A stretch of DNA of 64,000 nucleotides from Heliocybe sulcata (Eukaryota > Basidiomycota > Agaricomycetes > Gloeophyllales > Gloeophyllaceae), in NCBI GenBank assembly GCA_004369045.1, contig ML213503.1, forward strand, positions 1,253,343 to 1,317,342, read 5' to 3'. The notes below the pieces were generated by a model. The model saw only the letters and a list, made by a program, of their open reading frames with translations. It made no database searches and was not told the DNA's origin. Position 1 is the stretch's first letter. Each line of letters starts with the position of its first letter. A program made the position numbers and the translations under genes. This document shows, in pieces, positions 1-64,000 of the stretch.

Positions 1-1447
1 GCCTGCCAAGGATAAACAAGGCCGTTGCTCCACCTCGTGGATCGGAGGAATTGGGAAACCCGCTCCAAGCTAACTTGAAGATAGGCTCACGTTCAGACGT
101 AGCCGAGCTAGCCGGTGCATCATCGAAATGGTCCATGTCCGGTAGGTGGACATCGACAGCATCTAGTGTCCTCACCGCCAGCGGACTGTCTTGGTCATCA
201 ACAGCCCAGAAAGAAATACAGCCATCAGCGTGGCCAGCAGCGATGAGATGACCACTGGGATGGATGGCTATTGCCGTCACAGAGGGTCTCCTCAGCTTCA
301 AGAGATCCTAAGAGCCGGACGTCAATGTGCATATGGATTTCTAGAGAAGACTAGCATACCGGCCCACTGTGACCGGATCCTCCAGGTGCACCTGGAGGAA
401 GAATAAGTCGATATGCACCGATCGTACTCCGCTGTTCCTGCCAGAGGTTGAGCGATGCGATAGTGTCCGAGCTTGGATTAGACTCACAAGATCAGACAGT
501 ATAACGCCGCCTATGACGCATGCTTAGTCTGATTCTTCCTGGGGATATGCCCCTCTCACCGGTATAAGCAACAAAAAGCAGGTCGAGATTACGAGGATGA
601 ATAACCGCTTCTACAGGAACAGCACTGATGCCTTTCGTCAGACTGTGATAGGAAACAAGCGCAGATGGGCATACGGCTCTGCGATTGAGATCAGATGCTC
701 GGCTTCCCGTAATGTCTCCTTTTCGTATAGGGATAGCATGTTCGGCATCGTGTATTGAGACATGCGCAGACATAGTAGGTCATAGGTCTTGACTTCGCCC
801 GATGCCAGAGCCACGAGTGCCTGCATCTGGTATCAGCGGACAGTCTCTGCGGTATGCCAGCATATAGTTCGAACATGGGTGTGCGACGGAGATACCGTTA
901 GCCAACTAGCAGGGGAACAACATGTCAGTAGGCACAGCTGGATGGCATTAGAGTTTTATTGACGTTACGGAGGTACTGAATTTGGGGCTCGCTTGTAGCT
1001 TGGGTTGGCCCCGAGGAGAGAGATCCCAAACGTGCAAGCGATCGGTCTCATCTGCATATGCTTTCTGCTTCTGGTCGTCAATAGCCAACAAGTTAGATCA
1101 AGTCCGAACCTATTGAAACCAGCTTGGAAAGAGACACAGCGAACTGCAGAAACTTAATGCGCGCGGGCTCCGGATGAGCCCAATGCTTCTCTACGCCTGG
1201 GCCTCCAAGAATATGTAGTCCACCTTCGTCAGTCCCTATGACGCCGCATTACTATATGAAGGGGATACAAATAATGCAGATCTTTACCAATAGCCAGGAT
1301 CTTGGACAGCGGGTCAACGGCTATGGTTGTTACATCCAAGATATGTTCTATGGCGAGGAAGTCGCCAACTTGCCAGTCCTGAACCTCGCGCAATTCCGCC
1401 GACAGGTCTGCGCGGTCTGCATTGCTCTGATGTTTGAGGGAGAACAT
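1..1447 (-). CDS. SRO7: Sro7/Tomosyn/Lgl family exocytosis protein (N-terminal part, truncated by window edge)
   Basis: The start ATG lies at 1447-1445 and the C-terminal part runs off the left edge. Exons read by eye are 1447-1288, 1235-1110 and from 1051 down, with GT/AG borders. More introns follow, for example near 1-950. Visible blocks include an N-terminal DLSAELREVQDWQVGDF segment, a WD-type LHVWDLS, GEVKTYDLLCLR, a HPRNLDLLFVAYTG block, HPSGHLIAAGHADG, and near the edge EPIFKLAWSGFPNSSDPRGG. This order is characteristic of Sro7/Sro77 and animal Lgl/tomosyn. Family knowledge: these double beta-propeller proteins bind the t-SNARE Sec9 and the Rab Sec4 and act in polarised exocytosis at the plasma membrane. 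The C-terminal regulatory tail is not in the window. The segment between about 420 and 530 is poorly resolved, so exon borders there are uncertain. Confidence 0.82.
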
Positions 1448-1757
1448 GGTGGTTACTGCACATGATTGACTTCGGCGCCAATGGACGCCACAACATTAGT
1501 GCCCGGTTAAGAGACCGACATATCGAGTTGCTTGCGTTCTCGTCCCTTGATATCTGATCATGAAGGTTTTCAGACAGTCACTAGTCAACATCAGTCACGA
1601 CAATAGAAGATTTCGAGCTAGAATGCATTAATAATAATCATGGCGAGAATTACAGTCATTAAGTTATGCAAGAAGAACTAGTAATACAGATGGCACAAGG
1701 CGAGTCCTATAAACACAACAGTAGCACAGGAGGCATCCCGGATATCTACACGCATCA
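1448..1757. other. Intergenic spacer, SRO7 start to coiled-coil gene stop
   Basis: This 310-base gap holds the 5' flank of the SRO7-like gene and the 3' flank of the coiled-coil gene; both read on the minus strand. It is moderately AT-rich around 1600-1690. No ORF, repeat or clear motif is seen. Confidence 0.5.
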
Positions 1758-4700
1758 TTAGGAAGGTCGACGGGGATCGTCATAAGAGGCGGGTTGCAAA
1801 GAGAAAGGCTTCGATGGCGGTTGGGTCGAAGCAGTCCCGCGGATCTTCCCTAGCCACCCACTTTTCGATGACTTGCTTGCCACGTTGTCTGCTCGAGCCC
1901 GGGGACTATTCGTCACATCAGTTATGACGGGCACGCCAGCTTCTGTAGTAATCCTGCGTGGTGATGGCTGCCTAGGGGTCGTTCTGGGAGCTGTCATACG
2001 CTGGGGAGTAAAGCCAGTCCGGGTATCATGGAATGGCCTTCGTAGTCGGGGGGTCGTATTCTCCTCGCCGAAGGAGGCCAACCGCTCTGCCACAATTCCT
2101 TGAGGGGGTACACCTTCACAGTCGTCAAAATCCTCCGGTACGGGTCGCTTCTGTCCTGCTATTGACGACGGAGCCTCGGGCGCGGTCTGGCGTCTGCGTT
2201 CCGGCGTCTTCGCCCTTGCAGCAGAGAAAGGTCCGGTCTTCGACTCTGGCGTCTTCGGTCGAGACATCGATGATGGTCCAGAGATGGTCCGAACGCGCCT
2301 GCTCGGGGTCCCAAGTTGGGAAGAGCTCGCAATCTTTGCAGGAGAATTTGGTACGGGAAGCATGCTCGCCACTGCTGGACTTGGCCTTGAGAACACGGGT
2401 CCTGATGCCTCTGGAGTCGCATCTGTTTCCTTCGCCGAAGAGAGTTTCGTCTGCAGCGTCTGCACCTTCCGAGTCAAAGTCTCCACTTTGGAGGAAAGCT
2501 TCTTCTTTTCTTTCAGAAGCCTGATGTCCTTCGTCAGCCCCGTATTCGTTGGGAACAGCAGAATACTCACTCGATGAGCTTGTCATCGTTCTCTTCGATT
2601 TCTGCAGACTTGCTACGCAGTAGTTCGTCCATCCGCTCCATCTGCTCTCTTAATTCAATCGCTTCGGTCTCGAAGTCTGGTCGTGACTTCAGACGCTCAA
2701 CCTCCCGTTTCAAGGAAGCTACGACGTGTGCATGCTCGGTGTTTTGCAATGATAATCGCATCTCGGCTGTCTTCTCAGCTTTCTCGCTTTGAAGCAGGCT
2801 AGACTTCAAGCGCTCTAACTGATCGCGCAACGCAGAGAGGGCGGTTTCGCTATGACACAACCATGAGACACAGTACAATGGAAAGGCGCGCTAATGCATA
2901 CCTGTCCTTGAGTTTATCCTCAAGATATATCCTCACATTCAGAGTGTTCTCCAGCTGCGACGCCGACTTCTTCAACTCCATCTGAAGCGCGTCCTTCTCC
3001 TGGCGGAAGCCCTCAAGTTCGTCGAGCGCCGTCTGCAACTGTTCTCTGACGTCCCCAAGTAACTTGTGTGCGTCCTCTCGTTCCGCGACAAGAGTGTCTT
3101 GGCGTCCTGAAGATTCCAGCAGTTGCTCCTTCGCAAATCGGCACTCTTGCTCGAGCTTTTCAATGTTCGCTCCGAGAGTCGCCAGCTCCGCCTTGAGTTC
3201 GCCAACCTGATTAGTGTGTTCTTGACTGAGCCGCTCGATCTCATCAGCTGCCTGTGCGCGCGAAGCTTCGGAATCACCAAGCAGAGCCTGTAGGCGGTCA
3301 ATCTCCTGCTGGAGCTCTGCCTTGGCCTGAGACATCTCTTCAGCATGCTTGTCCTGGAGTTCGCTTAGCTGCGCACGCAGCGTCGCCTCCGCCTCTTCGA
3401 GACGGGCCTTCGTCTCCTGCTGAGATCGTTCATGCTCGCGGAGCTGTGACTCGAGGGCGTCGCGTAGTTGCCGTGTATCTTCGAGATCTTTGACCGCACC
3501 GGAGAGCTGCTCTTTCAGCCTGGTTAGCTCCTGAGAATGTGAGGTCCGGAGGCTCTCCAACTGTTCTTGGAGCATACTGTCTGAGCGAGAGCTGGCCAGC
3601 ATATCCGTCATGCGTTGCTCCATTTCGTCTCTTGCACGAACAAGCGCTGCAATCTCTTCGCTGTGCCGTCCCTGCGCTTCTGTACTTGTGCGCCGAAGTT
3701 CCTCGAGCTGCTGGTTTAACTTAACCATGGCCTCGGCCACAGACTCCTTCTCTGCAAGGGCATCGGCGTATTGCTGCTCTGCCCGTTGTCTTCCTTCAGA
3801 CAGAACGGAGATCTCCTTGGACTTGGAGTCCGCCGCTTCTTCCAGAGCTCTAGACCGCTCCTGGAGGAGCGAAAGTTCCTCGCGGAGAGCAGCCATCGGC
3901 TCAGAGGACGCGCCAATCTCAGCCTTAGCGGAAGCGAGTGCCACAGTGACAAGACGCAGATCCTCGGCTGTCGCAGTAGCAGAGACTTCAAGAGAACGTA
4001 GAGCAATCGTCTTCTCTTTAAGTTCTTCCAGGCTTCTCTGATGAGCAGCGCGAAGCTCGCCCAGCTCCTCCGCGGTAAAATGCTGCGCTTCGAAGACAAC
4101 AGGGGGAGCGCGCTGACGGAGCGATTCTTGCGCCGACCTGAGGTGAGTCATCGTGGCAGCCCAAGCACCAACCAGCGCCGCGCATTCTGTCTGCCTGCCC
4201 TCCTCAGCTTCAGCGGTCTTCACCTCCGCCGTCTCAAGGTCCAACTCGAGCGCCTCAACCCTTCTTAGAGCATCGTCCCGGGCCTCGCGAGCAGCAGCGC
4301 AATCCTCCACCATCGCTTCCTTCTGCCTCGTCATCTCCTCCAGGTCAGCCATCATCTCGTTCGCCCGCTCCTCCTGCAACTTCATGTTGGTCTCCATCCT
4401 CTTGATGTCATGCTGGTGAATACCGATCTGCTCTGTGCGCCGCTGCACGCGCTGTTCCAGGTTCTGGATCTGCTCCCTCAGCGCCTTGTGAGCCTCGTAC
4501 GCTGACAGGGATGCGAGCTGCTTCGTCTGCAAGGCATCATTACGCTGTTCAGCGCTATCGAGCTCGCGCTTGGCGGTATCAAGCTCCATCTGGAGGTTCG
4601 TCACCTCAGTAGTGAGCGACTCCCGCTGCGACTCGACGTCCTCCAATGACTTCTGGGCTTCCGCGAGATGCAGCTCGGTCTGGGCGAACTCTTGTTTAGT

Positions 4701-6582
4701 AGATCCTAACTCCCCGGCGAGCGATCCGACTTCGTCCTGCAGATCACTAATTCTGCGTCGCAGACAGTCACGCTCGTCGCGCAGCTGCTGAAGCTCTCCG
4801 AGAATAGGAGTGACGCGGGACTGGGCCTGCTCCACATTGGCATTCAGGTTCGCGAGGGCTAGATCCTTGCTCTGCGACGACTGAAGCTCGTTTCGCAGTG
4901 TTTGTCGCGCTTCCCCAAGCTGCGCGGTGAGATTAGCCTTGGTGCTGTCGAGTTCCTCGACCCGACTCTGCAACTCCTTTACCGTGCTAACGAGAGCGAG
5001 AGTCTGGACTTCGAGCCGCTTCACTTCCTCATCTCTCCCCGACATTTCTCGCGAATACCTGGCAGCGCTCTCAGCCAAGCGTTCCCGAAGCAGGCTAACC
5101 TCGTCTTGCAATTCGGCAACAGCATCCACATCTTCATGCCGTTCCTTGGCAGCGAAGAGCTTCTTGTGCAGAGTCTCGATTTCGATGCTAGACTCGACCT
5201 GGAGGTATTCGAATTTTCGACGCCAGTCGTTACGTTCTGCACGGAGGCGCGCAACAGCGGCGAGGAGACGCTCCATATCGGATACGACGCTGGATTCTCC
5301 TGAGCTAGATTGTGGACGAATATCCTCACGCTGGGAGATCGCCAGTTGAGGACGTATAGCTGCCTGTAACTGCTGAATTTGCTTCCGGAGGTTGCTGCGT
5401 GGGTTGATCAGTTAGTCAGGCTGTTCTTTTTCTCATTAGGGGCCGACAACGACTCACGTCTCCTTAGCACTGATATCTTCTATCTGTCTTTCTTGCGCTA
5501 CACAGTGCTCCCGAGCCTCCTTGAGTTCTGACCTAAGCTCGTTAAGCTCATCCGACGTCTGTTCATTGCTGGACTCCAGTTGAGCCGCATGTGCAGCTAC
5601 AGCTTCAGCTTTCTTTCGCAGTGAGCGCTTCTCGCTCTCCAAGGTGTCGACCATCTCATTGAGCGTGCGGACGGTGGATTCTTCTCGTTCAATACGGTCA
5701 AGGAGGTCTTGCTCTCTCTCGGCCGCAGAGTTGTCGGAAACCTGGGCCCTGAGCGACAAGACCTCCTCCTTCTGTTGTTCCAGAGCATCCTCCAATTCGG
5801 AGATACGGACCTTCAGACGCTTCTCCAGTACGAGGCTCTCGTTCTCCGCTTTGCAAAGGCTGACCTGGGCACGCTGCAGCTCTTCTTTTGTAGTCTTGAG
5901 CTCTGCTTCCGTCTTGGTCTGGGTGTCGCGGAGCTCGCTAAGCTCGAGCTCGAAGATCTGTCGAGTATCGGATAGGGATGGTGTGCGCCTGGCGCGTCGT
6001 TGAGGGGCAGGCGTTATGGCCCTCTCCCGTATGTCGTCTTGTAGCTCCTTCACTTGATTCTCGAGCTTCGCCTTCTGGTTCTGCAATTCCGCCAGAAGCG
6101 TGCTGGACCTGTCAGCACCGTTGGCAAGACCATCAACGATAGCCTGCAGCTCCCTCGCCTCCTTCTCTCGTGTGGTGATCTTGGCCTGCGCGGATTGGAA
6201 GCTGATCTCAGCATTCTGGCGGGCCATCTTCTCCGATTCTAAGTGTTCGGTACAGTGTTTTAGGCTCTTCTCAAAAGCAAGCGCTCTTTCTGCCTCTGTA
6301 CGAAGCTGAATTGTAGCACGGCCGACATGTCAGTAGGTACAACGTCGCGCCCACTCGTATACTCACCTTATGGACGGATTCATCAAGGCTCTTCTTCATC
6401 TCCTCAAAGTCCTGGTTCCTCTTAAGTAGTCGTGATTGTAGGTTTGCACATTGAGAGTCTAGCCTCGCTGTGAGTACACCGAACCGCGCTGCGAGGATGA
6501 GAATGGTACCTTTCTCCAACACTTGCTTCCTGAGCGATATCAGCTCCTCAGAGTCATGGCTCCCAATCTCCCAGCCCGACAT
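1758..6582 (-). CDS. Very long coiled-coil protein with basic SP/TP-rich tail, function unknown
   Basis: The protein is roughly 1,500 residues and starts MSGWEIGSHDSEELISLRKQ at 6582. Short introns lie near 6510-6455, 6365-6310, 5458-5400, 2900-2850 and 2578-2550. One huge exon (about 5400-2900) carries over 800 residues of almost unbroken heptad pattern rich in E, Q, L, R and A, with no predicted globular domain. The last 250 residues change character: they are basic, rich in S, T, P and R, with repeated SP/TP sites (SRPKTPESK, AKTPERRR, SPRRITT), and end PASYDDPRRPS. Rod plus phosphorylatable basic tail is a design seen in spindle, kinetochore, spindle-pole and Golgin tethers. Sequence alone cannot choose between them. 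A start E-box, CACGTG, lies about 140 bases upstream at 6722-6727. I do not recognise a named orthologue. Confidence 0.85.
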
Positions 6583-7652
6583 GGCGGCGAGGGTTTAACG
6601 GCGAGTAAGACGCGGAGGGAGGTTTCCTAGTTGGCGAAGACAGCAAGTTGACGTTCAACGCCAGAGGAAAGTCGCGTGGATCATCCGGCCAAACACAACA
6701 CAATATCGCGCCTGATACGCGCACGTGACCGTGTCAGCGCGTCTCGCCGCACAGCCACTTCTTCCAAGGTATCGATCGAGAATTCGGTCTTCAACTTAGC
6801 AAACCGGCACGGACGTCTCCTCTCGTCACTCCTGTTTATTACTCGCTGGCAACAGCGACGATGCCTCCTGCGAAATTATTATCCTGCGTCTGGCTGGATA
6901 TCCTTTCGGTTTTGACTAGCCACCGGTGCGCGGCGCATACCGACATGTGCATGTGTCATGCGGCAAGGATTTTTTTTTCTACCAAGCTAATTTACTAGCG
7001 TCTAGTCAACCCCCTCTCTGGCTCAGTTCGTTGTGAATGAGCTGGGATCGCTCTATGGCTCGGCGCTACATACCGGGGAGATGACGGCAGCCTACCAGCC
7101 GAGGCATTCCCATGGACTCCCATGAACAGAGCATACTCTGCTGCCGAAGCGTACAAGAGCCATGCTAGCTCGAGCACGAGACTGTAAGTCTAACCCCGTA
7201 TATGAAGGTGGGGGAGATCCCATGACGAGTGGTTGTTTGTCCAAATTTACCTCTCTCCCGGCAAACCTCTCGACCCATGCCACTTTTCCATAGGGAGGTC
7301 GGAAACTATGATCTGCGTCTAGTCGATCCGAAGAACGATTGGGCATTACAGTAGTGCCTGCGAAAATGCCCACAGGCTACCCAGGAATCTAGATACCTGT
7401 GGCCTATCCGTCATAAGGACGACCCAGCATCTGAAGCTAATCTCAGGGATCAACGCAAGGACCCAAGAGGACGACCTAGTCTCAGGGACATCACCCAATG
7501 TTACCCCGCCTTGGAAACTGAAGATGCAGGATTCTTCCGCATTCAGTGGATGGTCCAATCGTCGCAGCACGTCGGCTGTGGCGTTCAGCATGACATAGCC
7601 AGGAAGATAGAAATAACGTCACCATCTCACTCACGCCGAACTCTAACATAAC
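6583..7652. other. Intergenic region, 1.07 kb, upstream of the coiled-coil gene
   Basis: This region contains the promoter of the minus-strand coiled-coil gene and the 3' flank of SYO1. A CACGTG E-box sits at 6722-6727. Short open frames on the minus strand at about 7000-7590 show no recognisable protein and no convincing start or splice context. No repeat or RNA gene is seen. Confidence 0.45.
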
Positions 7653-10207
7653 CTAGAATCCGAGATCTCGCCTGTAATCCACGAACGCCTGCAAATTCTC
7701 CCGGACCTCCTCTCCCCGCAGTCTCAACTCCCTCCCACCCTCCTTGCGCTTATCGATGCCTCTCACAGTCCTCCTGAAGCCCTCTATGCTCTGGGCTAGC
7801 CTGTCGACGTAGCCCCCCTGGCGGAAATTGACATCATACGGAAGATTCTCGTCAGAATATATGTCGATCAAGGCCGAAGCTGCTTGTATCATCGGCTCGA
7901 CGCCCACAGGTGACGGGCTATGTTCTGACGGTAATATTGACAGAAGATATTGCGAGATCGTCTATCGCTGGAATGAGTAGGCGCTTCGGCTCTGCAGAAC
8001 AGACCACGTACTCGATTAAGATCGATGGACTGTGGATGCTGGGCCAGGCATTCCAAGGCTCCTAGACACCGGATTCTCACCGTATCCGATGTGGTCACAT
8101 CGCAGAATTGCATCAGCAATTGCACTTCCCCCTCCTGAGGAACCTGCTGACCTGAGTAAGTCCCCGGAAAGCAAGACAGGCACTAGTATCCACACGCACC
8201 AGGCTGCCTTTCCAGATGTTACCGATGCCCCACAGGGCACCTACCCCGATCTCCCAGACGTCTTTCCTCCGTTCTTGGCCCGGTCCGAAGTGCGTCCCGA
8301 CGGACTGCAAGGCACTGGAGACGGTGCTCCATACCTTCCGCCCGCTTTCTGTATCGGCTGCCACGGTGGGGTTGGGGGATGTGGATAACGACAAGAATAT
8401 GTTGTTCAGGCACTCCAGGGCACACACATGTATTGCACTGAGTGCTGATGTCGTAGGAGGATGTGGTGATGCCCCCGAGTGCGGCGGGAATGATAATGGT
8501 GTAGGTTGTATTAACAATAGGAGAGGTTCAACTAGACTGGACAGGAACGATGTGTTTGCTGGTGGAGAACGAGCCTCAGTTGCAGGTTCGTCATGCATTG
8601 CTGTGTTCTCATCTGCATCGTCGGCTCCGTCCATGGCTTCATCTAATAATAAGATTAATGCGAAAATTGAGACCATCCGGGGCCATTTCACCTTACCTTC
8701 GTCGTTTTCCTCATCAGGGACCAAGTCAGCGTCCGGTAACGTCGCACAGACACCAGTAAGAATCTCGAGAGCGAGTTGTATTGATCGAAGCTTGGTCTCA
8801 ATCCGCTCTAGTTCCAATTCCTCCGTAGACTTGTGATCCGATTTCGGAGTGTTTTTCAATGATAACTTCTCGATCTGGGGCTCTGAGTCCTATTCACGCA
8901 CGTTGTGAATAGAAGTACAATATGAAAGATACCGATTATCGCTCACCATCTTCTCCAACAATTGACTGACTCTACTGGAATATTCGAGAAGCGAGATAGA
9001 GGAGGTCTCAGGGAGCAATACTGGAATCACTGTCTCCCTATCGAAATCGGCGGGTGCGGACGACGACGGGGGTAGTGGAGACACATTGCGAAGTATGCCT
9101 TAACCTCAGGGTCAGTACACGACGTACTGAGTGAATTGAAGAAGCGTACCACAGGCAAGCAATCGGAGAGTCGCAGGTCGTTGTTCGGATGCCTGGTCAC
9201 CTTCCCTCGCCTTTGTCTCGGAACGGATAATGTCGAAAAGGCACGAGACATAGGCCGCGTTGGATCGGACCTCTTCGACCGCTGGCCGGTTATCTTCAGT
9301 CAACACATACAGGCATTGTGCTTCCCGGGAATCAGTAATTCATTCGGCTGCGGAAGCAATTATCCTACCTGCAGATGCAACGGGAGCGGAAGGCAGTTTG
9401 TCCCGTGATGCAAGAAAAGACATGAGGAAAGGGATGAGGGATATCTGATTGATGGCATTCAAGGCCTTATTGGATGTTTCCCTATTTTGAGCGGCCACGA
9501 GTCTGCCAACTGAATGTATTGAATGGAGTTGACACTTACGACAAACACCACAAAATCGTGATAACGTTATCTGCCCATTCATAGATGACCTTGCGTGCGT
9601 TCTGCGGTGCTGCCTTCGGATTCTCGAGGTATAGCGACAGAACATTCGAAATCTTCTCCTGCAGTGAGGTACGAAGTAGTCAACGATTGCACGACAATAC
9701 GTACTTTAGCAGGAAACGTCCTTAGTGGTGCCATGATATTCTTGTTATACATCTCCCCACAGATGTCATATCCACCATCGATGCACAAGTTCCTAGTGGC
9801 AGACCAGGGTCGTACCGAGAGTATACCATTCAAGGCTATAGACGTACCGCAATGCGCCCACTGCTTCAATCACGACCTCTTCCTCGCTATCCGATAGTCT
9901 CGTTATCAAAGCGCCAACTACGTTCTTCGCCTGAAGCAACCGTCTCGTGGACGGGTCATTCTGGATGAGACTCGAGACTGCTACACATGCCCATTTGCGC
10001 TCCAAGGCGTCTGGACTTTCCATCTATCAATTAGCAAGAACACCATTGAGGGTGACATAAACCACGGAGTGCATGACTGCTATTCACCTTCTGCATGGCC
10101 TGCTGCTTGGAAGCGGATGCAGCCCCAAGACCTTTTGGTAGATGCGAGTCCGGCACGCGCATGGGATTGTGCCGACGCATAGACTTCTTCTTCTGAGACT
10201 TGCCCAT
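7653..10207 (-). CDS. SYO1: Syo1/HEATR3-type ARM/HEAT repeat chaperone for ribosomal protein import
   Basis: The start at 10207 gives MGKSQKKKSMRRHNPMRVPD. The basic N-terminus matches the Syo1 type, where a PY-NLS recruits Kap104. After an intron comes MESPDALERKWACVAVSSL, then IQNDPSTRRLL, NLCIDGGYDICGEMYNKNI, VIYEWADNVITILWCLSETS, QCLYVLTEDNRPAVEEVRSN and LVEPLLLLIQP. The end is FVDYRRDLGF. About nine short introns break the gene. Family knowledge: Syo1 is a helical-repeat symportin that imports Rpl5 and Rpl11 together and helps build the 5S RNP; HEATR3 is the human homologue. An acidic segment in the middle (EENDEGK and then DEAMDGADDADENTAMHDE) matches the acidic loop known to hold Rpl11. 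The gene is divergent from the FAS1 gene across 191 bases. Confidence 0.9.
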
Positions 10208-10398
10208 TGTTGTTCGAGGTATGAACACGAACTAGGTCCTGATTTTGTGCGCGACGAATGTTCAACGAGTGAAGTGATCGAGACCCAGAAATTTAGGACA
10301 TGCGCCCAAAACAGGACGGGCAGGCGCGGGAAGCACAGCCACCTTCACGCGCGTCAGAGACGCTCCAGTCCCTTGCACTTCTCCTCCTTGCAAACAAC
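10208..10398. promoter_or_regulatory. Shared divergent promoter, SYO1 / FAS1 gene
   Basis: This 191-base gap separates the two start codons of the minus-strand SYO1 gene and the plus-strand FAS1 gene. It must hold both core promoters and both 5' leaders. No TATA box is evident. The boundaries rest on the chosen start codons. Confidence 0.5.
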
Positions 10399-11157
10399 AT
10401 GCGCGGCCTATTCTTCTCTCTGTTCGTTCTGCCACTACTTGCTGCTGCCTCTTTCGAGGGCCAGACTGTTCTATCCGACATTGACGATATGGCAGAAGCT
10501 CCCATTGTACAGACACAGCCGAGGTTGGCGGATCTCCTGACCATCGAGTCCTCGGCTTCCATATTTTACTCCTATGCCCGAGAGGTCGAACTCAGTGAAC
10601 TCTTCAATGAGGAGAGTGCTAGAGTTACTCTACTTGTTCCCACTAACAAAGCTGTGATGGCCCTCGCTCGGAAGCCGTGAGTGGATTCATATAGCTCCCG
10701 GTGCCGCCAATTCACACCGCTTCTCAGTCACCAAGGGCCAGCGCCTCTCGAGGATGGAAGAGTTATATCCGAACAGGAGTATGACGCGCTATCCAAGGAA
10801 AATGTGCAGCGCTGGATCTCAGCTCATATTATCCCGGTACGCGGAGCCGCGACAACGTGCTGTCTATGTTGGACTTGACTGAACTATATTCTCTGCAGGA
10901 ATCGCCTATTGACCTCGAGTCGCGCTCATATGACACTCTTCTCCCTGGCAAGTCTGTCGAATTCCAGAGGATTGAAGGTCATTCCGACCGTCCTGATTGG
11001 GCCCGCATCGTTGTCGACGGTGAGATACATATTTTAAGGGAGACAGAGGTAAGGGTCATTTGTACTTCCGCCGACTCGTGCCTGAATTTCATTCGTCTAT
11101 TCGTAGGCTATCAACGGAGTGCTGTATCTTATCGACGGCACAGTCAAGATTGATTGA
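10399..11157 (+). CDS. Secreted FAS1 (fasciclin) domain protein
   Basis: This is a spliced protein of about 195 residues. The start ATG at 10399 opens a signal peptide, MRGLFFSLFVLPLLAAASFE. A single FAS1-like domain follows: RLADLLTIESSASIFYSYAR, then ARVTLLVPTNKAVMALARKP (the FAS1 H1-type T.L.PTN.A motif), NVQRWISAHIIP (the H-box region) and AINGVLYLIDGTVKID at the end (the G..Y.ID element). Introns start at about 10678, 10838 and 11050 and join in frame. FAS1 proteins are usually extracellular adhesion or wall proteins. There is no GPI signal, no transmembrane segment and no second FAS1 domain, so it is probably soluble and secreted. Its partner is unknown. It is divergent from SYO1. Confidence 0.85.
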
Positions 11158-12452
11158 AATCTCGTCTTGGGCGGCTTCAGTGCGGCTTGTGGATTTTCTC
11201 AGAGCATCAGCGAAGGCTCAGATAGCGGCATTGTCCCCTTGTATCTATCTACATCTCCTTGTACTGACTAATCAAATTTCGTTGCGCACGACCACCCATC
11301 GAACACTAGCTTAACAGTGGTACTTCCAGAATGTCTACAATTGACTTCCGTCAACCACGAAGAACTTACTACCCGAAGAACACTGAAAGAACTGAAGGTT
11401 CATATGGACAACGGTAGGGTGGCCGGTCGGCACGCAGAACTTGATAGCAATGACATGTTAGGGTACCGTCTTGCCAATGAAGGGCACATGAACTTGGCGG
11501 AAGGGAGACGGGCCATGTCATCACTGGATTCACGCAAGCTTAATGCCGTGCAGGGGAAACGATTCTCTTGAACGAATAGGATGTTAGCAAGGCATAATCC
11601 GATAAGCACACGCCAATAGCGCAGGCCAAACAAAGATCGGTGTTTATTGCTGAACACGGGAACATCGATGCAGCGGAGTGGCACAGCGGCTTCTGAAGGC
11701 GTCATTGGTGGAAGAATTCTGCTCGCTGTTCTTCGTCGCCCCGAGGCACTTCGGGAATTATCGATGCCGTACCTTGTGCCCTGGTTCCATCTTGGTAAAG
11801 GGGGCGTCGAGTAGAAAGAGGTAGGACAGGTCCCAACGCTCATGGCGCAGCTTCCGGTCAAACCTTGACGCCTCTCCGGAAGACTTGACAGTAAGCAATT
11901 CCAGAAAACTAGGATACTCACTCGGAGGCGGCGCGACGTTGCATCGCTAATACAATTGCATCATGCGTTCGCAATTCAGAGGTGGACCTGGTGTGGGGGT
12001 GGACCTGGTGTGGGTAGGAGACTTTCCCTGGCATTACCCCGCATGCCAGAACTCTTTTCTTCCCGCGAGAGGTGCCAGTTTGCTAGCTCGTTCGTATATT
12101 GGAGAGCTCGGCCCAGCGGTCTGCTGCATGCGGCGAACTGGGAAACTAAATATTGTGGCTTTGCCGGAGAAGACCGACCAGGCCCAAATGAGTATACGGT
12201 CACGTGGACGCAACGCGTCGCGCTGCAATCCCACGGTCGCGGTTGTTCGTTACGTCCTTTAGCATCACCGACGACGAGCATCGTCTGTTCGAGTCAGCAA
12301 GAGTCCTGCATTCTTTCCATCAAGCACATAACTGGTATGTGCTGCATTCGTGTATTCCGATGAGCTGTCCGCTTACGGAATATGTTGTCAACGACTTCGA
12401 CTTACGTCGACCTGTCGCAGCCCAGGCGTCCAATCGACACAACTTCCAGATT
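11158..12452. other. Intergenic region upstream of the TPX2-like gene
   Basis: About 1.3 kb without a supported gene. A minus-strand open frame at 11400-11921 has no recognisable domain and is probably chance. A short tandem duplication built on a GTGGACCTGGTGTGGG unit lies at about 11983-12015. CACGTG (12201-12206) and ACGCGT (12213-12218) lie together in front of the TPX2-like gene. A possible 5' exon with an intron ending near 12418 may belong to that gene. Confidence 0.4.
12213..12218 (+). promoter_or_regulatory. MCB-like ACGCGT box upstream of the TPX2-like gene
   Basis: ACGCGT is the MluI cell-cycle box bound by MBF in fungi, which drives G1/S genes. It lies 240 bases before the chosen start of a spindle gene and 7 bases after a CACGTG E-box (12201-12206). 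Function is inferred from motif and position only. Confidence 0.35.
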
Positions 12453-14361
12453 ATGCCACCTCATTCTATTGCAGAACTTAGTCTGCGCCACCTTCCAGAC
12501 CTCAGCTTGAGCCATCTACCGGATGTTTCCGACAATTCGTTCCAAATCCCAGCGGCGGCCAGTACCGACTACCTCCTGGCGGAACCTAGCAACGACTTTC
12601 TTGCAGATGAAGATACCATAGACACATCTGCCGTCCCCACGGGGACTCTTGATGATATTCATCTCCGCGAGTCGACATCACGTCCCAACACACATGAAAC
12701 GGCGAACAGCGCTCCAGAAGAGAAACTCACTATCCATATGGTCTCTCGCCCATCAAAGACCAAGTCGAAGGCGAAGCCTATGGAAGTCCGCGAAGCCTCG
12801 ACCTCTGCGCCGCACTTGGCGACCAAGGCTGAAAGTGGGATTCGTCCTGACAAGAACACTTCGCCGACGGGGCAGGCGCACCCTCGCGTAGATCGTCCCG
12901 TCAAGAAGGCTGACGGGGACAAGCTGGGTCCGACTCGCGGCTCAACTGTGGGCCACAGCGGCGTCCGAGAGGGCAGTAGCACAAGCGGAAGGGGGGACAG
13001 CCCGGTGGCCAGGACAACAGTGAGTCTGTATGCCCTCAGGCCGCTGACCGTGCGGTAACTTGACTTTCCTAGAATCCCGCTGCACGGGCTCTTGACGTCC
13101 CGGACGCAAGTCTGCCAGAGAAGGGCGCTAGTCAGGACGTCAAGGTCGAGCGTGAATCTGTTCTGCCGGCCCAGCGTCAAACCGAAAGCGCGAATCGAGA
13201 ACTCTTGGATCTTTCTCTCGCGGATGTCACTATGGATGCTGCCATCGGCGGTGCAGCCGGGAGACTCCTCATGTACAGTCAGAGTGTCATGCCAGTGTAA
13301 GTGATTTAGACGTGGTGCCATCGCGCTGACAATGACTAACTGGCTCTGCAGCACGAGGATTGGAGCACAAAGCACAGTCAGCACTGCCGCTCACGTCCCC
13401 ACCACGACCACATCCCCCATCACACGTGATGATCCTCTGACCTTGACCGAGCCGTCTCCGAGAAAAGAGGAAGCTGGATCACCTCAGGAACCGATCTCCC
13501 CGATGCGCTTGTCGAGGAAACGTCCGGCTTCTCCTGAACCAGCCCTAGATTCGTCCGAGCCGCGGAAGAGAGAGAAGAGAAGCCGACCTGCCAAGTCTCA
13601 GCTGAAGTCTAAGACGGCCACGTTGAACTCAAGCAGGGAGAAAACCCGAAAACCTAGGGCCGCTCGTGACCATAAGCCTTCAAACCAGAAGGAAAACCTA
13701 TCTGCTTCAGGCTCACGCAAGGAGGTCGGAAATGAACCCTATCAAGTCCGACGCAGCGCGCGGCAATTGGACAAACAAGCCCGCAAGGAGAATGATTGTC
13801 AGACGTCAGGATCTGGGCTTGGTCTCCTCCCAATTGCGGACAGACCGGTACGTCCTGTGGCGATGCAGGTGCAGTAGGCTTTGCTGACTTCGGGTTTACG
13901 GAATTTCTCAGAATAACCTTCCGCCTGCCTCGAAGCCCACCAGGCCGATCGAGTTTCACTTCAAATCTGAATTACGTCTGGATGTCCGGAAAGCGCAACA
14001 CGAGGAGAACCCGAAAAGTACTCTGAAGCGCTCTGCAAGTCGTTATGTCAATCCTATTCCGGATTTCAAAGCTGGGCAAGCGACCTTGGCGGCTCGTAGA
14101 GAACGCCCCACGCGTCTGGTGCCGGTGCCCTTTGAGTTCAGTACAACCATACGAGCGAGAGAACGTGAGAAGTTTGAGGAGGGACGGCGGGCAAGAGAGC
14201 AGGAGTTGCAAAGACAGATGGAAGAAAGGAGGAGAGTGAAGGAGATGGAGGAGGAGAAAGAAATCCAAGAGCTGAGGAGACGAGCTGTGCCGAAGGCGAA
14301 CCCTGTCCCAGATTGGTATGCGGACGCGCCGAAGAAGAAGGGGGGCAGTGTCAAGAGCTAG
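12453..14361 (+). CDS. TPX2 C-terminal-domain microtubule/spindle protein
   Basis: Exons 12453-13019, 13073-13296, 13352-13847 and 13912-14361 join in frame with good GT/AG borders. The first 500 residues look disordered, with nuclear-localisation-like basic runs (KRPASPEPA, RKREKRSRPAK) and many SP sites. The last 150 residues carry the TPX2 signature: PTRPIEFHFKSE, PIPDFKAGQATLAARRER, LVPVPFEFSTTIRARERE, a charged helix, and RRAVPKANPVPDWYADAPKK. Family knowledge: this region binds microtubules and helps spindle assembly. The classical N-terminal Aurora-A binding motif is not obvious. The start is uncertain. An in-frame ATG at 12360 and a possible upstream exon (intron about 12334-12418) are alternatives. 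I chose 12453 as the first ATG after that putative acceptor. Confidence 0.8.
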
Positions 14362-15785
14362 AAGCGCTGTCTGCCTTGGCCTCGTAGATGTTGTCCTGCT
14401 GCGATGTCAGTAGAGTGTATTCGCTACGTTATTTACCAGGATTTCGTAGTTATGGAATAGAGTGGGGCTCTTCCAGAACTACAGCCAGCCGGTGCGTCAT
14501 CTTATGCCAAAACTCGTGCAGCCGTATTCCACAAATTCTCCGGTAAATAACCTAGCGAATACACTCTAGTGTAATAGTATGTGACCCGAGTTTCGTGTCT
14601 TCTAGTGTCTCGTGGTGCGCGACCGTTGCATAAGCTATGTCGAACTTGTCAACCGGCGATAGATAATACAAGCACCCACGAAGGACCGCGAGGCGAAGAA
14701 TTCCCGAGTAGGACGGAAGTGGGTAGATTTGACGAGGACCTGTAGTGGGCGTTGCGAGGACCCTTCTATCGACGCTAATTACGGCTTGGGGCTGAACTAG
14801 AGTGATTGCGCTAATTACTGTGCATCTGAGGAAGCGCTGTGGCAATTTGTTCCATCTTTGCAGACTAGATGGATATGGCAAGACTGACCCTGCAACGGAT
14901 GCTGTTCTGAATGACGATCTCGGCGTTACACGTTCCTAGTTTTTGCCCTTTCTTCGTCGCCTGACTGATGGTAGGACGACACTCATTTACCATATCCGTT
15001 CTGGGGCTCTGGCCTGCTCTGAGGGTGGCCAATGTGTCGTCTCCCTACTCATCGGCGTTAAGAAAGTTGAAGCGCGAGAGTAGGGATCGAGCAAAGGTAA
15101 TACGATGCGGGGCAAGCGCTCATATAAAATATCGTATTACGATCGTCCCGCAGGTGCTGGGCACTGTCTCGCTGAGCCTACGCTGCCCTAGGGCGTTGTT
15201 CACGTCCGAGATGGAGGTCGCTATACATTTGTTTACACCCGGGGCAGTGGCTCGACTCGATGCGGCTTGGAAGCTCGTGGTGGTTCGCGGTTCAGTTATG
15301 GCAGGCAGGTGCGGAAAGTTTGGGTCGGAGGACCGGCGCGAGGCCGAAGGTCGGTGATAGAGCATCGGAATGCAAGGCACCTAAACTCCTTGAGGTTCGT
15401 GCTTTTCTTGGGAGGTTGTCACTGCTGACGCGACTTCTTGTGCTGTGCATGACACACGTTTCTTCCATTCTATTTCCCGCTTTGGACAAGATAAAAGGGT
15501 ATTCGTCCAAAACTTTGCCCGGCATGATAGCAAAGTATGATCCGTTTCATGGGTTGCAGGCCTTTGTCGCGACGGAAGAGCAAGAAGCACCCTTTCGGCG
15601 CCACATACGTATCGGAAATCTCGCATTCGCAAAGGCAGTCATGGGGTGTGGCGGCTTTTCTGAAACACATAAAAGGGCCTTGGAGTGAACCTCCAAACCA
15701 TCAGCAACCCGGTCAGACATTTACCCCACTACTTAAGCCACCCTCCACCCTTCTGTTATAACCGCTCTCCACCGCTCCTCTCATC
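14362..15785. other. Intergenic region containing a MITE
   Basis: The 1.4-kb gap after the TPX2-like gene holds the MITE at 14413-14567 and otherwise no supported gene. A perfect 10-base inverted repeat, GTAATACGAT with its complement, lies around 15097-15141. The plus-strand open frame at 15260-15688 has no recognisable feature. The last 100 bases are pyrimidine-rich, as in a fungal promoter, just before the small Cys-rich ORF. Confidence 0.45.
14413..14567. mobile_element. Short MITE with about 28-base terminal inverted repeats and TA flanks (Tc1/mariner-like)
   Basis: The left end starts GAGTGTATTCGCTACGTTAT and the right end, read on the other strand, starts GAGTGTATTCGCTAGGTTAT. The match continues through TTACC with two mismatches, giving inverted ends of about 28 bases. 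Both ends are flanked by TA (14411-14412 and 14568-14569), the target duplication of Tc1/mariner elements. The 155-base interior has no coding capacity. Partial pairing continues inward (a GGAATA-type motif on both arms), so the single strand could fold back. It is a non-autonomous copy. No transposase or second copy is seen in the window. Confidence 0.75.
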
Positions 15786-15986
15786 ATGTTCTCGCTCTGC
15801 TCGACGTCCGCCTCCTCCTGCGCACCTTCGTGCCACCACGCATCCCACGCATGCACAGCTTTGCCTGTTGCCCACCAGAACGCTACCAGCGAACACCCAG
15901 AGTGCATCAACTTTAGCTCGCCCCAGTGCTGCCACTGCGGCTGGCGCGGAGGTCACTCGCCCAACTGCCCATTCAAGCGCCGTTAG
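15786..15986 (+). CDS. Candidate small Cys/His-rich protein, 66 residues
   Basis: The open frame starts at ATG 15786 after a pyrimidine-rich leader and ends at TAG 15984-15986. The protein has 11 Cys and several His. The C-terminal end reads CCHCGWRGGHSPNCPFKRR. This fits C-x2-C-x5-H-x3-C, close to a CCHC zinc knuckle (normally C-x2-C-x4-H-x4-C). An N-terminal cluster, MFSLCSTSASSCAPSCHHAS, is also Cys/His-rich. It has no clear signal peptide. A GTACGT donor-like site directly follows the stop codon, so a 3'-UTR intron is possible. I do not recognise a family. The alternative is a chance ORF, because a longer overlapping frame runs through the same bases without any motif. Confidence 0.4.
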   Translation: MFSLCSTSASSCAPSCHHASHACTALPVAHQNATSEHPECINFSSPQCCHCGWRGGHSPNCPFKRR

Positions 15987-16633
15987 GTACGTTTTGACGC
16001 GCTCTTGCGAGTTATTCCGGCTGACCTTGCCATCAGTCTGCATTCCGTCCGTTTTGTTGCATATTGCTGTATTGTTTTGCACCGCAAGCCGTCTCGGTGA
16101 GTCTGCACATTATGCCGCCACGAATCGTCTAACGCGTCGTTGCAGTCGTCTCTCGCACTCTTCTCATGCATATCTATCGGCTCGCATCATCAACGCAACC
16201 TTGTACCACCATATACCATCAAGCATCGTACAGCAAGTAGTAATTATTGGGACGGCTAATTGGCAGGAGAGAACGCGTCCCGGACTGAGTCACTGTACGA
16301 GCAGAGTTAACCTGTATCATGTGTCAATATCCATCGATATGTTTTTGTTGTCCGGACCGAAATCAAAATCCGTAATCATGATCGAGTCAGAGGCAACTAT
16401 GCCAACGGCCGTGCAGCCGCTCCGGAGCGGGCGTTGAGTTGCGGAGATGTTGCATCGTGATGATCTTATCTCTGACATCAGTGCCATTGACCAAATACGG
16501 TAACTCTCCGGAATGCCGGTGGACGGACGCCGGAGTCGGCTGCGGGCAATTACCCCGCACTTCGCAGTGTGGCACCAGGCACGCGACCCGATGCATACTT
16601 GAGGACCTGCTTCCTGCTTGGCGCCCTGCAACC
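15987..16633. other. Intergenic region before the crotonase gene
   Basis: This 650-base region has no supported gene. It holds the crotonase promoter and possibly the 3' UTR of the small Cys/His ORF. No TATA box or repeat stands out. Confidence 0.4.
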
Positions 16634-17855
16634 ATGTCTTCTCATCCTCCAGTATCCGACCAACTCAAGGTTTCGTTTCCTGCCGAACATGTGCTTCAGC
16701 TCACCTTCAACCGGCCCAAGTCCCTCAATGCCATGACCCCCACGATGGAAGCCGACATCAAGAATATCATGAGTTGGTTTGACGAGGAACCTAGTCTGTG
16801 GTTTGTACATAGATTTACACCCCAAGAATAAGCGCGAATTGTACTAGGGTTGTGATTATCACAGGTGAAGGCCGTGCCTTCTGCGCAGGCGCTGATCTCA
16901 AGGCGTAAGTTCCCATGAAGTGTCCCGGCATTCGCTCCGGTCCCTTGTAGTGCCATTAACAATGCCATGCGAAGATGGGGTCAGAGGCAATCGACTGGGG
17001 ACAGGGGCGAGCAGGAGATGCTCGCAAGCAGCATCCACGGCTTCGGCTCCCTTTCACGCCGCTCCAAGTCCCCGAAACCTATAATCGCTGCGGTCAATGG
17101 AAGTGCCTACGGCGGCGGCGTGGAGATGCTGCTCAATTGCGATATCACCATCGCGAGTGAAGACGCCCAGTTTGCGCTTCCAGAAGTAAAGCGTGGCGTC
17201 GCTGCGGCACAGGGTGGTGAGAGCGTCTTATTATCTTTTGAGACTGATCAGCGCTGAGTGCAAGGAATAGTTATCCCTCGCATCGCCAAGGTTGCGGGCC
17301 ATCAGGTAATACTGTAGCAGACTACAAAGTGGATCATTCACAACTTTATCGTTAGCTTGCTGCCGAGCTATTATTGCTGGGTCGAACAATCTCTGCAACA
17401 GAGGCTCAGAACCGATTCCGTTTGTAAGAGATTCCCCTACCTTTCACACCATGGTACATTGAGCAGAGTCCTGCAGCATCAATCAAGTCGTCCCGGCTTC
17501 CAAAGTGCTGCCGACGGCTCTCGAGTGGGCAAAACAGATAGTGGCCAATTCCCCCGATGCCGTACAGTGCACAAAGCGGGGCTTGGTCTTGTCTGGGCAG
17601 CACGGAAGCTTCGAGCAGGCCACCGTGGCCCTCGCATGGAGCCCCGAAGCGAAGCGCCTCTACAACAGCGACAACATCAAGGTGCGCAGCTGATTGAACT
17701 CTACCGGCGTAGAGTTCACGACTGATTTCATTATAGGAGGGGCTCACGGCATTTGCAGAGGTAATCAAGGGGCATCTAATGCAACCGCCTGACCGTACTG
17801 ATTGTCTGCCCCGCAGAAACGCAAGCCTGCCTGGAGCAACCCGGCCAAGCTGTAG
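16634..17855 (+). CDS. Enoyl-CoA hydratase/isomerase family protein with peroxisomal targeting signal
   Basis: Start MSSHPPVSDQLKVSFPAE at 16634, then LQLTFNRPKSLNAMTPTM, an intron, and VVIITGEGRAFCAGADLKA, the crotonase block that forms the first half of the oxyanion hole. PIIAAVNGSAYGGGVEML supplies the second half. FALPEVKRGV follows, with a Glu at the usual catalytic place. Short exons then lead to FVNQVVPASKVLPTALEWAK. The gene has about six introns. The last residues are KPAWSNPAKL; the terminal AKL is a type 1 peroxisomal signal, and there is no N-terminal mitochondrial presequence. Family knowledge: such enzymes hydrate trans-2-enoyl-CoA in beta-oxidation, or isomerise related thioesters. 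The exact substrate cannot be told. The intron pattern around 17230-17430 is the least certain part. Confidence 0.85.
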
Positions 17856-19790
17856 TCGGAGACGGCAGCGATTCTGTGAAGAGTGGAGGTGTGGGAGTGC
17901 GGACTGGCGCCACTTTGACTGGTTCGCCTGTCAGATCCGAACTGCGTTCCACTGGTTCCAGTCCAGCTTTCTATTGCATTTCTACATTCTTGCTTGGGGT
18001 TGTACCGCATGACTTGGAAACGTGCAGGTTCATCCTATGTTTTCACCGGAGTGATTGTGTCGTGTGACCCGCGGTAATTTGACCGGGCAGGCTGCTGTAA
18101 TAGAAGGCAGGAGTATTCATAACGAGGCGCCCACAAAGCGCGTGCTGTGCAGCGGCAGCGGTAGTCTATCGGGTATCTCAGGACGGGGTCCCGTGTCTGC
18201 TGGACGTTGTATTGAGAGATGCGGGATAATAATGGCTAATATGTTGGCGGGGAAGATCCGTCTTTGACACAATGTGATGAGGAGATCTCCGGAAGCGCTA
18301 CTGTCCCCAGGACATGCCAATGGATTGAAGTAGGACGATCTTTCGCCTGGACAGAGTCTCACAGAACTGGAGAGCATTACGTGGCAAACTGATGAATACA
18401 TTGGGTAAACTAAGCCGATCAGATGCCACAGTCCAGCGTTATTGACTGGATCGAACACTACGAGGCTTCGATTGACCGGCTCCCTGCCTCCTAGCATCGG
18501 CCGTGAAGAACGCATATTATGTCCCGGCGTGAAAGAAGTAACCGGCATGCAGTTGTCCCGCCAAGAAGGGAGCGATGCTTGAATTGTGAAGGATTGACAC
18601 ATACGCAGATCAGCGCGGACCGGAGGATTTGCAGGGGCCCGAGGAATACACATGCAGTGTAGCTCCCATCCTCTACCCAGAGCGGTTGTATCGGTTAGGT
18701 AAAGATCGCTGGGTAAACCAGGGTGCAACCGACACGCTTTCGACGCCGTGGGGGGTTCGGTCGCGTACACGCTGCCTGGTCAGTCCCAGGCTCGTCAGGT
18801 GACCGTCCTCGTCGAACACACCGCTTCGATCCTTCCACGATTACCGCTGTCCAGGGTGATGCCTCGCTGTTCGCGGGCATAGAATCCGGACGATCCTCTG
18901 CCGAGTAGAGAATGGTTCCCATAGATGGTACCGGATCTACCGTCGTGGTCAGTTGACGGTCGGATATATGGGACGCGAAATTCAAACCGCCGGAGGAGGA
19001 TTGTCGGATCCGTCTCGCACAGACCCTTCTGCTCCATGAAGTCGTGCCTTGTTATGTAAAGACGCAGAATAGGATCCTTGAGCATAAAGCGGTGAGGCCG
19101 GCCTAGAGGCTTGTCTCGAGATCCGGTTTTCATCAGACACTTCTTTGCTCGTGTAATGAGCTGTCAAAACCCAGAAGGGGTTATTCATAAGCAATTTGCT
19201 CGAAGACTGGACTTGTACTTCACCCATGATCTGTTCCAGAACGTTGAAATTTTATTCTCGGGAGACGTTGAAATGAGCATGGAAACCATCCGATGAGTTC
19301 CCTGTCTGTCGATACCACGGTGATCGGCAGTATAACGCCAGATATGAACGCAAATCCCATAGACTTGCAGCCTACGGACATAAACAAGATTGCTGGCACG
19401 CCAAAGATGCCGAAGAAGCTGATTAACATACTAGGGATTAGATGTCACGAGAGACACCGCTGTGAGCGAGTTTGCATCGTTGGACAGAACCCTTGACGCA
19501 GCCAGAGCCTCGTGTGCGTTTACCGGTGAGTTCCTGGACGAAGAGTTGATGTCCGCCTGGCACAGTATCAGGTGAGCCTCCTCGCGGTACCAAGTTCGTT
19601 CCGGAACAAAGAGTCAATACAGTAACCAGCAGCTATACCTGAATCATGAAGCACGCTCCGTGAAGTGCGTGTAAACCGAAGGCAAAAGTGCCTCCTGCTA
19701 CTGGGCACCAGCTTGATGGATCACTGAGAAGCAGCATTGGTTACGTAAACCACTCGTCCTTACCGCTTTCGTCTCGCCTCGATCTCTCAA
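17856..19790. other. Gene-poor 1.9-kb region, possible decayed minus-strand gene
   Basis: No confident gene is seen. On the minus strand, protein-like stretches in changing frames follow one another between about 19500 and 18120. They include LRLYITRHDFMEQKG, a frame with VPYIRPSTDHDGRSGTIYG, and a 217-residue open frame (18770-18117). I cannot assign a family. It may be an unrecognised intron-rich gene, a decaying gene, or chance. The last few hundred bases are the ATP23 promoter. Confidence 0.3.
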
Positions 19791-20727
19791 ATGGCCTCGT
19801 CTGCCAGTCCTGCGCAAGGATCACAGACTCCCTCTGAGAAAGGCCTGTACGAGCGATGGCGGCGAACGTTCTCGTCTATGACGGGTGCTGGCTTGACTCC
19901 CGAGGAGCAGGAAGCTGAAGTCGAGGGGCGGAACCACCGGACTTGTGAGCAGTGGAAGGCGCAGATGATGGAATACAGTCAGTATCAGTGGGTCGCATGT
20001 CCCTACCAAGTATCGACCTTGTTTGCTGATTAGTTTGTTCGTTTGTTGACAGGCCCTGCTGTGACGTTCATGCTCAAGCACCTTGAGCTCTCTGGGTGCC
20101 CGGTCAAGCCCTCGAATATTGAATGCGGACGTTGCGACTGGACTCGCTCTGGAGGATTCATGCCCGAAGGCAAAATTGTTCTTTGTCAGGGGCGAATCTT
20201 CAACAAAAGCCACATGGAGCACACCCTCACGCACGAACTTGTTCATATGTACGATCAATGCAAGTTCAAGGTGGACTGGTTAAATTTGCGACATCATGCT
20301 TGCAGCGAGGTGAGACGCATCAATGTTTCATCGCCTTCCCAGCCTGACCCGCACACGAGATTCGAGCGAACAGTCTCGGGGGCGACTGCAAGTGGGCACG
20401 TGAAATACAACGAGGATTTTTGTCTATTTCGAAGCAGCATCAGGTGAGTTATTTACGTATGTATGCGTGTAGGCTGCGCCCGACCCTGTCGCGCCGTTTT
20501 GCGCCGAAGCCCTGAGTCTGACTTCGTTCACAGGAGTGCGTACGCCGCCGGGCAGTGCTATCAGTGAAAGGCAACCCAGCTTGTCCCGACGAAGCTGCTG
20601 CGGAGCGTGCGGTCAACGAGGTTTGGGAAAGCTGTTTCAGCGACACACGGCCGTTCGACGAGGTGAGCTGGCATGCTGTTCCGTTCCTCGGAAAAGAAGC
20701 TGAGTGTTCTTCTATTAGATATATTAG
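19791..20727 (+). CDS. ATP23: Mitochondrial inner-membrane metalloprotease Atp23
   Basis: The start at 19791 gives [20 protein letters not shown]. Four or five exons join in frame. The zinc-protease signature [14 protein letters not shown] (HExxH with catalytic Glu) is complete. Around it are [20 protein letters not shown], the conserved LRHHACSE and [16 protein letters not shown] (the last Cys-Trp block), and the tail [13 protein letters not shown]. The final exon is tiny: an acceptor TCTATTAG at 20711-20718 adds only Ile-Tyr-stop, restoring the conserved end. Family knowledge: Atp23 sits in the intermembrane space, matures Atp6, and helps assemble the F0 part of ATP synthase. The conserved Cys residues form disulphides. 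Length is that of the family. Confidence 0.95.
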
Positions 20728-21211
20728 GCCGACCATTCTCCCTTTATATGATTCGCAGCCGTGAACAGACGACGTTTTTCTTGTCCACGGTCATCATGCA
20801 TCTGCCGATCTATAGACAGCACCGGATTTTTGCACACCCAGCTCATTGTACATAGCCCTCATCACCATCTATTGCACTGCTCATCTTGTCCTCTGCGTGC
20901 AGACCGTGTTGTCGGCAGTCGTGGCCCGTCGCTGGGCACGACGGAGGGCCAGACAGGAGGAATAGAACGAGCGTATTTGACTGACCGAGTACTGGAATCG
21001 GAGAGAACGTTCGCATCGTGATCGAGCTCCCACGTAATACTTCGCACGGGAAGACGCGACAGATGTTCCTACTCGGTCCTATTTTTGGTCCCGAGGACAT
21101 ATATAAACCTCTTCCCCATGCAATCTTGCTTTCTCGTCTTCCACGCCCTCGTTCACGACCTCCGTTATACCTTTACGACCCCGTCCCGCACAAAAGGACT
21201 TTCTGTTCGAG
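20728..21211. other. Intergenic region between ATP23 and the Kre9-like gene
   Basis: This 484-base gap is the promoter of the Kre9-like gene, with the TATA box at 21100-21107, and the ATP23 3' flank. No other feature is seen. Confidence 0.5.
21100..21107 (+). promoter_or_regulatory. TATA box (TATATAAA) of the Kre9-like wall protein gene
   Basis: A consensus TATATAAA lies 105 bases before the start codon at 21212, inside a pyrimidine-rich stretch. The spacing fits a highly expressed fungal gene with a leader of about 70 bases. Confidence 0.6.
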
Positions 21212-22019
21212 ATGTTCTCCAAGCTTAGGTGAGTCTTGTTCCTGGTGTGACCCCCACGCGCGTCGCGGCTGACTGTCTATGCAGCGTCGCAGCCATTCTC
21301 GTGCCTTTCGTTTCGGCCTTGACGCTGAACGCTCCCAGTGGTCTCTCCTCTGGCGGTCCGGCCACTATCACCTGGACGTCCGAGTCAACGGATCCTCCTT
21401 TTAGCATCGAGCTCGTCAACACTGTGTTCCACAACTCGTTCGCCATTGCGAATAACGTCAACCCAACTCTGAACAGCATGACTATAGCTCTGCCCATTGT
21501 GCCTGTTGGGTGAGCAATTACCAGCTTACAAGCATGACGTAGTGTTCCTGACGGTCATATGATATAGCGATGGTTACACGCTCGAGGCCGTCAATGTGAC
21601 GTCAGTTGAAATTGCTTGGTATTGGTTGCCTTGTAACTCATCCTTCTTCCAGGAACATCAACCAGGTCTATGCTACTAGCGGCGGTTTCTCGATCGCTGC
21701 CGCCTCATCTACCACGTCGTCTTCATCTACCGGCTCGAGGTAGGAATATAGCCCTGTCTCCTAGAATTTATAATGCTAAACTACATCTAGCAGCGGAACG
21801 GCGACGTCTTCCGGCTCGCTTTCTGCTTCCACTACCGGAACCAGCAGCGCATCCTCCGCATCCTCGACGTCGCCCTCCTCGAGCTCCAGCTCTACTTCCG
21901 CGTCTGCTACACCCAGCAACCTCTCTGGTGCCATGGCCAAGGTGGCCCTCGGCTCTGCTGGCTCCTACGCCGTCATGTTCCTTGCGGCAGTTGCTGGCGC
22001 TGCAGTTGTTGCCCTTTAG
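21212..22019 (+). CDS. Kre9/Knh1-like Ser/Thr-rich GPI-anchored wall protein
   Basis: Exon 1 is only 17 bases (21212-21228). Splicing gives a signal peptide starting MFSKLSVAAILVPFVSALTL. Next is the Kre9/Knh1 N-terminal domain (LNAPSGLSSGGPATITWTSE, IELVNT, and DGYTLEAVNVTNINQVYAT), which has an Ig-like fold. A Ser/Thr-rich stalk follows (about 60 residues of S, T, G and A, likely O-mannosylated), then a GPI signal, AMAKVALGSAGSYAVMFLAA with a hydrophobic end. Introns near 21513, 21601 and 21739 rejoin the reading frame. Family knowledge: these wall proteins affect beta-1,6-glucan and are GPI-linked. A TATA box precedes the gene, consistent with strong expression. Confidence 0.9.
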
Positions 22020-24907
22020 GGGCGCATTTCACGGTTCCTTCTTCCCTAGGGACTTGAGGACATTACACACTTACGGACAATCACGGACATGTTCAATCCC
22101 CCCACTTGTTGTTTAAAGTCATCCTTGTCATCGGCTACCTTATGAGCTTGTTGATGTAGTAATTAGCAGGCGTCCCTTCCTTTGCAATGTTTAGCGTGTT
22201 CGTGTGTTTGCCTTATGAACTTACTGCTAAGGTCACCTTCGTGAACTGTGGGCATTAGTTCGGCATGGCTTGGGACGACTAATATAGTTTCTAGAAGGAG
22301 AGCCCTCAAGCTGAAGACACACTTTATTCGGAACCACAAGTGCATTATGGTGAGAATAAGGCACTGGTAATGAATGTGTCGCGGTTTCCACCGGCAAAAG
22401 TACCCGCACAGATACCTACATTTGTAAACCTCCAGAGAAGCATGACGACTAGGACCACCGTATACTCCTGTCACAGGTTAACCTTCGGACCTGACGACCC
22501 TGGGAGACAGTGAGTCCAGCGAACAAGCTCAAGTGCCGGCCTCCAAGGCAACCTCGAGAGAAAGCGCTGAAGGTTTCATTTGCTGGAAACTGAAACTATA
22601 AAACCGTCTGCACTCACACAAGGATGTAGGTCGTGATCGCCGCACCGGCGGTTATTCCCGAAGGCATTCTTGAGGTTTGCTCCTTTTCTGGAGGGACGAT
22701 TGGGAGCGGACTTGCCGAACCTTTCCGGTCCATCAGTCAGTTCGGGAGGGCGTAGTCGCTTGGAGACCTTGTAGAAAAGACTCCAGTTATGTCGGGTGCC
22801 CGTGCACGAGATCTGCCCCTTAACCAATGCCAATGATCTCCGAAGGGCGGATATATCATGAACCGACGAACGCCACTTACAGGTACCTATGTAGAGATGT
22901 TCACTTCAAGGAGGCCACCGTAGTCCCAAAGTCTTTTGTTACTTTTGGTTTGGGTTAATCTTCGTGAATCCAGGAGAGCCAGGTACCATCTCCTGCTTTG
23001 TGCCGGACTAGGCAGCTTGCTGACCATGCATGACAGTGTGTTGCGCATGTGTCTCATGTATCTATACTTCCCGTCCTATCACTCACATATCTCCACTATA
23101 CCGACATACCGCGACAAAGACTCACTTCTCGGATTGCATCCCGAACCCAGTCGCCAACGACGTACTGCTCGCCTGGCTTCTTAAAGCTCATCAGCAAGTG
23201 CTCAGCCCCCTGCCGCCCGTGTCTCTGGTCCCTTCCTGGCATAGTGCAAAGACGTGGGATCTCTCGAAAGTCTTCGCTCGTCCACGATGTGACGGACGCG
23301 GGACCGACCGAAATACAGCTATCCATACGACCTTGCGGGATTTGATGCCTGGGGCGTTGACGAGACAGAAGGTGCCTGTTGCGCTTCGGATCGCGCGTCC
23401 CTAGGTGTTGTGCACGGCTTTGACTCTGATATTCCTGAGACGACCTTGCCCGAGCTGGCTCCAGACTCTGCATATCAAGGTCGAAAGTCGCAGCTACAGA
23501 ACATGAGAATTTGGCGGTGCCGTGTCGTACTTTGGTGCGCTGTGATAACAAAACCTTGCTCGTAGTCCGCTTTGTTGACTCTTCGTTTCCATCCAAGGGT
23601 GGCCGCGGTCCTACGAGAGATCGACACATGGGCGAGGCCTATTCACCAAGGAAAAGCTAGGAAGAACGACAGGGGAATACTAGTTTTGTTGCATTACTTA
23701 CCTATAGAAGACCAGGGATTTTCATATTCCACCTTCATGAGACATGGATGGTTCAAATCATTACTCGCGGAGGATAATTATTTACGGCATCTTGTACCGG
23801 ATCTCTGGGCAGACGTCTCTAGCAAGTTGTTGGGAGCTAAGATGGAGTTAGTAGATTGACTGAACGTAGGAAGTGAATTAGATTCATATACCACTGCATA
23901 TAGATGTCGACGATGTTATTCGGGCCTCCGTTCGGACTTGTTCCTCCGCGGCCAGAACAGTGTTCTTCGATATGAAATCGTCGGAAATGCTATCCAGGAT
24001 GGACCGAACTATTGACTTTGTATTACAGCCCGGTAACGTTCACCGTCCTTCAAATACCATGCTCGGGGATAGCTGCGAACCTCCGGTCACTGGCATTCAC
24101 AGGCTGGTATAGGACACTAATCTGGCCCGACATATTCAGGCAGCCTTGCGAGGCAATATGATTGAGGCTACAGGGTCAGATGAATTGGAGTCCACTCACG
24201 CGGTGTACACCGTGCACGTTTTCTCAGTACGGCTAGCGAAAAGCCCTGACAAGCAGAAGCACTGTAACGTTGGGATAATACCAGATCATGCCCAGAGGCA
24301 GACGGAGCCACCCGCTATTCTCAAGGTCCTCCAGGGTAACTTGAGTGCTCGTTTCTCATATTGCATATGACACATGGAGTTCGATCTTGGAGCAACCTAT
24401 AATTCCAGAGGGTGTATGCGTGGCTAGCAGCGCTTATTGTAGCATGACCTGCGGCCCTGTTCAGTGCAGCGGCTGGGAAAGAGCGCCTCGCAACAACGCC
24501 AGGCCCGTGCGACGAGTCAATGGAAGGGACATTGCAGTCTTCCTCGATGTCCTCCTGCGTGGGCCGACCTGCCACCGACTTCACTATTCGCACCAAGGCA
24601 TCAAGCGAAAAATGTACGCTCTGCAAGGTCGATGAGAGGCCGTTTATCCACCCTGACAGCATGAAGCCCTAGTGCTGGCTGAAGACACGGGTCCAACACA
24701 AAACCAAATTGACGTCTGGGGCTGTTTCTTTCTGAACACATGAATTGGTCAAGGGTAGTGGGATACACAAGAAAGGAGACAAGGAGGAAGAACGTCCGCA
24801 CCGAGCTCCGAATATTAACTTGCCATCCCATCAACCGTCGTAGAGACCGCACTTTCACTCCCTCAGATAACACAACAATACCCGCAATCGATCCATTCTT
24901 TCAAAAC
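22020..24907. other. Gene-poor 2.9-kb region
   Basis: No recognisable gene is found between the Kre9-like stop and the MRL1-like stop. Several open frames exist (minus 23096-23629, plus 23572-23859, minus 24321-24662). None has a domain, a convincing start context or clear splice joins. They may be chance, remnants, or an unrecognised lineage-specific gene. No repeats or RNA genes were detected by eye. Confidence 0.35.
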
Positions 24908-26103
24908 CTAAGCGCTCTCCGTCGGCTGCTTCGGAGCATGCTCCACTCTCGTATCCGCTTGAACTGGAGTATGGTCACCGTCGTCTTCTTCTTCTTCATT
25001 TAACATTCCTTGCCGTTCGTCATCAGAAGCCGCCAAGCGCTCATATCCCGACCCTTGTCTGCTTCCGTTCCTCGGTCCGGTGTTCCATGCGCGGGGTTGA
25101 TGATTGAAAGAATTACTGTAGGGCGCCGGACGAGGCAGGACACGGTCCGTGATCCTGTTGCATAGCTCCAGAGTATCCGTGAGGGAGAATAAGGATATTC
25201 TAGGGAGTTGATCGAAGCCTCGCAGGTTCAGCACGTAGCGGTTGTATAGTGTGCCGCCGACTATGTATAACATCAAGGCAATCAATGCACTGTAGGTTCA
25301 GGAAGTTAGGAAATGAACGTATGAGATAAGCGGCATTCCGTACACGGTCGCAAGGACCACGACTACACCACCGGCGCCGCCACTTTCATTCGTGGGGCAT
25401 GCGTACTAAGCGCGCTCGTCAGCGCTTGTTCAGATAGAAAGGAGGATCCTCACATGCGTGCGCCACTCGAAGAAGAAGGAGCAACCCGGAAGTTCTGCGA
25501 TTAGCTGTGGCTGCCCTGATAGCACAAGCGTTGGTAAGATTTTGCGGACTATACAAGACATCTTCCATACCAGCTGCGAATACTGAAGTATCGCATATGT
25601 ACCGTATCACGGATGAGGCGCGCAATTGGGTTATAGTGGGACAAGGGGAACCATTGGTCAGGTACAGGAGCGGGTGGCCGTCATGAATAGCTAAAGTAGT
25701 ATTCACGGATCTTACACAGCAAGATGAGCAGAGCCGAATATATATGGAAGACAAACTGACCCTAGAGAAAGATCGCCACGCTCTTCGGTGGTCCTTTTGA
25801 AAACAGCAACGTCCTGTTCCTCTTCAATAGCCCACGTCTCGGTCGTGACGCTCCGGCAGACATTGATATAGTATTCAGATCCATCTGATGCTTTATAGAC
25901 ATAATCTGTACTGAGAATAGAGTAGTCAGCGCCTGCATTATAACATGGCATAGTGCCTTGCGTTCTCACCTTGCTGACAGTGGACTCAGGTCATAATACT
26001 TGTCTCCGTCACGCGCAGTGCAAGCCTTCTCATCAGCGTACGCGACACTCAGGAAGAGTAAGACGAGAAAAGCTAGCACATTCATTGACGAAAGCAGCAC
26101 CAT
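24908..26103 (-). CDS. MRH-domain (mannose-6-phosphate receptor-like) type I membrane protein, Mrl1/Atg27-like
   Basis: Two in-frame ATGs (26103 and 26085) both open a signal peptide, MVLLSSMNVLAFLVLLFLSV then AYADEKACTARDG. The lumenal MRH-type domain shows paired Cys blocks: YYINVCRSVTTETW, NTTLAIHDGHPLLYLTNGSP, LRASSVIRYICDTSVFAAG and a final Cys block. A glycine-rich transmembrane segment, split by an intron, leads to LYIVGGTLYNRYVLNLRGFD. The cytosolic tail has acidic and polar sorting-like sequence (YERLAASDDERQGMLNEEEE) and ends at 24908. Family knowledge: yeast Mrl1 cycles between Golgi and endosome and helps vacuolar protease delivery; Atg27 has a similar domain. The tail and length favour Mrl1 over Atg27, but I cannot separate them with certainty. 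The gene is divergent from NDUFS2 by 188 bases. Confidence 0.75.
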
Positions 26104-26291
26104 GTTAGATGTTGTAGTTCATAGCCACCAGCGAAAGCGTCGATGGCAGCGAAGGACATCATGTCAAGGTCGTATTACTTGGACATCAAGAGACACGGTA
26201 ACGTGAGAATCCCGATTGGCCGATCGCAGACCGGCGTCACTCCGGAGGCCTCCGCTCAGCGTCAGGCAAACCGTCTTCATCGTCGACCGCC
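26104..26291. promoter_or_regulatory. Shared divergent promoter, MRL1-like / NDUFS2
   Basis: The 188-base gap between the two start codons, 26103 on the minus strand and 26292 on the plus strand, must hold both promoters. No TATA box is seen. Starts are supported by a signal peptide on one side and a presequence on the other. Confidence 0.5.
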
Positions 26292-28469
26292 ATGGCCTCC
26301 ACTCTCTTGCGCCGCCAGCTCGGGCGGTCAGCGCGCAGCTTTGCTAGGCGGCACATTTCGACGACGTCCCCGGTGCTCGCGACTACCACAAGTTCTGGTG
26401 CAGATGCGTCGGGTGTACCAGCTGGAGGAAGTAAAGATATCTATAACAGCCATACTGTGGAGGATATGCAAGGTCTATCTGCTCACGAGCTCTTGAAGGA
26501 GAGGGCCTCGCGGCCTGAGAGGCAGATGCGGCACTTTACTGGTGTGTGTTTGTGCTCTTGCAAGGGAGTTCGCGGAATTGAGAAGTCACATCCTTCAACC
26601 AGTCAACATGGGGTACGTCCTGTTCAGCTTTGCTGAAATCTGTGCTTTGATTTGAATAAATCCCCCAGTCCTCAGCATCCTGCTGCTCACGGCGTGCTTC
26701 GTCTCATCCTTGAGCTGAACGGGGAAGAGATTATCCGCACGGACCCGGTACGTAGATTATGGGTTGTAAGAACATACGACTCACAATCTTTCTCAGCATA
26801 TTGGTCTGCTTCACCGCGGGACGGAGAAGCTTATTGAGTACAAGACTTACCTCCAAGCCTTGCCATATTTCGATCGTCTAGACTATGTATCAATGAGTAC
26901 GTCTTGTTTTCCTTTGGGCTTGAATGTCATTTTTAACCTATCTTAATAAGTGACAAATGAACTTTGCTTCTCTCTTGCCGTGGAGAAGCTCCTCAATATT
27001 GAGGTCCCGGAACGTGCGAAATGGATTCGTACACTGTTCGGCGAAATCACTCGCATTCTCAATCGTACGCGCTAACTAGTCCATGTTACTGTCGAGTGAA
27101 GGGTACTTACTTGCCTTCCTCCCAGACCTGATGGCCGTCCTTTCGCATGCCATGGACGTCGGTGCATTAACACCTTTCTTGTGGGGTTTCGAAGAGCGTG
27201 AAAAACTCATGGAATTCTACGAGCGAGTTTCAGGAGCTCGTCTGCATGCCGCATATGTCCGCCCCGGAGGTGTCGCCTTCGACATACCCCATGGACTTCT
27301 TCAAGACATCTTCCAATGGGCAACTCAGTTCGGTTCCCGTGTCGATGAGATTGAAGAAGTTGTTACTGGTAACCGTATCTGGAAAGAGCGGACGGTCGGT
27401 ATAGGCCCCGTCACTGCTAAGGAGGCGATGGATTACAGTTTCTCGGGTGTCATGTTGAGAGGAAGTGGCGTGCCATGGGATCTAAGGAAAGTGCAACCCT
27501 ACGACAAGTATGACGAGGTGGGTACTCATGTATGATGTTTCGAGAGGCCCACTCATCGGTCCGTAACTTCAGGTCGAATTCGATGTTCCAGTTGGCAAGA
27601 ACGGTGATTGCTACGACCGTTACCTGTGCCGAGTTCAGGAGTTCCGGGAGAGTTTGCGCATTATCCACCAGGTATGTCCTCGGCCAACGCGGGTATTGAA
27701 CGTTGACCACGATGGTTTCATGCTAGTGTCTGAACAAGATGCCCACCGGCGCGATTAAGGTGGATGACCACAAGCTCGTACCCCCGCCTCGTGCCATGAT
27801 GAAAGAGAGTATGGAGTCACTCATCCACCACTTTAAGGTAGGCGCGGGTGCTGAGTATGCGTAAGTGTACTAACGCTATGTCATTTAGCTCTTTAGCGAA
27901 GGTTACTCCGTACCACCCGGCGAGACTTACTCTGCTATCGAAGCTCCGAAAGGAGAGATGGGTGTCTACCTTGTGTCGTACGCGTCTCCAGAACTACTTC
28001 TCCCATCATGCGCTAACATACCATTCCGCTGGTGCCGCGGCGTCTATAGGGATGGCACGAATCGCCCGTACCGATGCAGTATCCGTGCCCCTGGCTTCGC
28101 ACATTTGGCTGGTGCGGACATGATGATGCGGAGTAAGTACAAGTCTCTTCACAGTTCCTCCGGACCGACGCTAACGAGATCGTTCCGCTTCGCAGACGTA
28201 AGGCGACAAGTCTTGATCACCGTAGCTGATCAGTATTAACGTGATTCTCCTTAGCACTTTATCGCTGACGCAGTCGCTATCATCGGAACCATGGTAAGTT
28301 CTAACCTCGCATCGCCGGCCATCTTAGCTGATTATCTCGGCCGCAGGATCTTGTGTTCGGGTAAGTCATCGCTTCACGGATCATGCGGTTGATAAGTTCG
28401 CCCGACGTGTGCGCCATACTGACCGCCTTTTTGTGTCTGCTTCCCATTTGTAGTGAGGTTGATCGGTAA
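26292..28469 (+). CDS. NDUFS2: Complex I 49-kDa subunit (NDUFS2 / NUO-49), mitochondrial
   Basis: The start at 26292 gives a mitochondrial presequence, [20 protein letters not shown]. Next: [41 protein letters not shown], a block with [40 protein letters not shown], and the tail [22 protein letters not shown]. All are classic for the subunit that houses the quinone site. About eleven short introns join in frame. One (27981-28048) is easily missed because the unspliced bases stay open; splicing gives [20 protein letters not shown]. The stop is at 28467-28469. The protein is part of the peripheral arm of NADH:ubiquinone oxidoreductase, and nearly all its neighbours are unrelated functionally. 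Confidence 0.96.
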
Positions 28470-28652
28470 ACTACGAGCGGGCTGCAAACGCGCTGGTTCA
28501 GCTGGTTCAAAAGTCGTGTGTCACTGGTTCGCGTATCCTAATGAGCACGATTGTAATTGTCGGATGTCTTCATTATTGTAAGGCACAGAGTATAAGCTCG
28601 CGACGGAACGGAACGTCTTGTCCGAGTCGCCGTCTCCGTTCTCCGTCAGGGC

Positions 28653-29745
28653 TCAGAAGAATTCAAGCGGATGCTTATCCGCTTTGCTGATGTCAATCTC
28701 CATGTTGAGCTCCTTGACCAACTCGCTCTCCTCTAACCTCCCCTTCAAGATGGGCAGGAAGCCGCGCTCGGTGTTGGTGTGCCCACACAGGATAACGTAC
28801 TTCCCCTGGCCTACTGCTGCAAGGACTTCGTGCTACGGAGAACTTTAGAGTCACTCTTAGGCAAGAGGAACAGGACGTACGTGAGCCATTTCACCAGTGT
28901 AATACACGTCTGTATCTGCTCCGTCGAGCACGGATCCGCCGCCGCCCGCGCAAATTGCTACGGAACGCACTGTGGAGGATGCCGGTGAATATGGGTAGGC
29001 TACCTGGACTGAGCCTCCTTTAGCATTTTCTCGGTATCGCTAATGTGTGGAAGCGGCACTTTGAGATAGTCCTAGATGTTTCTTGACTCTATCCAGGAGC
29101 GCAGTGAACTCGATGCCGTCGCCTAGAGTCAAGATGCGCCCGAGAGCGCCGCCATCCTTGAGAGGCCCGATAGGCTTGATCTCGTAATGCTCGCTTGTGA
29201 GGAGACCCAGCAAGCCCATACAGAGCCAGTCATTGATGCCCTGGGTGACGCTGTCGAGGGCGGTGTGCGGTGAGTAGACTGAGATACCTGCTGCGGCCAG
29301 CCGGAGGAGGGACGCGTGCACGGGCTTGTCAAGTGTGAACTTTTTGGTTGAGTGGAAGAGGGTGGGGTGGTAGGCGATGATGCAGGCTGTCTGGCTTGAA
29401 AGGGCTTCCTCGACGACGGGCGGAGTCACGCTAGGGATTTAGAGCATTAGTATGGGCATTGCTTCTCCCCTTCGACTCGTCGTACTCGATGGTGAGCAGT
29501 ACTCGGTTACCTGCACGCTGATAAGGCGCCTCTGCGAAGTCTCGGTATTTAGCATTCCAGAATATGCACGAAATCAGACGTTCGACCTAGTAATAGCCCG
29601 ACCTGATATTCTTATCATGAGCAAAACATATCGATACTTGCGCAATCCGACGGACGTTATCCCATGACTCTGCCAGGTGGAGGGGTGCGATACGTTGCAT
29701 GACCCTGCACACCGTCTTGACTAATGTTGAGCCCGCTGCTGACAT
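28653..29745 (-). CDS. NIF3: NIF3 family protein (NGG1-interacting factor 3-like)
   Basis: The start at 29745 gives MSAAGSTLVKTVCRVMQRIA, then PLHLAESWDNV. A later exon gives EAPYQRAGNRVLLTID, spliced to VTPPVVEEALSSQTACIIAY, a His-containing metal-site block (IAYHPTLFHSTKK), YSPHTALDSVTQGINDWL, and then AICAGGGGSVLDGADTDVYY, HEVLAAVGQGKYVILCGHTN, TERGFLPILKGRLEE and KHPLEFF. This matches the NIF3/YbgI (DUF34) family, which binds two metals and forms ring-like oligomers; the cellular role is unclear. The intron between WDNV and EAP has an uncertain donor, so a very small exon (perhaps coding a GLLL stretch) may be missing from my reading. Stop at 28653. The gene is divergent from the glutaredoxin gene. 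Confidence 0.9.
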
Positions 29746-29991
29746 TGTTGCTGAATGAGTGCTACAACGATGAGAGGAGACACGCGTCGAGTTGAACGAA
29801 AGATGATCGGGCTCGCTGATCGGGCAGAGTCACGTGACTATGACGAGCTCGACGAGTCTCCGTAAGATGCCCGCCTCCATCTCATGCTGTCCAGCATATA
29901 TAGGGCTATCGCCAATCGTATCCCCTCTTCAGCAAACCTGTATTCATCCACCGCATCTTCATCCAAGCCATCGGCATACCAGCGTAGAGTC
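29746..29991. promoter_or_regulatory. Shared divergent promoter, NIF3 / glutaredoxin, with E-box palindrome and TATA box
   Basis: The 246-base gap carries a perfect 12-base palindrome, AGTCACGTGACT, at 29828-29839. Its core CACGTG, flanked by T and A, is the type bound by bHLH proteins such as Cbf1. A TATA element, TATATA, lies at 29897-29902, 90-95 bases before the glutaredoxin start. The site lies about 80 bases before the NIF3 start and 153 before the glutaredoxin start. Function is inferred from motif and position. Confidence 0.6.
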
Positions 29992-30468
29992 ATGGCTGCC
30001 AAAGACCTCGTCGAGGTGGGTAGCTGCTGATTGATGCAAGGGCGAGGATATGGCGCGCTGACGAAAGGATGTAGACGACTGTGAACGACAGCACGATCGC
30101 TATCTTCTCGAAGTCGTACTGCCCGTACTGCAAGCGGGCCAAGACGCTTATTACCTCCAAGTTCCCGAATGTCCCTACAAAGATATACGAGTGCGTGTTT
30201 CCCGGGTCTGATCGCCTCTGGATGTTGACGCCGCCTACGCAGGCTTGACGAGATGTCCGAGGGAAGTGACATTCAGGACTACCTCCTCGAGAAGACTGGC
30301 CAGAGCACTGTGCCGAACATCTTCATCAGTGCGTCCACCGTCTTCTCTTATCGTTCCCGTTCCTGACGTAGGCTCTCTGCGCGGTCAGACAAGAAGCATG
30401 TCGGAGGCTGCGATGCCGTGACTTCCCTTGACTCGCAAGGCAAGCTGGCGCAGTTGGTCGGCGCGTAA
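29992..30468 (+). CDS. GRX1: Dithiol glutaredoxin (CPYC active site)
   Basis: Four exons give a protein of about 101 residues, the usual length. Residues read MAAKDLVE, TTVNDSTIAIFSKSYCPYCK, RAKTLITSKFPNVPTKIYE, LDEMSEGSDIQDYLLEKTGQ, STVPNIFINKKHVGGCDAV and the end GKLAQLVGA. CPYC is the dithiol redox motif; TVPNIFI is the cis-Pro loop and HVGGCD the glutathione-binding GG turn. Family knowledge: this enzyme uses glutathione to reduce protein-glutathione mixed disulphides. The splice near 30330-30384 creates the Asn of FIN. There is no targeting signal, so it is probably cytosolic. A TATA box lies about 90 bases upstream. Confidence 0.93.
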
Positions 30469-30630
30469 GCTCGCCTTTAGCTTGCCTGGGGTCGCAGTGG
30501 GATTCTGAGATATGGCCTGAATCTGTAGAATGACGCCGCGACTGTAGAGGATTGTTTGACTCGTGGTAGTGCAGTAACTGAACGTTGAACCCCTGTAAAT
30601 TGTACCCTTGGTTAGTGTGTAAGGGCACTC
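30469..30630. other. Spacer from glutaredoxin to inverted repeat
   Basis: A short 3' flank with no feature seen; it ends at the left arm of the exact inverted repeat. Confidence 0.4.
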
Positions 30631-31343
30631 AAGAGCGCCCAAAGTTCTCACGGATTAGTCAGCACGATCTGAAGATCTCAGGAGATCAGCGCTGGCCACA
30701 CAGGGTGAGAAGTGATGGACTCTGATGGAGATCGCTGAGGATCCGGTCATCCTTGCCTGTACATATGTTGAAGCACAGTACCCTGGTCAAAAAGTATAGA
30801 GACACGGAACTAAGGATATAGCAATAAATACAATTTTCTCTACTCTATGATGAAGATATATGTCGAGCCGGTGAATGCCGGAGGCGATATTTTGGTATGA
30901 AATACAGTGAAATGGTACGAAGAATTGTCAGAAAAAAGCTTCATGACATGAAAGAAATATAAAATGTAAGTAAGGCCTCGTTTTGAGGAATACCGCCTCA
31001 TCAGCACCAAAATATATGAAACCATCCATGGCCGGTAATTACCGAGGTGTAGACTTAGCTATGAGGCAGGCCAAAAAATCTGAAAAAGTACAACACCGGC
31101 AGGAGTCGAATGAGGGACCCCCGGAGGGCATAGGATATACACTACGAGACTCAACCCACTACACTACAGTGCTCTGGGAAGTACTGGTTCTCCATCCCCT
31201 ATGTACATACAAATGCCGCCGCCATACCGAAAGAGGTCCGAGTCGGTCCCCGATCGGCTTCGGGAAGCTGCCATTTTGGGTGAAATTGCCGATTACGGTA
31301 ACGCGAAGCGCCCAGCGACGGCGTGAGAACTTTGGGCGCTCTT
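30631..31343. repeat. Segment bracketed by an exact 22-base inverted repeat, AT-rich inside
   Basis: The bases 30631-30652 and 31322-31343 are exact reverse complements over 22 positions, starting AAGAGCGCCCAAAG on the left arm. The match stops on both sides of both arms. The interior (669 bases) is AT-rich and non-coding and contains a tRNA-like sequence (31092-31173, minus). The two flanks show no target duplication, so this is not clearly a transposon end pair. An element, a foldback structure and a chance-inverted duplication are all possible. Confidence 0.65.
31092..31173 (-). other. tRNA-like sequence with pol III A and B boxes (decayed tRNA gene or SINE head)
   Basis: Read on the minus strand, TAGTGTAGTGG fits the A-box consensus TRGYNNANNGG exactly, and CATTCGACTCC fits the B-box GGTTCGANTCC except at two positions. 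The 82-base unit starts AGCACTG and ends CGGTGTT, and these can pair over seven positions with two G-T wobbles, like an acceptor stem. The T stem is not fully paired and no clear anticodon stem is seen. A T5 tract follows (31083-31088 region), as in pol III terminators. It is not a working tRNA by eye; a tRNA-derived SINE is the main alternative. Confidence 0.5.
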
Positions 31344-32404
31344 AGCATCAGCAAATTCGGCCGGTTATGACCATCCGGTGACAACTGATGATCAGAGGTG
31401 TCAGACGTAAAATATCTGTAAGTCTTACTAGTCAATGATAAGTGATTACATGCTGGTGGGATAACTTGTCAGACCTCGGAAATATGTACAAGACCTGTGC
31501 AGATTGCCACAAAATGACTGTTTGAATCACGCCATATATATAATTGTGTATTTCTTCGGATTATTGGGTGCCTTTTCTGAACCATATAATCATGATCATG
31601 ATAATTAATATTTATTACTGCAATTGGCTATGCTACAATACGGTAGTTAAACTAAACGTCGCCGTCGTCCTCAACCGGCGCCCGGCTCACGACACGTTGC
31701 TCTATCAATGCTCTATCAATGCACTTGAGCTAGAGACGGATGCGGACAATCTATTAGCACATTCCCTGACTACATGCAAAGCACAACTTACCGCCGCAAA
31801 CAGGAACCCAACTGTTCCCAAATATTTCATCCTACAATATTTCCGGACTTGACAACATGGGCGGGCTATCAAGCAATAGTCAGAATGGGCGAAGATGAGG
31901 GAGCGACTATGAGTAGCTTACCGGATGTTCTCCTAGTGCTGTTTGTGACCCGAGACTGACTGAGACTTCGGCAAGAGCAGCGGCGGGTGAAGAAAAGTAT
32001 ACTAGGTGTGGGAGGGCGAAGGAGAAGAGAGTGCGGTCTACTGAGAGGCGAAGTTCAATTTTATACGGCACAACCCCAGAACATGCACGTGATCTCAGCC
32101 CCAGTCTGACCAAACTATGGTCAACACCGCAAGCCACTACCAGCCGCGGGAGGATTTGCTGATGACTACTCGCCGTGTGTAACAGGTACTCTCGTGACTT
32201 GAAGTATGAACCAAAGAACGTAAGAAAGGCCTATGTTAATACAGTATATCACTCGAATTTCAAGCCCGATAATTCCGGCTATCAAACAACTTACCGCGAC
32301 ATCCTTCCGAGTCCGCCACCTCAGTCCTTCTAAAGTTACGAACACGCAGACAGTGCTTCACTAGCACACCCGAATCCGACTTACGGTAGACAGTCCTTAC
32401 AGCC
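31344..32404. other. AT-rich intergenic region before DPM3
   Basis: A 1.06-kb region with no supported gene. It has a perfect palindrome, ATCATGATCATGAT, at 31589-31602, and an 11-base tandem (CTCTATCAATG twice) near 31700. The DPM3 promoter occupies the last few hundred bases. An ORF at 31544-31852 is not supported. Confidence 0.4.
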
Positions 32405-32894
32405 ATGACAAGAGCGACTCGCCTACTCGTCACGTCCACCATCCTCACTACTCTCTATCTTCTTGCTTTCTTCTCGGTCCTCCCCGTGCCTTTCATCGAG
32501 GACTCTGTGACTGAGCAAATTCTTCCAGTCGTGAGTCCCGGTCTCCAGGATCAAATTGGAGCGGTATTGAGTCTGACTTGGATGGGCACGATGTGATTGT
32601 AGCTTCCCTGGTGGTTACTAGTTTCATTCGGATCTTATTCATTATGGTCACTCGGGTGGGGGTTGTGGACGTTCAGAGATTGTCCGGACGCGTATGAGGA
32701 GCTATTAAAGGTACGTTCGGCGATTGAATACGCCTAGTATCTCGTTCCTCACGAAGAACCGCTTTGCTATCTGAACCTTCCCCTCCTCATGACGCATCAC
32801 CCTCGGCACCTACAACTTCACCTTACGTGGGACCCTGTAGGAAATCACCATGGCCAAGGACGACCTACGCACGAAGGGCGTGCCCGTCGATTGA
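32405..32894 (+). CDS. DPM3: Dolichol-phosphate mannose synthase subunit 3 (DPM3)
   Basis: Three exons code about 95 residues: MTRATRLLVTSTILTTLYLL AFFSVLPVPFIEDSVTEQILPV; LPWWLLVSFGSYSLWSLGWG ending YEELLK; and EITMAKDDLRTKGVPVD. The first exon carries one membrane helix and the second a second hydrophobic helix. The C-terminus is charged, with a coiled helix typical of DPM3. Family knowledge: DPM3 anchors the catalytic subunit DPM1 to the ER membrane, supplying dolichol-phosphate-mannose for N-glycans, O-mannose and GPI anchors. Introns at about 32531-32600 and 32711-32850 join in frame. It is convergent with the CstF2-hinge gene, 130 bases away. Confidence 0.93.
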
Positions 32895-33024
32895 TCTCTT
32901 TCACCCAATAACTTATGGGCAATATGTATCACCAATACCTGACTGGCTACGCGAAGGGTGATCTGAGAGGCGATGTGGACTTGGACGGTCAGTCGCGAGG
33001 GTACAAAGGGGCAGCAGTGTCGAC

Positions 33025-33940
33025 TTAACCCGTTGGGAGGCCAAGGGTGGCGCGCTAGTATAACATAGGTGATGAGCGGAGCATATCCCTCGACACGCTA
33101 CACTAAACTCACAATTTGATTGATCGTATCTCGCTCCTGAGGCGGCAGTACCCTGATACTCTCCGGTGTCATTGTGATGATGCGCGTAATCATAGCCTTC
33201 CGGTTCACTAGTGAGAAAAGATGCGTACGAGTGAGAGACAGTGAGACGTACCCTCTGCTGTTCGGGCATGGCAGCGAGAGTGTCTGCCGTTAGGCCAGGA
33301 GGGCCTGAGGCGGGTGGGGGTGCAGGCGCGGATGGGGCTGCACCTGGGAAGCTGGTGGGAGGAGCGCCTTGGAAGCCTGGAGGAGCGCCTTGGTAGCCTG
33401 CGGGCGGACCGCCTTGGAAGCCTTGGATCCCACCGCTTGGAGGTCCGTAGGGATTTACTTGAGGAGGAGGTGCTCCTTGGAATTGCGGGTATGCAGCGGA
33501 GGGAGGGGTGCCTTGGTACGGAGGGGTGGATGTTCGGAATTGCGACGAGGGTGCCATGTGAGGGGGGATAGCTGAGGGAGGGACTACGGGTATTGTGGGT
33601 GCTGGTGCTGCAGCTCGGACGGGCTGAGCACCTGGGATGTAGGTGGCGAGGGTTTTCTGATTTATGGTAGGATGGTTAGTTAGTGGATCAACAGGGAATG
33701 GGATGTGGATGCGTACTTGGAGAACTTCGAGATTTATTGCGTTCATTTTGACCATTAGTTGGATGAGGAGGTAGGATAGCTGGGGCTGGGCATTGAGAAT
33801 TTGGCGGGCTTGCTCGGGGGTGGTTCTCTAGAGATCCAGTGAGACGGTGAGACCGCAGCTGGGAGGTCCATAAAAGAAACACGTACTCTAAGCTGTAGAA
33901 GAAGCTCTATGAGCTGGTCGTCCGGGGATGGTTGAGACAT
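33025..33940 (-). CDS. Short CstF2-hinge / CstF C-terminal-domain protein without RRM
   Basis: The start at 33940 gives MSQPSPDDQLIELLLQLR; after an intron come RTTPEQARQILNAQPQLSYL and LIQLMVKMNAINLEVLQ, the hinge of the cleavage-stimulation factor 64-kDa family that binds CstF77/Rna14. A Pro/Gly/Gln-rich linker with repeated FQG(G/A)PP-like units follows. The end is the CstF2 C-terminal domain: LAAMPEQQR, AMITRIITMTPESIRVLPPQ, and, after a last intron, RATLGLPTG with stop at 33025. No RNA-recognition domain is present, unlike Rna15/CstF64. Fungal counterparts with hinge and CTD only are known to take part in mRNA 3'-end formation, so this is likely a 3'-processing factor. It is divergent from beta-COP by 212 bases. 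Confidence 0.85.
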
Positions 33941-34152
33941 GAGTATAACACTTCAGGTTCGCGCCTTCCAAGTATTGCCATGAGCAGGTGGTCCTCCAAG
34001 TACCCTGCCGGTCCAATATTCTCACACACCGCATTCCCAGAAAGGCAACAATCTATGTCGTGTCGATGTCCTCCAGCCTCTCGCATTCAATCACCAAGGC
34101 CTGTCGCATCCCCTGGCTATACGCGCCGACGCCGCGACTCTAGCTTTGTACC

Positions 34153-37100
34153 ATGTCCGGCGCAGAGGCAACATGCTATACCATCGTCCACGAAGACAGC
34201 GCGGAGTCGCCGACGACGCAGGACCTTCGGAACGCGCTGCAGAAGGGCTCGGACGAGGTTAAGCTGGAGACGCTGAGGAGGATTATTACGTCGACGATTA
34301 ATGGGAGCCCTCAGGTGTGCAGCCAGTAATGCGTGTGGAGGGAATGTGCTTACGCTGAGAGACGGGCGGATGGTATAGCCCCAGCTGTTGATGCCTGTAA
34401 TCCAATATGTCATGCCGTCGAAGAATAAACAGCTCAAAAAGCTGCTGCACTTCTACTGGGAGGTGTGTCCGAAGTATGACGATGATGGGAAGCTCAAGCA
34501 GGAGATGATTCTTGTTGTGTGAGTTGATGCTGCGACTCCATTATTTGAGATGGGATGCTAAGCTGCGGCTGCTCGTGAAGCAACGCTATTCGAAATGACC
34601 TGGTGAGTAACTTTTGACTTGGTCAATCTTGCCATGTGCTCAGTGAAAAGATAGCAACACCCTAATGAATACATCCGAGGAGAGACCCTCCGCTTCCTCC
34701 AAAAAATCTCCCGCGACGCCGAGCTCCTGGAGCCCCTCATCCCGACCTGCCGCGCCTGCCTCGAGCACCGGCACTCCTACGTCCGCAAGAATGCTGTCTT
34801 TGCCATCTACACGATCTACCGCTCCTTCGAGCACCTGATTCCCGACGCCCCGGAGCTCATCCAGACCTTCCTGGCGGCAGAGTCGGACGCGACGTGCCGG
34901 CGGAACGCGTTCGTGTTCCTGGCGAACTGCGCGATGAACAGGGCGGTGGAGTATGTGCTGCAGGTATACGACCAGATCCCGGGGCTGGATGAGCTGCTGC
35001 AGATGGCTGTGATTGAGGTTATTAGGCTGGATTGTAAGACGGACTCGACGCACCGGGTGGGTAGTTGTTACTCTGTTAATGTGGGTTGCTCTAATCTCCG
35101 TGTAGCCACGATGGATACGGTGTATATTCGAGCTTGTCAATGCGACCTCGCATACAGTGAGATATGAGGCTGCATCAATATTGACGACCCTGACGCAGAA
35201 TCCTGCTGCAGTGAAGGGTAAACCCATACTATGTATCCCCAGGATCCGTTGCATTACTTACCGATATGGTTTCTCAGCGGCTGCGTCGTGCTTCATCACC
35301 CTTGCTGCCAAGGAGTCTGACAACAATGTCAAGCTGATCGTCCTGGACCGTCTGGACGCATTATACTCCAAACATGGCCATGTTCTTGACGGATTGGTTA
35401 TGGATGTCATCCAGGTCTTGTCAAGGTAAAGTATTTATCGCATACAAGTGTGCATTGTTACTGAAGACGCTTCAGCGCGGATATGGAAGTTCGGCGGAAA
35501 GCAATGAACCTCGTACTAAGGATGGTATCCAGCCGGAACGTCGAGGAGGTGGTTCTGTTCTTGAAGAAGCAGCTGCAGAGAACCCAGGAGCAAGAGTTCG
35601 AGAAGGTTTGCCTCGTGATCATTGTGATTTTAAATGTCTGACCAGATGCATTTTCTACCAGAACTCAGAGTACAGGCAGCTTCTTATTCAGTCGATCCAT
35701 GTATGCGCTATCAAGTTCTCGGAGGTTGCTGCTAGCGTCGTACATGCGCTTATGGACTTCCTGGGTGACTCCAACAACCCTTCGGCACTCGATGTTGTGT
35801 CATTCGTCCGGTCTGTGGTCCTTATGTACACACTGAATTATCCCCCATTTACCTTGATGAATTTGTTATTAGTGAGGTTGTGGAGAAGTTCCCTAACCTG
35901 CGCCAAACCATCTGCGAACGCCTCATTCAGACTCTTCCTGAGATGAAATCCGCGAAAGTCTTCCGCGGCGTGTTCTGGATACTGGGAGAGTACGTGGAAG
36001 ACCTGACAGGCATTACCGAGACTTTCCAGGGTATCCGCCAGATTATTGGTGAAATTCCGATCTTGGCTGGAGAGCAGAAGCTCCTTGACGAGACGCCAGG
36101 TAACGGTGAGGCCGATGGCGATGCGCTGAAGGAGAGTACCAATGGATCAGCGGTGCCGAGTAGCAAGCCGAAGGTACTGGCGGACGGGACGTATGCGACG
36201 GAGACTGCGTTTACGAGTGCGAAGTTGGAAGCGGTAAAGGCTGCTGCGAAGCCTCCTTTACGAAGTATGTTCTTCGCTTCTGACTGTTGAACAAATTCCT
36301 GACCTCCTGCAGCACTACTTTTGGGCGGGGATTTCTTCACTGGCGCCATTCTCTGTGCTGCGCTCACCAAGCTTGTCCTGCGGTTCGATGAGCTTGCGAC
36401 AGACCGGAAGAGGGTTAACGCTCTGAAGGCGGAGGCCATGTTGATGATGACCTCTATCATTCGTGCTGGACAATCAAAATTCGTCACGCACCCGATTGAC
36501 GAAGATTCGTTGGAGCGCATCCTCAATTGCATCCAGACTCTGAGTGAACTTGAGGAGAAGCCGCCTGTCCATGAGATTTTCTTGCATGACACGCGGTCGG
36601 CTTATAGCTATATGCTTACGGCCCAGGAGGTATGGCTTGTTCTGACTTTGTCCCTGCCAACGCACCGATTTACAAACCCTCGTTTCTAGAAACGTGCGGC
36701 AGAGAAAAAGGCTGCGGAGGAGACCAAGGAAGCCATTGTGCAAGTGGATGACTTATTGACCTTCCGCCAGTTCTCGAAGAAGACAGCGGACGATGCGATT
36801 GACGTACGCGATCATGTGCTACTGGTCGTACTATCCATGCATTGACGTCCGTATCCTAGTTTGATGAAGACATCAGCAAAGCAACGGGAGCTGGTGACAT
36901 CCAGGAAGACTTCATCTCTAACCTTAGCCGTATATCGCAATTGACTGGTACGTTCTGCGCCGTAATGAACGTAGTTTATGACCTGATTGTTATTGATGGG
37001 TAGGTTTCTCTGATCCTATCTACGCTGAAGCATACGTCAAGGTCCAAGGCTTTGATATCCTTCTCGGTGCGTCTTCATCTTGAAGTTACCCAGGCACAGT

Positions 37101-38024
37101 CTTGGGCTGACGTTGTCGCAGATGTCTTGCTCGTCAACCAGACGCCGAATACACTGCAGAACCTCTGCCTAGACTTCGCAACACTCGGTGACTTGAAGCT
37201 CGTCGAGCGGCCGTCAGTATATACCATCGCGCCTCATAGTTTCCAAAGTATCAAGGCAACAATCAAGGTGACTGCGCACTGGACTATCCGGATTACTATC
37301 TTGATATTGAGACGGTTTGCCAGGTTTCGTCCACGGAGACTGGTGTCATATTTGGAAGCATTCTTTGGGAGGGCCCGAATATGTCGGAGTCATGTGTAAT
37401 ATTGAACGACATTCATATTGACATCATGGACTACATCAAGCCGGCGTACTGCACCGAGGCACAGGTATGTCGTAAATACGATTTGCGCTCTATGTCTAAC
37501 CAATCTTCCGACAGTTCCGGGCTATGTGGACGGAGTTCGAGTGGGAGAATCGTGTCAATGTCAATACTTCAATATCGTAAGCGCGCCTTTGTCCTGTTCT
37601 CCGTGCTGTCGCCCACATGTGCCGTTAGTGATCCACGGGAGTATCTTAAGCATATCATGACGTCCACCAACATGTCGTGCCTGACGCCGGAAGGCGCGAT
37701 GTCCGGTGACTGCGGCTTCCTCTCTGCGAACATGTACGCTCGCAGTTTGTTCGGTGAGTTCTTTGCTCTTAGCAGTTATCGCCGGCGCTTGCTGATGACT
37801 CCTGTCAGGCGAGGATGCGCTGGCAAATCTCAGCGTCGAGACCTGTGAGACAGGTCTTACGGGACACGTACGTATCCGCAGCAAAACGCAAGGCATTGCA
37901 CTATCGCTCGGTGATCGGATTACGATGGGTAAGCGTTCAGCTCGCACCGAATTGTCGTTGGATTGCTGGCACTAATGAATGTCCTGTGGCAGCTCAAAAG
38001 GATAACAAGCCACCTGCACCTTGA
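34153..38024 (+). CDS. SEC26: Coatomer subunit beta (beta-COP, Sec26)
   Basis: The start at 34153 gives MSGAEATCYTIVHEDSAESP. The adaptin-like solenoid follows through many exons: SKNKQLKKLLHFYWEVCPKY, EYIRGETLRFLQKISRDAEL, NAVFAIYTIYRSFEHLIPDA, TVRYEAASILTTLTQNPAAV, then LGGDFFTGAILCAALTKLVL and the appendage NMSCLTPEGAMSGDCGFLSA (WEGPNM region). The end is GIALSLGDRITM AQKDNKPPAP. About 15-18 introns are spaced through the gene. The length (about 960 residues) is normal. Family knowledge: beta-COP is in the COPI F-subcomplex and acts in Golgi-to-ER transport. It is a housekeeping gene next to unrelated ones. The N-terminal exon borders near 34310-34620 were read by homology blocks and are less exact. 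Confidence 0.95.
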
Positions 38025-38650
38025 TTGCCTCACCCCTTGCTTCCTTCTCGGTGTATATAGTTACGGACAGGATTTTAATGCACTTACATACGAACCAGAC
38101 CTGCACAGATATTCCTGGATACTCGCAACGAGACCGCAAGTGAGTTCATTTACCGGTGTTTTGTGGCTTGAACCATTTTAGAACTGTGCCTGGCGCTCAA
38201 TGGCTGAGCGCTAAGGTTGTCGGATCCTCTGGACAATGCAACGGCAGGACCTCTCGGACAGCCACAGTAATTCCATTAGTCAAGGGTAGGATCCGGGGAA
38301 CAGGTTTACATCTCGAGTTGTGGTGATTGTGTGGGGTTGGTCACGACATGCTAACTCTGACAGTTCTGAGCCGAACTTGTCCAAGTAGACGCCTATTGCA
38401 GACGCACTGTGCCTGGCGCCTACAGGGTGATCATCACGATAACGGGCCATGAAGCGGCTGTCTCGAGTGTTATATTGTTGTGATCAACAAAGGATCCTCG
38501 ACTGGTGGTACACGGCACCCATCCGTCATACTCAGGTATGTGCTACATATTTTCGAGCTATTGCAGTAGGTGTCGAGGCTAACACCGTTGCTAACATTTC
38601 TTGGGTAAAGGTATCGCGGGTGAACAACCCTCAGCATCCTACAGGGTACC
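38025..38650. other. Intergenic region before the Cys-repeat gene
   Basis: A 626-base gap with no supported gene. A short phrase, ACTGTGCCTGGCGC, occurs twice in it (about 38185 and 38406). It must hold the Cys-repeat gene promoter. Confidence 0.4.
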
Positions 38651-40999
38651 ATGAGCTACAACAGTGGTGCAGTTCCTGGAGCGCCACCGCTAATCCCGCC
38701 TAGGCCCTCAGTGCCGCCGAGACCTCAACCCACCACTCATCGACCTCGTCCTCCAGTTCCTCCCCGACCAGATCTGCCTCCGAGACCTTCACTCCCTCCG
38801 CGAACACCCGCGCCACCTCTCTCCGCCCGTCCTCAGTTACCTGTGGCAGATCTGAATAGTCTCTCGGATCAGTTCTCTTCACTCAGTACGGGCCTGTCTG
38901 ACAGCCCACCGCCATACTCACCAAGCCACCCTGCAGCCCAGACATCGTTTCGACCGCCTCCTAGTCGTACTGCAACTTCTGAACCAGAGGATCCTGTTTC
39001 ATATCCTGAAGTGCCAGATGCTTCGTCAGAAGTATCTGCAGATAGGAGAAGGCCGAGCCCTCGTCCTTACGCTACGGTATCAAATAGCAGTACTGAGGGC
39101 ACCGAGGAGAGGACCGGTCCTACTATGCCCTTGCCAAGTCCCGTTGCACCCGAATTACCAGGGAATTCTACTGGCCAGCGAAGTCCAAGGTCTTATTCGG
39201 TCCCTCCTTCCAATGAGCGTGGCTCAAGGGGCTTAGTGCATGGAGTGCTTGAGCACGGTGCAGCGTCGCAGCATCCCAATGGCTCATTGGACCGTGTCCC
39301 GAGATGCGCCAAAGGGGGGTACGTCCACTGGTGCACCTGGTATCACGACCCCTTGGTGCCCGGCTTTGATATCTGCGAAGAGTGTTATAGACTTCATATC
39401 CAGCCCACTGAGCTCGGCCGCTATTTTCGACTCCAGAGCGACAAGGACCCCAGCACTCAGACCTGCTGTGACTTTAATAGAGCGCGGATGAAGCAGGTCT
39501 GGGCAGAGGCTGTTCGAGCGCGCAATATCGACACTGCTCGTGCTTATATGCGCCGCCGATTAGCCATCCCTCCATGCAGGGGTCTTGATGGGATTTCGGT
39601 TGGCCCGGAGACAATGAATTTGAAGTGGTATACGATGAGGAATAGCGAAATTCAAGGGTGGATTGCGTGCGAGGCCTGCTATGAAGATGTTCTCTGCGCG
39701 TCGCCTCTGATATCCCACTTCAAGCCAGACATGACCCAGTACCCCGCCGGGAACAAGTTCATCTGCGACATGGCGTATCCGTTCTTCAAGAATACTTTCG
39801 ACGAATTCTCGAAATCCGGGGACTGGCGCGAGTTCATTAACCTGTCGAATATGAGGACGAAGATCCAACCTTGTCCAGGAGACCAATTGGTACAAGCTAC
39901 GTCTATAAGATGGATGAGACCGAAATCCTATATCCAGGACGTGTATGTCTGCTCTGCGTGCTATTTCGATATCATCCTCTGCACGCCTTGGAGGGATCAC
40001 TTCGAGGCTGTCGAGACCTCCTTCATGAGAGACGTCGGAAAGCAGTGGAAGTGCTGTCTGGCTGTCCAAAAGATGAGATTTAGCTGGGACATCATGATGG
40101 ACGAGAAGGCCCCCTTCGATACCTGGTGGCACGCAGCGCGAGTCCTCGCGACTACGCCGGCCTGCAAGAATGAAGGCGTAGAGAACTACGGGTGGTACGT
40201 CCTCGACGGGTGTGAGAATTTTGATATATGCCCAAGCTGCTACCACTGCTACGTCCCGATGTTTCCTGCATACGCGCGGCGTTTCCGTCTGCAGCACTAT
40301 CCTCCGGGGACAGTGCGGGCTTGCGACTTTGCGCCAGGTGCGCCTCGAGCTGGGGCATTCCTCGTTAAATTTGCGCAGGCCGTCGAATGCAAGGATTTCT
40401 CGATCTTCAGGGACTACGTCAGGGAGAAAGCCCCCTTGCCTCCGTGTCCCCGGTCGAATCCCACAGCCAACTTCCGCTGGTGGGGCATCCCGAGCGGGTT
40501 CACTTGCTGCGAAGAGTGCTTCAAGGACGTTGTCGAGGGCTCTGCTCTTGCCTCTCAGGTCACCGTGCGCGGTGAGCAGACCTCACAGCAGTTCACGTGC
40601 GGACTGTACTCGCCGAGGATGCGCGGTATCTGGGCAGAGGCGTGCAAGCAGAACGACATCTCGCGCTTCGTCACGGCGGCGCGGGAGAGGATGCAGGTGT
40701 ACTGGGCGACGGTGCCGCGCTGCCAGATGATCCTGGAGACGATGAAGATGCGCATGAGCGTGCGCAATACGAATCTGCTGGCGGCGACGATGGTCATGGG
40801 CGCCGATGGGGTCGTGGGCGCGGCGTCGGGGGGTAGTCATACGCATTACGGGAACGCGGCTGTTGGGTATGGGTGGAACACGATGGCGGGGGCTCAAGCG
40901 GCGGTGCAGAGCCAGGCGGCGATGGGTATGAACGTCATGCCTGGAAATGAGATGGTGGAAGTGGCGCAGTTGGAAGCTTTGTGGAAGCAGGTCGAATGA
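38651..40999 (+). CDS. Conserved-looking fungal protein with five tandem Cys-rich repeats, unknown function
   Basis: An intronless gene coding 782 residues. Residues 1-215 are disordered and Pro-rich, with PPRP/PPRPS-type SH3-ligand-like repeats. From about residue 217 to 690 there are five units of about 95 residues. Each has an entry Pro-Cys (PPCRG, QPCPG, PACKN, PPCPR), a Trp, a core (F/W/Y)xxCxxC(Y/F) (FDICEECY, WIACEACY, VYVCSACY, FDICPSCY, FTCCEECF), a later Cys, and a helix containing W or F. The Cys pattern suggests zinc or disulphide binding, but I cannot say which. There is no signal peptide or membrane segment, so a cytosolic or nuclear site is likely. The Gly/Ala/Met-rich tail ends LEALWKQVE. 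Function is unknown. Long single-exon structure is unusual among its intron-rich neighbours. Confidence 0.85.
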   Translation: MSYNSGAVPGAPPLIPPRPSVPPRPQPTTHRPRPPVPPRPDLPPRPSLPPRTPAPPLSARPQLPVADLNSLSDQFSSLSTGLSDSPPPYSPSHPAAQTSFRPPPSRTATSEPEDPVSYPEVPDASSEVSADRRRPSPRPYATVSNSSTEGTEERTGPTMPLPSPVAPELPGNSTGQRSPRSYSVPPSNERGSRGLVHGVLEHGAASQHPNGSLDRVPRCAKGGYVHWCTWYHDPLVPGFDICEECYRLHIQPTELGRYFRLQSDKDPSTQTCCDFNRARMKQVWAEAVRARNIDTARAYMRRRLAIPPCRGLDGISVGPETMNLKWYTMRNSEIQGWIACEACYEDVLCASPLISHFKPDMTQYPAGNKFICDMAYPFFKNTFDEFSKSGDWREFINLSNMRTKIQPCPGDQLVQATSIRWMRPKSYIQDVYVCSACYFDIILCTPWRDHFEAVETSFMRDVGKQWKCCLAVQKMRFSWDIMMDEKAPFDTWWHAARVLATTPACKNEGVENYGWYVLDGCENFDICPSCYHCYVPMFPAYARRFRLQHYPPGTVRACDFAPGAPRAGAFLVKFAQAVECKDFSIFRDYVREKAPLPPCPRSNPTANFRWWGIPSGFTCCEECFKDVVEGSALASQVTVRGEQTSQQFTCGLYSPRMRGIWAEACKQNDISRFVTAARERMQVYWATVPRCQMILETMKMRMSVRNTNLLAATMVMGADGVVGAASGGSHTHYGNAAVGYGWNTMAGAQAAVQSQAAMGMNVMPGNEMVEVAQLEALWKQVE

Positions 41000-41412
41000 A
41001 CGCGAGGGCAACACTCGAGGGTGATGTAGGGATTGAGAAGGGTCCGTCCTTCGTCCCAAACAACAGCATTCATGTCGCTCTGGCCTTGGGAGCGTCCCAC
41101 TGTGCGGTACCGGTCTTTCTGGTCCTCATACCATGCGCTTATTGCACTCATGATCATGCAACCTCTCAGGCCACAGGAGAATTGAAATACCAGTCATGCA
41201 TCATATAGTCAGTACATATCTGTCACTGTTTATCACAGCAAGCAACTATTGGGTCATGATGAAGGCAGATCAGTGGGAAAACATGTGGAAGAAAATCGAG
41301 TGAAGCAATGAAATCGCTGCACCACTTGTGATATCCATAGATCAACATATCAAATGCCTGTCCTTTAACCGTACCACCATCCGCGCATCTTCCTCCACAC
41401 ATCTCGCAACCC
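41000..41412. other. Intergenic spacer, Cys-repeat gene to SWIM-ligase stop
   Basis: A 413-base gap holding two convergent 3' flanks. No feature is seen. Confidence 0.5.
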
Positions 41413-43124
41413 CTACCCACTCGCCGCACCCTTCCCCCGCCTCGAGCTCGGCACATCCGCATCCTCCGGCGCGTCCTTGTCCACCGCCTCGCCCACGAAC
41501 GTCGGGAACCTGCAGACACAGACACGCGTCAGCCACCCACCCGCCCCGAGAGACACGAGAATGCAGACCTCGGGACGCCGTCCTTTGTGAGCTCCTGGAA
41601 GCGGTAGGTGATGAGCGCGCCGACTTTGGGCGGGCGCCGGCGCTGCGCGTCCGAGAGGCCCGAGCCGACTGCGAAGGTCTGCCGGGGGGAGGGTGAGCGG
41701 GGTAGCGGTGGGGAAGGGGAGAGGCGCACCTTTCCGGACGCCATTTTGCATTTGAGCGCGCCCGTGCTGCCTTTGTGTTTTCCCTTGCCGGGGACATAGC
41801 CCGTGACGAGCGCCTCTGCGTCGTAGAACGTCTGCCGCGGACCGATTAGCAAGGTGCATGCGTGCGTGCGTGAGTCCCGCGCACCTTGATTTTCAACAGC
41901 GAGCTGGAGCGGCTGCCGACGTAGGCGGAGCGCGGCTCGCGGAGCATGAGCCCCTCGCCGCTGCACGCCTCTACCTCTTTCAGTTTCCGGAGCACGTGTT
42001 GCCTGCTCTCCGCGCGCTCTTGGGTGACCAGGACGACTTCTTTGCACGCGTGCGTCCCGCCGGGCCCGAAGGTGGAGGTGAGGTAGGCGAGGCGCTGCTC
42101 GAAGGGCTGGGGCCCGAGGGAGGGGGCGTCGAAGACGTGGAAGGTGATGTGGGACCAGTGCGGCGAGTGGACGGTCTTGACGATGGAGACTGTGGATTGG
42201 AAGGCGCCGCGCCCGGAGAAGAGCTCGCCGTCGAGGGTGACGTTCTTGGGCAGTTCTGCGTCGGTGCGTGAGGGGGTGAGGTCTCGAGGCGGGATTTGGG
42301 GGGGCTTACTTTCGAGGAACCAGTGGGGCGGCGTGAAGGGGTTGCCGAGGCGGCTGATCATGCGTGTGCCGTCGTAGTAGGCGCGGACGCCGTCGAGCTT
42401 CTCGGACATCCACCACCCCGTTGGGTCAGGGCCTGTTTCGAGGTCCCACTTGGCCGCCAGCAGCAGCGCGGGGACGGTCTTCTTCCCCGTACTCGCAGCC
42501 TCGCCACCGTCGTCTTGTTCCCCTTCGTCGTCAGCCGCAGCCTTGGCCTTCTTACCATTCTTCTCGTCGTCGCTCCCGTTCCTCTTGCGTTTCGCAGCTG
42601 CGCCGGGTTTGGACTTGCCCTTTGAAGCGGGGGCGTGGGCGTGCGGGTTCTTGAGCTTCAGCCGCGCCTTCTCGTAGGGCTCGCCGAGGAGCGACTTGAG
42701 GTGCTTGCAGGTGCGGGCGTTGACGGGGGCGCTGCCCTTTGTCTTGGAGTCACACGGGGTAGGGGCACAGAGAATAGGGAAACATACTTGATTTCTCCAG
42801 GCCTGTAGTATATAGGAATATAGACAGCGCTAAGGACGGTCGTACTTCTATTGGTCAATACGACGTACCGGGCATGAGCTGGGGGAGAGTGAGGATGCGG
42901 GGCTGTGTGGGGAGGGGGGACGTACCAGTAGTAATGGTCCCAGGTCCTCTTTACTTTGTACGTCGAAGTGCTAGCGCACGGCAGCCATCTCAGACTTGGC
43001 TAGAGTCAATGGGAAGCAAGTCGCACCTGGTCATGGACTTTACTTCGACCTCCTCTCCGTCCTTGAGCACCTGCTTGGGCTTGATGCCGTTGATTTCAGC
43101 GAGCTCGTCGTGGTCGGAGGACAT
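41413..43124 (-). CDS. SWIM zinc finger-ATP-dependent DNA ligase fusion
   Basis: Exon 1 (43124-43027), exon 2 (42970-42926), a 10-base microexon (42878-42869) and a 15-base exon (42802-42788) join to a larger exon from 42742. Spliced, they give TSTSTYKVKRTWDHYYCSCP then AWRNQTKGSAPVNARTCKHL: the SWIM zinc-binding pattern CxC...CxH. A Lys-rich linker leads to the ligase core: EKLDGVRAYYDG (motif I, Lys for AMP), GELFSGRGAFQ, FHVFDAP, GEGLMLREP and LLKIK. The OB-fold follows (TGYVPGKGKHKGSTGALKCK), ending at 41413. Family knowledge: KxDG enzymes seal nicks using ATP. The SWIM domain probably binds DNA or protein. The size is small for a replicative ligase, so repair is likelier. It is divergent from the permease. 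The microexon join was read by eye but restores the zinc pattern exactly. Confidence 0.85.
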
Positions 43125-43604
43125 AGTGAACACGAGGACTCGGGGCAGAGCGCAGCGGGCTTTTTATATGCGGACGCGGTGAGTCGGGTGATGCGCCAGA
43201 CAGGGGCGGGAGGCGGTGAGTGAGGGTGAGTCACTGGCAGGGCGGTCGGCGGGGAGTCATAGATAGATGGAAGGGGTCGCATCCTATACGAACCTATTCA
43301 TCTGTCTGTCACTCCTCTCATTGCAGAACCGGCGAACTACCGAGCAGGCTACAGAGGCGAAAAGAATAGGGTACTGTTTACGGAAGGATGGTAGCCTTGT
43401 ATGGCATTCACCCGACGCCAGGCTTCGCGATAAGAAGAGCTATTCTTAGCATGATGGCACACGGCTGTGCAGCTCGTCCATACGCACCGCGCAAAAATAG
43501 CGATCAAACGGACGCCTCTTGCGCCAGTGGATAAGGCCTGACAGCGGGGGAACAGGACATAGCTGGCGCCCCAACCGCTGACGCCTTCTCTCCTACCATT
43601 CAAC
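43125..43604. promoter_or_regulatory. Divergent promoter region, SWIM-ligase / permease
   Basis: 480 bases between the two start codons. No TATA box or known motif is clear. It is wider than most shared promoters in this window. Confidence 0.4.
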
Positions 43605-45473
43605 ATGGCCGACACTGCGTACCCCAACTATGGCGAGGACAAGGAGAAGGCCGCGAGCAGCAGCGAGGGCGGCCTGACGGAGACGCGGGTCGTGGAGAAG
43701 GCGCCCGAGGTCGCGTACACCAGGCGGTTTGGGCGGGTGGGGCGGTGGATGGCGACGTTGTTCGATGCGGGTGTCGAGGCGAGAGGTGTCGAGCGCGTGC
43801 CCGAGGACGAGCGCGAGTCCAAGAATACGTGGAACAAGTGAGTTTTGCCTGGGACAGAGGATGCACGCGCTAACGAGCCTGCTAGCCTATTGATGTGGTG
43901 GTATGTTATTGCCAACGTCCAACTCTGCGTGTGGTGACCTGATCTCATTCAGGTCTGTCAACACTGTCCTGACCACCATCCCGATCGGCGTCCTTGGCCA
44001 AGAGTTCTACACTCTGTCTTTCGCGTACGTCACCCGACCTTTACCCAGCCCCATCATACTCACCCACCTCCAGCCACGCAGTAGCCACCATCCTCTGCTT
44101 CGGCGCGCTCGGCGCCCTCGCCACCGCCTTCATCGCGACCCTAGGCCCGCAAACCGGCCTGCGCACCATGATCATCACGCGCTTCAGCTCCGGCTACGTC
44201 GGCGGCACCATCTACTCCATCCTCAACATCCTCACCCAGCTCGGCTTCTCCACCACCGCCGTCATCCTCGGCGGCCAGACCCTCGCCTCCATCCACCCCG
44301 GCACCCTCCCCCTCGTCGTCGGCATCATCATCGTCGGCCTCTGCTCCCTCATCCCCTGCTTCATCGGCTACAACATGGTCCACCTCTACGAGCGCTACGC
44401 GTGGATGCTCATCTTCCTCGTCATGCTCTTCCTCTGGGGCCTCGGCGGCAGGGCCGGCTACGACATCTCCGCGCAGAAGCCGCTCGAAGACTCGGGGCGC
44501 GCGCTCTCCGCGGACATCCTCAGCTTCGGCGGGATCGTGTTCGGCTCTTTCAGCGGTGTACGTCCTCTCCCCTCCCTCTCCGCCCTTCCCTAACACCGCA
44601 TACAGTGGGCCCCGGTAGCAGCCGACTACAACTGCCGCCTCCCCGTCACGACCCCGCCGCTCAAAGTCTTCCTCCTCACCTTCTTCGGCCTCTTCATCCC
44701 CATCTGCTTCGTCGAGATCCTCGGCGCCGCGCTCATGACCATCACCGACCCCGCGTACACCGCCGCCTTTGAGGCCGGGAGCACCGGCGGGCTGCTTGCG
44801 CAGGTGCTCAGCCCGTGGCACGGCGGCGGCAAGTTCATCCTCGTCCTCCTCGCCCTGTCCGTGGTGTAAGTCACCCCCGTCCACCAAATTCACGCAGCTT
44901 ATTGATTGATGGTATTATACACCTAGCGCAAACAACATCCCCAACACCTACTCCACCGCGCTCTCCATCATGGCCCTCGGGCGCCCCTTTGCGCTCATCC
45001 CGCGCTTCGTCTGGACGCTCCTCGCCTTCACCATCTACACCGTCGCGGGCGTCGCCGGGCGCGAGCACTTTTCCGAGATCCTCTCCAACTTCCTCAGCAT
45101 CCTCAGCTACTGGACCGCCTTTTTCATCGTCATCGTCGCCGAGGAGCATTTCATCTTCCGCAGGCGCCGGGGGTACAATTTGGACGATTATGATACGCCG
45201 AGCAGGTTGCCGCTGGGCGTGGCGGGGGTGTTGGCGGGGTGCTTTGGCGTTGCGGGCGCTGTGGTGGGCATGTCGGAGGTTTGGTATACGGGGCCTCTTG
45301 GCAGAGACGCAGGGACTCCGCTATACGGCGCAGATCTTGGGTTCGAGGTACGCTCGGTCCGTTCACCCGCGACCTTGACTCTGACTTTAATGGAACTCTA
45401 GCTCGCCGCCGCGTTCGCAGCTGTCACCTTTCTGCCCCTGCGCTACCTCGAAATCCGTCTCACGGGACGGTAG
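43605..45473 (+). CDS. NCS1-family purine-cytosine permease (Fcy2-like)
   Basis: The start at 43605 gives MADTAYPNYGEDKEKAASSS and a charged cytosolic N-terminus. A 15-base microexon (43886-43900) restores NNLLMWWSVNTV, the conserved N-x-D/L-W-W region at helix 1. Then IPIGVLGQEFYTLSF, LGALATAFIATLGPQTGLRT, MIITRFSSGYVGGTIYSILN, a block with FGSFSG then WAPVAADYNCRL, and NNIPNTYSTALSIMAL. About twelve helices are implied. The end is RYLEIRLTGR. Family knowledge: fungal Fcy2-type NCS1 symporters import cytosine, adenine, guanine and hypoxanthine with protons at the plasma membrane. The exact substrate is not known. The third positions of codons are mostly C, much more than in the neighbours, which also keeps a long antisense frame open. 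Confidence 0.92.
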
Positions 45474-45596
45474 AGCACATAGAGCACTGTTGGATTTTTA
45501 TTGCTGTCACAATGCTATCGCTACCTATACATAATTCTCGGGTACTGGATGGTGTAATGCTAGAGAGATGGAGCAACGTAATATAATGCGCGAGTG

Positions 45597-48500
45597 TCAT
45601 GGCGGGGCAGTCTGAAGATGGGTGTATTCAAAGTTGTCCGATGCGTACAAGAGCTCGCTTGTGGTAGGTCCCAGGTCGGTCGGAGGATCAGATGGGATGC
45701 CTTGGTCCATTGCTTGCCACCGGCGAGCGATGCCTTCGTTGAACTGGGTCTGCATCGAACGACGGTCAGCACCGCCAAGTACGAGAACGACGCTGCGCTT
45801 ACAATCCGCTCTTCTCCCACCAGCGGCCCAAAGTACTGCATGCGCTGCTCCGGCTCGGCTTCCAAAAAGTCGTCAAGAGTGACTTGCGATAGAACAAGTG
45901 CGGCACAGAACGGGTTCATCCCTTCGTTCGCCGCCAGGTCGTACTGGCCCTATGCAAGACACTCAGTCGCGCAACGATGCAGAGTCGCAGGCTGGATCCC
46001 ACCTCGGCTTCCACATCCAACCACGCCCGATCTCCCCATACCGCACCCCGCGTCGCATCCACAGCCTCCGCCATATCCCCAAACACCCTCGCAAACACCG
46101 CGGCGTCCTCCACGTTCAGCGCAAAGGCGGAATGCACCCCCGATCCGGGGCGCCTTTTCTCGCAGGCCTCGGCGATACGAAGGTCTCTCCTCAATTTGCC
46201 GACGGCCTTGATCACAGGAGCGGAGAACACGTTGAGGTCAAAGCACGAGGTGTTGAGGCGGCTGGTAGACCCGTAAGCACGGGAAGCCGGAAAGGCTTCA
46301 AAAACCACTAGAACGTCGCGGTAGCGCCAAGACAGGGCACCGAGTCTCTGAACCGTTGCTTCACACTGAGCGGGCAGCGCCGGGAGGGATACGAAGACGA
46401 TGCAGGTCTCTGGGTCCAGGATGACGTCTGCGTCGCCTAGAGTATCCCGTTCGACCAAGTCAACGGCACAGAGGTCCGATTGCAGGTGACGAACGAGCCC
46501 CCGTTTCTGTATCAGGTCCAGAGAGGCAAGATAGCGGTGTACAGTGGTCGGACGAGGCCAGTCAACAGGGACGACAAGGGTCGTGCGGTCGATCAGTTCC
46601 GGCGGTACGCAGGCAGGAGTAGTTGCAACCTCTTCCGGACGAGCGGGCTCTTCTCGCTGTTCTGGGGATAACGACCGCTGTTCAACCTCGACGGTCGGCA
46701 CCTGCTTTGAGCGCAAGCGCATGAATTCAACAAGATTTTGCCGAGCAGAGCGCCCTTCCCAAGCTATGGAAAGTGACCGGTGTTCAGCAGCGTCCCCGCG
46801 AAGAGTAGTTGAGGAAGCCAAGTCAGAGCCAGATTTCAAAGGATCGGACGGCAAGGCTCTTTCAGGTCCCATATTTGGTAAAGGAGCATCGTCGGCTCGA
46901 TCATCAGCAGGCCTGTAGGGCAATGCGGTCGATTCTTCAAGAGGCGGAGGCACATCGTGTTGAAGACCAGGGTACAAAGCAGGAATGGCAAGAAGACCAT
47001 CTTGATCATGTTCAGCGGGCTCTTGATGCCTTGCTGTATCGCAATATTGATAGGACCCTGTAGTACCCTGCTGCGAACGGCGAGGTTCGTCATATCCAGC
47101 GTCGACAGGGGCCTGGCTATTCAGATATTCTATTTCCTCAAACTCATGGTCTTGATCCATGAATATGACACCGGAACCATTAGTCCAGAGCTGTTCGTCC
47201 AAGGCAACTTCCGAGTTCCTTCTCTCGTGAGCTTTAACAAGAGTGTCGTCAGGAGACCCCAGCCTAGGTTTCTTGGCCGGCCGCAGAGCCTCTTCCACTT
47301 CACGCTCCTCGTCAATAGAATTACGGTCCTCGTCATCCTCGTCTTCTTTCTGCTCTTGACGTCCAGACAGCACAAGATCTTCACCCCGTCGAAGTCGTTC
47401 AGCATTTAATCGGTCTTTCCGAGTCATGATCACGGAGAATCCGTCGCCAGCACAGTTAGAAGCTAGAGTCACAGCCTGAGGAGGAGAGCCATGCGCCATC
47501 GATTCCCAGCTCTTGTTGTCTTCAGTTTCAGCAACATCTCCGAACTGGAGCACCTGCTTGACCTTCTCTTCTATGGCTGCAGCGTCCCCCGAAGCACGGT
47601 CGAGTTCAGTCAGCGCGGTATCATTGATATCCGACTCAACACGGGCCAGTTCCTCGTGCGTCGGTTTCTTCCTGCCAAAGTTGAAAGGCCTAGAGAGATG
47701 CGGTGAGAGTTCTAGTTACTAGACTTCCCCGGAGCCCAAGCACGGGGAGTCATGCAACCCAATGAGTTCCGTAGTAGACACCTACCTCCAGGTCAGCTCC
47801 AAGGTGAGCGACTTGTTGCCAGTCGCTTTCTTGAGGAAGGCGAGATCTCCTATTGCCTCGTCACTATTCCCCGCAGCGTCATTCTTATCCCGTGCTTGAG
47901 GAGCCACAAGCGACCGAAGACTGGTTGGCATAAAGCCGTTTGGTTCATGTTCGGTCGGCGAAGGAAGTTTCGGGACTAGCGAGGGACAATAAGTACGAGC
48001 ACTGCCATGTACATCGATAGCCTACCATCCATAAGATGACACTCGCGCTCATCCAGCCTCACCTTCATAATCACAGCATCGGGATCCAAGCCCTTCACCT
48101 CATTATACAGTTTTCCTATGGCTTGGTCAAAGTCATCACCGGTAGCATCAGTATCGTCGGACAACGGGAGCCGCTCCCTTATGCTTCCAACATCGCCTTC
48201 CTCTATGGTACTGTACGGAGGTTGCCCAAGCATGGACGCTGTGATCGTAGTCCGCGGTGACGAAGGCTGAGATTTGGGTGTCGTGACTATGCGAGGCTCA
48301 GCGCCCGTCATTGGAGCGGGGGTGGTGAGCAAAGGCCCCAGGAAAGAGTGGAGGCTGTTTGAAGTGGTGATCCAGTTTTGTATATAACACAGCTATGAAG
48401 AGGCCCACCTTTGTCCGGCACCGAGTGGCTTGGGCTTTACCTTCGCGCCGCCAGGTTTCTTGGATCGAGGTATTTCGACCTCGTCTAGGAACAGTTCAGT

Positions 48501-49829
48501 GCAATCGACATGAGATGCTATACGTATACTCGACTGCGGATGCTGAGATACTGACACATGCGAGCGGAGAAAAGCTCTTGTATGGGAGTCTCCTTCTCTG
48601 GGGACGGCATGAACAGTTCATCGACCTCGCTCGTATTATCATCAAGCGATGGAGTGCCCAAACTTGGAGATGGGGAGTGCACATATGCGTCTAAATTGCT
48701 CGTTAATATGCGTCGCCTGGACTGTCTGAAGGCCTTGTTACTCACTCCACCCATCAATGACCTTCATATGCTGTCTGAATAGATCTTCCTCTGGTTCCTC
48801 TTTGGCTTCGACTCGAGGGATTACAGCAGGAAGATCCGCCATGGAGCCGAGTCCTAGTGGCGCTGTCTTCTTCTCATCTTTAGTAGAAGTGCTTGCCCGG
48901 GGATGACGTGAACGTGGAAAGAGGGGTACAAATTCCTCCGCCAGATGAAGCATCGGAGGAGGCGAACTTGAGCGAAGGAACTGGTCTGCGGCCGTGTTCA
49001 AGTAGTCTTTGTTGCCGGCGCGCGGACCAGAAATGCTAGGAACTGCCCGGATCATCATCTTTATGCTGGCGTGCATGTCTGCATCCAGCGTCGGTTTCAA
49101 CCGCCTATCAGATAACATGACGCATATATCGATCTCAACAATTATGTGACAGCTGTAGGAACTTACAATACTTCCTCCATCTTGATATGAGGCTCTTCCA
49201 TAGGGCTGTTGTCAATTGGCTTGATGGCGTGCTTTTTCAGCATATCAGTATTATTTTCGGGTAACTTGGAGTCATCAGTAGTTAGTTGGCCGAGTTTAGG
49301 TGTCTGGCGCATAGCGCGCCTGGTTAGGATAGGCGACATTGGGCGATATATCGAGGTAAAATAGTCATCTACAAGGACCCTAGTCAGAGCTTGCCAATAT
49401 TCACAGGAAATATCACGCACATCCGTCATCAGTCGACCAGCAGGTAACCGACGGAGGCTTCGAATTCTTCCTGATGGTCAAAGCATTCCGGATACGCGAA
49501 GCCGCTTCCGCGCCCGCGAGGTTCCACTTCTCCTCATAGCATGGAAGTTCCCTCAGTTTCAGCTGCCGGGACAGAACTTCAAACGGCTCAGGCGGTAAGA
49601 CGAGGGTATTGGGCTCAATTAGCGGGACAGGGCCGAGACAGTCCGATAGAAGCTATACCAAAATATCAGACGCAGTATAGAAGGAGTAAAAGTACGATAT
49701 CCCTGCCTCTGCTACTGCATCTTGCGTGAAGGTGACATAATTAGTGGTCAGATGAGTGAGTGAGTAGTCCAGGAGGAGGTTGCGGATGTGCTGCCGGAGC
49801 CTGAGTTCGAATTCTTGCTCCGGATCCAT
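45597..49829 (-). CDS. Probable SHOC1/ZIP2-like (XPF-related, likely inactive) meiotic crossover protein
   Basis: One minus-strand gene from ATG 49829 (MDPEQEFELRLRQHIRNLLL) to stop 45597. The N-terminal part has EPNTLVLPPEPFEVLSRQLK, ELPCYEEKWNLAGAEAA and FEASVGYLLVD. The middle (49200-46900) is long, acidic and low in order, split by about eight introns. The C-terminal part has an ERCC4-like block: RTTLVVPVDWPRP, GDADVILDPETCIVFVSLPA, LSWRYRDVLVVFEAF, then NPFCAALVLSQVTLDDFLEA, a helix-hairpin-helix-like end. The ERKxxxD nuclease motif is absent. This arrangement matches SHOC1/Zip2, a pseudo-nuclease that stabilises crossover intermediates in meiosis with SPO16. The alternative is another XPF-like regulator. 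The protein is quickly evolving, so the call rests on order of blocks rather than close identity. Confidence 0.55.
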
Positions 49830-50059
49830 GGGTAGAAGTGCTGGATCAGAAGGGGTTCATCTGGGTTCATGGCAAGGAAAAGTCAAAGATGAACGTGACA
49901 AGACGCGATTATTCGTGTGACAATGTCACTCCCGCCTCGAGGCTACTGAACGCCGCGTAGGCATAGCATGAGACACTCATCTCGATAGGGCTGCTATGGG
50001 CTATCCCGGATATTCACAACCATAGGCGTATCGTACATTCCTACATAGGGCTGTTGAAT

Positions 50060-51195
50060 TCAGTTCTCCCCGATAGTCCCCTTCACCTCAAACACGATCT
50101 TCCCGATCGCCTTCCCATTGTCCACCGTATCATGCGCCGTCCTCAAGCTCTGCACGCTCAGCACCTCTTTCACTGTAGTCAGACTCGTTATCTTGCCCTC
50201 CTCTGCCAGTTTTGCCACTTCATTCAGAATACGTCCCTGCGTCTCGAGGTCGTAGCCGTGCATCGGCCGAGCGAACATGAACTCCCAGTGGAAGGAGAGC
50301 GCTTTGCCCATGGCCCCGTTGTTGTGGAAGGGCAGCGGGTCGTCGGTCTCGACGATGGTGCCGACGTGACCGAAGGGACGCATGACGGGTGCGAGTTGGG
50401 GGAGGTATGCGAGGGTGTCGTAGCAGATAAATACAAGCGACGGGGTGAGGTTGAGAGCCTTCAGCTGGGTGCCTTTCCTTACGAGTCAGGTACTGCAAAA
50501 TATCCATCGTCATGCCACATACCGAGATCCTCGCGATGGCTGATCACATGAGTAGCACCGTTCTTCTTCACCCAATCAATAGTCTCAGGGCGAGATGCCG
50601 TAGCAATGATGCTCTTGATGTTAAACACCTAAGCAAGGGCGTTAATCTCAGATACACTCGCGGCAACCAAGAAAACACCTACCTTGGATGCCAGCTGCGT
50701 CGCCATCGTGCCGACTCCTCCAGCACCGTTGATAATCAATAGCGTCTCCTCCTTCTCAGGCACAGCGTACGGCTTCAAGTGGAACTGGTCCTCCAACATC
50801 TCCCAAGCCGTCAGCGCAACGAGGGGGAGCCCTGCAGCATCTGCCCAGCTCCATCCCTTCGGCTTCCTGCCAACAATCCTAGAGTCCACGACACCGTACT
50901 GGGCGTTCGACCCCGCACGCCCAATAGCGCCGGCGTACATCACCTCGTCGCCCTTCTTGAAGAGCGCACTGTCCCCGACTGCCTCTACCACACCGGTAGC
51001 GTCCCATCCGAGGATACGGTTAGGACGGGTGTTGGACTTGCGCACTTTCGTGTCAGCGGGGTTGAGGGAGGCGCCGTGGATCTTGATGAGGATATCATAC
51101 GGGCTCTCAAGAGCAGGGACGGGGAGGTCGACGAGGGAGAGCACCGAAGGAGCGCCAGGGCCGCTGGGGACGATCGCCTTCATCTGCGTAGCCAT
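50060..51195 (-). CDS. Zinc-free MDR oxidoreductase (ZADH-like), copy 1
   Basis: The start gives [20 protein letters not shown] at 51195. N-terminal GroES-like domain: [45 protein letters not shown]-binding Rossmann fold: [20 protein letters not shown] (GAGGVG), then [20 protein letters not shown] (after an intron at about 50630), THVISHRED and the end [18 protein letters not shown]. There are no Cys ligands for a structural zinc lobe, as in the zinc-free MDR family. Two introns. Family knowledge: these enzymes use NADPH to reduce quinones, enones or enals. Substrate unknown. The neighbour copy 2 (51826-52967) is a clear paralogue with the same intron layout, so the pair is a tandem duplication. 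Confidence 0.9.
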
Positions 51196-51825
51196 CGTCG
51201 CGGTGAATACTTTGGATAAGATACTGAAGAAGCGAATGTTGATTGAAGCTGGAGGCCTTGTCCTGCCGATACATCCTGGAGGTACGCCGACTTTTATGGT
51301 ACTCGCTCAGTATCTTGGTAAGAGCCCGAAGGCATACCCGATCTTCCGCATGTCAGGTCGCAATCAGGCCTCGGCCAATCTTGTTGGGCAGCTGTAATCA
51401 TACTGTATCACTGCACGAGCCCGTCCATATCGTAGGTTCTCGAATTCCCTTCCTTGCACTAAGAATAGGAGAATGGATTTCGCCGTTCACATCGGTGATG
51501 CATTTGGGCATGGAGCAGCGATAGACCATCGAATAACTTGCTTCCACGAGCGCTGGTCAGGGGCGATGAGGACGGGCACGACGAGGACGGGCATCAGGCA
51601 AGCTGACAATAAAGACAAGAACGATTGATTGATCAAGCTTCAAGGATCACTGCGGTTAATGCCGTGACCGACGCGTGCCGTCACATCACGTACGCGCTCA
51701 TCAACTTGCCTCCGCTTGAGCTGCAGGTGCCGCGACTAAGTATCCCGACGGATGCTCTCGGATGGGTAAGTACAGAACAGCATGCATTTGACTGACTTCT
51801 TCGAATTCTATAGTTCACTAATTCA
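51196..51825. other. Spacer between the tandem oxidoreductase genes
   Basis: A 630-base gap with the copy 1 promoter and copy 2 3' flank. A plus-strand stretch, about 51637-51770, reads like an exon (ACRHITYALINLPPLELQVP) and ends at a GTAAGT donor. No acceptor or matching partner is seen. A partial tandem unit, GACGAGGACGGGCA, lies near 51557. Confidence 0.35.
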
Positions 51826-52967
51826 CTAATTCTCTTCAATGGTATCATCAACTTCGAACACAATCTTCCCGATAGCTTTACCGCTCTCCAGCGTCTCGTG
51901 CCCCTTCTCAAGGCTCTGCAAGCTCAGAACCTCCTTGATGGTCGTGAGACTGGTCACGGATTCCTTCTCCGCGGCGTCGGCTAGGTGGTTCAATATCTTC
52001 CCCTGACTCTCCACATCACAATCCTCCTCGGCCGACTTGGCAAACATGTACTCCCAATGGAAGGACAGGGCCTTGGTGAACGCAGGCCGCGAGTCGAATT
52101 GGAGAGGCTCTGTAGCGCTGACGATAGAGCCGATGTGGCCCCAGGCTCGCATAATCGGGACTATACGAGGAAGGTATTGCGATGTATCGTGGCAAATGAA
52201 CGCGAGCGTTGGCTTGAGTGACAGTTTCTCCAGCTGCGGAGCTGTTGCGAAACATCAATGTCCGTTTCCAGCTAAACAATGTGCTTCATACCTAAGTCTT
52301 CCCTATGATTGATAACGTGAGTAGCCCCGTTCTTCTTGGCCCATTCGATCGTCTCCTTGCGAGACGCAGTGACGACAACATTCTTGATATTGAATACCTT
52401 CACAAAACCATCAGCCACATATACGCATCAGCAGGTCCAACTGCTTACTCGGGCAGCAAGCTGCGTAGCCATCGACCCAACACCGCCCGCTCCATTAATT
52501 ATCAACAATGTATGCTCCTTCTTCTGCTTCTCAAAGGGCCTCAACCCAAAATGGTCCTCCAGCATCTCCCAAGCCGTCAGCCCCACCAGCGGAAGCCCAG
52601 CCGCATCTGCCCAACTCCACCCCCTCGGCTTTCGCCCGACGATTCTGGAATCCACAACACTATACTGCGCATTCGTTCCGTTGCGCGCGACCGCACCCGC
52701 GTACATCACCTCGTCCCCCTTCTCGAACAAGGCCTTTTCCCCGGCTTGCTCGACGATCCCCGCACCATCGTACCCGAGAATCCGGTCCGGGCGATCGTTG
52801 GTCTTGCGTACCTTGGTGTCCACCGGGTTGAGTGCGACACCCTTGAGCTTGACGAGGACGTCGTACGGGCTCTGGAGAGCGGGGATGGGGACCGTCGCCA
52901 GTGAGAAGACTTCGGAAGCACGCCCGGACCCGGGCTTGGAGAGGATCGCTCGCATCTTGGCAGCCAT
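51826..52967 (-). CDS. Zinc-free MDR oxidoreductase (ZADH-like), copy 2
   Basis: The start gives MAAKMRAILSKPGSGRASEV at 52967. It is closely similar to copy 1 throughout: [80 protein letters not shown], then VFNIKNVVVTASRKETIEWA and THVINHRED, and LSFHWEYMFAKSAEEDCDVE. It ends [23 protein letters not shown] binding is by GAGGVG; no zinc ligands are visible. The two introns fall at the same places as in copy 1, so the duplication came after the introns. The proteins differ at many residues; substrate split is possible but unproven. Confidence 0.9.
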
Positions 52968-53477
52968 GTTGGTGACACAGGCCTCGAGGTCTTACCCTCA
53001 GCTCTGGCTGGCTTAAGAGTACTTGTTCTGAGTCAGCTGAATCCAGAGTTAGCATATGTGCGAGTGTTGTCGTCTTATGACAGAAGTATGACGGAAGTGT
53101 TATTTCCGTCGAGCGCGAAGGGCCAAGCTGGAGTTACCTGGTGCTACATTGGCCGACAAGGTTTGCCTTCCAACACAGAAAGTGTTCGGAGCATGGGGGT
53201 TTTAATTGGACTGAGGGAATCAGTGAATGCACGGCAATACCTACCCAACATCTGACATCGGATTCGCAACTAGTGTTTATAAATATTATAGCAATGTCCA
53301 TCTTTTGTTATGTACAACAAGTGGAGATCATAAATGATGTCTAACGGGACTATCAGCTAATTGTACAATCAAACTCCCAAGCCGTATGCGCTCCTGCTGA
53401 GCGTAGTGCAAGAAAAGAAAGCATAGCGAGGACAGAATTACGCCAACATCGGGTAAACAAAGAGTTACACTACCTTC
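52968..53477. other. Spacer between oxidoreductase copy 2 and the NBR1-like gene
   Basis: 510 bases, AT-rich at about 53260-53340 with a TATAAATATTATAG run. No gene is seen. It contains the copy 2 promoter and the NBR1-like 3' flank. Confidence 0.45.
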
Positions 53478-56400
53478 TCAATCCCGACCGAGATCAGAAT
53501 CAGAACTCTCGTACAGCACGACATACTCCATCTCACCCGCGACATGGGGTGCCAAAGGAGGAGTCAAGAAGTCTCTCGTGTCCTCCCACTCACTGCCAGA
53601 GCCGTCCACCGACACAGGCGACGAAGGGTGGCTGATGAGCGAAGCGGAGGAACCGACCGAGTCGTTATCAGATAATGTCACAGCTGATGGAGCCGACGGT
53701 GCGACCAGGGGCAGCATGGGAGCTTCGGTCAGAGCGGGGGTACCAGCATTATTCGGCATGATCACGGAAGATGCGGCGAGGGATTCATCACCAGAGGATG
53801 TATCCACCTCAGCGACGGTGATACTGAGATGAAAGATATACATCAATAAACTCGATCTGTTCTTCGTCGGGGAATAGACTCACTCAATCCACAGGCTCTT
53901 GCCGAACTGATTGCCCTGTCCATCGCTCAACCGCCAATAGCTGACATACTTGCCGGGGTGCTCTGGCGCTTTCAGCTCCCCAGTCCAAATATCAACCACT
54001 TCCCCCGCGCCCACCCTTCCAATCTTGAACTTCGGGATATCGACACCAGCAACCAGACGGTCACCTGCAACAAAGACCAACTCCGTCGTCTCTGGCCAAT
54101 CGCCCTCACCGTCGTTGATCACATTCCACGACTTCACAAACTCAGCGCCAGGAGGGAACACTTGCCCATCAGGAATGTTGTTATGCGTCATGCCCATCAT
54201 GCTGAGAGGGACATTCACCGGTGTCTCTGCGCGGGTTTCAGGAGCAGCCTCATCCGTAAACGGGTCAGCTAGCTCCTGCTCCTTATGCGCCTCCTGGGCC
54301 TCCGCTGAAGCTGACTCTGGCCGTCCAGACAGCAGATTAGCCAGCGAGTTGGCAAGTCTCGACAAAACCTCGGCCGGTGCAAGCTGCTCAGCAGGGCAAG
54401 AAAGCAAAGGCTCCGTAGCCAATGGTGGAGAATACGCCTCAGCATTCTCGTTCCCTTGCGCTACTTCCACAGTAGAGGTAGGCCGGCTACGACTGGGGGC
54501 ACTAGGCCGTTCGAACCCATAGAAGTGGCCACCTGGCATGCACATCTGATCAGGGACGCTCTCAGCCGATAACTGAGCAGGGGCATCAGTCGAAACGAAG
54601 CCACCGATGGCGGAGTTGAGCCCTCGCAGCGGAGTCTCGCGCGTCGACCGTCGAGCAAAGTCATCATTTGAGATGAAGCCACCGGTGGCACCAAGACCCG
54701 GCATCGTCCGCTCGCCCTCTGACTCGCGAGGCGCAACGATAGAGCCCGTGAAATCACCACCACCCGGCATGGAAGTCCGGTCTGGCACGGCGTCCGTCGA
54801 CGGCTGCAGGAGATGCCTGAGCTCCGAAGCAACAGCGGGCCAGAGCTCATTGAACAGATCATTCGATCCCACATCCGAGGGATAGCGAGGCAACGAGTAA
54901 TCCACCGAAACGGTAAGCGGGCCATCAGAACTTGCTTCCGACCGATGCGTGGACATAGAAAACATCCCAGGCATGCGCGCATCCTCCGACTCTCCCGACG
55001 ATTGATGATCCTGATGCGCATCCACAACCCCAATCTCGGGGTACGTCGACTCGCTCCGTCGGATAATCGCATCAATTTCCTCGGGAGTGGGCATGGGAGA
55101 CGGTGATCCATGCACAGGCACAGCAACCCGACTCGCCTCCACCATAGACGGCGATGGCGGCTCGACCTGGATATTAGGCACATGCGTAGGCACGGCCGGG
55201 AGGTTAAGAGGGATCAAGTCCTCTGCATACCTCCTCCACGGCGACTCAGGCGCAGGAGACACGCCTACAGGGCTCCCAATCCAGGGCTCCCTCGATTCTC
55301 CCTGAAGATCCTCGAGCTTCCTCTCCCTCTCATCCAGCGTCCGCTCTCTCTCATTCAAATCGGCCACCTGGTACTCCAGAAATCCCTCCTTTCCCTCGAG
55401 CCGCGTCTCCCAGTCTACCAGGAAGCGCTCCATACTGTTCAATTCCGTCTGCTTGTCTTGGAGCCCCATCTCCTCGTCATCCAACTCCTTTCTCCTCGCC
55501 TCGAGATCCCTCAACTGATCCTCAAGCATCTCCGACCGCATTTGAACGTCACCCATCCTATCCTCAAGCGACTCTGCCCTCTGCACGAGCTCAATCTGCT
55601 GATGCTCAATATACTCCTCCCTCCTTACCAGCTCCTCGTCCTTCTCATCCGCAATCTTCTCCCGTCCCTCAAGGAGCGCGTTCATCTCCTCTACCTCTCT
55701 CTGCCTCTCCTGTAACATATGCAGCTCGGCCTCCCGGTCTTCCAATACCAAGAACCGCTCCTCGAGCTCGCTCTCCTTCATGGCGAGCGCAGCTTGCATA
55801 TCCTCCAGCCGTACACGCTCCGCATCCTCAACCATAGTAGTCCCTCCAACCCGTGTGACAGTGGGGATAACAGCGTCCCTCTCCTTGAGCTTCAACATCG
55901 GGTGGTGAACCGGGTGCACAGCGATAGGCAGTGCTTCGCAACGCGGGCAGAGATCGTAATCCGGGCAGGATGGGTGCATGCACTTATATCTCGCCCCGAC
56001 GATGATCTGGTTGCAAGCTATTGCATCCACCTGGAATCAGCAAGAGACTTTCATCGATGAAGGAGACGTTGCTCTTACCATCACATCTCGCCCCATGCAC
56101 CACCGACGCAGCCGCATCGTGCCTGGCCTATAGACGAGCTTATCAGCTATAATACCTATTAAAGAAGGTAAAACACCTACAATGATATCCGAAGGCTCCT
56201 TCACCTTGACGAAACCATGACCAGGATGTTGATCCCTCGTAATCCTACGAAGCCATGTTCATTAGTTCCTCGTACTCACAGTCACCTGACAAGCATAACT
56301 CACGAAAAGCATCGCTGGCACGTATCAAAGTCTAGCAAACAGCCACTCATCAGTCACTCCCTCCGACATGAGACACAGCTGCAAACCTACCAGGACACGC

Positions 56401-58197
56401 TAAACACTTGTACCTATCGCCGGTAACAACCGAGTCGCACAAATCACACCTTGCGCCGTGCCTGACACGCTCCGCCGACGCAGCAGGCACTCCAATGACA
56501 GTTGGACTGGTCCTCGACGTCGGCGCATTATTCCTCTCGCCCAGCCCGCTGAAGACGTTATGCACAACCACCCGCCCAGGCTCCCTGATGTCATAGAACT
56601 CATGGAACGGATTGTGTCTCTCCGCGGAGCCGGTGTCCATGCATGGTGTGCACAGGTCATAGTCTGTAATGAATGACCTTATTAGACAAGGGCTGGTGAA
56701 GTGGGGAGTGAGGACGACGTACCGGGACAATCCAGACATTTATGCCTCACACCCACCACAGTCTGGTCGCAAGCGTCGCATATGACATTGCTATGTATAA
56801 CCGTCTCCTCACTCTCGTTCGCACTAGCACCGGCATTCTTACCCTGTAGCGTAGTCGAGGGCGGGGGCGGTGAAGATAGCCGAATGAAAGAAGGCATGGG
56901 TGACCCGATCCTCGGTGTCTCCGGCGACGGCGACCGCTCACGTTGCACCACTATCGGCAGAGGCGGCGGCGGCGGGATGTTCCACAGCAGTGAGCTCCCG
57001 CCGACGAAGTGAGGGACTGAGACTCCTTGGTTGCCAGTGTCTGGAATCGAAGGCGGGGCAAGGCCGCATGGTGCCTGACCAGTCGGGAAGTAGGGAGCAG
57101 ATCCTTGATAATCCCCGTGCGCCGGGGACAGGATAATCGGAGGAGGCGGTATGCCCGATGGTTGGATGCTATCAGAGAAACTGAGACTAGGCACGGCCGG
57201 GTACCTAGCGCACAAGTTCATCACCTGCTGGGGAGTGTGCGGTAGGCGCGGGATGCCCGGCACTGAGAGGTCCTGACGCGCCCTCCAATCCTCTCCAAAG
57301 CTCGTGCTCATGAGCCGCTCGAAGTCGTGCATGAAACTTGCGAAAAGGTCTTGGACGGCGGGGATAGTATCGGCAGGAAGTGGCGGCGGCGGAGGCGGCA
57401 TAGGCGGTGAGGCCCTAACAGTGGAGGCAGAAGACGAAGAGGAGCCTCTCACACGGGCATCATGTAGTCCAGCCGGGTGCTGCTGCGCTTGCTGCGGGAC
57501 AGCAGCACCAAGCCTTGATACTGACTGCGCAGGGGAAGGCACATATGTCGCAGTAGTGGAACCAGGGGTAATCATGCTACGCTCGTCCTCCCTGCGGTAC
57601 TTCTGTGGACGATATAAAGAGTCCGCGGGAACGTCCACCTCCATCGGGGAGCGCGGCGAGGGAGTAGGGCTCACCCTGATACTGGGTGTAACTGTAAACG
57701 ACTCTTCGGGTCCGGTAAGCCAGATGTCACTTGATACCCTGCTCTCGGGAGCACTGCCATTCTGGGCACTGTTGCCCGAGCCTCGGATAGCGGGCTTGTG
57801 CGGGGTCTCGTCGAAGACTGTGAAGCGCAACAGTGCATCGGGCCAGGAGCGACCCTGGAACTGACGAATAGCGCGCTCGTAGTCCTCGGCGTTGTGGACC
57901 TCCTTGCTCAGGAGGATCCGCGCATTGGGCGAAGTAGGTGAGGGCGAGAAGAGTAACTTGGAGAGGTAGTAGGATTGAGAAATCGGGAATACGCGGTAAA
58001 GCTACAGAGTCGAATGTCAGTAAAAGTGAGCATGTGGGCCTTCCGGTCGTCCACGACGCGTCTCCACGGGCCCCGGCAACGACGAGATAAGTACTGACCT
58101 GGTGGAATATCTGATTATAGGTAGGAAAGAACGACTGGTGGTCGGCGAAAGTAAACTTGCGAGTTTGGTTGCGATAAGTTGCTTTGACAGTGAACAT
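53478..58197 (-). CDS. NBR1: NBR1-like selective autophagy receptor (PB1-like, three ZZ fingers, FW domain, AIM)
   Basis: Start at 58197: MFTVKATYRNQTRKFTFADH, a PB1-like N-terminus. A long disordered Pro/Ser-rich region follows (57800-56860). ZZ finger 1: VICDACDQTVVGVRHKCLDC. ZZ finger 2: ARCDLCDSVVTGDRYKCLAC. ZZ finger 3: CNQIIVGARYKCMHPSCPDY and DLCPRCE. Then a coiled coil of about 160 residues (55850-55330) and another disordered stretch. The FW (NBR1) domain is WNVINDGEGDWPETTELVFV to YVSYWRLSDGQGNQFGKSLW. The tail ends EMEYVVLYESSDSDLGRD; EYVVL inside an acidic context is a fine Atg8-interacting motif. Family knowledge: NBR1 receptors bind Atg8 and, in some fungi, carry hydrolases by the FW domain. 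No UBA domain is seen. About nine introns. Confidence 0.88.
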
Positions 58198-58434
58198 GTT
58201 TGGTGGCCAGGTAGTGGAGGACCTGGACGAGAGATGGAGGAAGCGCCCGACGTACTGCGGCTTTATACGCAAGCTCTCATGACCCCGCACTGCTTCACCC
58301 ACGTGGCCAGATCGACTTCTTTAGTATCGCGTCGAAAAGTTTAATACCGAACTTCGCTTGTGCAATGTCTACGACGAAGGCGAAATTAAAGACTGCGTGA
58401 GTGTCGACTACTACACTCATGACATGTATAATAA
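58198..58434. promoter_or_regulatory. Shared divergent promoter, NBR1-like / UTP13
   Basis: 237 bases between the two start codons. AT-rich near the UTP13 side (TATAATAAATGA at about 58428). It must serve both genes. No known motif is clear. Confidence 0.45.
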
Positions 58435-61365
58435 ATGAATGTTAGCTTTAAAAAATCAAAGGTCATTGCACCTCTACACACTGGTGGACCAGTCGCTGTT
58501 ACGCAGGATGGCACAAGGCTCGTAACCTGCGTAGGAGAGGAAGCAGTCTTGACGGACGTAAAATCCGGCCAGGAAATATGCAGATTCATGGGTGTGAGTG
58601 TCAGTCTACTCTTCAGTAACATCCTCTCAATTCCTTGCAGGACACCGAATCAATCACCTCCCTCTGCATCTCCCCCTCCTCCAGACACCTCCTTGTCTTC
58701 ACCAACTCCCTCTCTCTCCGCGTCTACGAGCTTCCTGCCTCCACAACGCCCCTTACGAAGCCCATCCACCCCATCCGCGTCATCGCCCGCGCACACGACT
58801 CCCCCGTCCACGTCTGCCGTACCGACCCCACCTCTACCTACCTCGCGTCCGGCTCCGCAGACGGCGTAGTCAAAGTCTGGGACTTTGTCCGCGGCTTCCC
58901 AACGCATGTCTTCAAAGGTCATGGAGGCGTCGTCAGTGCGCTGGTGTTTAACTACCCGACGGACCCCTCGGAGGTGGGCTACCAGGAGAAGATGCAGCTC
59001 ATCACAGGGTCTGCGGATACAAGGATACGTATATTTGATCTAACTGTTGCTTCGGCTGCTGCGAAGACGGGCGCGAGCTCGAAGCCTGAAGCAGTCTTAG
59101 AAGGCCATGTATCCGTCCCTAGAGGTTTGGACGTCTCCCCGGACGGAAAATGGCTCGTCAGCGGCGGTCGGGACTCGGTCGTGCTAATATGGGATTTGGC
59201 AGTCAAGAAATCCAGCGCACAGACCCACAGTGCAAAATCCCAAAAGAAGGGCAAGGAGAAGGAAGTCCTTCCCACCCTCGTCAAGACCGTCCCCGTCCTG
59301 GAACGTGTCGAAGCAGTCGGCCTGCTCCACCCAGACGAAGATCTGGCTGGGTCCACCTCCGGAGGTGGGAGTAAGCTGCGATTCTGGACAGCCGGTGAGA
59401 AAGGCATCGTCAAAATATGGGACGCGAAGGAGGGCACTGTTCTGTTCACCCTCGGCCACGAGCAGGATACGACATCTGATGACCAAGAAGAGCAAAGACA
59501 AATACTCGATGCAACGTAATATATTCTCCTTCTGTCCAATACGAAGTTGGACTTGACAAGTAATATTCCTTAGGTACATTCCGGCGACATCAACAATCGC
59601 CTCTGTCCACGCAGACCAGAATATCCTCTTCCACTCGCTCTCCTCTCTCTCTCTCACCCGCCAGCTTATCGGGTTCAACGACGAGATCATCGACTCCACT
59701 TTCCTCTCACCCTCCGCCTCTGCCTCCTCCTCGCACCTGGCGCTCGCCACGAACTCCTCCCTGATCCGGGTATACGACACCCAGACGCTCGACGCGCGCT
59801 TACTCGAAGGACACTCCGAGATCCTGTTGTGCCTAGACGCGAGCGCAAATGGGAGGGTGCTCGTGAGCGGGAGCAAGGACCGATCCGCGCGCATATGGGC
59901 GCCTTACGCGCCGGGTGCTAAGGAGGGTTGGGGGTGGGGTTGTGTGGGTGTGTGCGAAGGCCATGCAGAGAGCGTCGGCGCCATTGCGCTCTCACGGAAA
60001 CAGGAAGACGGGATGGCGTTCATGTTCACCGGCAGCCAAGACCGGACTATCAAGATGTGGGACGTCTCCAAGGTACCCAGCACATACGACCCATCTGATG
60101 AAGGGGAGGAGCCAGTGAAGTGCAAAAGTCTCCACACCCAAAAAGCCCACGATAAAGACATCAACTCCCTCGACATCTCCCCCAACAATCTCCTCCTCGC
60201 CTCTGGCTCCCAGGACAAAACTGCTAAAATATTCTCCATCACCCATACCGCCCGCTCGTCCTCCCTCACCCCGCTTGCCACGCTAAGCGGCCACAAGCGC
60301 GGCGTGTGGTCTGTGAAATTCAGCCCAAGCGAGCGGGTGCTCGCGACGGGTAGCGGGGATAAGACGGTGAGGGTATGGAGCTTGGATGATTGGAGCTGTG
60401 TGCGGACGTTGGAGGGGCATGGCGGGGCGGTGTTGAGAGTGTGTTGGTTGCCAAGGGAAGGAGGAGGGGGAGGAGGGCAGGGACAGGCTCAGGTGGTGAG
60501 TGCAGGTGGGGATGGTCTGGTGAAGGTGTGGGAGGGACGGGACGAGGAGTGTTTGTGTACGTTGGATGGACACGAAGAAAAGGTACGTTATGGCTAAGTC
60601 AGGCTATCGAAGAATGCAGCGGGGCTGATGAAGTGACTTTGAAGGTGTGGGCGCTGGCTGTCACCAAGAATGCGAGGACGATCGTGTCGGGTGCGGCGGA
60701 CTCGCTGCTCACGTTCTGGGAGGACTGTACGGAGGAGATCGAGGCGGAGAAGGAGTCGAAGCGGGCGGAGACAGTGCTTAAGTACGCGACGCCGCTCATT
60801 TTTGCAGCGGAAATAGTACTCATCACGTCTTTATTCTAGAGAGCAAGACTTCCTGAACTACCTATCTCTGCGCGACTACGAGCATGCGCTAGCTCTTGCT
60901 CTGGCGATGGAGCAACCTGGGCGCCTCCTCTCGCTCTTCCGCGACCTCCTCACCTCCAGCACTGAGCCATCCGACCCAGTACTATCAAAGCTCGTCCGGG
61001 ACCTTCCCCCTCCCGACCTGGTCAAGCTGCTCGGGTACGTTAGAGACTGGAATACGAACGCCAAAAACTCCAGCGTCGCCCAGGGCGTGCTCGGGGTCAT
61101 CGTGCGAGTGTGGGATGCCGAGAGCCTTGTGAAGGCGTTCTCTGTTGGCGATTCAGGGTCAGGAGTGCAAGCGGTTGGAGAGGCGGCGGATAGCTTGAAG
61201 GAGCTGTTGGACGCGCTTGTACCGTATACGGAGAGGCACCTTGCGAGGATGGATAGGTTGGTAAAGGAGAGTTACGTGGTTGATTACGTGCTTGGGGAGA
61301 TGGATGGGGGCATCTTTGGGGGAGTGGATGAGGATGAAGAGGATGGCATGGAGGTTGATGCATAG
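58435..61365 (+). CDS. UTP13: U3 snoRNP WD40 protein Utp13 (TBL3)
   Basis: The start at 58435 gives MNVSFKKSKVIAPLHTGGPV. Two beta-propellers of WD40 repeats: YLASGSADGVVKVWD, LITGSADTRIRIFD, WLVSGGRDSVVLIWD, LVSGSKDRSARIW, FTGSQDRTIKMWD, LLASGSQDKTAKIF, VLATGSGDKTVRVW, VVSAGGDGLVKVW and TIVSGAADSLLTFWED. The Utp13 C-terminal helical domain follows: FLNYLSLRDYEHALALALAM, ending DEDEEDGMEVDA at 61365. Exon 1 ends after a Gly at about 58593. Family knowledge: Utp13 is in the UTP-B complex of the small-subunit processome that makes 18S rRNA in the nucleolus. About four introns. The length is near 900 residues, as usual. Confidence 0.95.
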
Positions 61366-61522
61366 TGTGGAATAAATCATTTTTATTTGAATCTGCGTGA
61401 ACAAAGTACACGTATTTTCTGTGCAGCACAAAGCGCTGTACAAAGCGCTGTATCCTTGTGAGGAGCACTAGTATAAGACGAGATATTGTAAGCAAACTCT
61501 GTCCCAGTGCTGCTTCACAACG
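61366..61522. terminator. Convergent 3' ends, UTP13 / ABZ2-like
   Basis: A 157-base gap between convergent stop codons (61365 plus, 61523 minus). It must carry both polyadenylation regions. AATAAA occurs at about 61370. No gene is seen. Confidence 0.4.
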
Positions 61523-62451
61523 CTAGCGCATAACCTCAACCACTTTACCCATACGCACGCCTTCGACGCCATTGAAAACCATAACACACTCTCCAGCGGC
61601 TACGTTCTCTTTCTTCAAGTCCCCATCCTGCGCCTCCTGGATCTTACCTTTTTCTAACAGATATCGCCGCATGACGCCTGGCAGACATCCCGTAGTAAGC
61701 GGAGGTGTCAGCCATACGACCATGCCAGACGGCGATGTGCGACGGAACGCGACGTTGCGTATGGTAGTCTCCGATATGAGGGACTCGGGGGTGAAGAGAA
61801 GAACATCAGAGTCGCTGCCCTGGGCGGTATTTGCTGCTGGACGATTGGCAACAGAAGCTGAAGCAGAGGCTGTAGTCATAGGAGGAAGACCAGCTCGTGT
61901 CCGGGCCTCGTCGTAGTGCTTACGATTGGTGGTCTTGGTGCGGGTGAATATGGATGGAGGGGTCGGCTGTGAATCAAGATAGAGGGAGACCAAGGAGAGG
62001 CAAGCGGCAGATATCCTAGATTCGTCGGCTGTGCTCTGTGCATCTTCGGCTCCATTCCAGTACGACACGGGGGTCTCGAATATCTCCGGAGATTCAGGGT
62101 TTGACGACGGGAGCAAAGGCCGCGTTGCATTCGCGGTCGCGGTAAGTATCCCATCCGGAGATAGAAGAATGCGTATCTGAGAGCATCCATCAGTAACCTA
62201 ACAATAATGTTGCCATGGTCTATTGTCACCTTGAACGCGGTCCTCTCGTCTGCATCAATGAACTCAGTCACTGCCCGCTCGCATTCTAGTCTTACCTCCT
62301 CCACCGTCAATGCCTTCAAGTTCCTCCATCCATGTTCTTCGGCTGCTTGTCTGAGTCTCTCTACATGAAGGGGCAGCAGCCAGTAGCGGTCGCCTTCTAC
62401 CAGGTGTATCGGGTCGTAGCGCGTGGATGTGACAAGGTTGAACTCGGCCAT
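61523..62451 (-). CDS. ABZ2: Class IV aminotransferase-fold 4-amino-4-deoxychorismate lyase (Abz2-like)
   Basis: Two exons. MAEFNLVTSTRYDPIHLVEG at 62451, then RYWLLPLHVERLRQAAEEHG. Exon 2 has IRILLSPDGILTATANATRP, the TRTKTTNRKHYDEARTRAG block (Lys-Arg-Tyr pattern of the fold), VLLFTPESLISETTIRNVAF and LTTGCLPGVMRRYLLEKGKI. The PLP Lys position is plausible from the TKTTNRKHYDEA block but not proven. Family knowledge: this enzyme releases pyruvate from aminodeoxychorismate to give p-aminobenzoate, a folate precursor. The length is normal. An insertion rich in A, S and T (SASASVANRPAANT) is lineage-specific. The end is VRMGKVVEVMR at 61523. The alternative, a branched-chain aminotransferase relative, is less likely because of the short N-terminal half. 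Confidence 0.85.
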
Positions 62452-62856
62452 GAGCGTCTTGTTTAGGGTTATTTACTAGCCTCACTTCTCTATGAGCGAC
62501 TTATACCCGACTTCGAAGAGGTTCATGCACGCGCTCTACGTCGACAAGAAGGAAAGGTCCTGCAGCGTACCCTCATAGCGAAAGGTCCCAGTGCAGAGGA
62601 GAGATCAAAAGCGAGCGTAATTGCCAAGGTAGGAAGGTCTTTCTGCCATTCTCGTATAGCGGGACTTAGTATTTCCAATAGGGCATATCTAGCTAATGCC
62701 TTAGGTATGTAATAACAGGCCAAGCGTAAAGCTATAGATGCGTGCATGATGCATGGGATATGATACATACTTGAACGAAGGTCGAAACCGAAGATGCATA
62801 ACCAGCTGCCTCCATAAATATGGGACCCAGCGGCCCTCCCCCCAGATGTCCCTGTA
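62452..62856. other. Spacer between ABZ2-like start and forkhead gene stop
   Basis: 405 bases with no supported gene. It contains the ABZ2-like promoter and the forkhead 3' flank. Confidence 0.45.
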
Positions 62857-64000
62857 TCAATCACTGACGGGCGGCGTGCGTGCTGAGGACGGGGGTTTAA
62901 TCCAGCTGGAAGAAGTTCCTAACGCGTTCTCTGCTACTCTCCTCCTGCGACCTTCTTCCTCCGCAAACGCCTCCGCCTCTTGAGCAACATGCTCAGCCTC
63001 CCTCCTCTTCGCGTGTTCTGCTTCCAACATGGCTTCCAGAGTAGCGAGCCGCTGCTTGGCTCGCGCAACCTCCGCTTGGGCTTCCATGAGCTGACTCGTC
63101 ATCCTCTGGGTCAAGGTTATGGCATCGTCCGACTGTCTCCGCAAGCCAGCCATTTCGATCCGGAGACGATCGATCATGAACTCCGGAGTCGTCTTCGGTG
63201 CACGGGCGCGGCCCTGAGACATACAGCCAGTCACACCGCTGCCGCTCGGCCGCTGAGATGGCCCTGGACCAGGTGTGGCTGAATATGCGGCGGTCCGCAG
63301 TACGTATTGATTGCCCTCCTCACTCTCGCAGTCGTCCTCTGAGAAAGGTTTGTCTTCGTAATCCACCAGCTGGTCCTCATCCTCGTCTGGATTAGGGGTG
63401 CCGGCGGTGCGCACCGCAGACACTTTGCACTTCTTCACCTGGACGCGGTCGGCTCCCATGGCAAGTGCGGTAAATGATGGCAGGCCCATTTCGCTGTTCA
63501 GCTCCGCTGCCGTCTTTCTGGGACGACCTCGCTTCCTCGTAGGTGGTGGCATACCGCTTTGCGACGCGTCTTTGTTCTGCCGGCCACGTTTGCGAGGGCG
63601 CTTTGTGCCAGGAGGGGCGGAGAGATTTACTGTCCAGTAGGACCCGAATCCTGGGTCTGTAACTGGTCGCGGGTGTCTCTCAGATAATCGGTTGAGTGAT
63701 AAATGATGTCTGACAGATTGCTGGATCGGAGTTAGAGTCAATTCCGGCATATAGTGGAAGTGGCCACGACTGCCACAGCGGCCACAACGTACCTTCCACG
63801 TAGCACCCGCCGTCCTATAGTACGGATATTTATCCTCCATAGCCGCATATATCTCCCTTATTGTCAGTCGCCTTTTCGGACTGCCCAGGATTGCACAGCG
63901 TAGTATTACTGGCAGCGTATGTTGTGGCCGCCCGTCCGTGTCCGGTAAGCATGCCAGAGTATCCGGACAATTCGGATGAGGACGGTGTACGTTGATAATT
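62857..64000 (-). CDS. Forkhead (FKH) transcription factor, N-terminus cut by window edge
   Basis: The frame is open to the right edge, so the start lies outside. Read from the edge: NVHRPHPNCPDTLACLPDTD, RLTIREIYAAMEDKYPYYRT, then, after an intron (about 63793-63724), AGATWKQSVRHHLSLNRL, the recognition helix of a forkhead domain, and DPGFGSYWTVNLSAPPGTKR (wing 2). An AT-hook-like stretch (TRKRGRPRKT) and acidic patches follow. A coiled coil of about 80 residues rich in A, E and R stands near the C-terminus (DRLRIEMAGLRRQSDDAITL onward). It ends SSARTPPVSD at 62857. Family knowledge: FKH factors bind TGTTTAC-like DNA; the target genes are not known. The coiled coil after the forkhead domain may dimerise. 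Confidence 0.92.
   Translation of the reverse strand, partial: IINVHRPHPNCPDTLACLPDTDGRPQHTLPVILRCAILGSPKRRLTIREIYAAMEDKYPYYRTAGATWKVRCGRCGSRGHFHYMPELTLTPIQQSVRHHLSLNRLSERHPRPVTDPGFGSYWTVNLSAPPGTKRPRKRGRQNKDASQSGMPPPTRKRGRPRKTAAELNSEMGLPSFTALAMGADRVQVKKCKVSAVRTAGTPNPDEDEDQLVDYEDKPFSEDDCESEEGNQYVLRTAAYSATPGPGPSQRPSGSGVTGCMSQGRARAPKTTPEFMIDRLRIEMAGLRRQSDDAITLTQRMTSQLMEAQAEVARAKQRLATLEAMLEAEHAKRREAEHVAQEAEAFAEEEGRRRRVAENALGTSSSWIKPPSSARTPPVSD

What the first reader, a model, noticed from the sequence alone, without database searches (positions are those of the whole stretch)
41413..43124. DNA ligase with an N-terminal SWIM zinc finger assembled across a 10-base microexon
Seen: KxDG ligase motifs and an OB-fold follow a SWIM CxC...CxH motif. 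The motif is only complete when a 10-base exon (42869-42878) and a 15-base exon (42788-42802) are spliced in; otherwise the Cys pair is lost. Known: SWIM domains bind DNA or proteins and ligases of this size act in repair. Inference: an unusual fungal repair ligase that annotation pipelines may miss or truncate at the N-terminus.
Basis: partly seen in the sequence, partly recalled or inferred. Interest (0 to 1): 0.7.

Follow-up and report, generated by a model that had tools for sequence, protein, structure and literature searches.

The report
Fungal SWIM-zinc-finger LigE DNA ligase
A fungal gene encodes a bacterial-type DNA-sealing enzyme with a zinc finger in front, and a 10-base exon carries the middle of that zinc finger; matching intron-free genes in bacteria and phages support this reading and point to an old family of likely repair ligases.

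Summary
On the minus strand at 43124-41413, nine exons with eight GT-AG introns of 47-66 bases give a 424-aa protein. The 10-base exon (42878-42869) and 15-base exon (42802-42788) encode the contiguous CSCP|AWRNQ of a CxC-x15-CxH motif. Splicing is supported without RNA: intronless bacterial and viral genes encode the same peptide in one frame, and an unguided spliced search with a bacterial profile returns these exon borders at 44.6 bits, against at most -2.1 in 300 shuffles.

The enzyme is a Lig E-type ATP-dependent DNA ligase, and the SWIM is not a fungal oddity. Of 79 bacterial loci retrieved by the SWIM alone, 75 also carry the ligase motif in the same frame; so do 19 viral contigs. In genome samples, 43 of 295 Planctomycetota and Myxococcota genomes have a full-length match. 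Some relatives add WGR or BRCT domains.

Fungal Lig E and its horizontal origin are already published (PMC10665377, PMC6264785); my searches listed no description of SWIM-Lig E. Best reading: an accessory break-sealing ligase with a SWIM contact module, acquired horizontally. Function, zinc binding and transcripts are untested.

The parts
43027..43124 (-). Exon 1 (98 nt): N-terminal extension and start of the SWIM domain (residues 1-33 in part)
42926..42970 (-). Exon 2 (45 nt): first SWIM strands, ending in ...WDHYY and two bases of the Cys48 codon
42869..42878 (-). Exon 3, 10-nt microexon: third base of Cys48, then S-C-P
   Evidence: contiguous C-S/T-C-P in intronless homologues
42788..42802 (-). 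Exon 4, 15-nt exon: A-W-R-N-Q of the SWIM core
42310..42736 (-). Exon 5 (427 nt): second SWIM half (RTCKHL), basic linker, start of the adenylation domain with KLDG
41885..42255 (-). Exon 6 (371 nt): rest of the adenylation domain
41730..41831 (-). Exon 7 (102 nt): OB domain part
41569..41678 (-). Exon 8 (110 nt): OB domain part
41413..41509 (-). Exon 9 (97 nt): end of the OB domain, C-terminal tail, stop
42701..42927 (-). SWIM zinc-ligand core Cys48 to His68, spread over exons 2-5 (genomic span includes introns 2-4)
   Evidence: coordinates worked out by hand from the exon table
42542..42592 (-). Lysine/arginine-rich linker segment KRKRNGSDDEKNGKKAK, resembling a bipartite nuclear import signal
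   Evidence: the pattern, written after seeing the fungal linker, is in 1 of 90 bacterial/viral linkers; overall K+R content (0.19) is within their range (mean 0.11, maximum 0.20); localisation is inference
42389..42400 (-). KLDG, ligase motif I with the nucleotide-accepting lysine (motif role recalled)
41885..42421 (-). DNA_ligase_A_M (PF01068) region, residues 162-322, crossing intron 5
   Evidence: coordinates worked out by hand
41491..41792 (-). DNA_ligase_OB_2 (PF14743), residues 336-399, crossing introns 7 and 8
   Evidence: coordinates worked out by hand

Best explanation
This is a fungal gene, apparently single-copy and intact, for an accessory ATP-dependent DNA ligase of the Lig E type with an N-terminal SWIM zinc finger. 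Shown: open spliced frame, microexon supported by homology, conserved catalytic core, and the same two-domain protein in bacteria and viruses of bacteria. Inferred: the core takes AMP from ATP on the KLDG lysine, passes it to a 5' phosphate and seals the nick. The SWIM finger, tethered by a flexible basic linker, gives the extra DNA or partner contact that the bare Lig E core lacks and brings it to broken DNA. In the fungus a basic linker segment sends it to the nucleus, where it backs up the classical ligases after genotoxic stress. The gene descends by horizontal transfer from the bacterial/phage SWIM-Lig E pool. Spliceosomal introns entered later, and three of them cut the short SWIM core into 10- and 15-base exons that must be included for a full protein.
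For: Spliced model with 8 GT-AG introns. Pfam adenylation and OB_2 domains over cut-off; NF006592 over cut-off; Lig E structures as best PDB relatives by sequence, and by fold for the M. xanthus relative. Intronless SWIM-Lig E ORFs in 11 of 80 viral loci, SWIM plus ligase motif in 75 of 79 bacterial loci and 18 of 20 viral loci of the SWIM scans. The fungal protein keeps 58 of the 62 columns invariant in 42 SWIM-Lig E proteins. SWIM against classical SWIM profiles: probability 97, score 51.9 against a maximum of 23.2 in 200 column shuffles. AlphaFold model of the M. xanthus relative: SWIM blocks at pLDDT 90-94, a disordered linker at 67-86, confident ligase core. WGR in 17 of 42 relatives at E up to 1, and over Pfam's cut-off in 5 of 8 scanned singly; BRCT over cut-off in L101 and L118. 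WGR and BRCT are recalled as DNA-break or repair-complex modules. Four other places in the same genome match PF01068, so this looks accessory. Rotifer and Mortierella Lig E rise after irradiation, and rotifer Lig E is nuclear (PMC10665377, passages and one section read).
Against: No transcript, protein or activity data. Pfam SWIM (PF04434) does not hit the fungal protein even at E 10 and hits only 3 of 42 relatives weakly, best 0.0073. The SWIM profile finds no PDB chain better than E 0.7, and the SWIM model alone has no significant PDB match. No conserved neighbour genes within the 3-kb flanks tie the bacterial genes to a repair pathway: the largest shared neighbour cluster is in 8 loci and its example looks by eye like a protein kinase. 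Donor not settled: the ligase-only tree leaves the fungus unresolved, the second tree joins it to one phage-like contig at 98/86 on long branches. No other fungal sequence could be included.
Confidence: 0.7

Rival explanations
1. The SWIM motif is a splicing artefact: CxC arises by chance when short GT-AG fragments are stitched together, and the true protein starts elsewhere.
For: No RNA evidence; a 10-base exon is at the edge of what gene finders accept (recalled).
Against: 0 of 300 shuffles reach the real score. The peptide encoded across the three exons is contiguous in intronless genes of bacteria and viruses. Skipping exon 3, or retaining intron 2 or 3, gives 57-97 aa products. Skipping exon 2 stays in frame (409 aa) but loses the first Cys and the strands before it.
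Confidence: 0.02
2. Same gene, but the SWIM is a protein-interaction or structural module and the ligase serves another compartment or substrate, such as mitochondrial DNA or cytosolic nucleic acid, not nuclear break repair.
For: SWIM domains are recalled to bind proteins as well as DNA; localisation was not tested. Gonococcal Lig E is linked to biofilm formation (PMC10799422, title and start of abstract seen in the listing), so the core is not tied to chromosome repair.
Against: A basic nuclear-signal-like linker segment in the fungal protein, a pattern found in 1 of 90 bacterial/viral linkers (pattern written after seeing the fungal one). WGR and BRCT partners in some bacterial relatives. 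Published nuclear, radiation-induced rotifer Lig E (PMC10665377).
Confidence: 0.2
3. The gene was inherited vertically from an ancient eukaryotic SWIM-Lig E, and bacteria or phages are not the direct source.
For: Lig E is reported in many fungi, protists and some animals (PMC6264785, PMC10665377; passages). The fungal row has a long branch (1.21 and 1.39) in the two trees.
Against: The family found here is bacterial and viral, but this is sampling: the collections hold no eukaryotes apart from the window's own genome.
Confidence: 0.25

Closest known systems
Lig E / PRK09125 ATP-dependent DNA ligases (8u6x from Neisseria gonorrhoeae, 4d05 from a psychrotolerant bacterium, 6gdr)
   Same: Adenylation plus OB_2 core; 45.7% identity to gonococcal Lig E over residues 147-404; NF006592 over cut-off.
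   Different: Canonical Lig E is described as a bare core, often with a leader peptide (PMC6144786 abstract, PMC8455567 passages); this protein has a SWIM finger and basic linker in front.
Eukaryotic Lig E (first called LigK) of bdelloid rotifers and Mortierella
   Same: Same core in a eukaryote, reported as horizontally acquired and radiation-induced (PMC10665377, PMC6264785; passages and one section).
   Different: Those carry PBZ zinc fingers; the word SWIM occurs in neither main text.
Leaderless Myxococcales Lig E cluster that includes a few, mainly fungal, eukaryotic sequences (PMC8455567, cluster c)
   Same: Probably overlaps with the myxobacterial SWIM-Lig E; its sequences were not compared here.
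   Different: That paper used sequences of 250-370 aa, and its main text has no 'swim' or 'zinc'.
Chlorella virus-type minimal ligases
   Same: Related minimal ligase fold.
   Different: Much more distant (E 2e-10 against 2e-63 for 8u6x) and without a SWIM (recalled).
Fungal microexons (P450 genes of Phanerochaete chrysosporium; Xlr2 of Trichoderma virens)
   Same: Exons down to 6 bp and frequent introns of 45-55 bp are reported in P. chrysosporium P450 genes (PMC1184071, passages); in Xlr2 inclusion of a microexon gives a protein with a zinc-cluster DNA-binding domain (PMC11121469, abstract and passages).
   Different: Here the microexon completes a SWIM finger of a DNA ligase; no alternative isoform is known.

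Membership tests
Lig E catalytic-core family | PF01068 adenylation plus PF14743 OB domains | tested here: met
   39.8 bits (cut-off 26.2) and 102 bits (cut-off 28)
Lig E catalytic-core family | Curated equivalog model NF006592/PRK09125 | tested here: met
   288.4 bits, cut-off 200; the ten other ligase models listed stay far below their cut-offs. The model is named only 'DNA ligase'; its link to Lig E is by the Lig E hits
Lig E catalytic-core family | Conserved catalytic residues (KLDG and further motifs) | tested here: met
   58 of 62 invariant columns kept; the four changes are G14S, W121Y, A136P, L226V (M. xanthus numbering)
Canonical minimal Lig E | No domain appended to the catalytic core | tested here: not met
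   N-terminal SWIM and linker; not filed as canonical minimal Lig E
Canonical minimal Lig E | Leader (signal) peptide | not tested
   No signal-peptide predictor on hand; the N terminus is charged by eye and leads straight into the SWIM
SWIM zinc finger | CxC-x(n)-CxH (definition recalled) | tested here: met
   C48xC50-x15-C66xH68; these four ligands are invariant in 53 homologues
SWIM zinc finger | Profile match to PF04434 above cut-off | tested here: not met
   no hit up to E 10; 3 of 42 relatives, best E 0.0073. Hence 'SWIM-like by Pfam, SWIM-related by profile-profile'
SWIM zinc finger | Profile-profile similarity to classical SWIM proteins | tested here: met
   probability 97, score 51.9, 200 shuffles at most 23.2; the 15 classical rows (PF04434 hits) were cut out by the motif, which favours the match
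SWIM zinc finger | Two strands then helix around the ligands | tested here: met
   strands 20-25 and 28-31, helix 49-55 in the M. xanthus relative (prediction; the fungal protein was not folded)
SWIM zinc finger | Binds zinc | not testable with these tools
   needs protein
Microexon | Flanking GT-AG introns and coding continuity with homologues | tested here: met
Microexon | Inclusion in mature mRNA | not testable with these tools
   no RNA data held

The most novel reading that the evidence does not exclude
SWIM-Lig E, with optional WGR and BRCT modules, is a distinct and undescribed class of break-sensing ligase: a PARP-like sensor and a ligase in one chain, shared by predatory and budding bacteria, huge phages and fungi. 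In the fungus, inclusion of the 10-base exon acts as a gate, because skipping it yields only a 78-aa fragment.
Probability: 0.2. Interest if true: 0.75.

Novelty: new variant of a known kind. Interest (0 to 1): 0.55.

Why it matters
Lig E has been studied as a bare catalytic core, often with a leader peptide. A widespread form with a built-in zinc finger, sometimes joined to WGR or BRCT, suggests an intracellular break-repair branch, and that this branch, not the leader-bearing one, entered at least one fungus. That makes testable predictions about DNA-damage tolerance in fungi. The gene is also a clean example of a domain that disappears from a protein model if a 10-base exon is missed.

Tried and rejected
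Chance motif or wrong splicing: rejected. Classical LIG1/LIG3/LIG4 relative: rejected, the hits to human ligase 4 have E about 0.15 against 2e-63 for Lig E. Giant-virus origin: I first guessed that the large viral contigs were giant viruses, but neighbours in L076 (endolysin, phosphoesterase) and L002 (nicotinamide phosphoribosyltransferase) match phage families, so these two are treated as phages; one further L002 gene and one L006 gene gave no PHROG hit, and the other viral contigs were not checked. Conserved bacterial gene neighbourhood: none found within 3-kb flanks. Anti-phage defence: of three proteins scanned, only the WGR part of one hits a PADLOC model, E 2e-5. SWIM alone against PDB by sequence and by fold: nothing significant. 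A regex for WGR in the linker found none; Pfam showed that WGR is C-terminal in the five placed. Donor lineage: best BLAST scores are bacterial, the top ones Myxococcota (314 bits), but the second tree joins the fungus to L076; left open. Fungal orthologues: no collection on hand holds them.

Exceptions in the counts: one search kept the best 80 of 136 relatives as 79 loci, so the 75 of 79 is for those. L088, L103, L118 and L146 show no ligase motif in the SWIM frame; four of the 75 (L101, L125, L141, L142) run off the stretch held. Of the 20 viral loci, ten lie on contigs already given with a SWIM-ligase, eight are new contigs with SWIM and ligase, and two (L165, L166) show no ligase motif, their frame being short; 11 plus 8 gives 19 distinct viral contigs by contig name, besides phage record LR745208.1. 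L147, L169 and L171 failed the strict motif but are SWIM-ligases on inspection. L019 and L058 are identical in sequence. In one search no ORF came out for L080. The tree left out 8 long or odd rows and every second remaining bacterial row.

Full report
The gene. On the minus strand from 43124 to 41413, nine exons joined at eight GT-AG introns (56, 47, 66, 51, 54, 53, 51 and 59 bases) give one open frame of 424 codons and a stop. The 10-base exon (42878-42869) carries the last base of Cys48 and S-C-P; the 15-base exon (42802-42788) carries A-W-R-N-Q; the CxH half lies in exon 5. The window lies on a contig of a 31.6-Mb genome held as G000, and one PF14743 match was found in it, this gene (only best candidates are scored). 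Four other places in that genome match PF01068, by exon pieces, so other ligases seem present. I take the organism to be a basidiomycete from its gene structure; that is inference, no call names it.

Is the microexon real? No RNA is held, so I used homology. The spliced protein was scanned against viral contigs: 80 loci, 79 with a ligase ORF, of which 11 have an intronless ORF carrying both the SWIM motif and the ligase. A second scan with the SWIM segment alone in bacterial genomes gave 136 relatives, of which the best were kept as 79 loci; 75 of 79 have SWIM and a ligase motif in one ORF. A 20-residue block from 78 of these loci (44 distinct) was then used as a scoring matrix for a search over GT-AG paths (introns 40-120 bases) in 43026-42737. 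The best path used the end of exon 2, both ends of the 10-base exon and the start of the 15-base exon, at 44.6 of 81.2 possible bits; 300 dinucleotide shuffles gave a mean of -21.9 and a maximum of -2.1. I regard the splice model as well supported at sequence level. Skipping the 10-base exon shifts the frame and leaves 78 residues; skipping the 15-base exon deletes five residues in frame, four of them conserved; skipping exon 2 leaves 409 residues without the first Cys; retaining intron 2 or 3 leaves 97 or 57 residues; retaining intron 4 or 5 stays open (441 and 442 residues).

What the protein is. Pfam gives DNA_ligase_A_M and DNA_ligase_OB_2 over cut-off. The curated model NF006592 (PRK09125) scores 288 bits against a cut-off of 200. 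The closest solved proteins are the Lig E ligases 8u6x, 4d05 and 6gdr. The fungal protein keeps 58 of 62 columns that are invariant among 42 SWIM-Lig E proteins. The N-terminal domain is C48xC50-x15-C66xH68. Pfam's SWIM model misses it and hits only 3 of 42 relatives weakly, but a profile of 53 such domains matches a profile of 15 classical SWIM domains with probability 97 and score 51.9, against 23.2 at most in 200 column shuffles. The classical rows were cut out by the motif, so this control is generous. An AlphaFold model of the Myxococcus xanthus relative has two strands and a helix around the ligands at pLDDT near 90, a disordered linker at 67-86 and a confident core. The SWIM model alone finds no significant PDB match. 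The fungal protein itself was not folded.

Distribution. SWIM-Lig E is widespread outside fungi: the 79 loci are mostly titled as Myxococcota (or Deltaproteobacteria), Planctomycetota and Verrucomicrobiota, with a few others. It also occurs in 19 distinct viral contigs up to 436 kb and in a 485-kb uncultured phage record. In evenly drawn genome samples, full-length matches (best E below 1e-150) occur in 5 of 149 Planctomycetota and 38 of 146 Myxococcota genomes, and all 43 start at profile positions 2-4, that is, include the SWIM; no other genome in the two tables has a best E between 1e-150 and 1e-18. The seed genomes G002 and G001 are inside those samples. Of 42 aligned members 17 match WGR and 1 BRCT at E up to 1, that BRCT just under Pfam's cut-off. 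Of 8 proteins scanned singly, 5 have WGR over cut-off at the C-terminus, and L101 and L118 an N-terminal BRCT over cut-off. Plain Lig E proteins served as comparison: 16 from viral contigs and three from Pseudomonadota records.

Origin. In a ligase-only tree of 107 rows the fungus falls in a group of 90 that holds all 87 SWIM-Lig E rows (94/85), with two plain rows (one viral, one Neisseria), but is otherwise unresolved and outside the bacterial SWIM group of 70. In a second tree with the SWIM included (65 rows, 8 long or odd rows dropped and every second remaining bacterial row kept) the fungus joins viral contig L076 at 98/86. Both branches are long, and no other eukaryote is included. I conclude: member of the SWIM-Lig E group, donor open.

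Literature. Lig E (first LigK) in fungi, rotifers and other eukaryotes, its horizontal origin, radiation induction and nuclear location in a rotifer are published: PMC10665377 (passages and one section read) and PMC6264785 (passages read). PMC8455567 (passages read) reports a leaderless Myxococcales Lig E cluster that groups with a few, mainly fungal, eukaryotic sequences. None of the three main texts contains the word SWIM. Full-text searches for SWIM with ligase terms listed no paper whose title or shown start of abstract describes this architecture; the papers listed were not opened, and the library lacks most subscription journals, so this is not proof of absence. Microexons are on record in fungi (PMC1184071 and PMC11121469; passages read).

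Mechanism. Lig E is reported to bind nicked DNA without fully encircling it because it lacks extra domains or loops (PMC6144786, abstract and outline seen). A tethered SWIM is a natural extra contact. Some bacterial relatives add WGR or BRCT, modules that I recall as break-binding or repair-complex modules. In the fungus the linker holds KRKR...KKAK, a pattern (written after seeing it) in 1 of 90 bacterial or viral linkers, though overall K+R content is within their range. The inference is a nuclear accessory ligase recruited to breaks. Sealing activity, zinc binding, localisation and stress role are all untested.

Noticed in passing
L118:2668-3288 and L101:2671-4107 (Kofleriaceae): BRCT domain in front of the SWIM (in L101 followed by Lig E; the L118 frame stops soon after the SWIM). 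L084 has SWIM-Lig E followed by a BRCT just under cut-off and a WGR.
   Followed up: partly
L146:2881-3537: A SWIM joined to a Lig E OB domain with no adenylation domain: a degenerate or non-catalytic relative.
   Followed up: partly
   Followed up: partly
L103:1-1404: The SWIM start is joined in frame to what looks by eye like an aldehyde dehydrogenase; real fusion or assembly chimera.
   Followed up: no
window 43563-44593, + strand: Divergent neighbour; frame 43973-44593 matches PF02133 cytosine/purine permease. The first ATG of the frame 43563-43841 lies about 450 bases from the ligase ATG.
   Followed up: no
window 43168-43161, - strand: TATAAAAA just under 40 bases before the ATG, implying a very short 5' leader if used.
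   Followed up: no
window 38624-40999, + strand: 791-aa open frame with repeated Cys-rich segments (by eye) and no Pfam hit at E 0.01.
   Followed up: no
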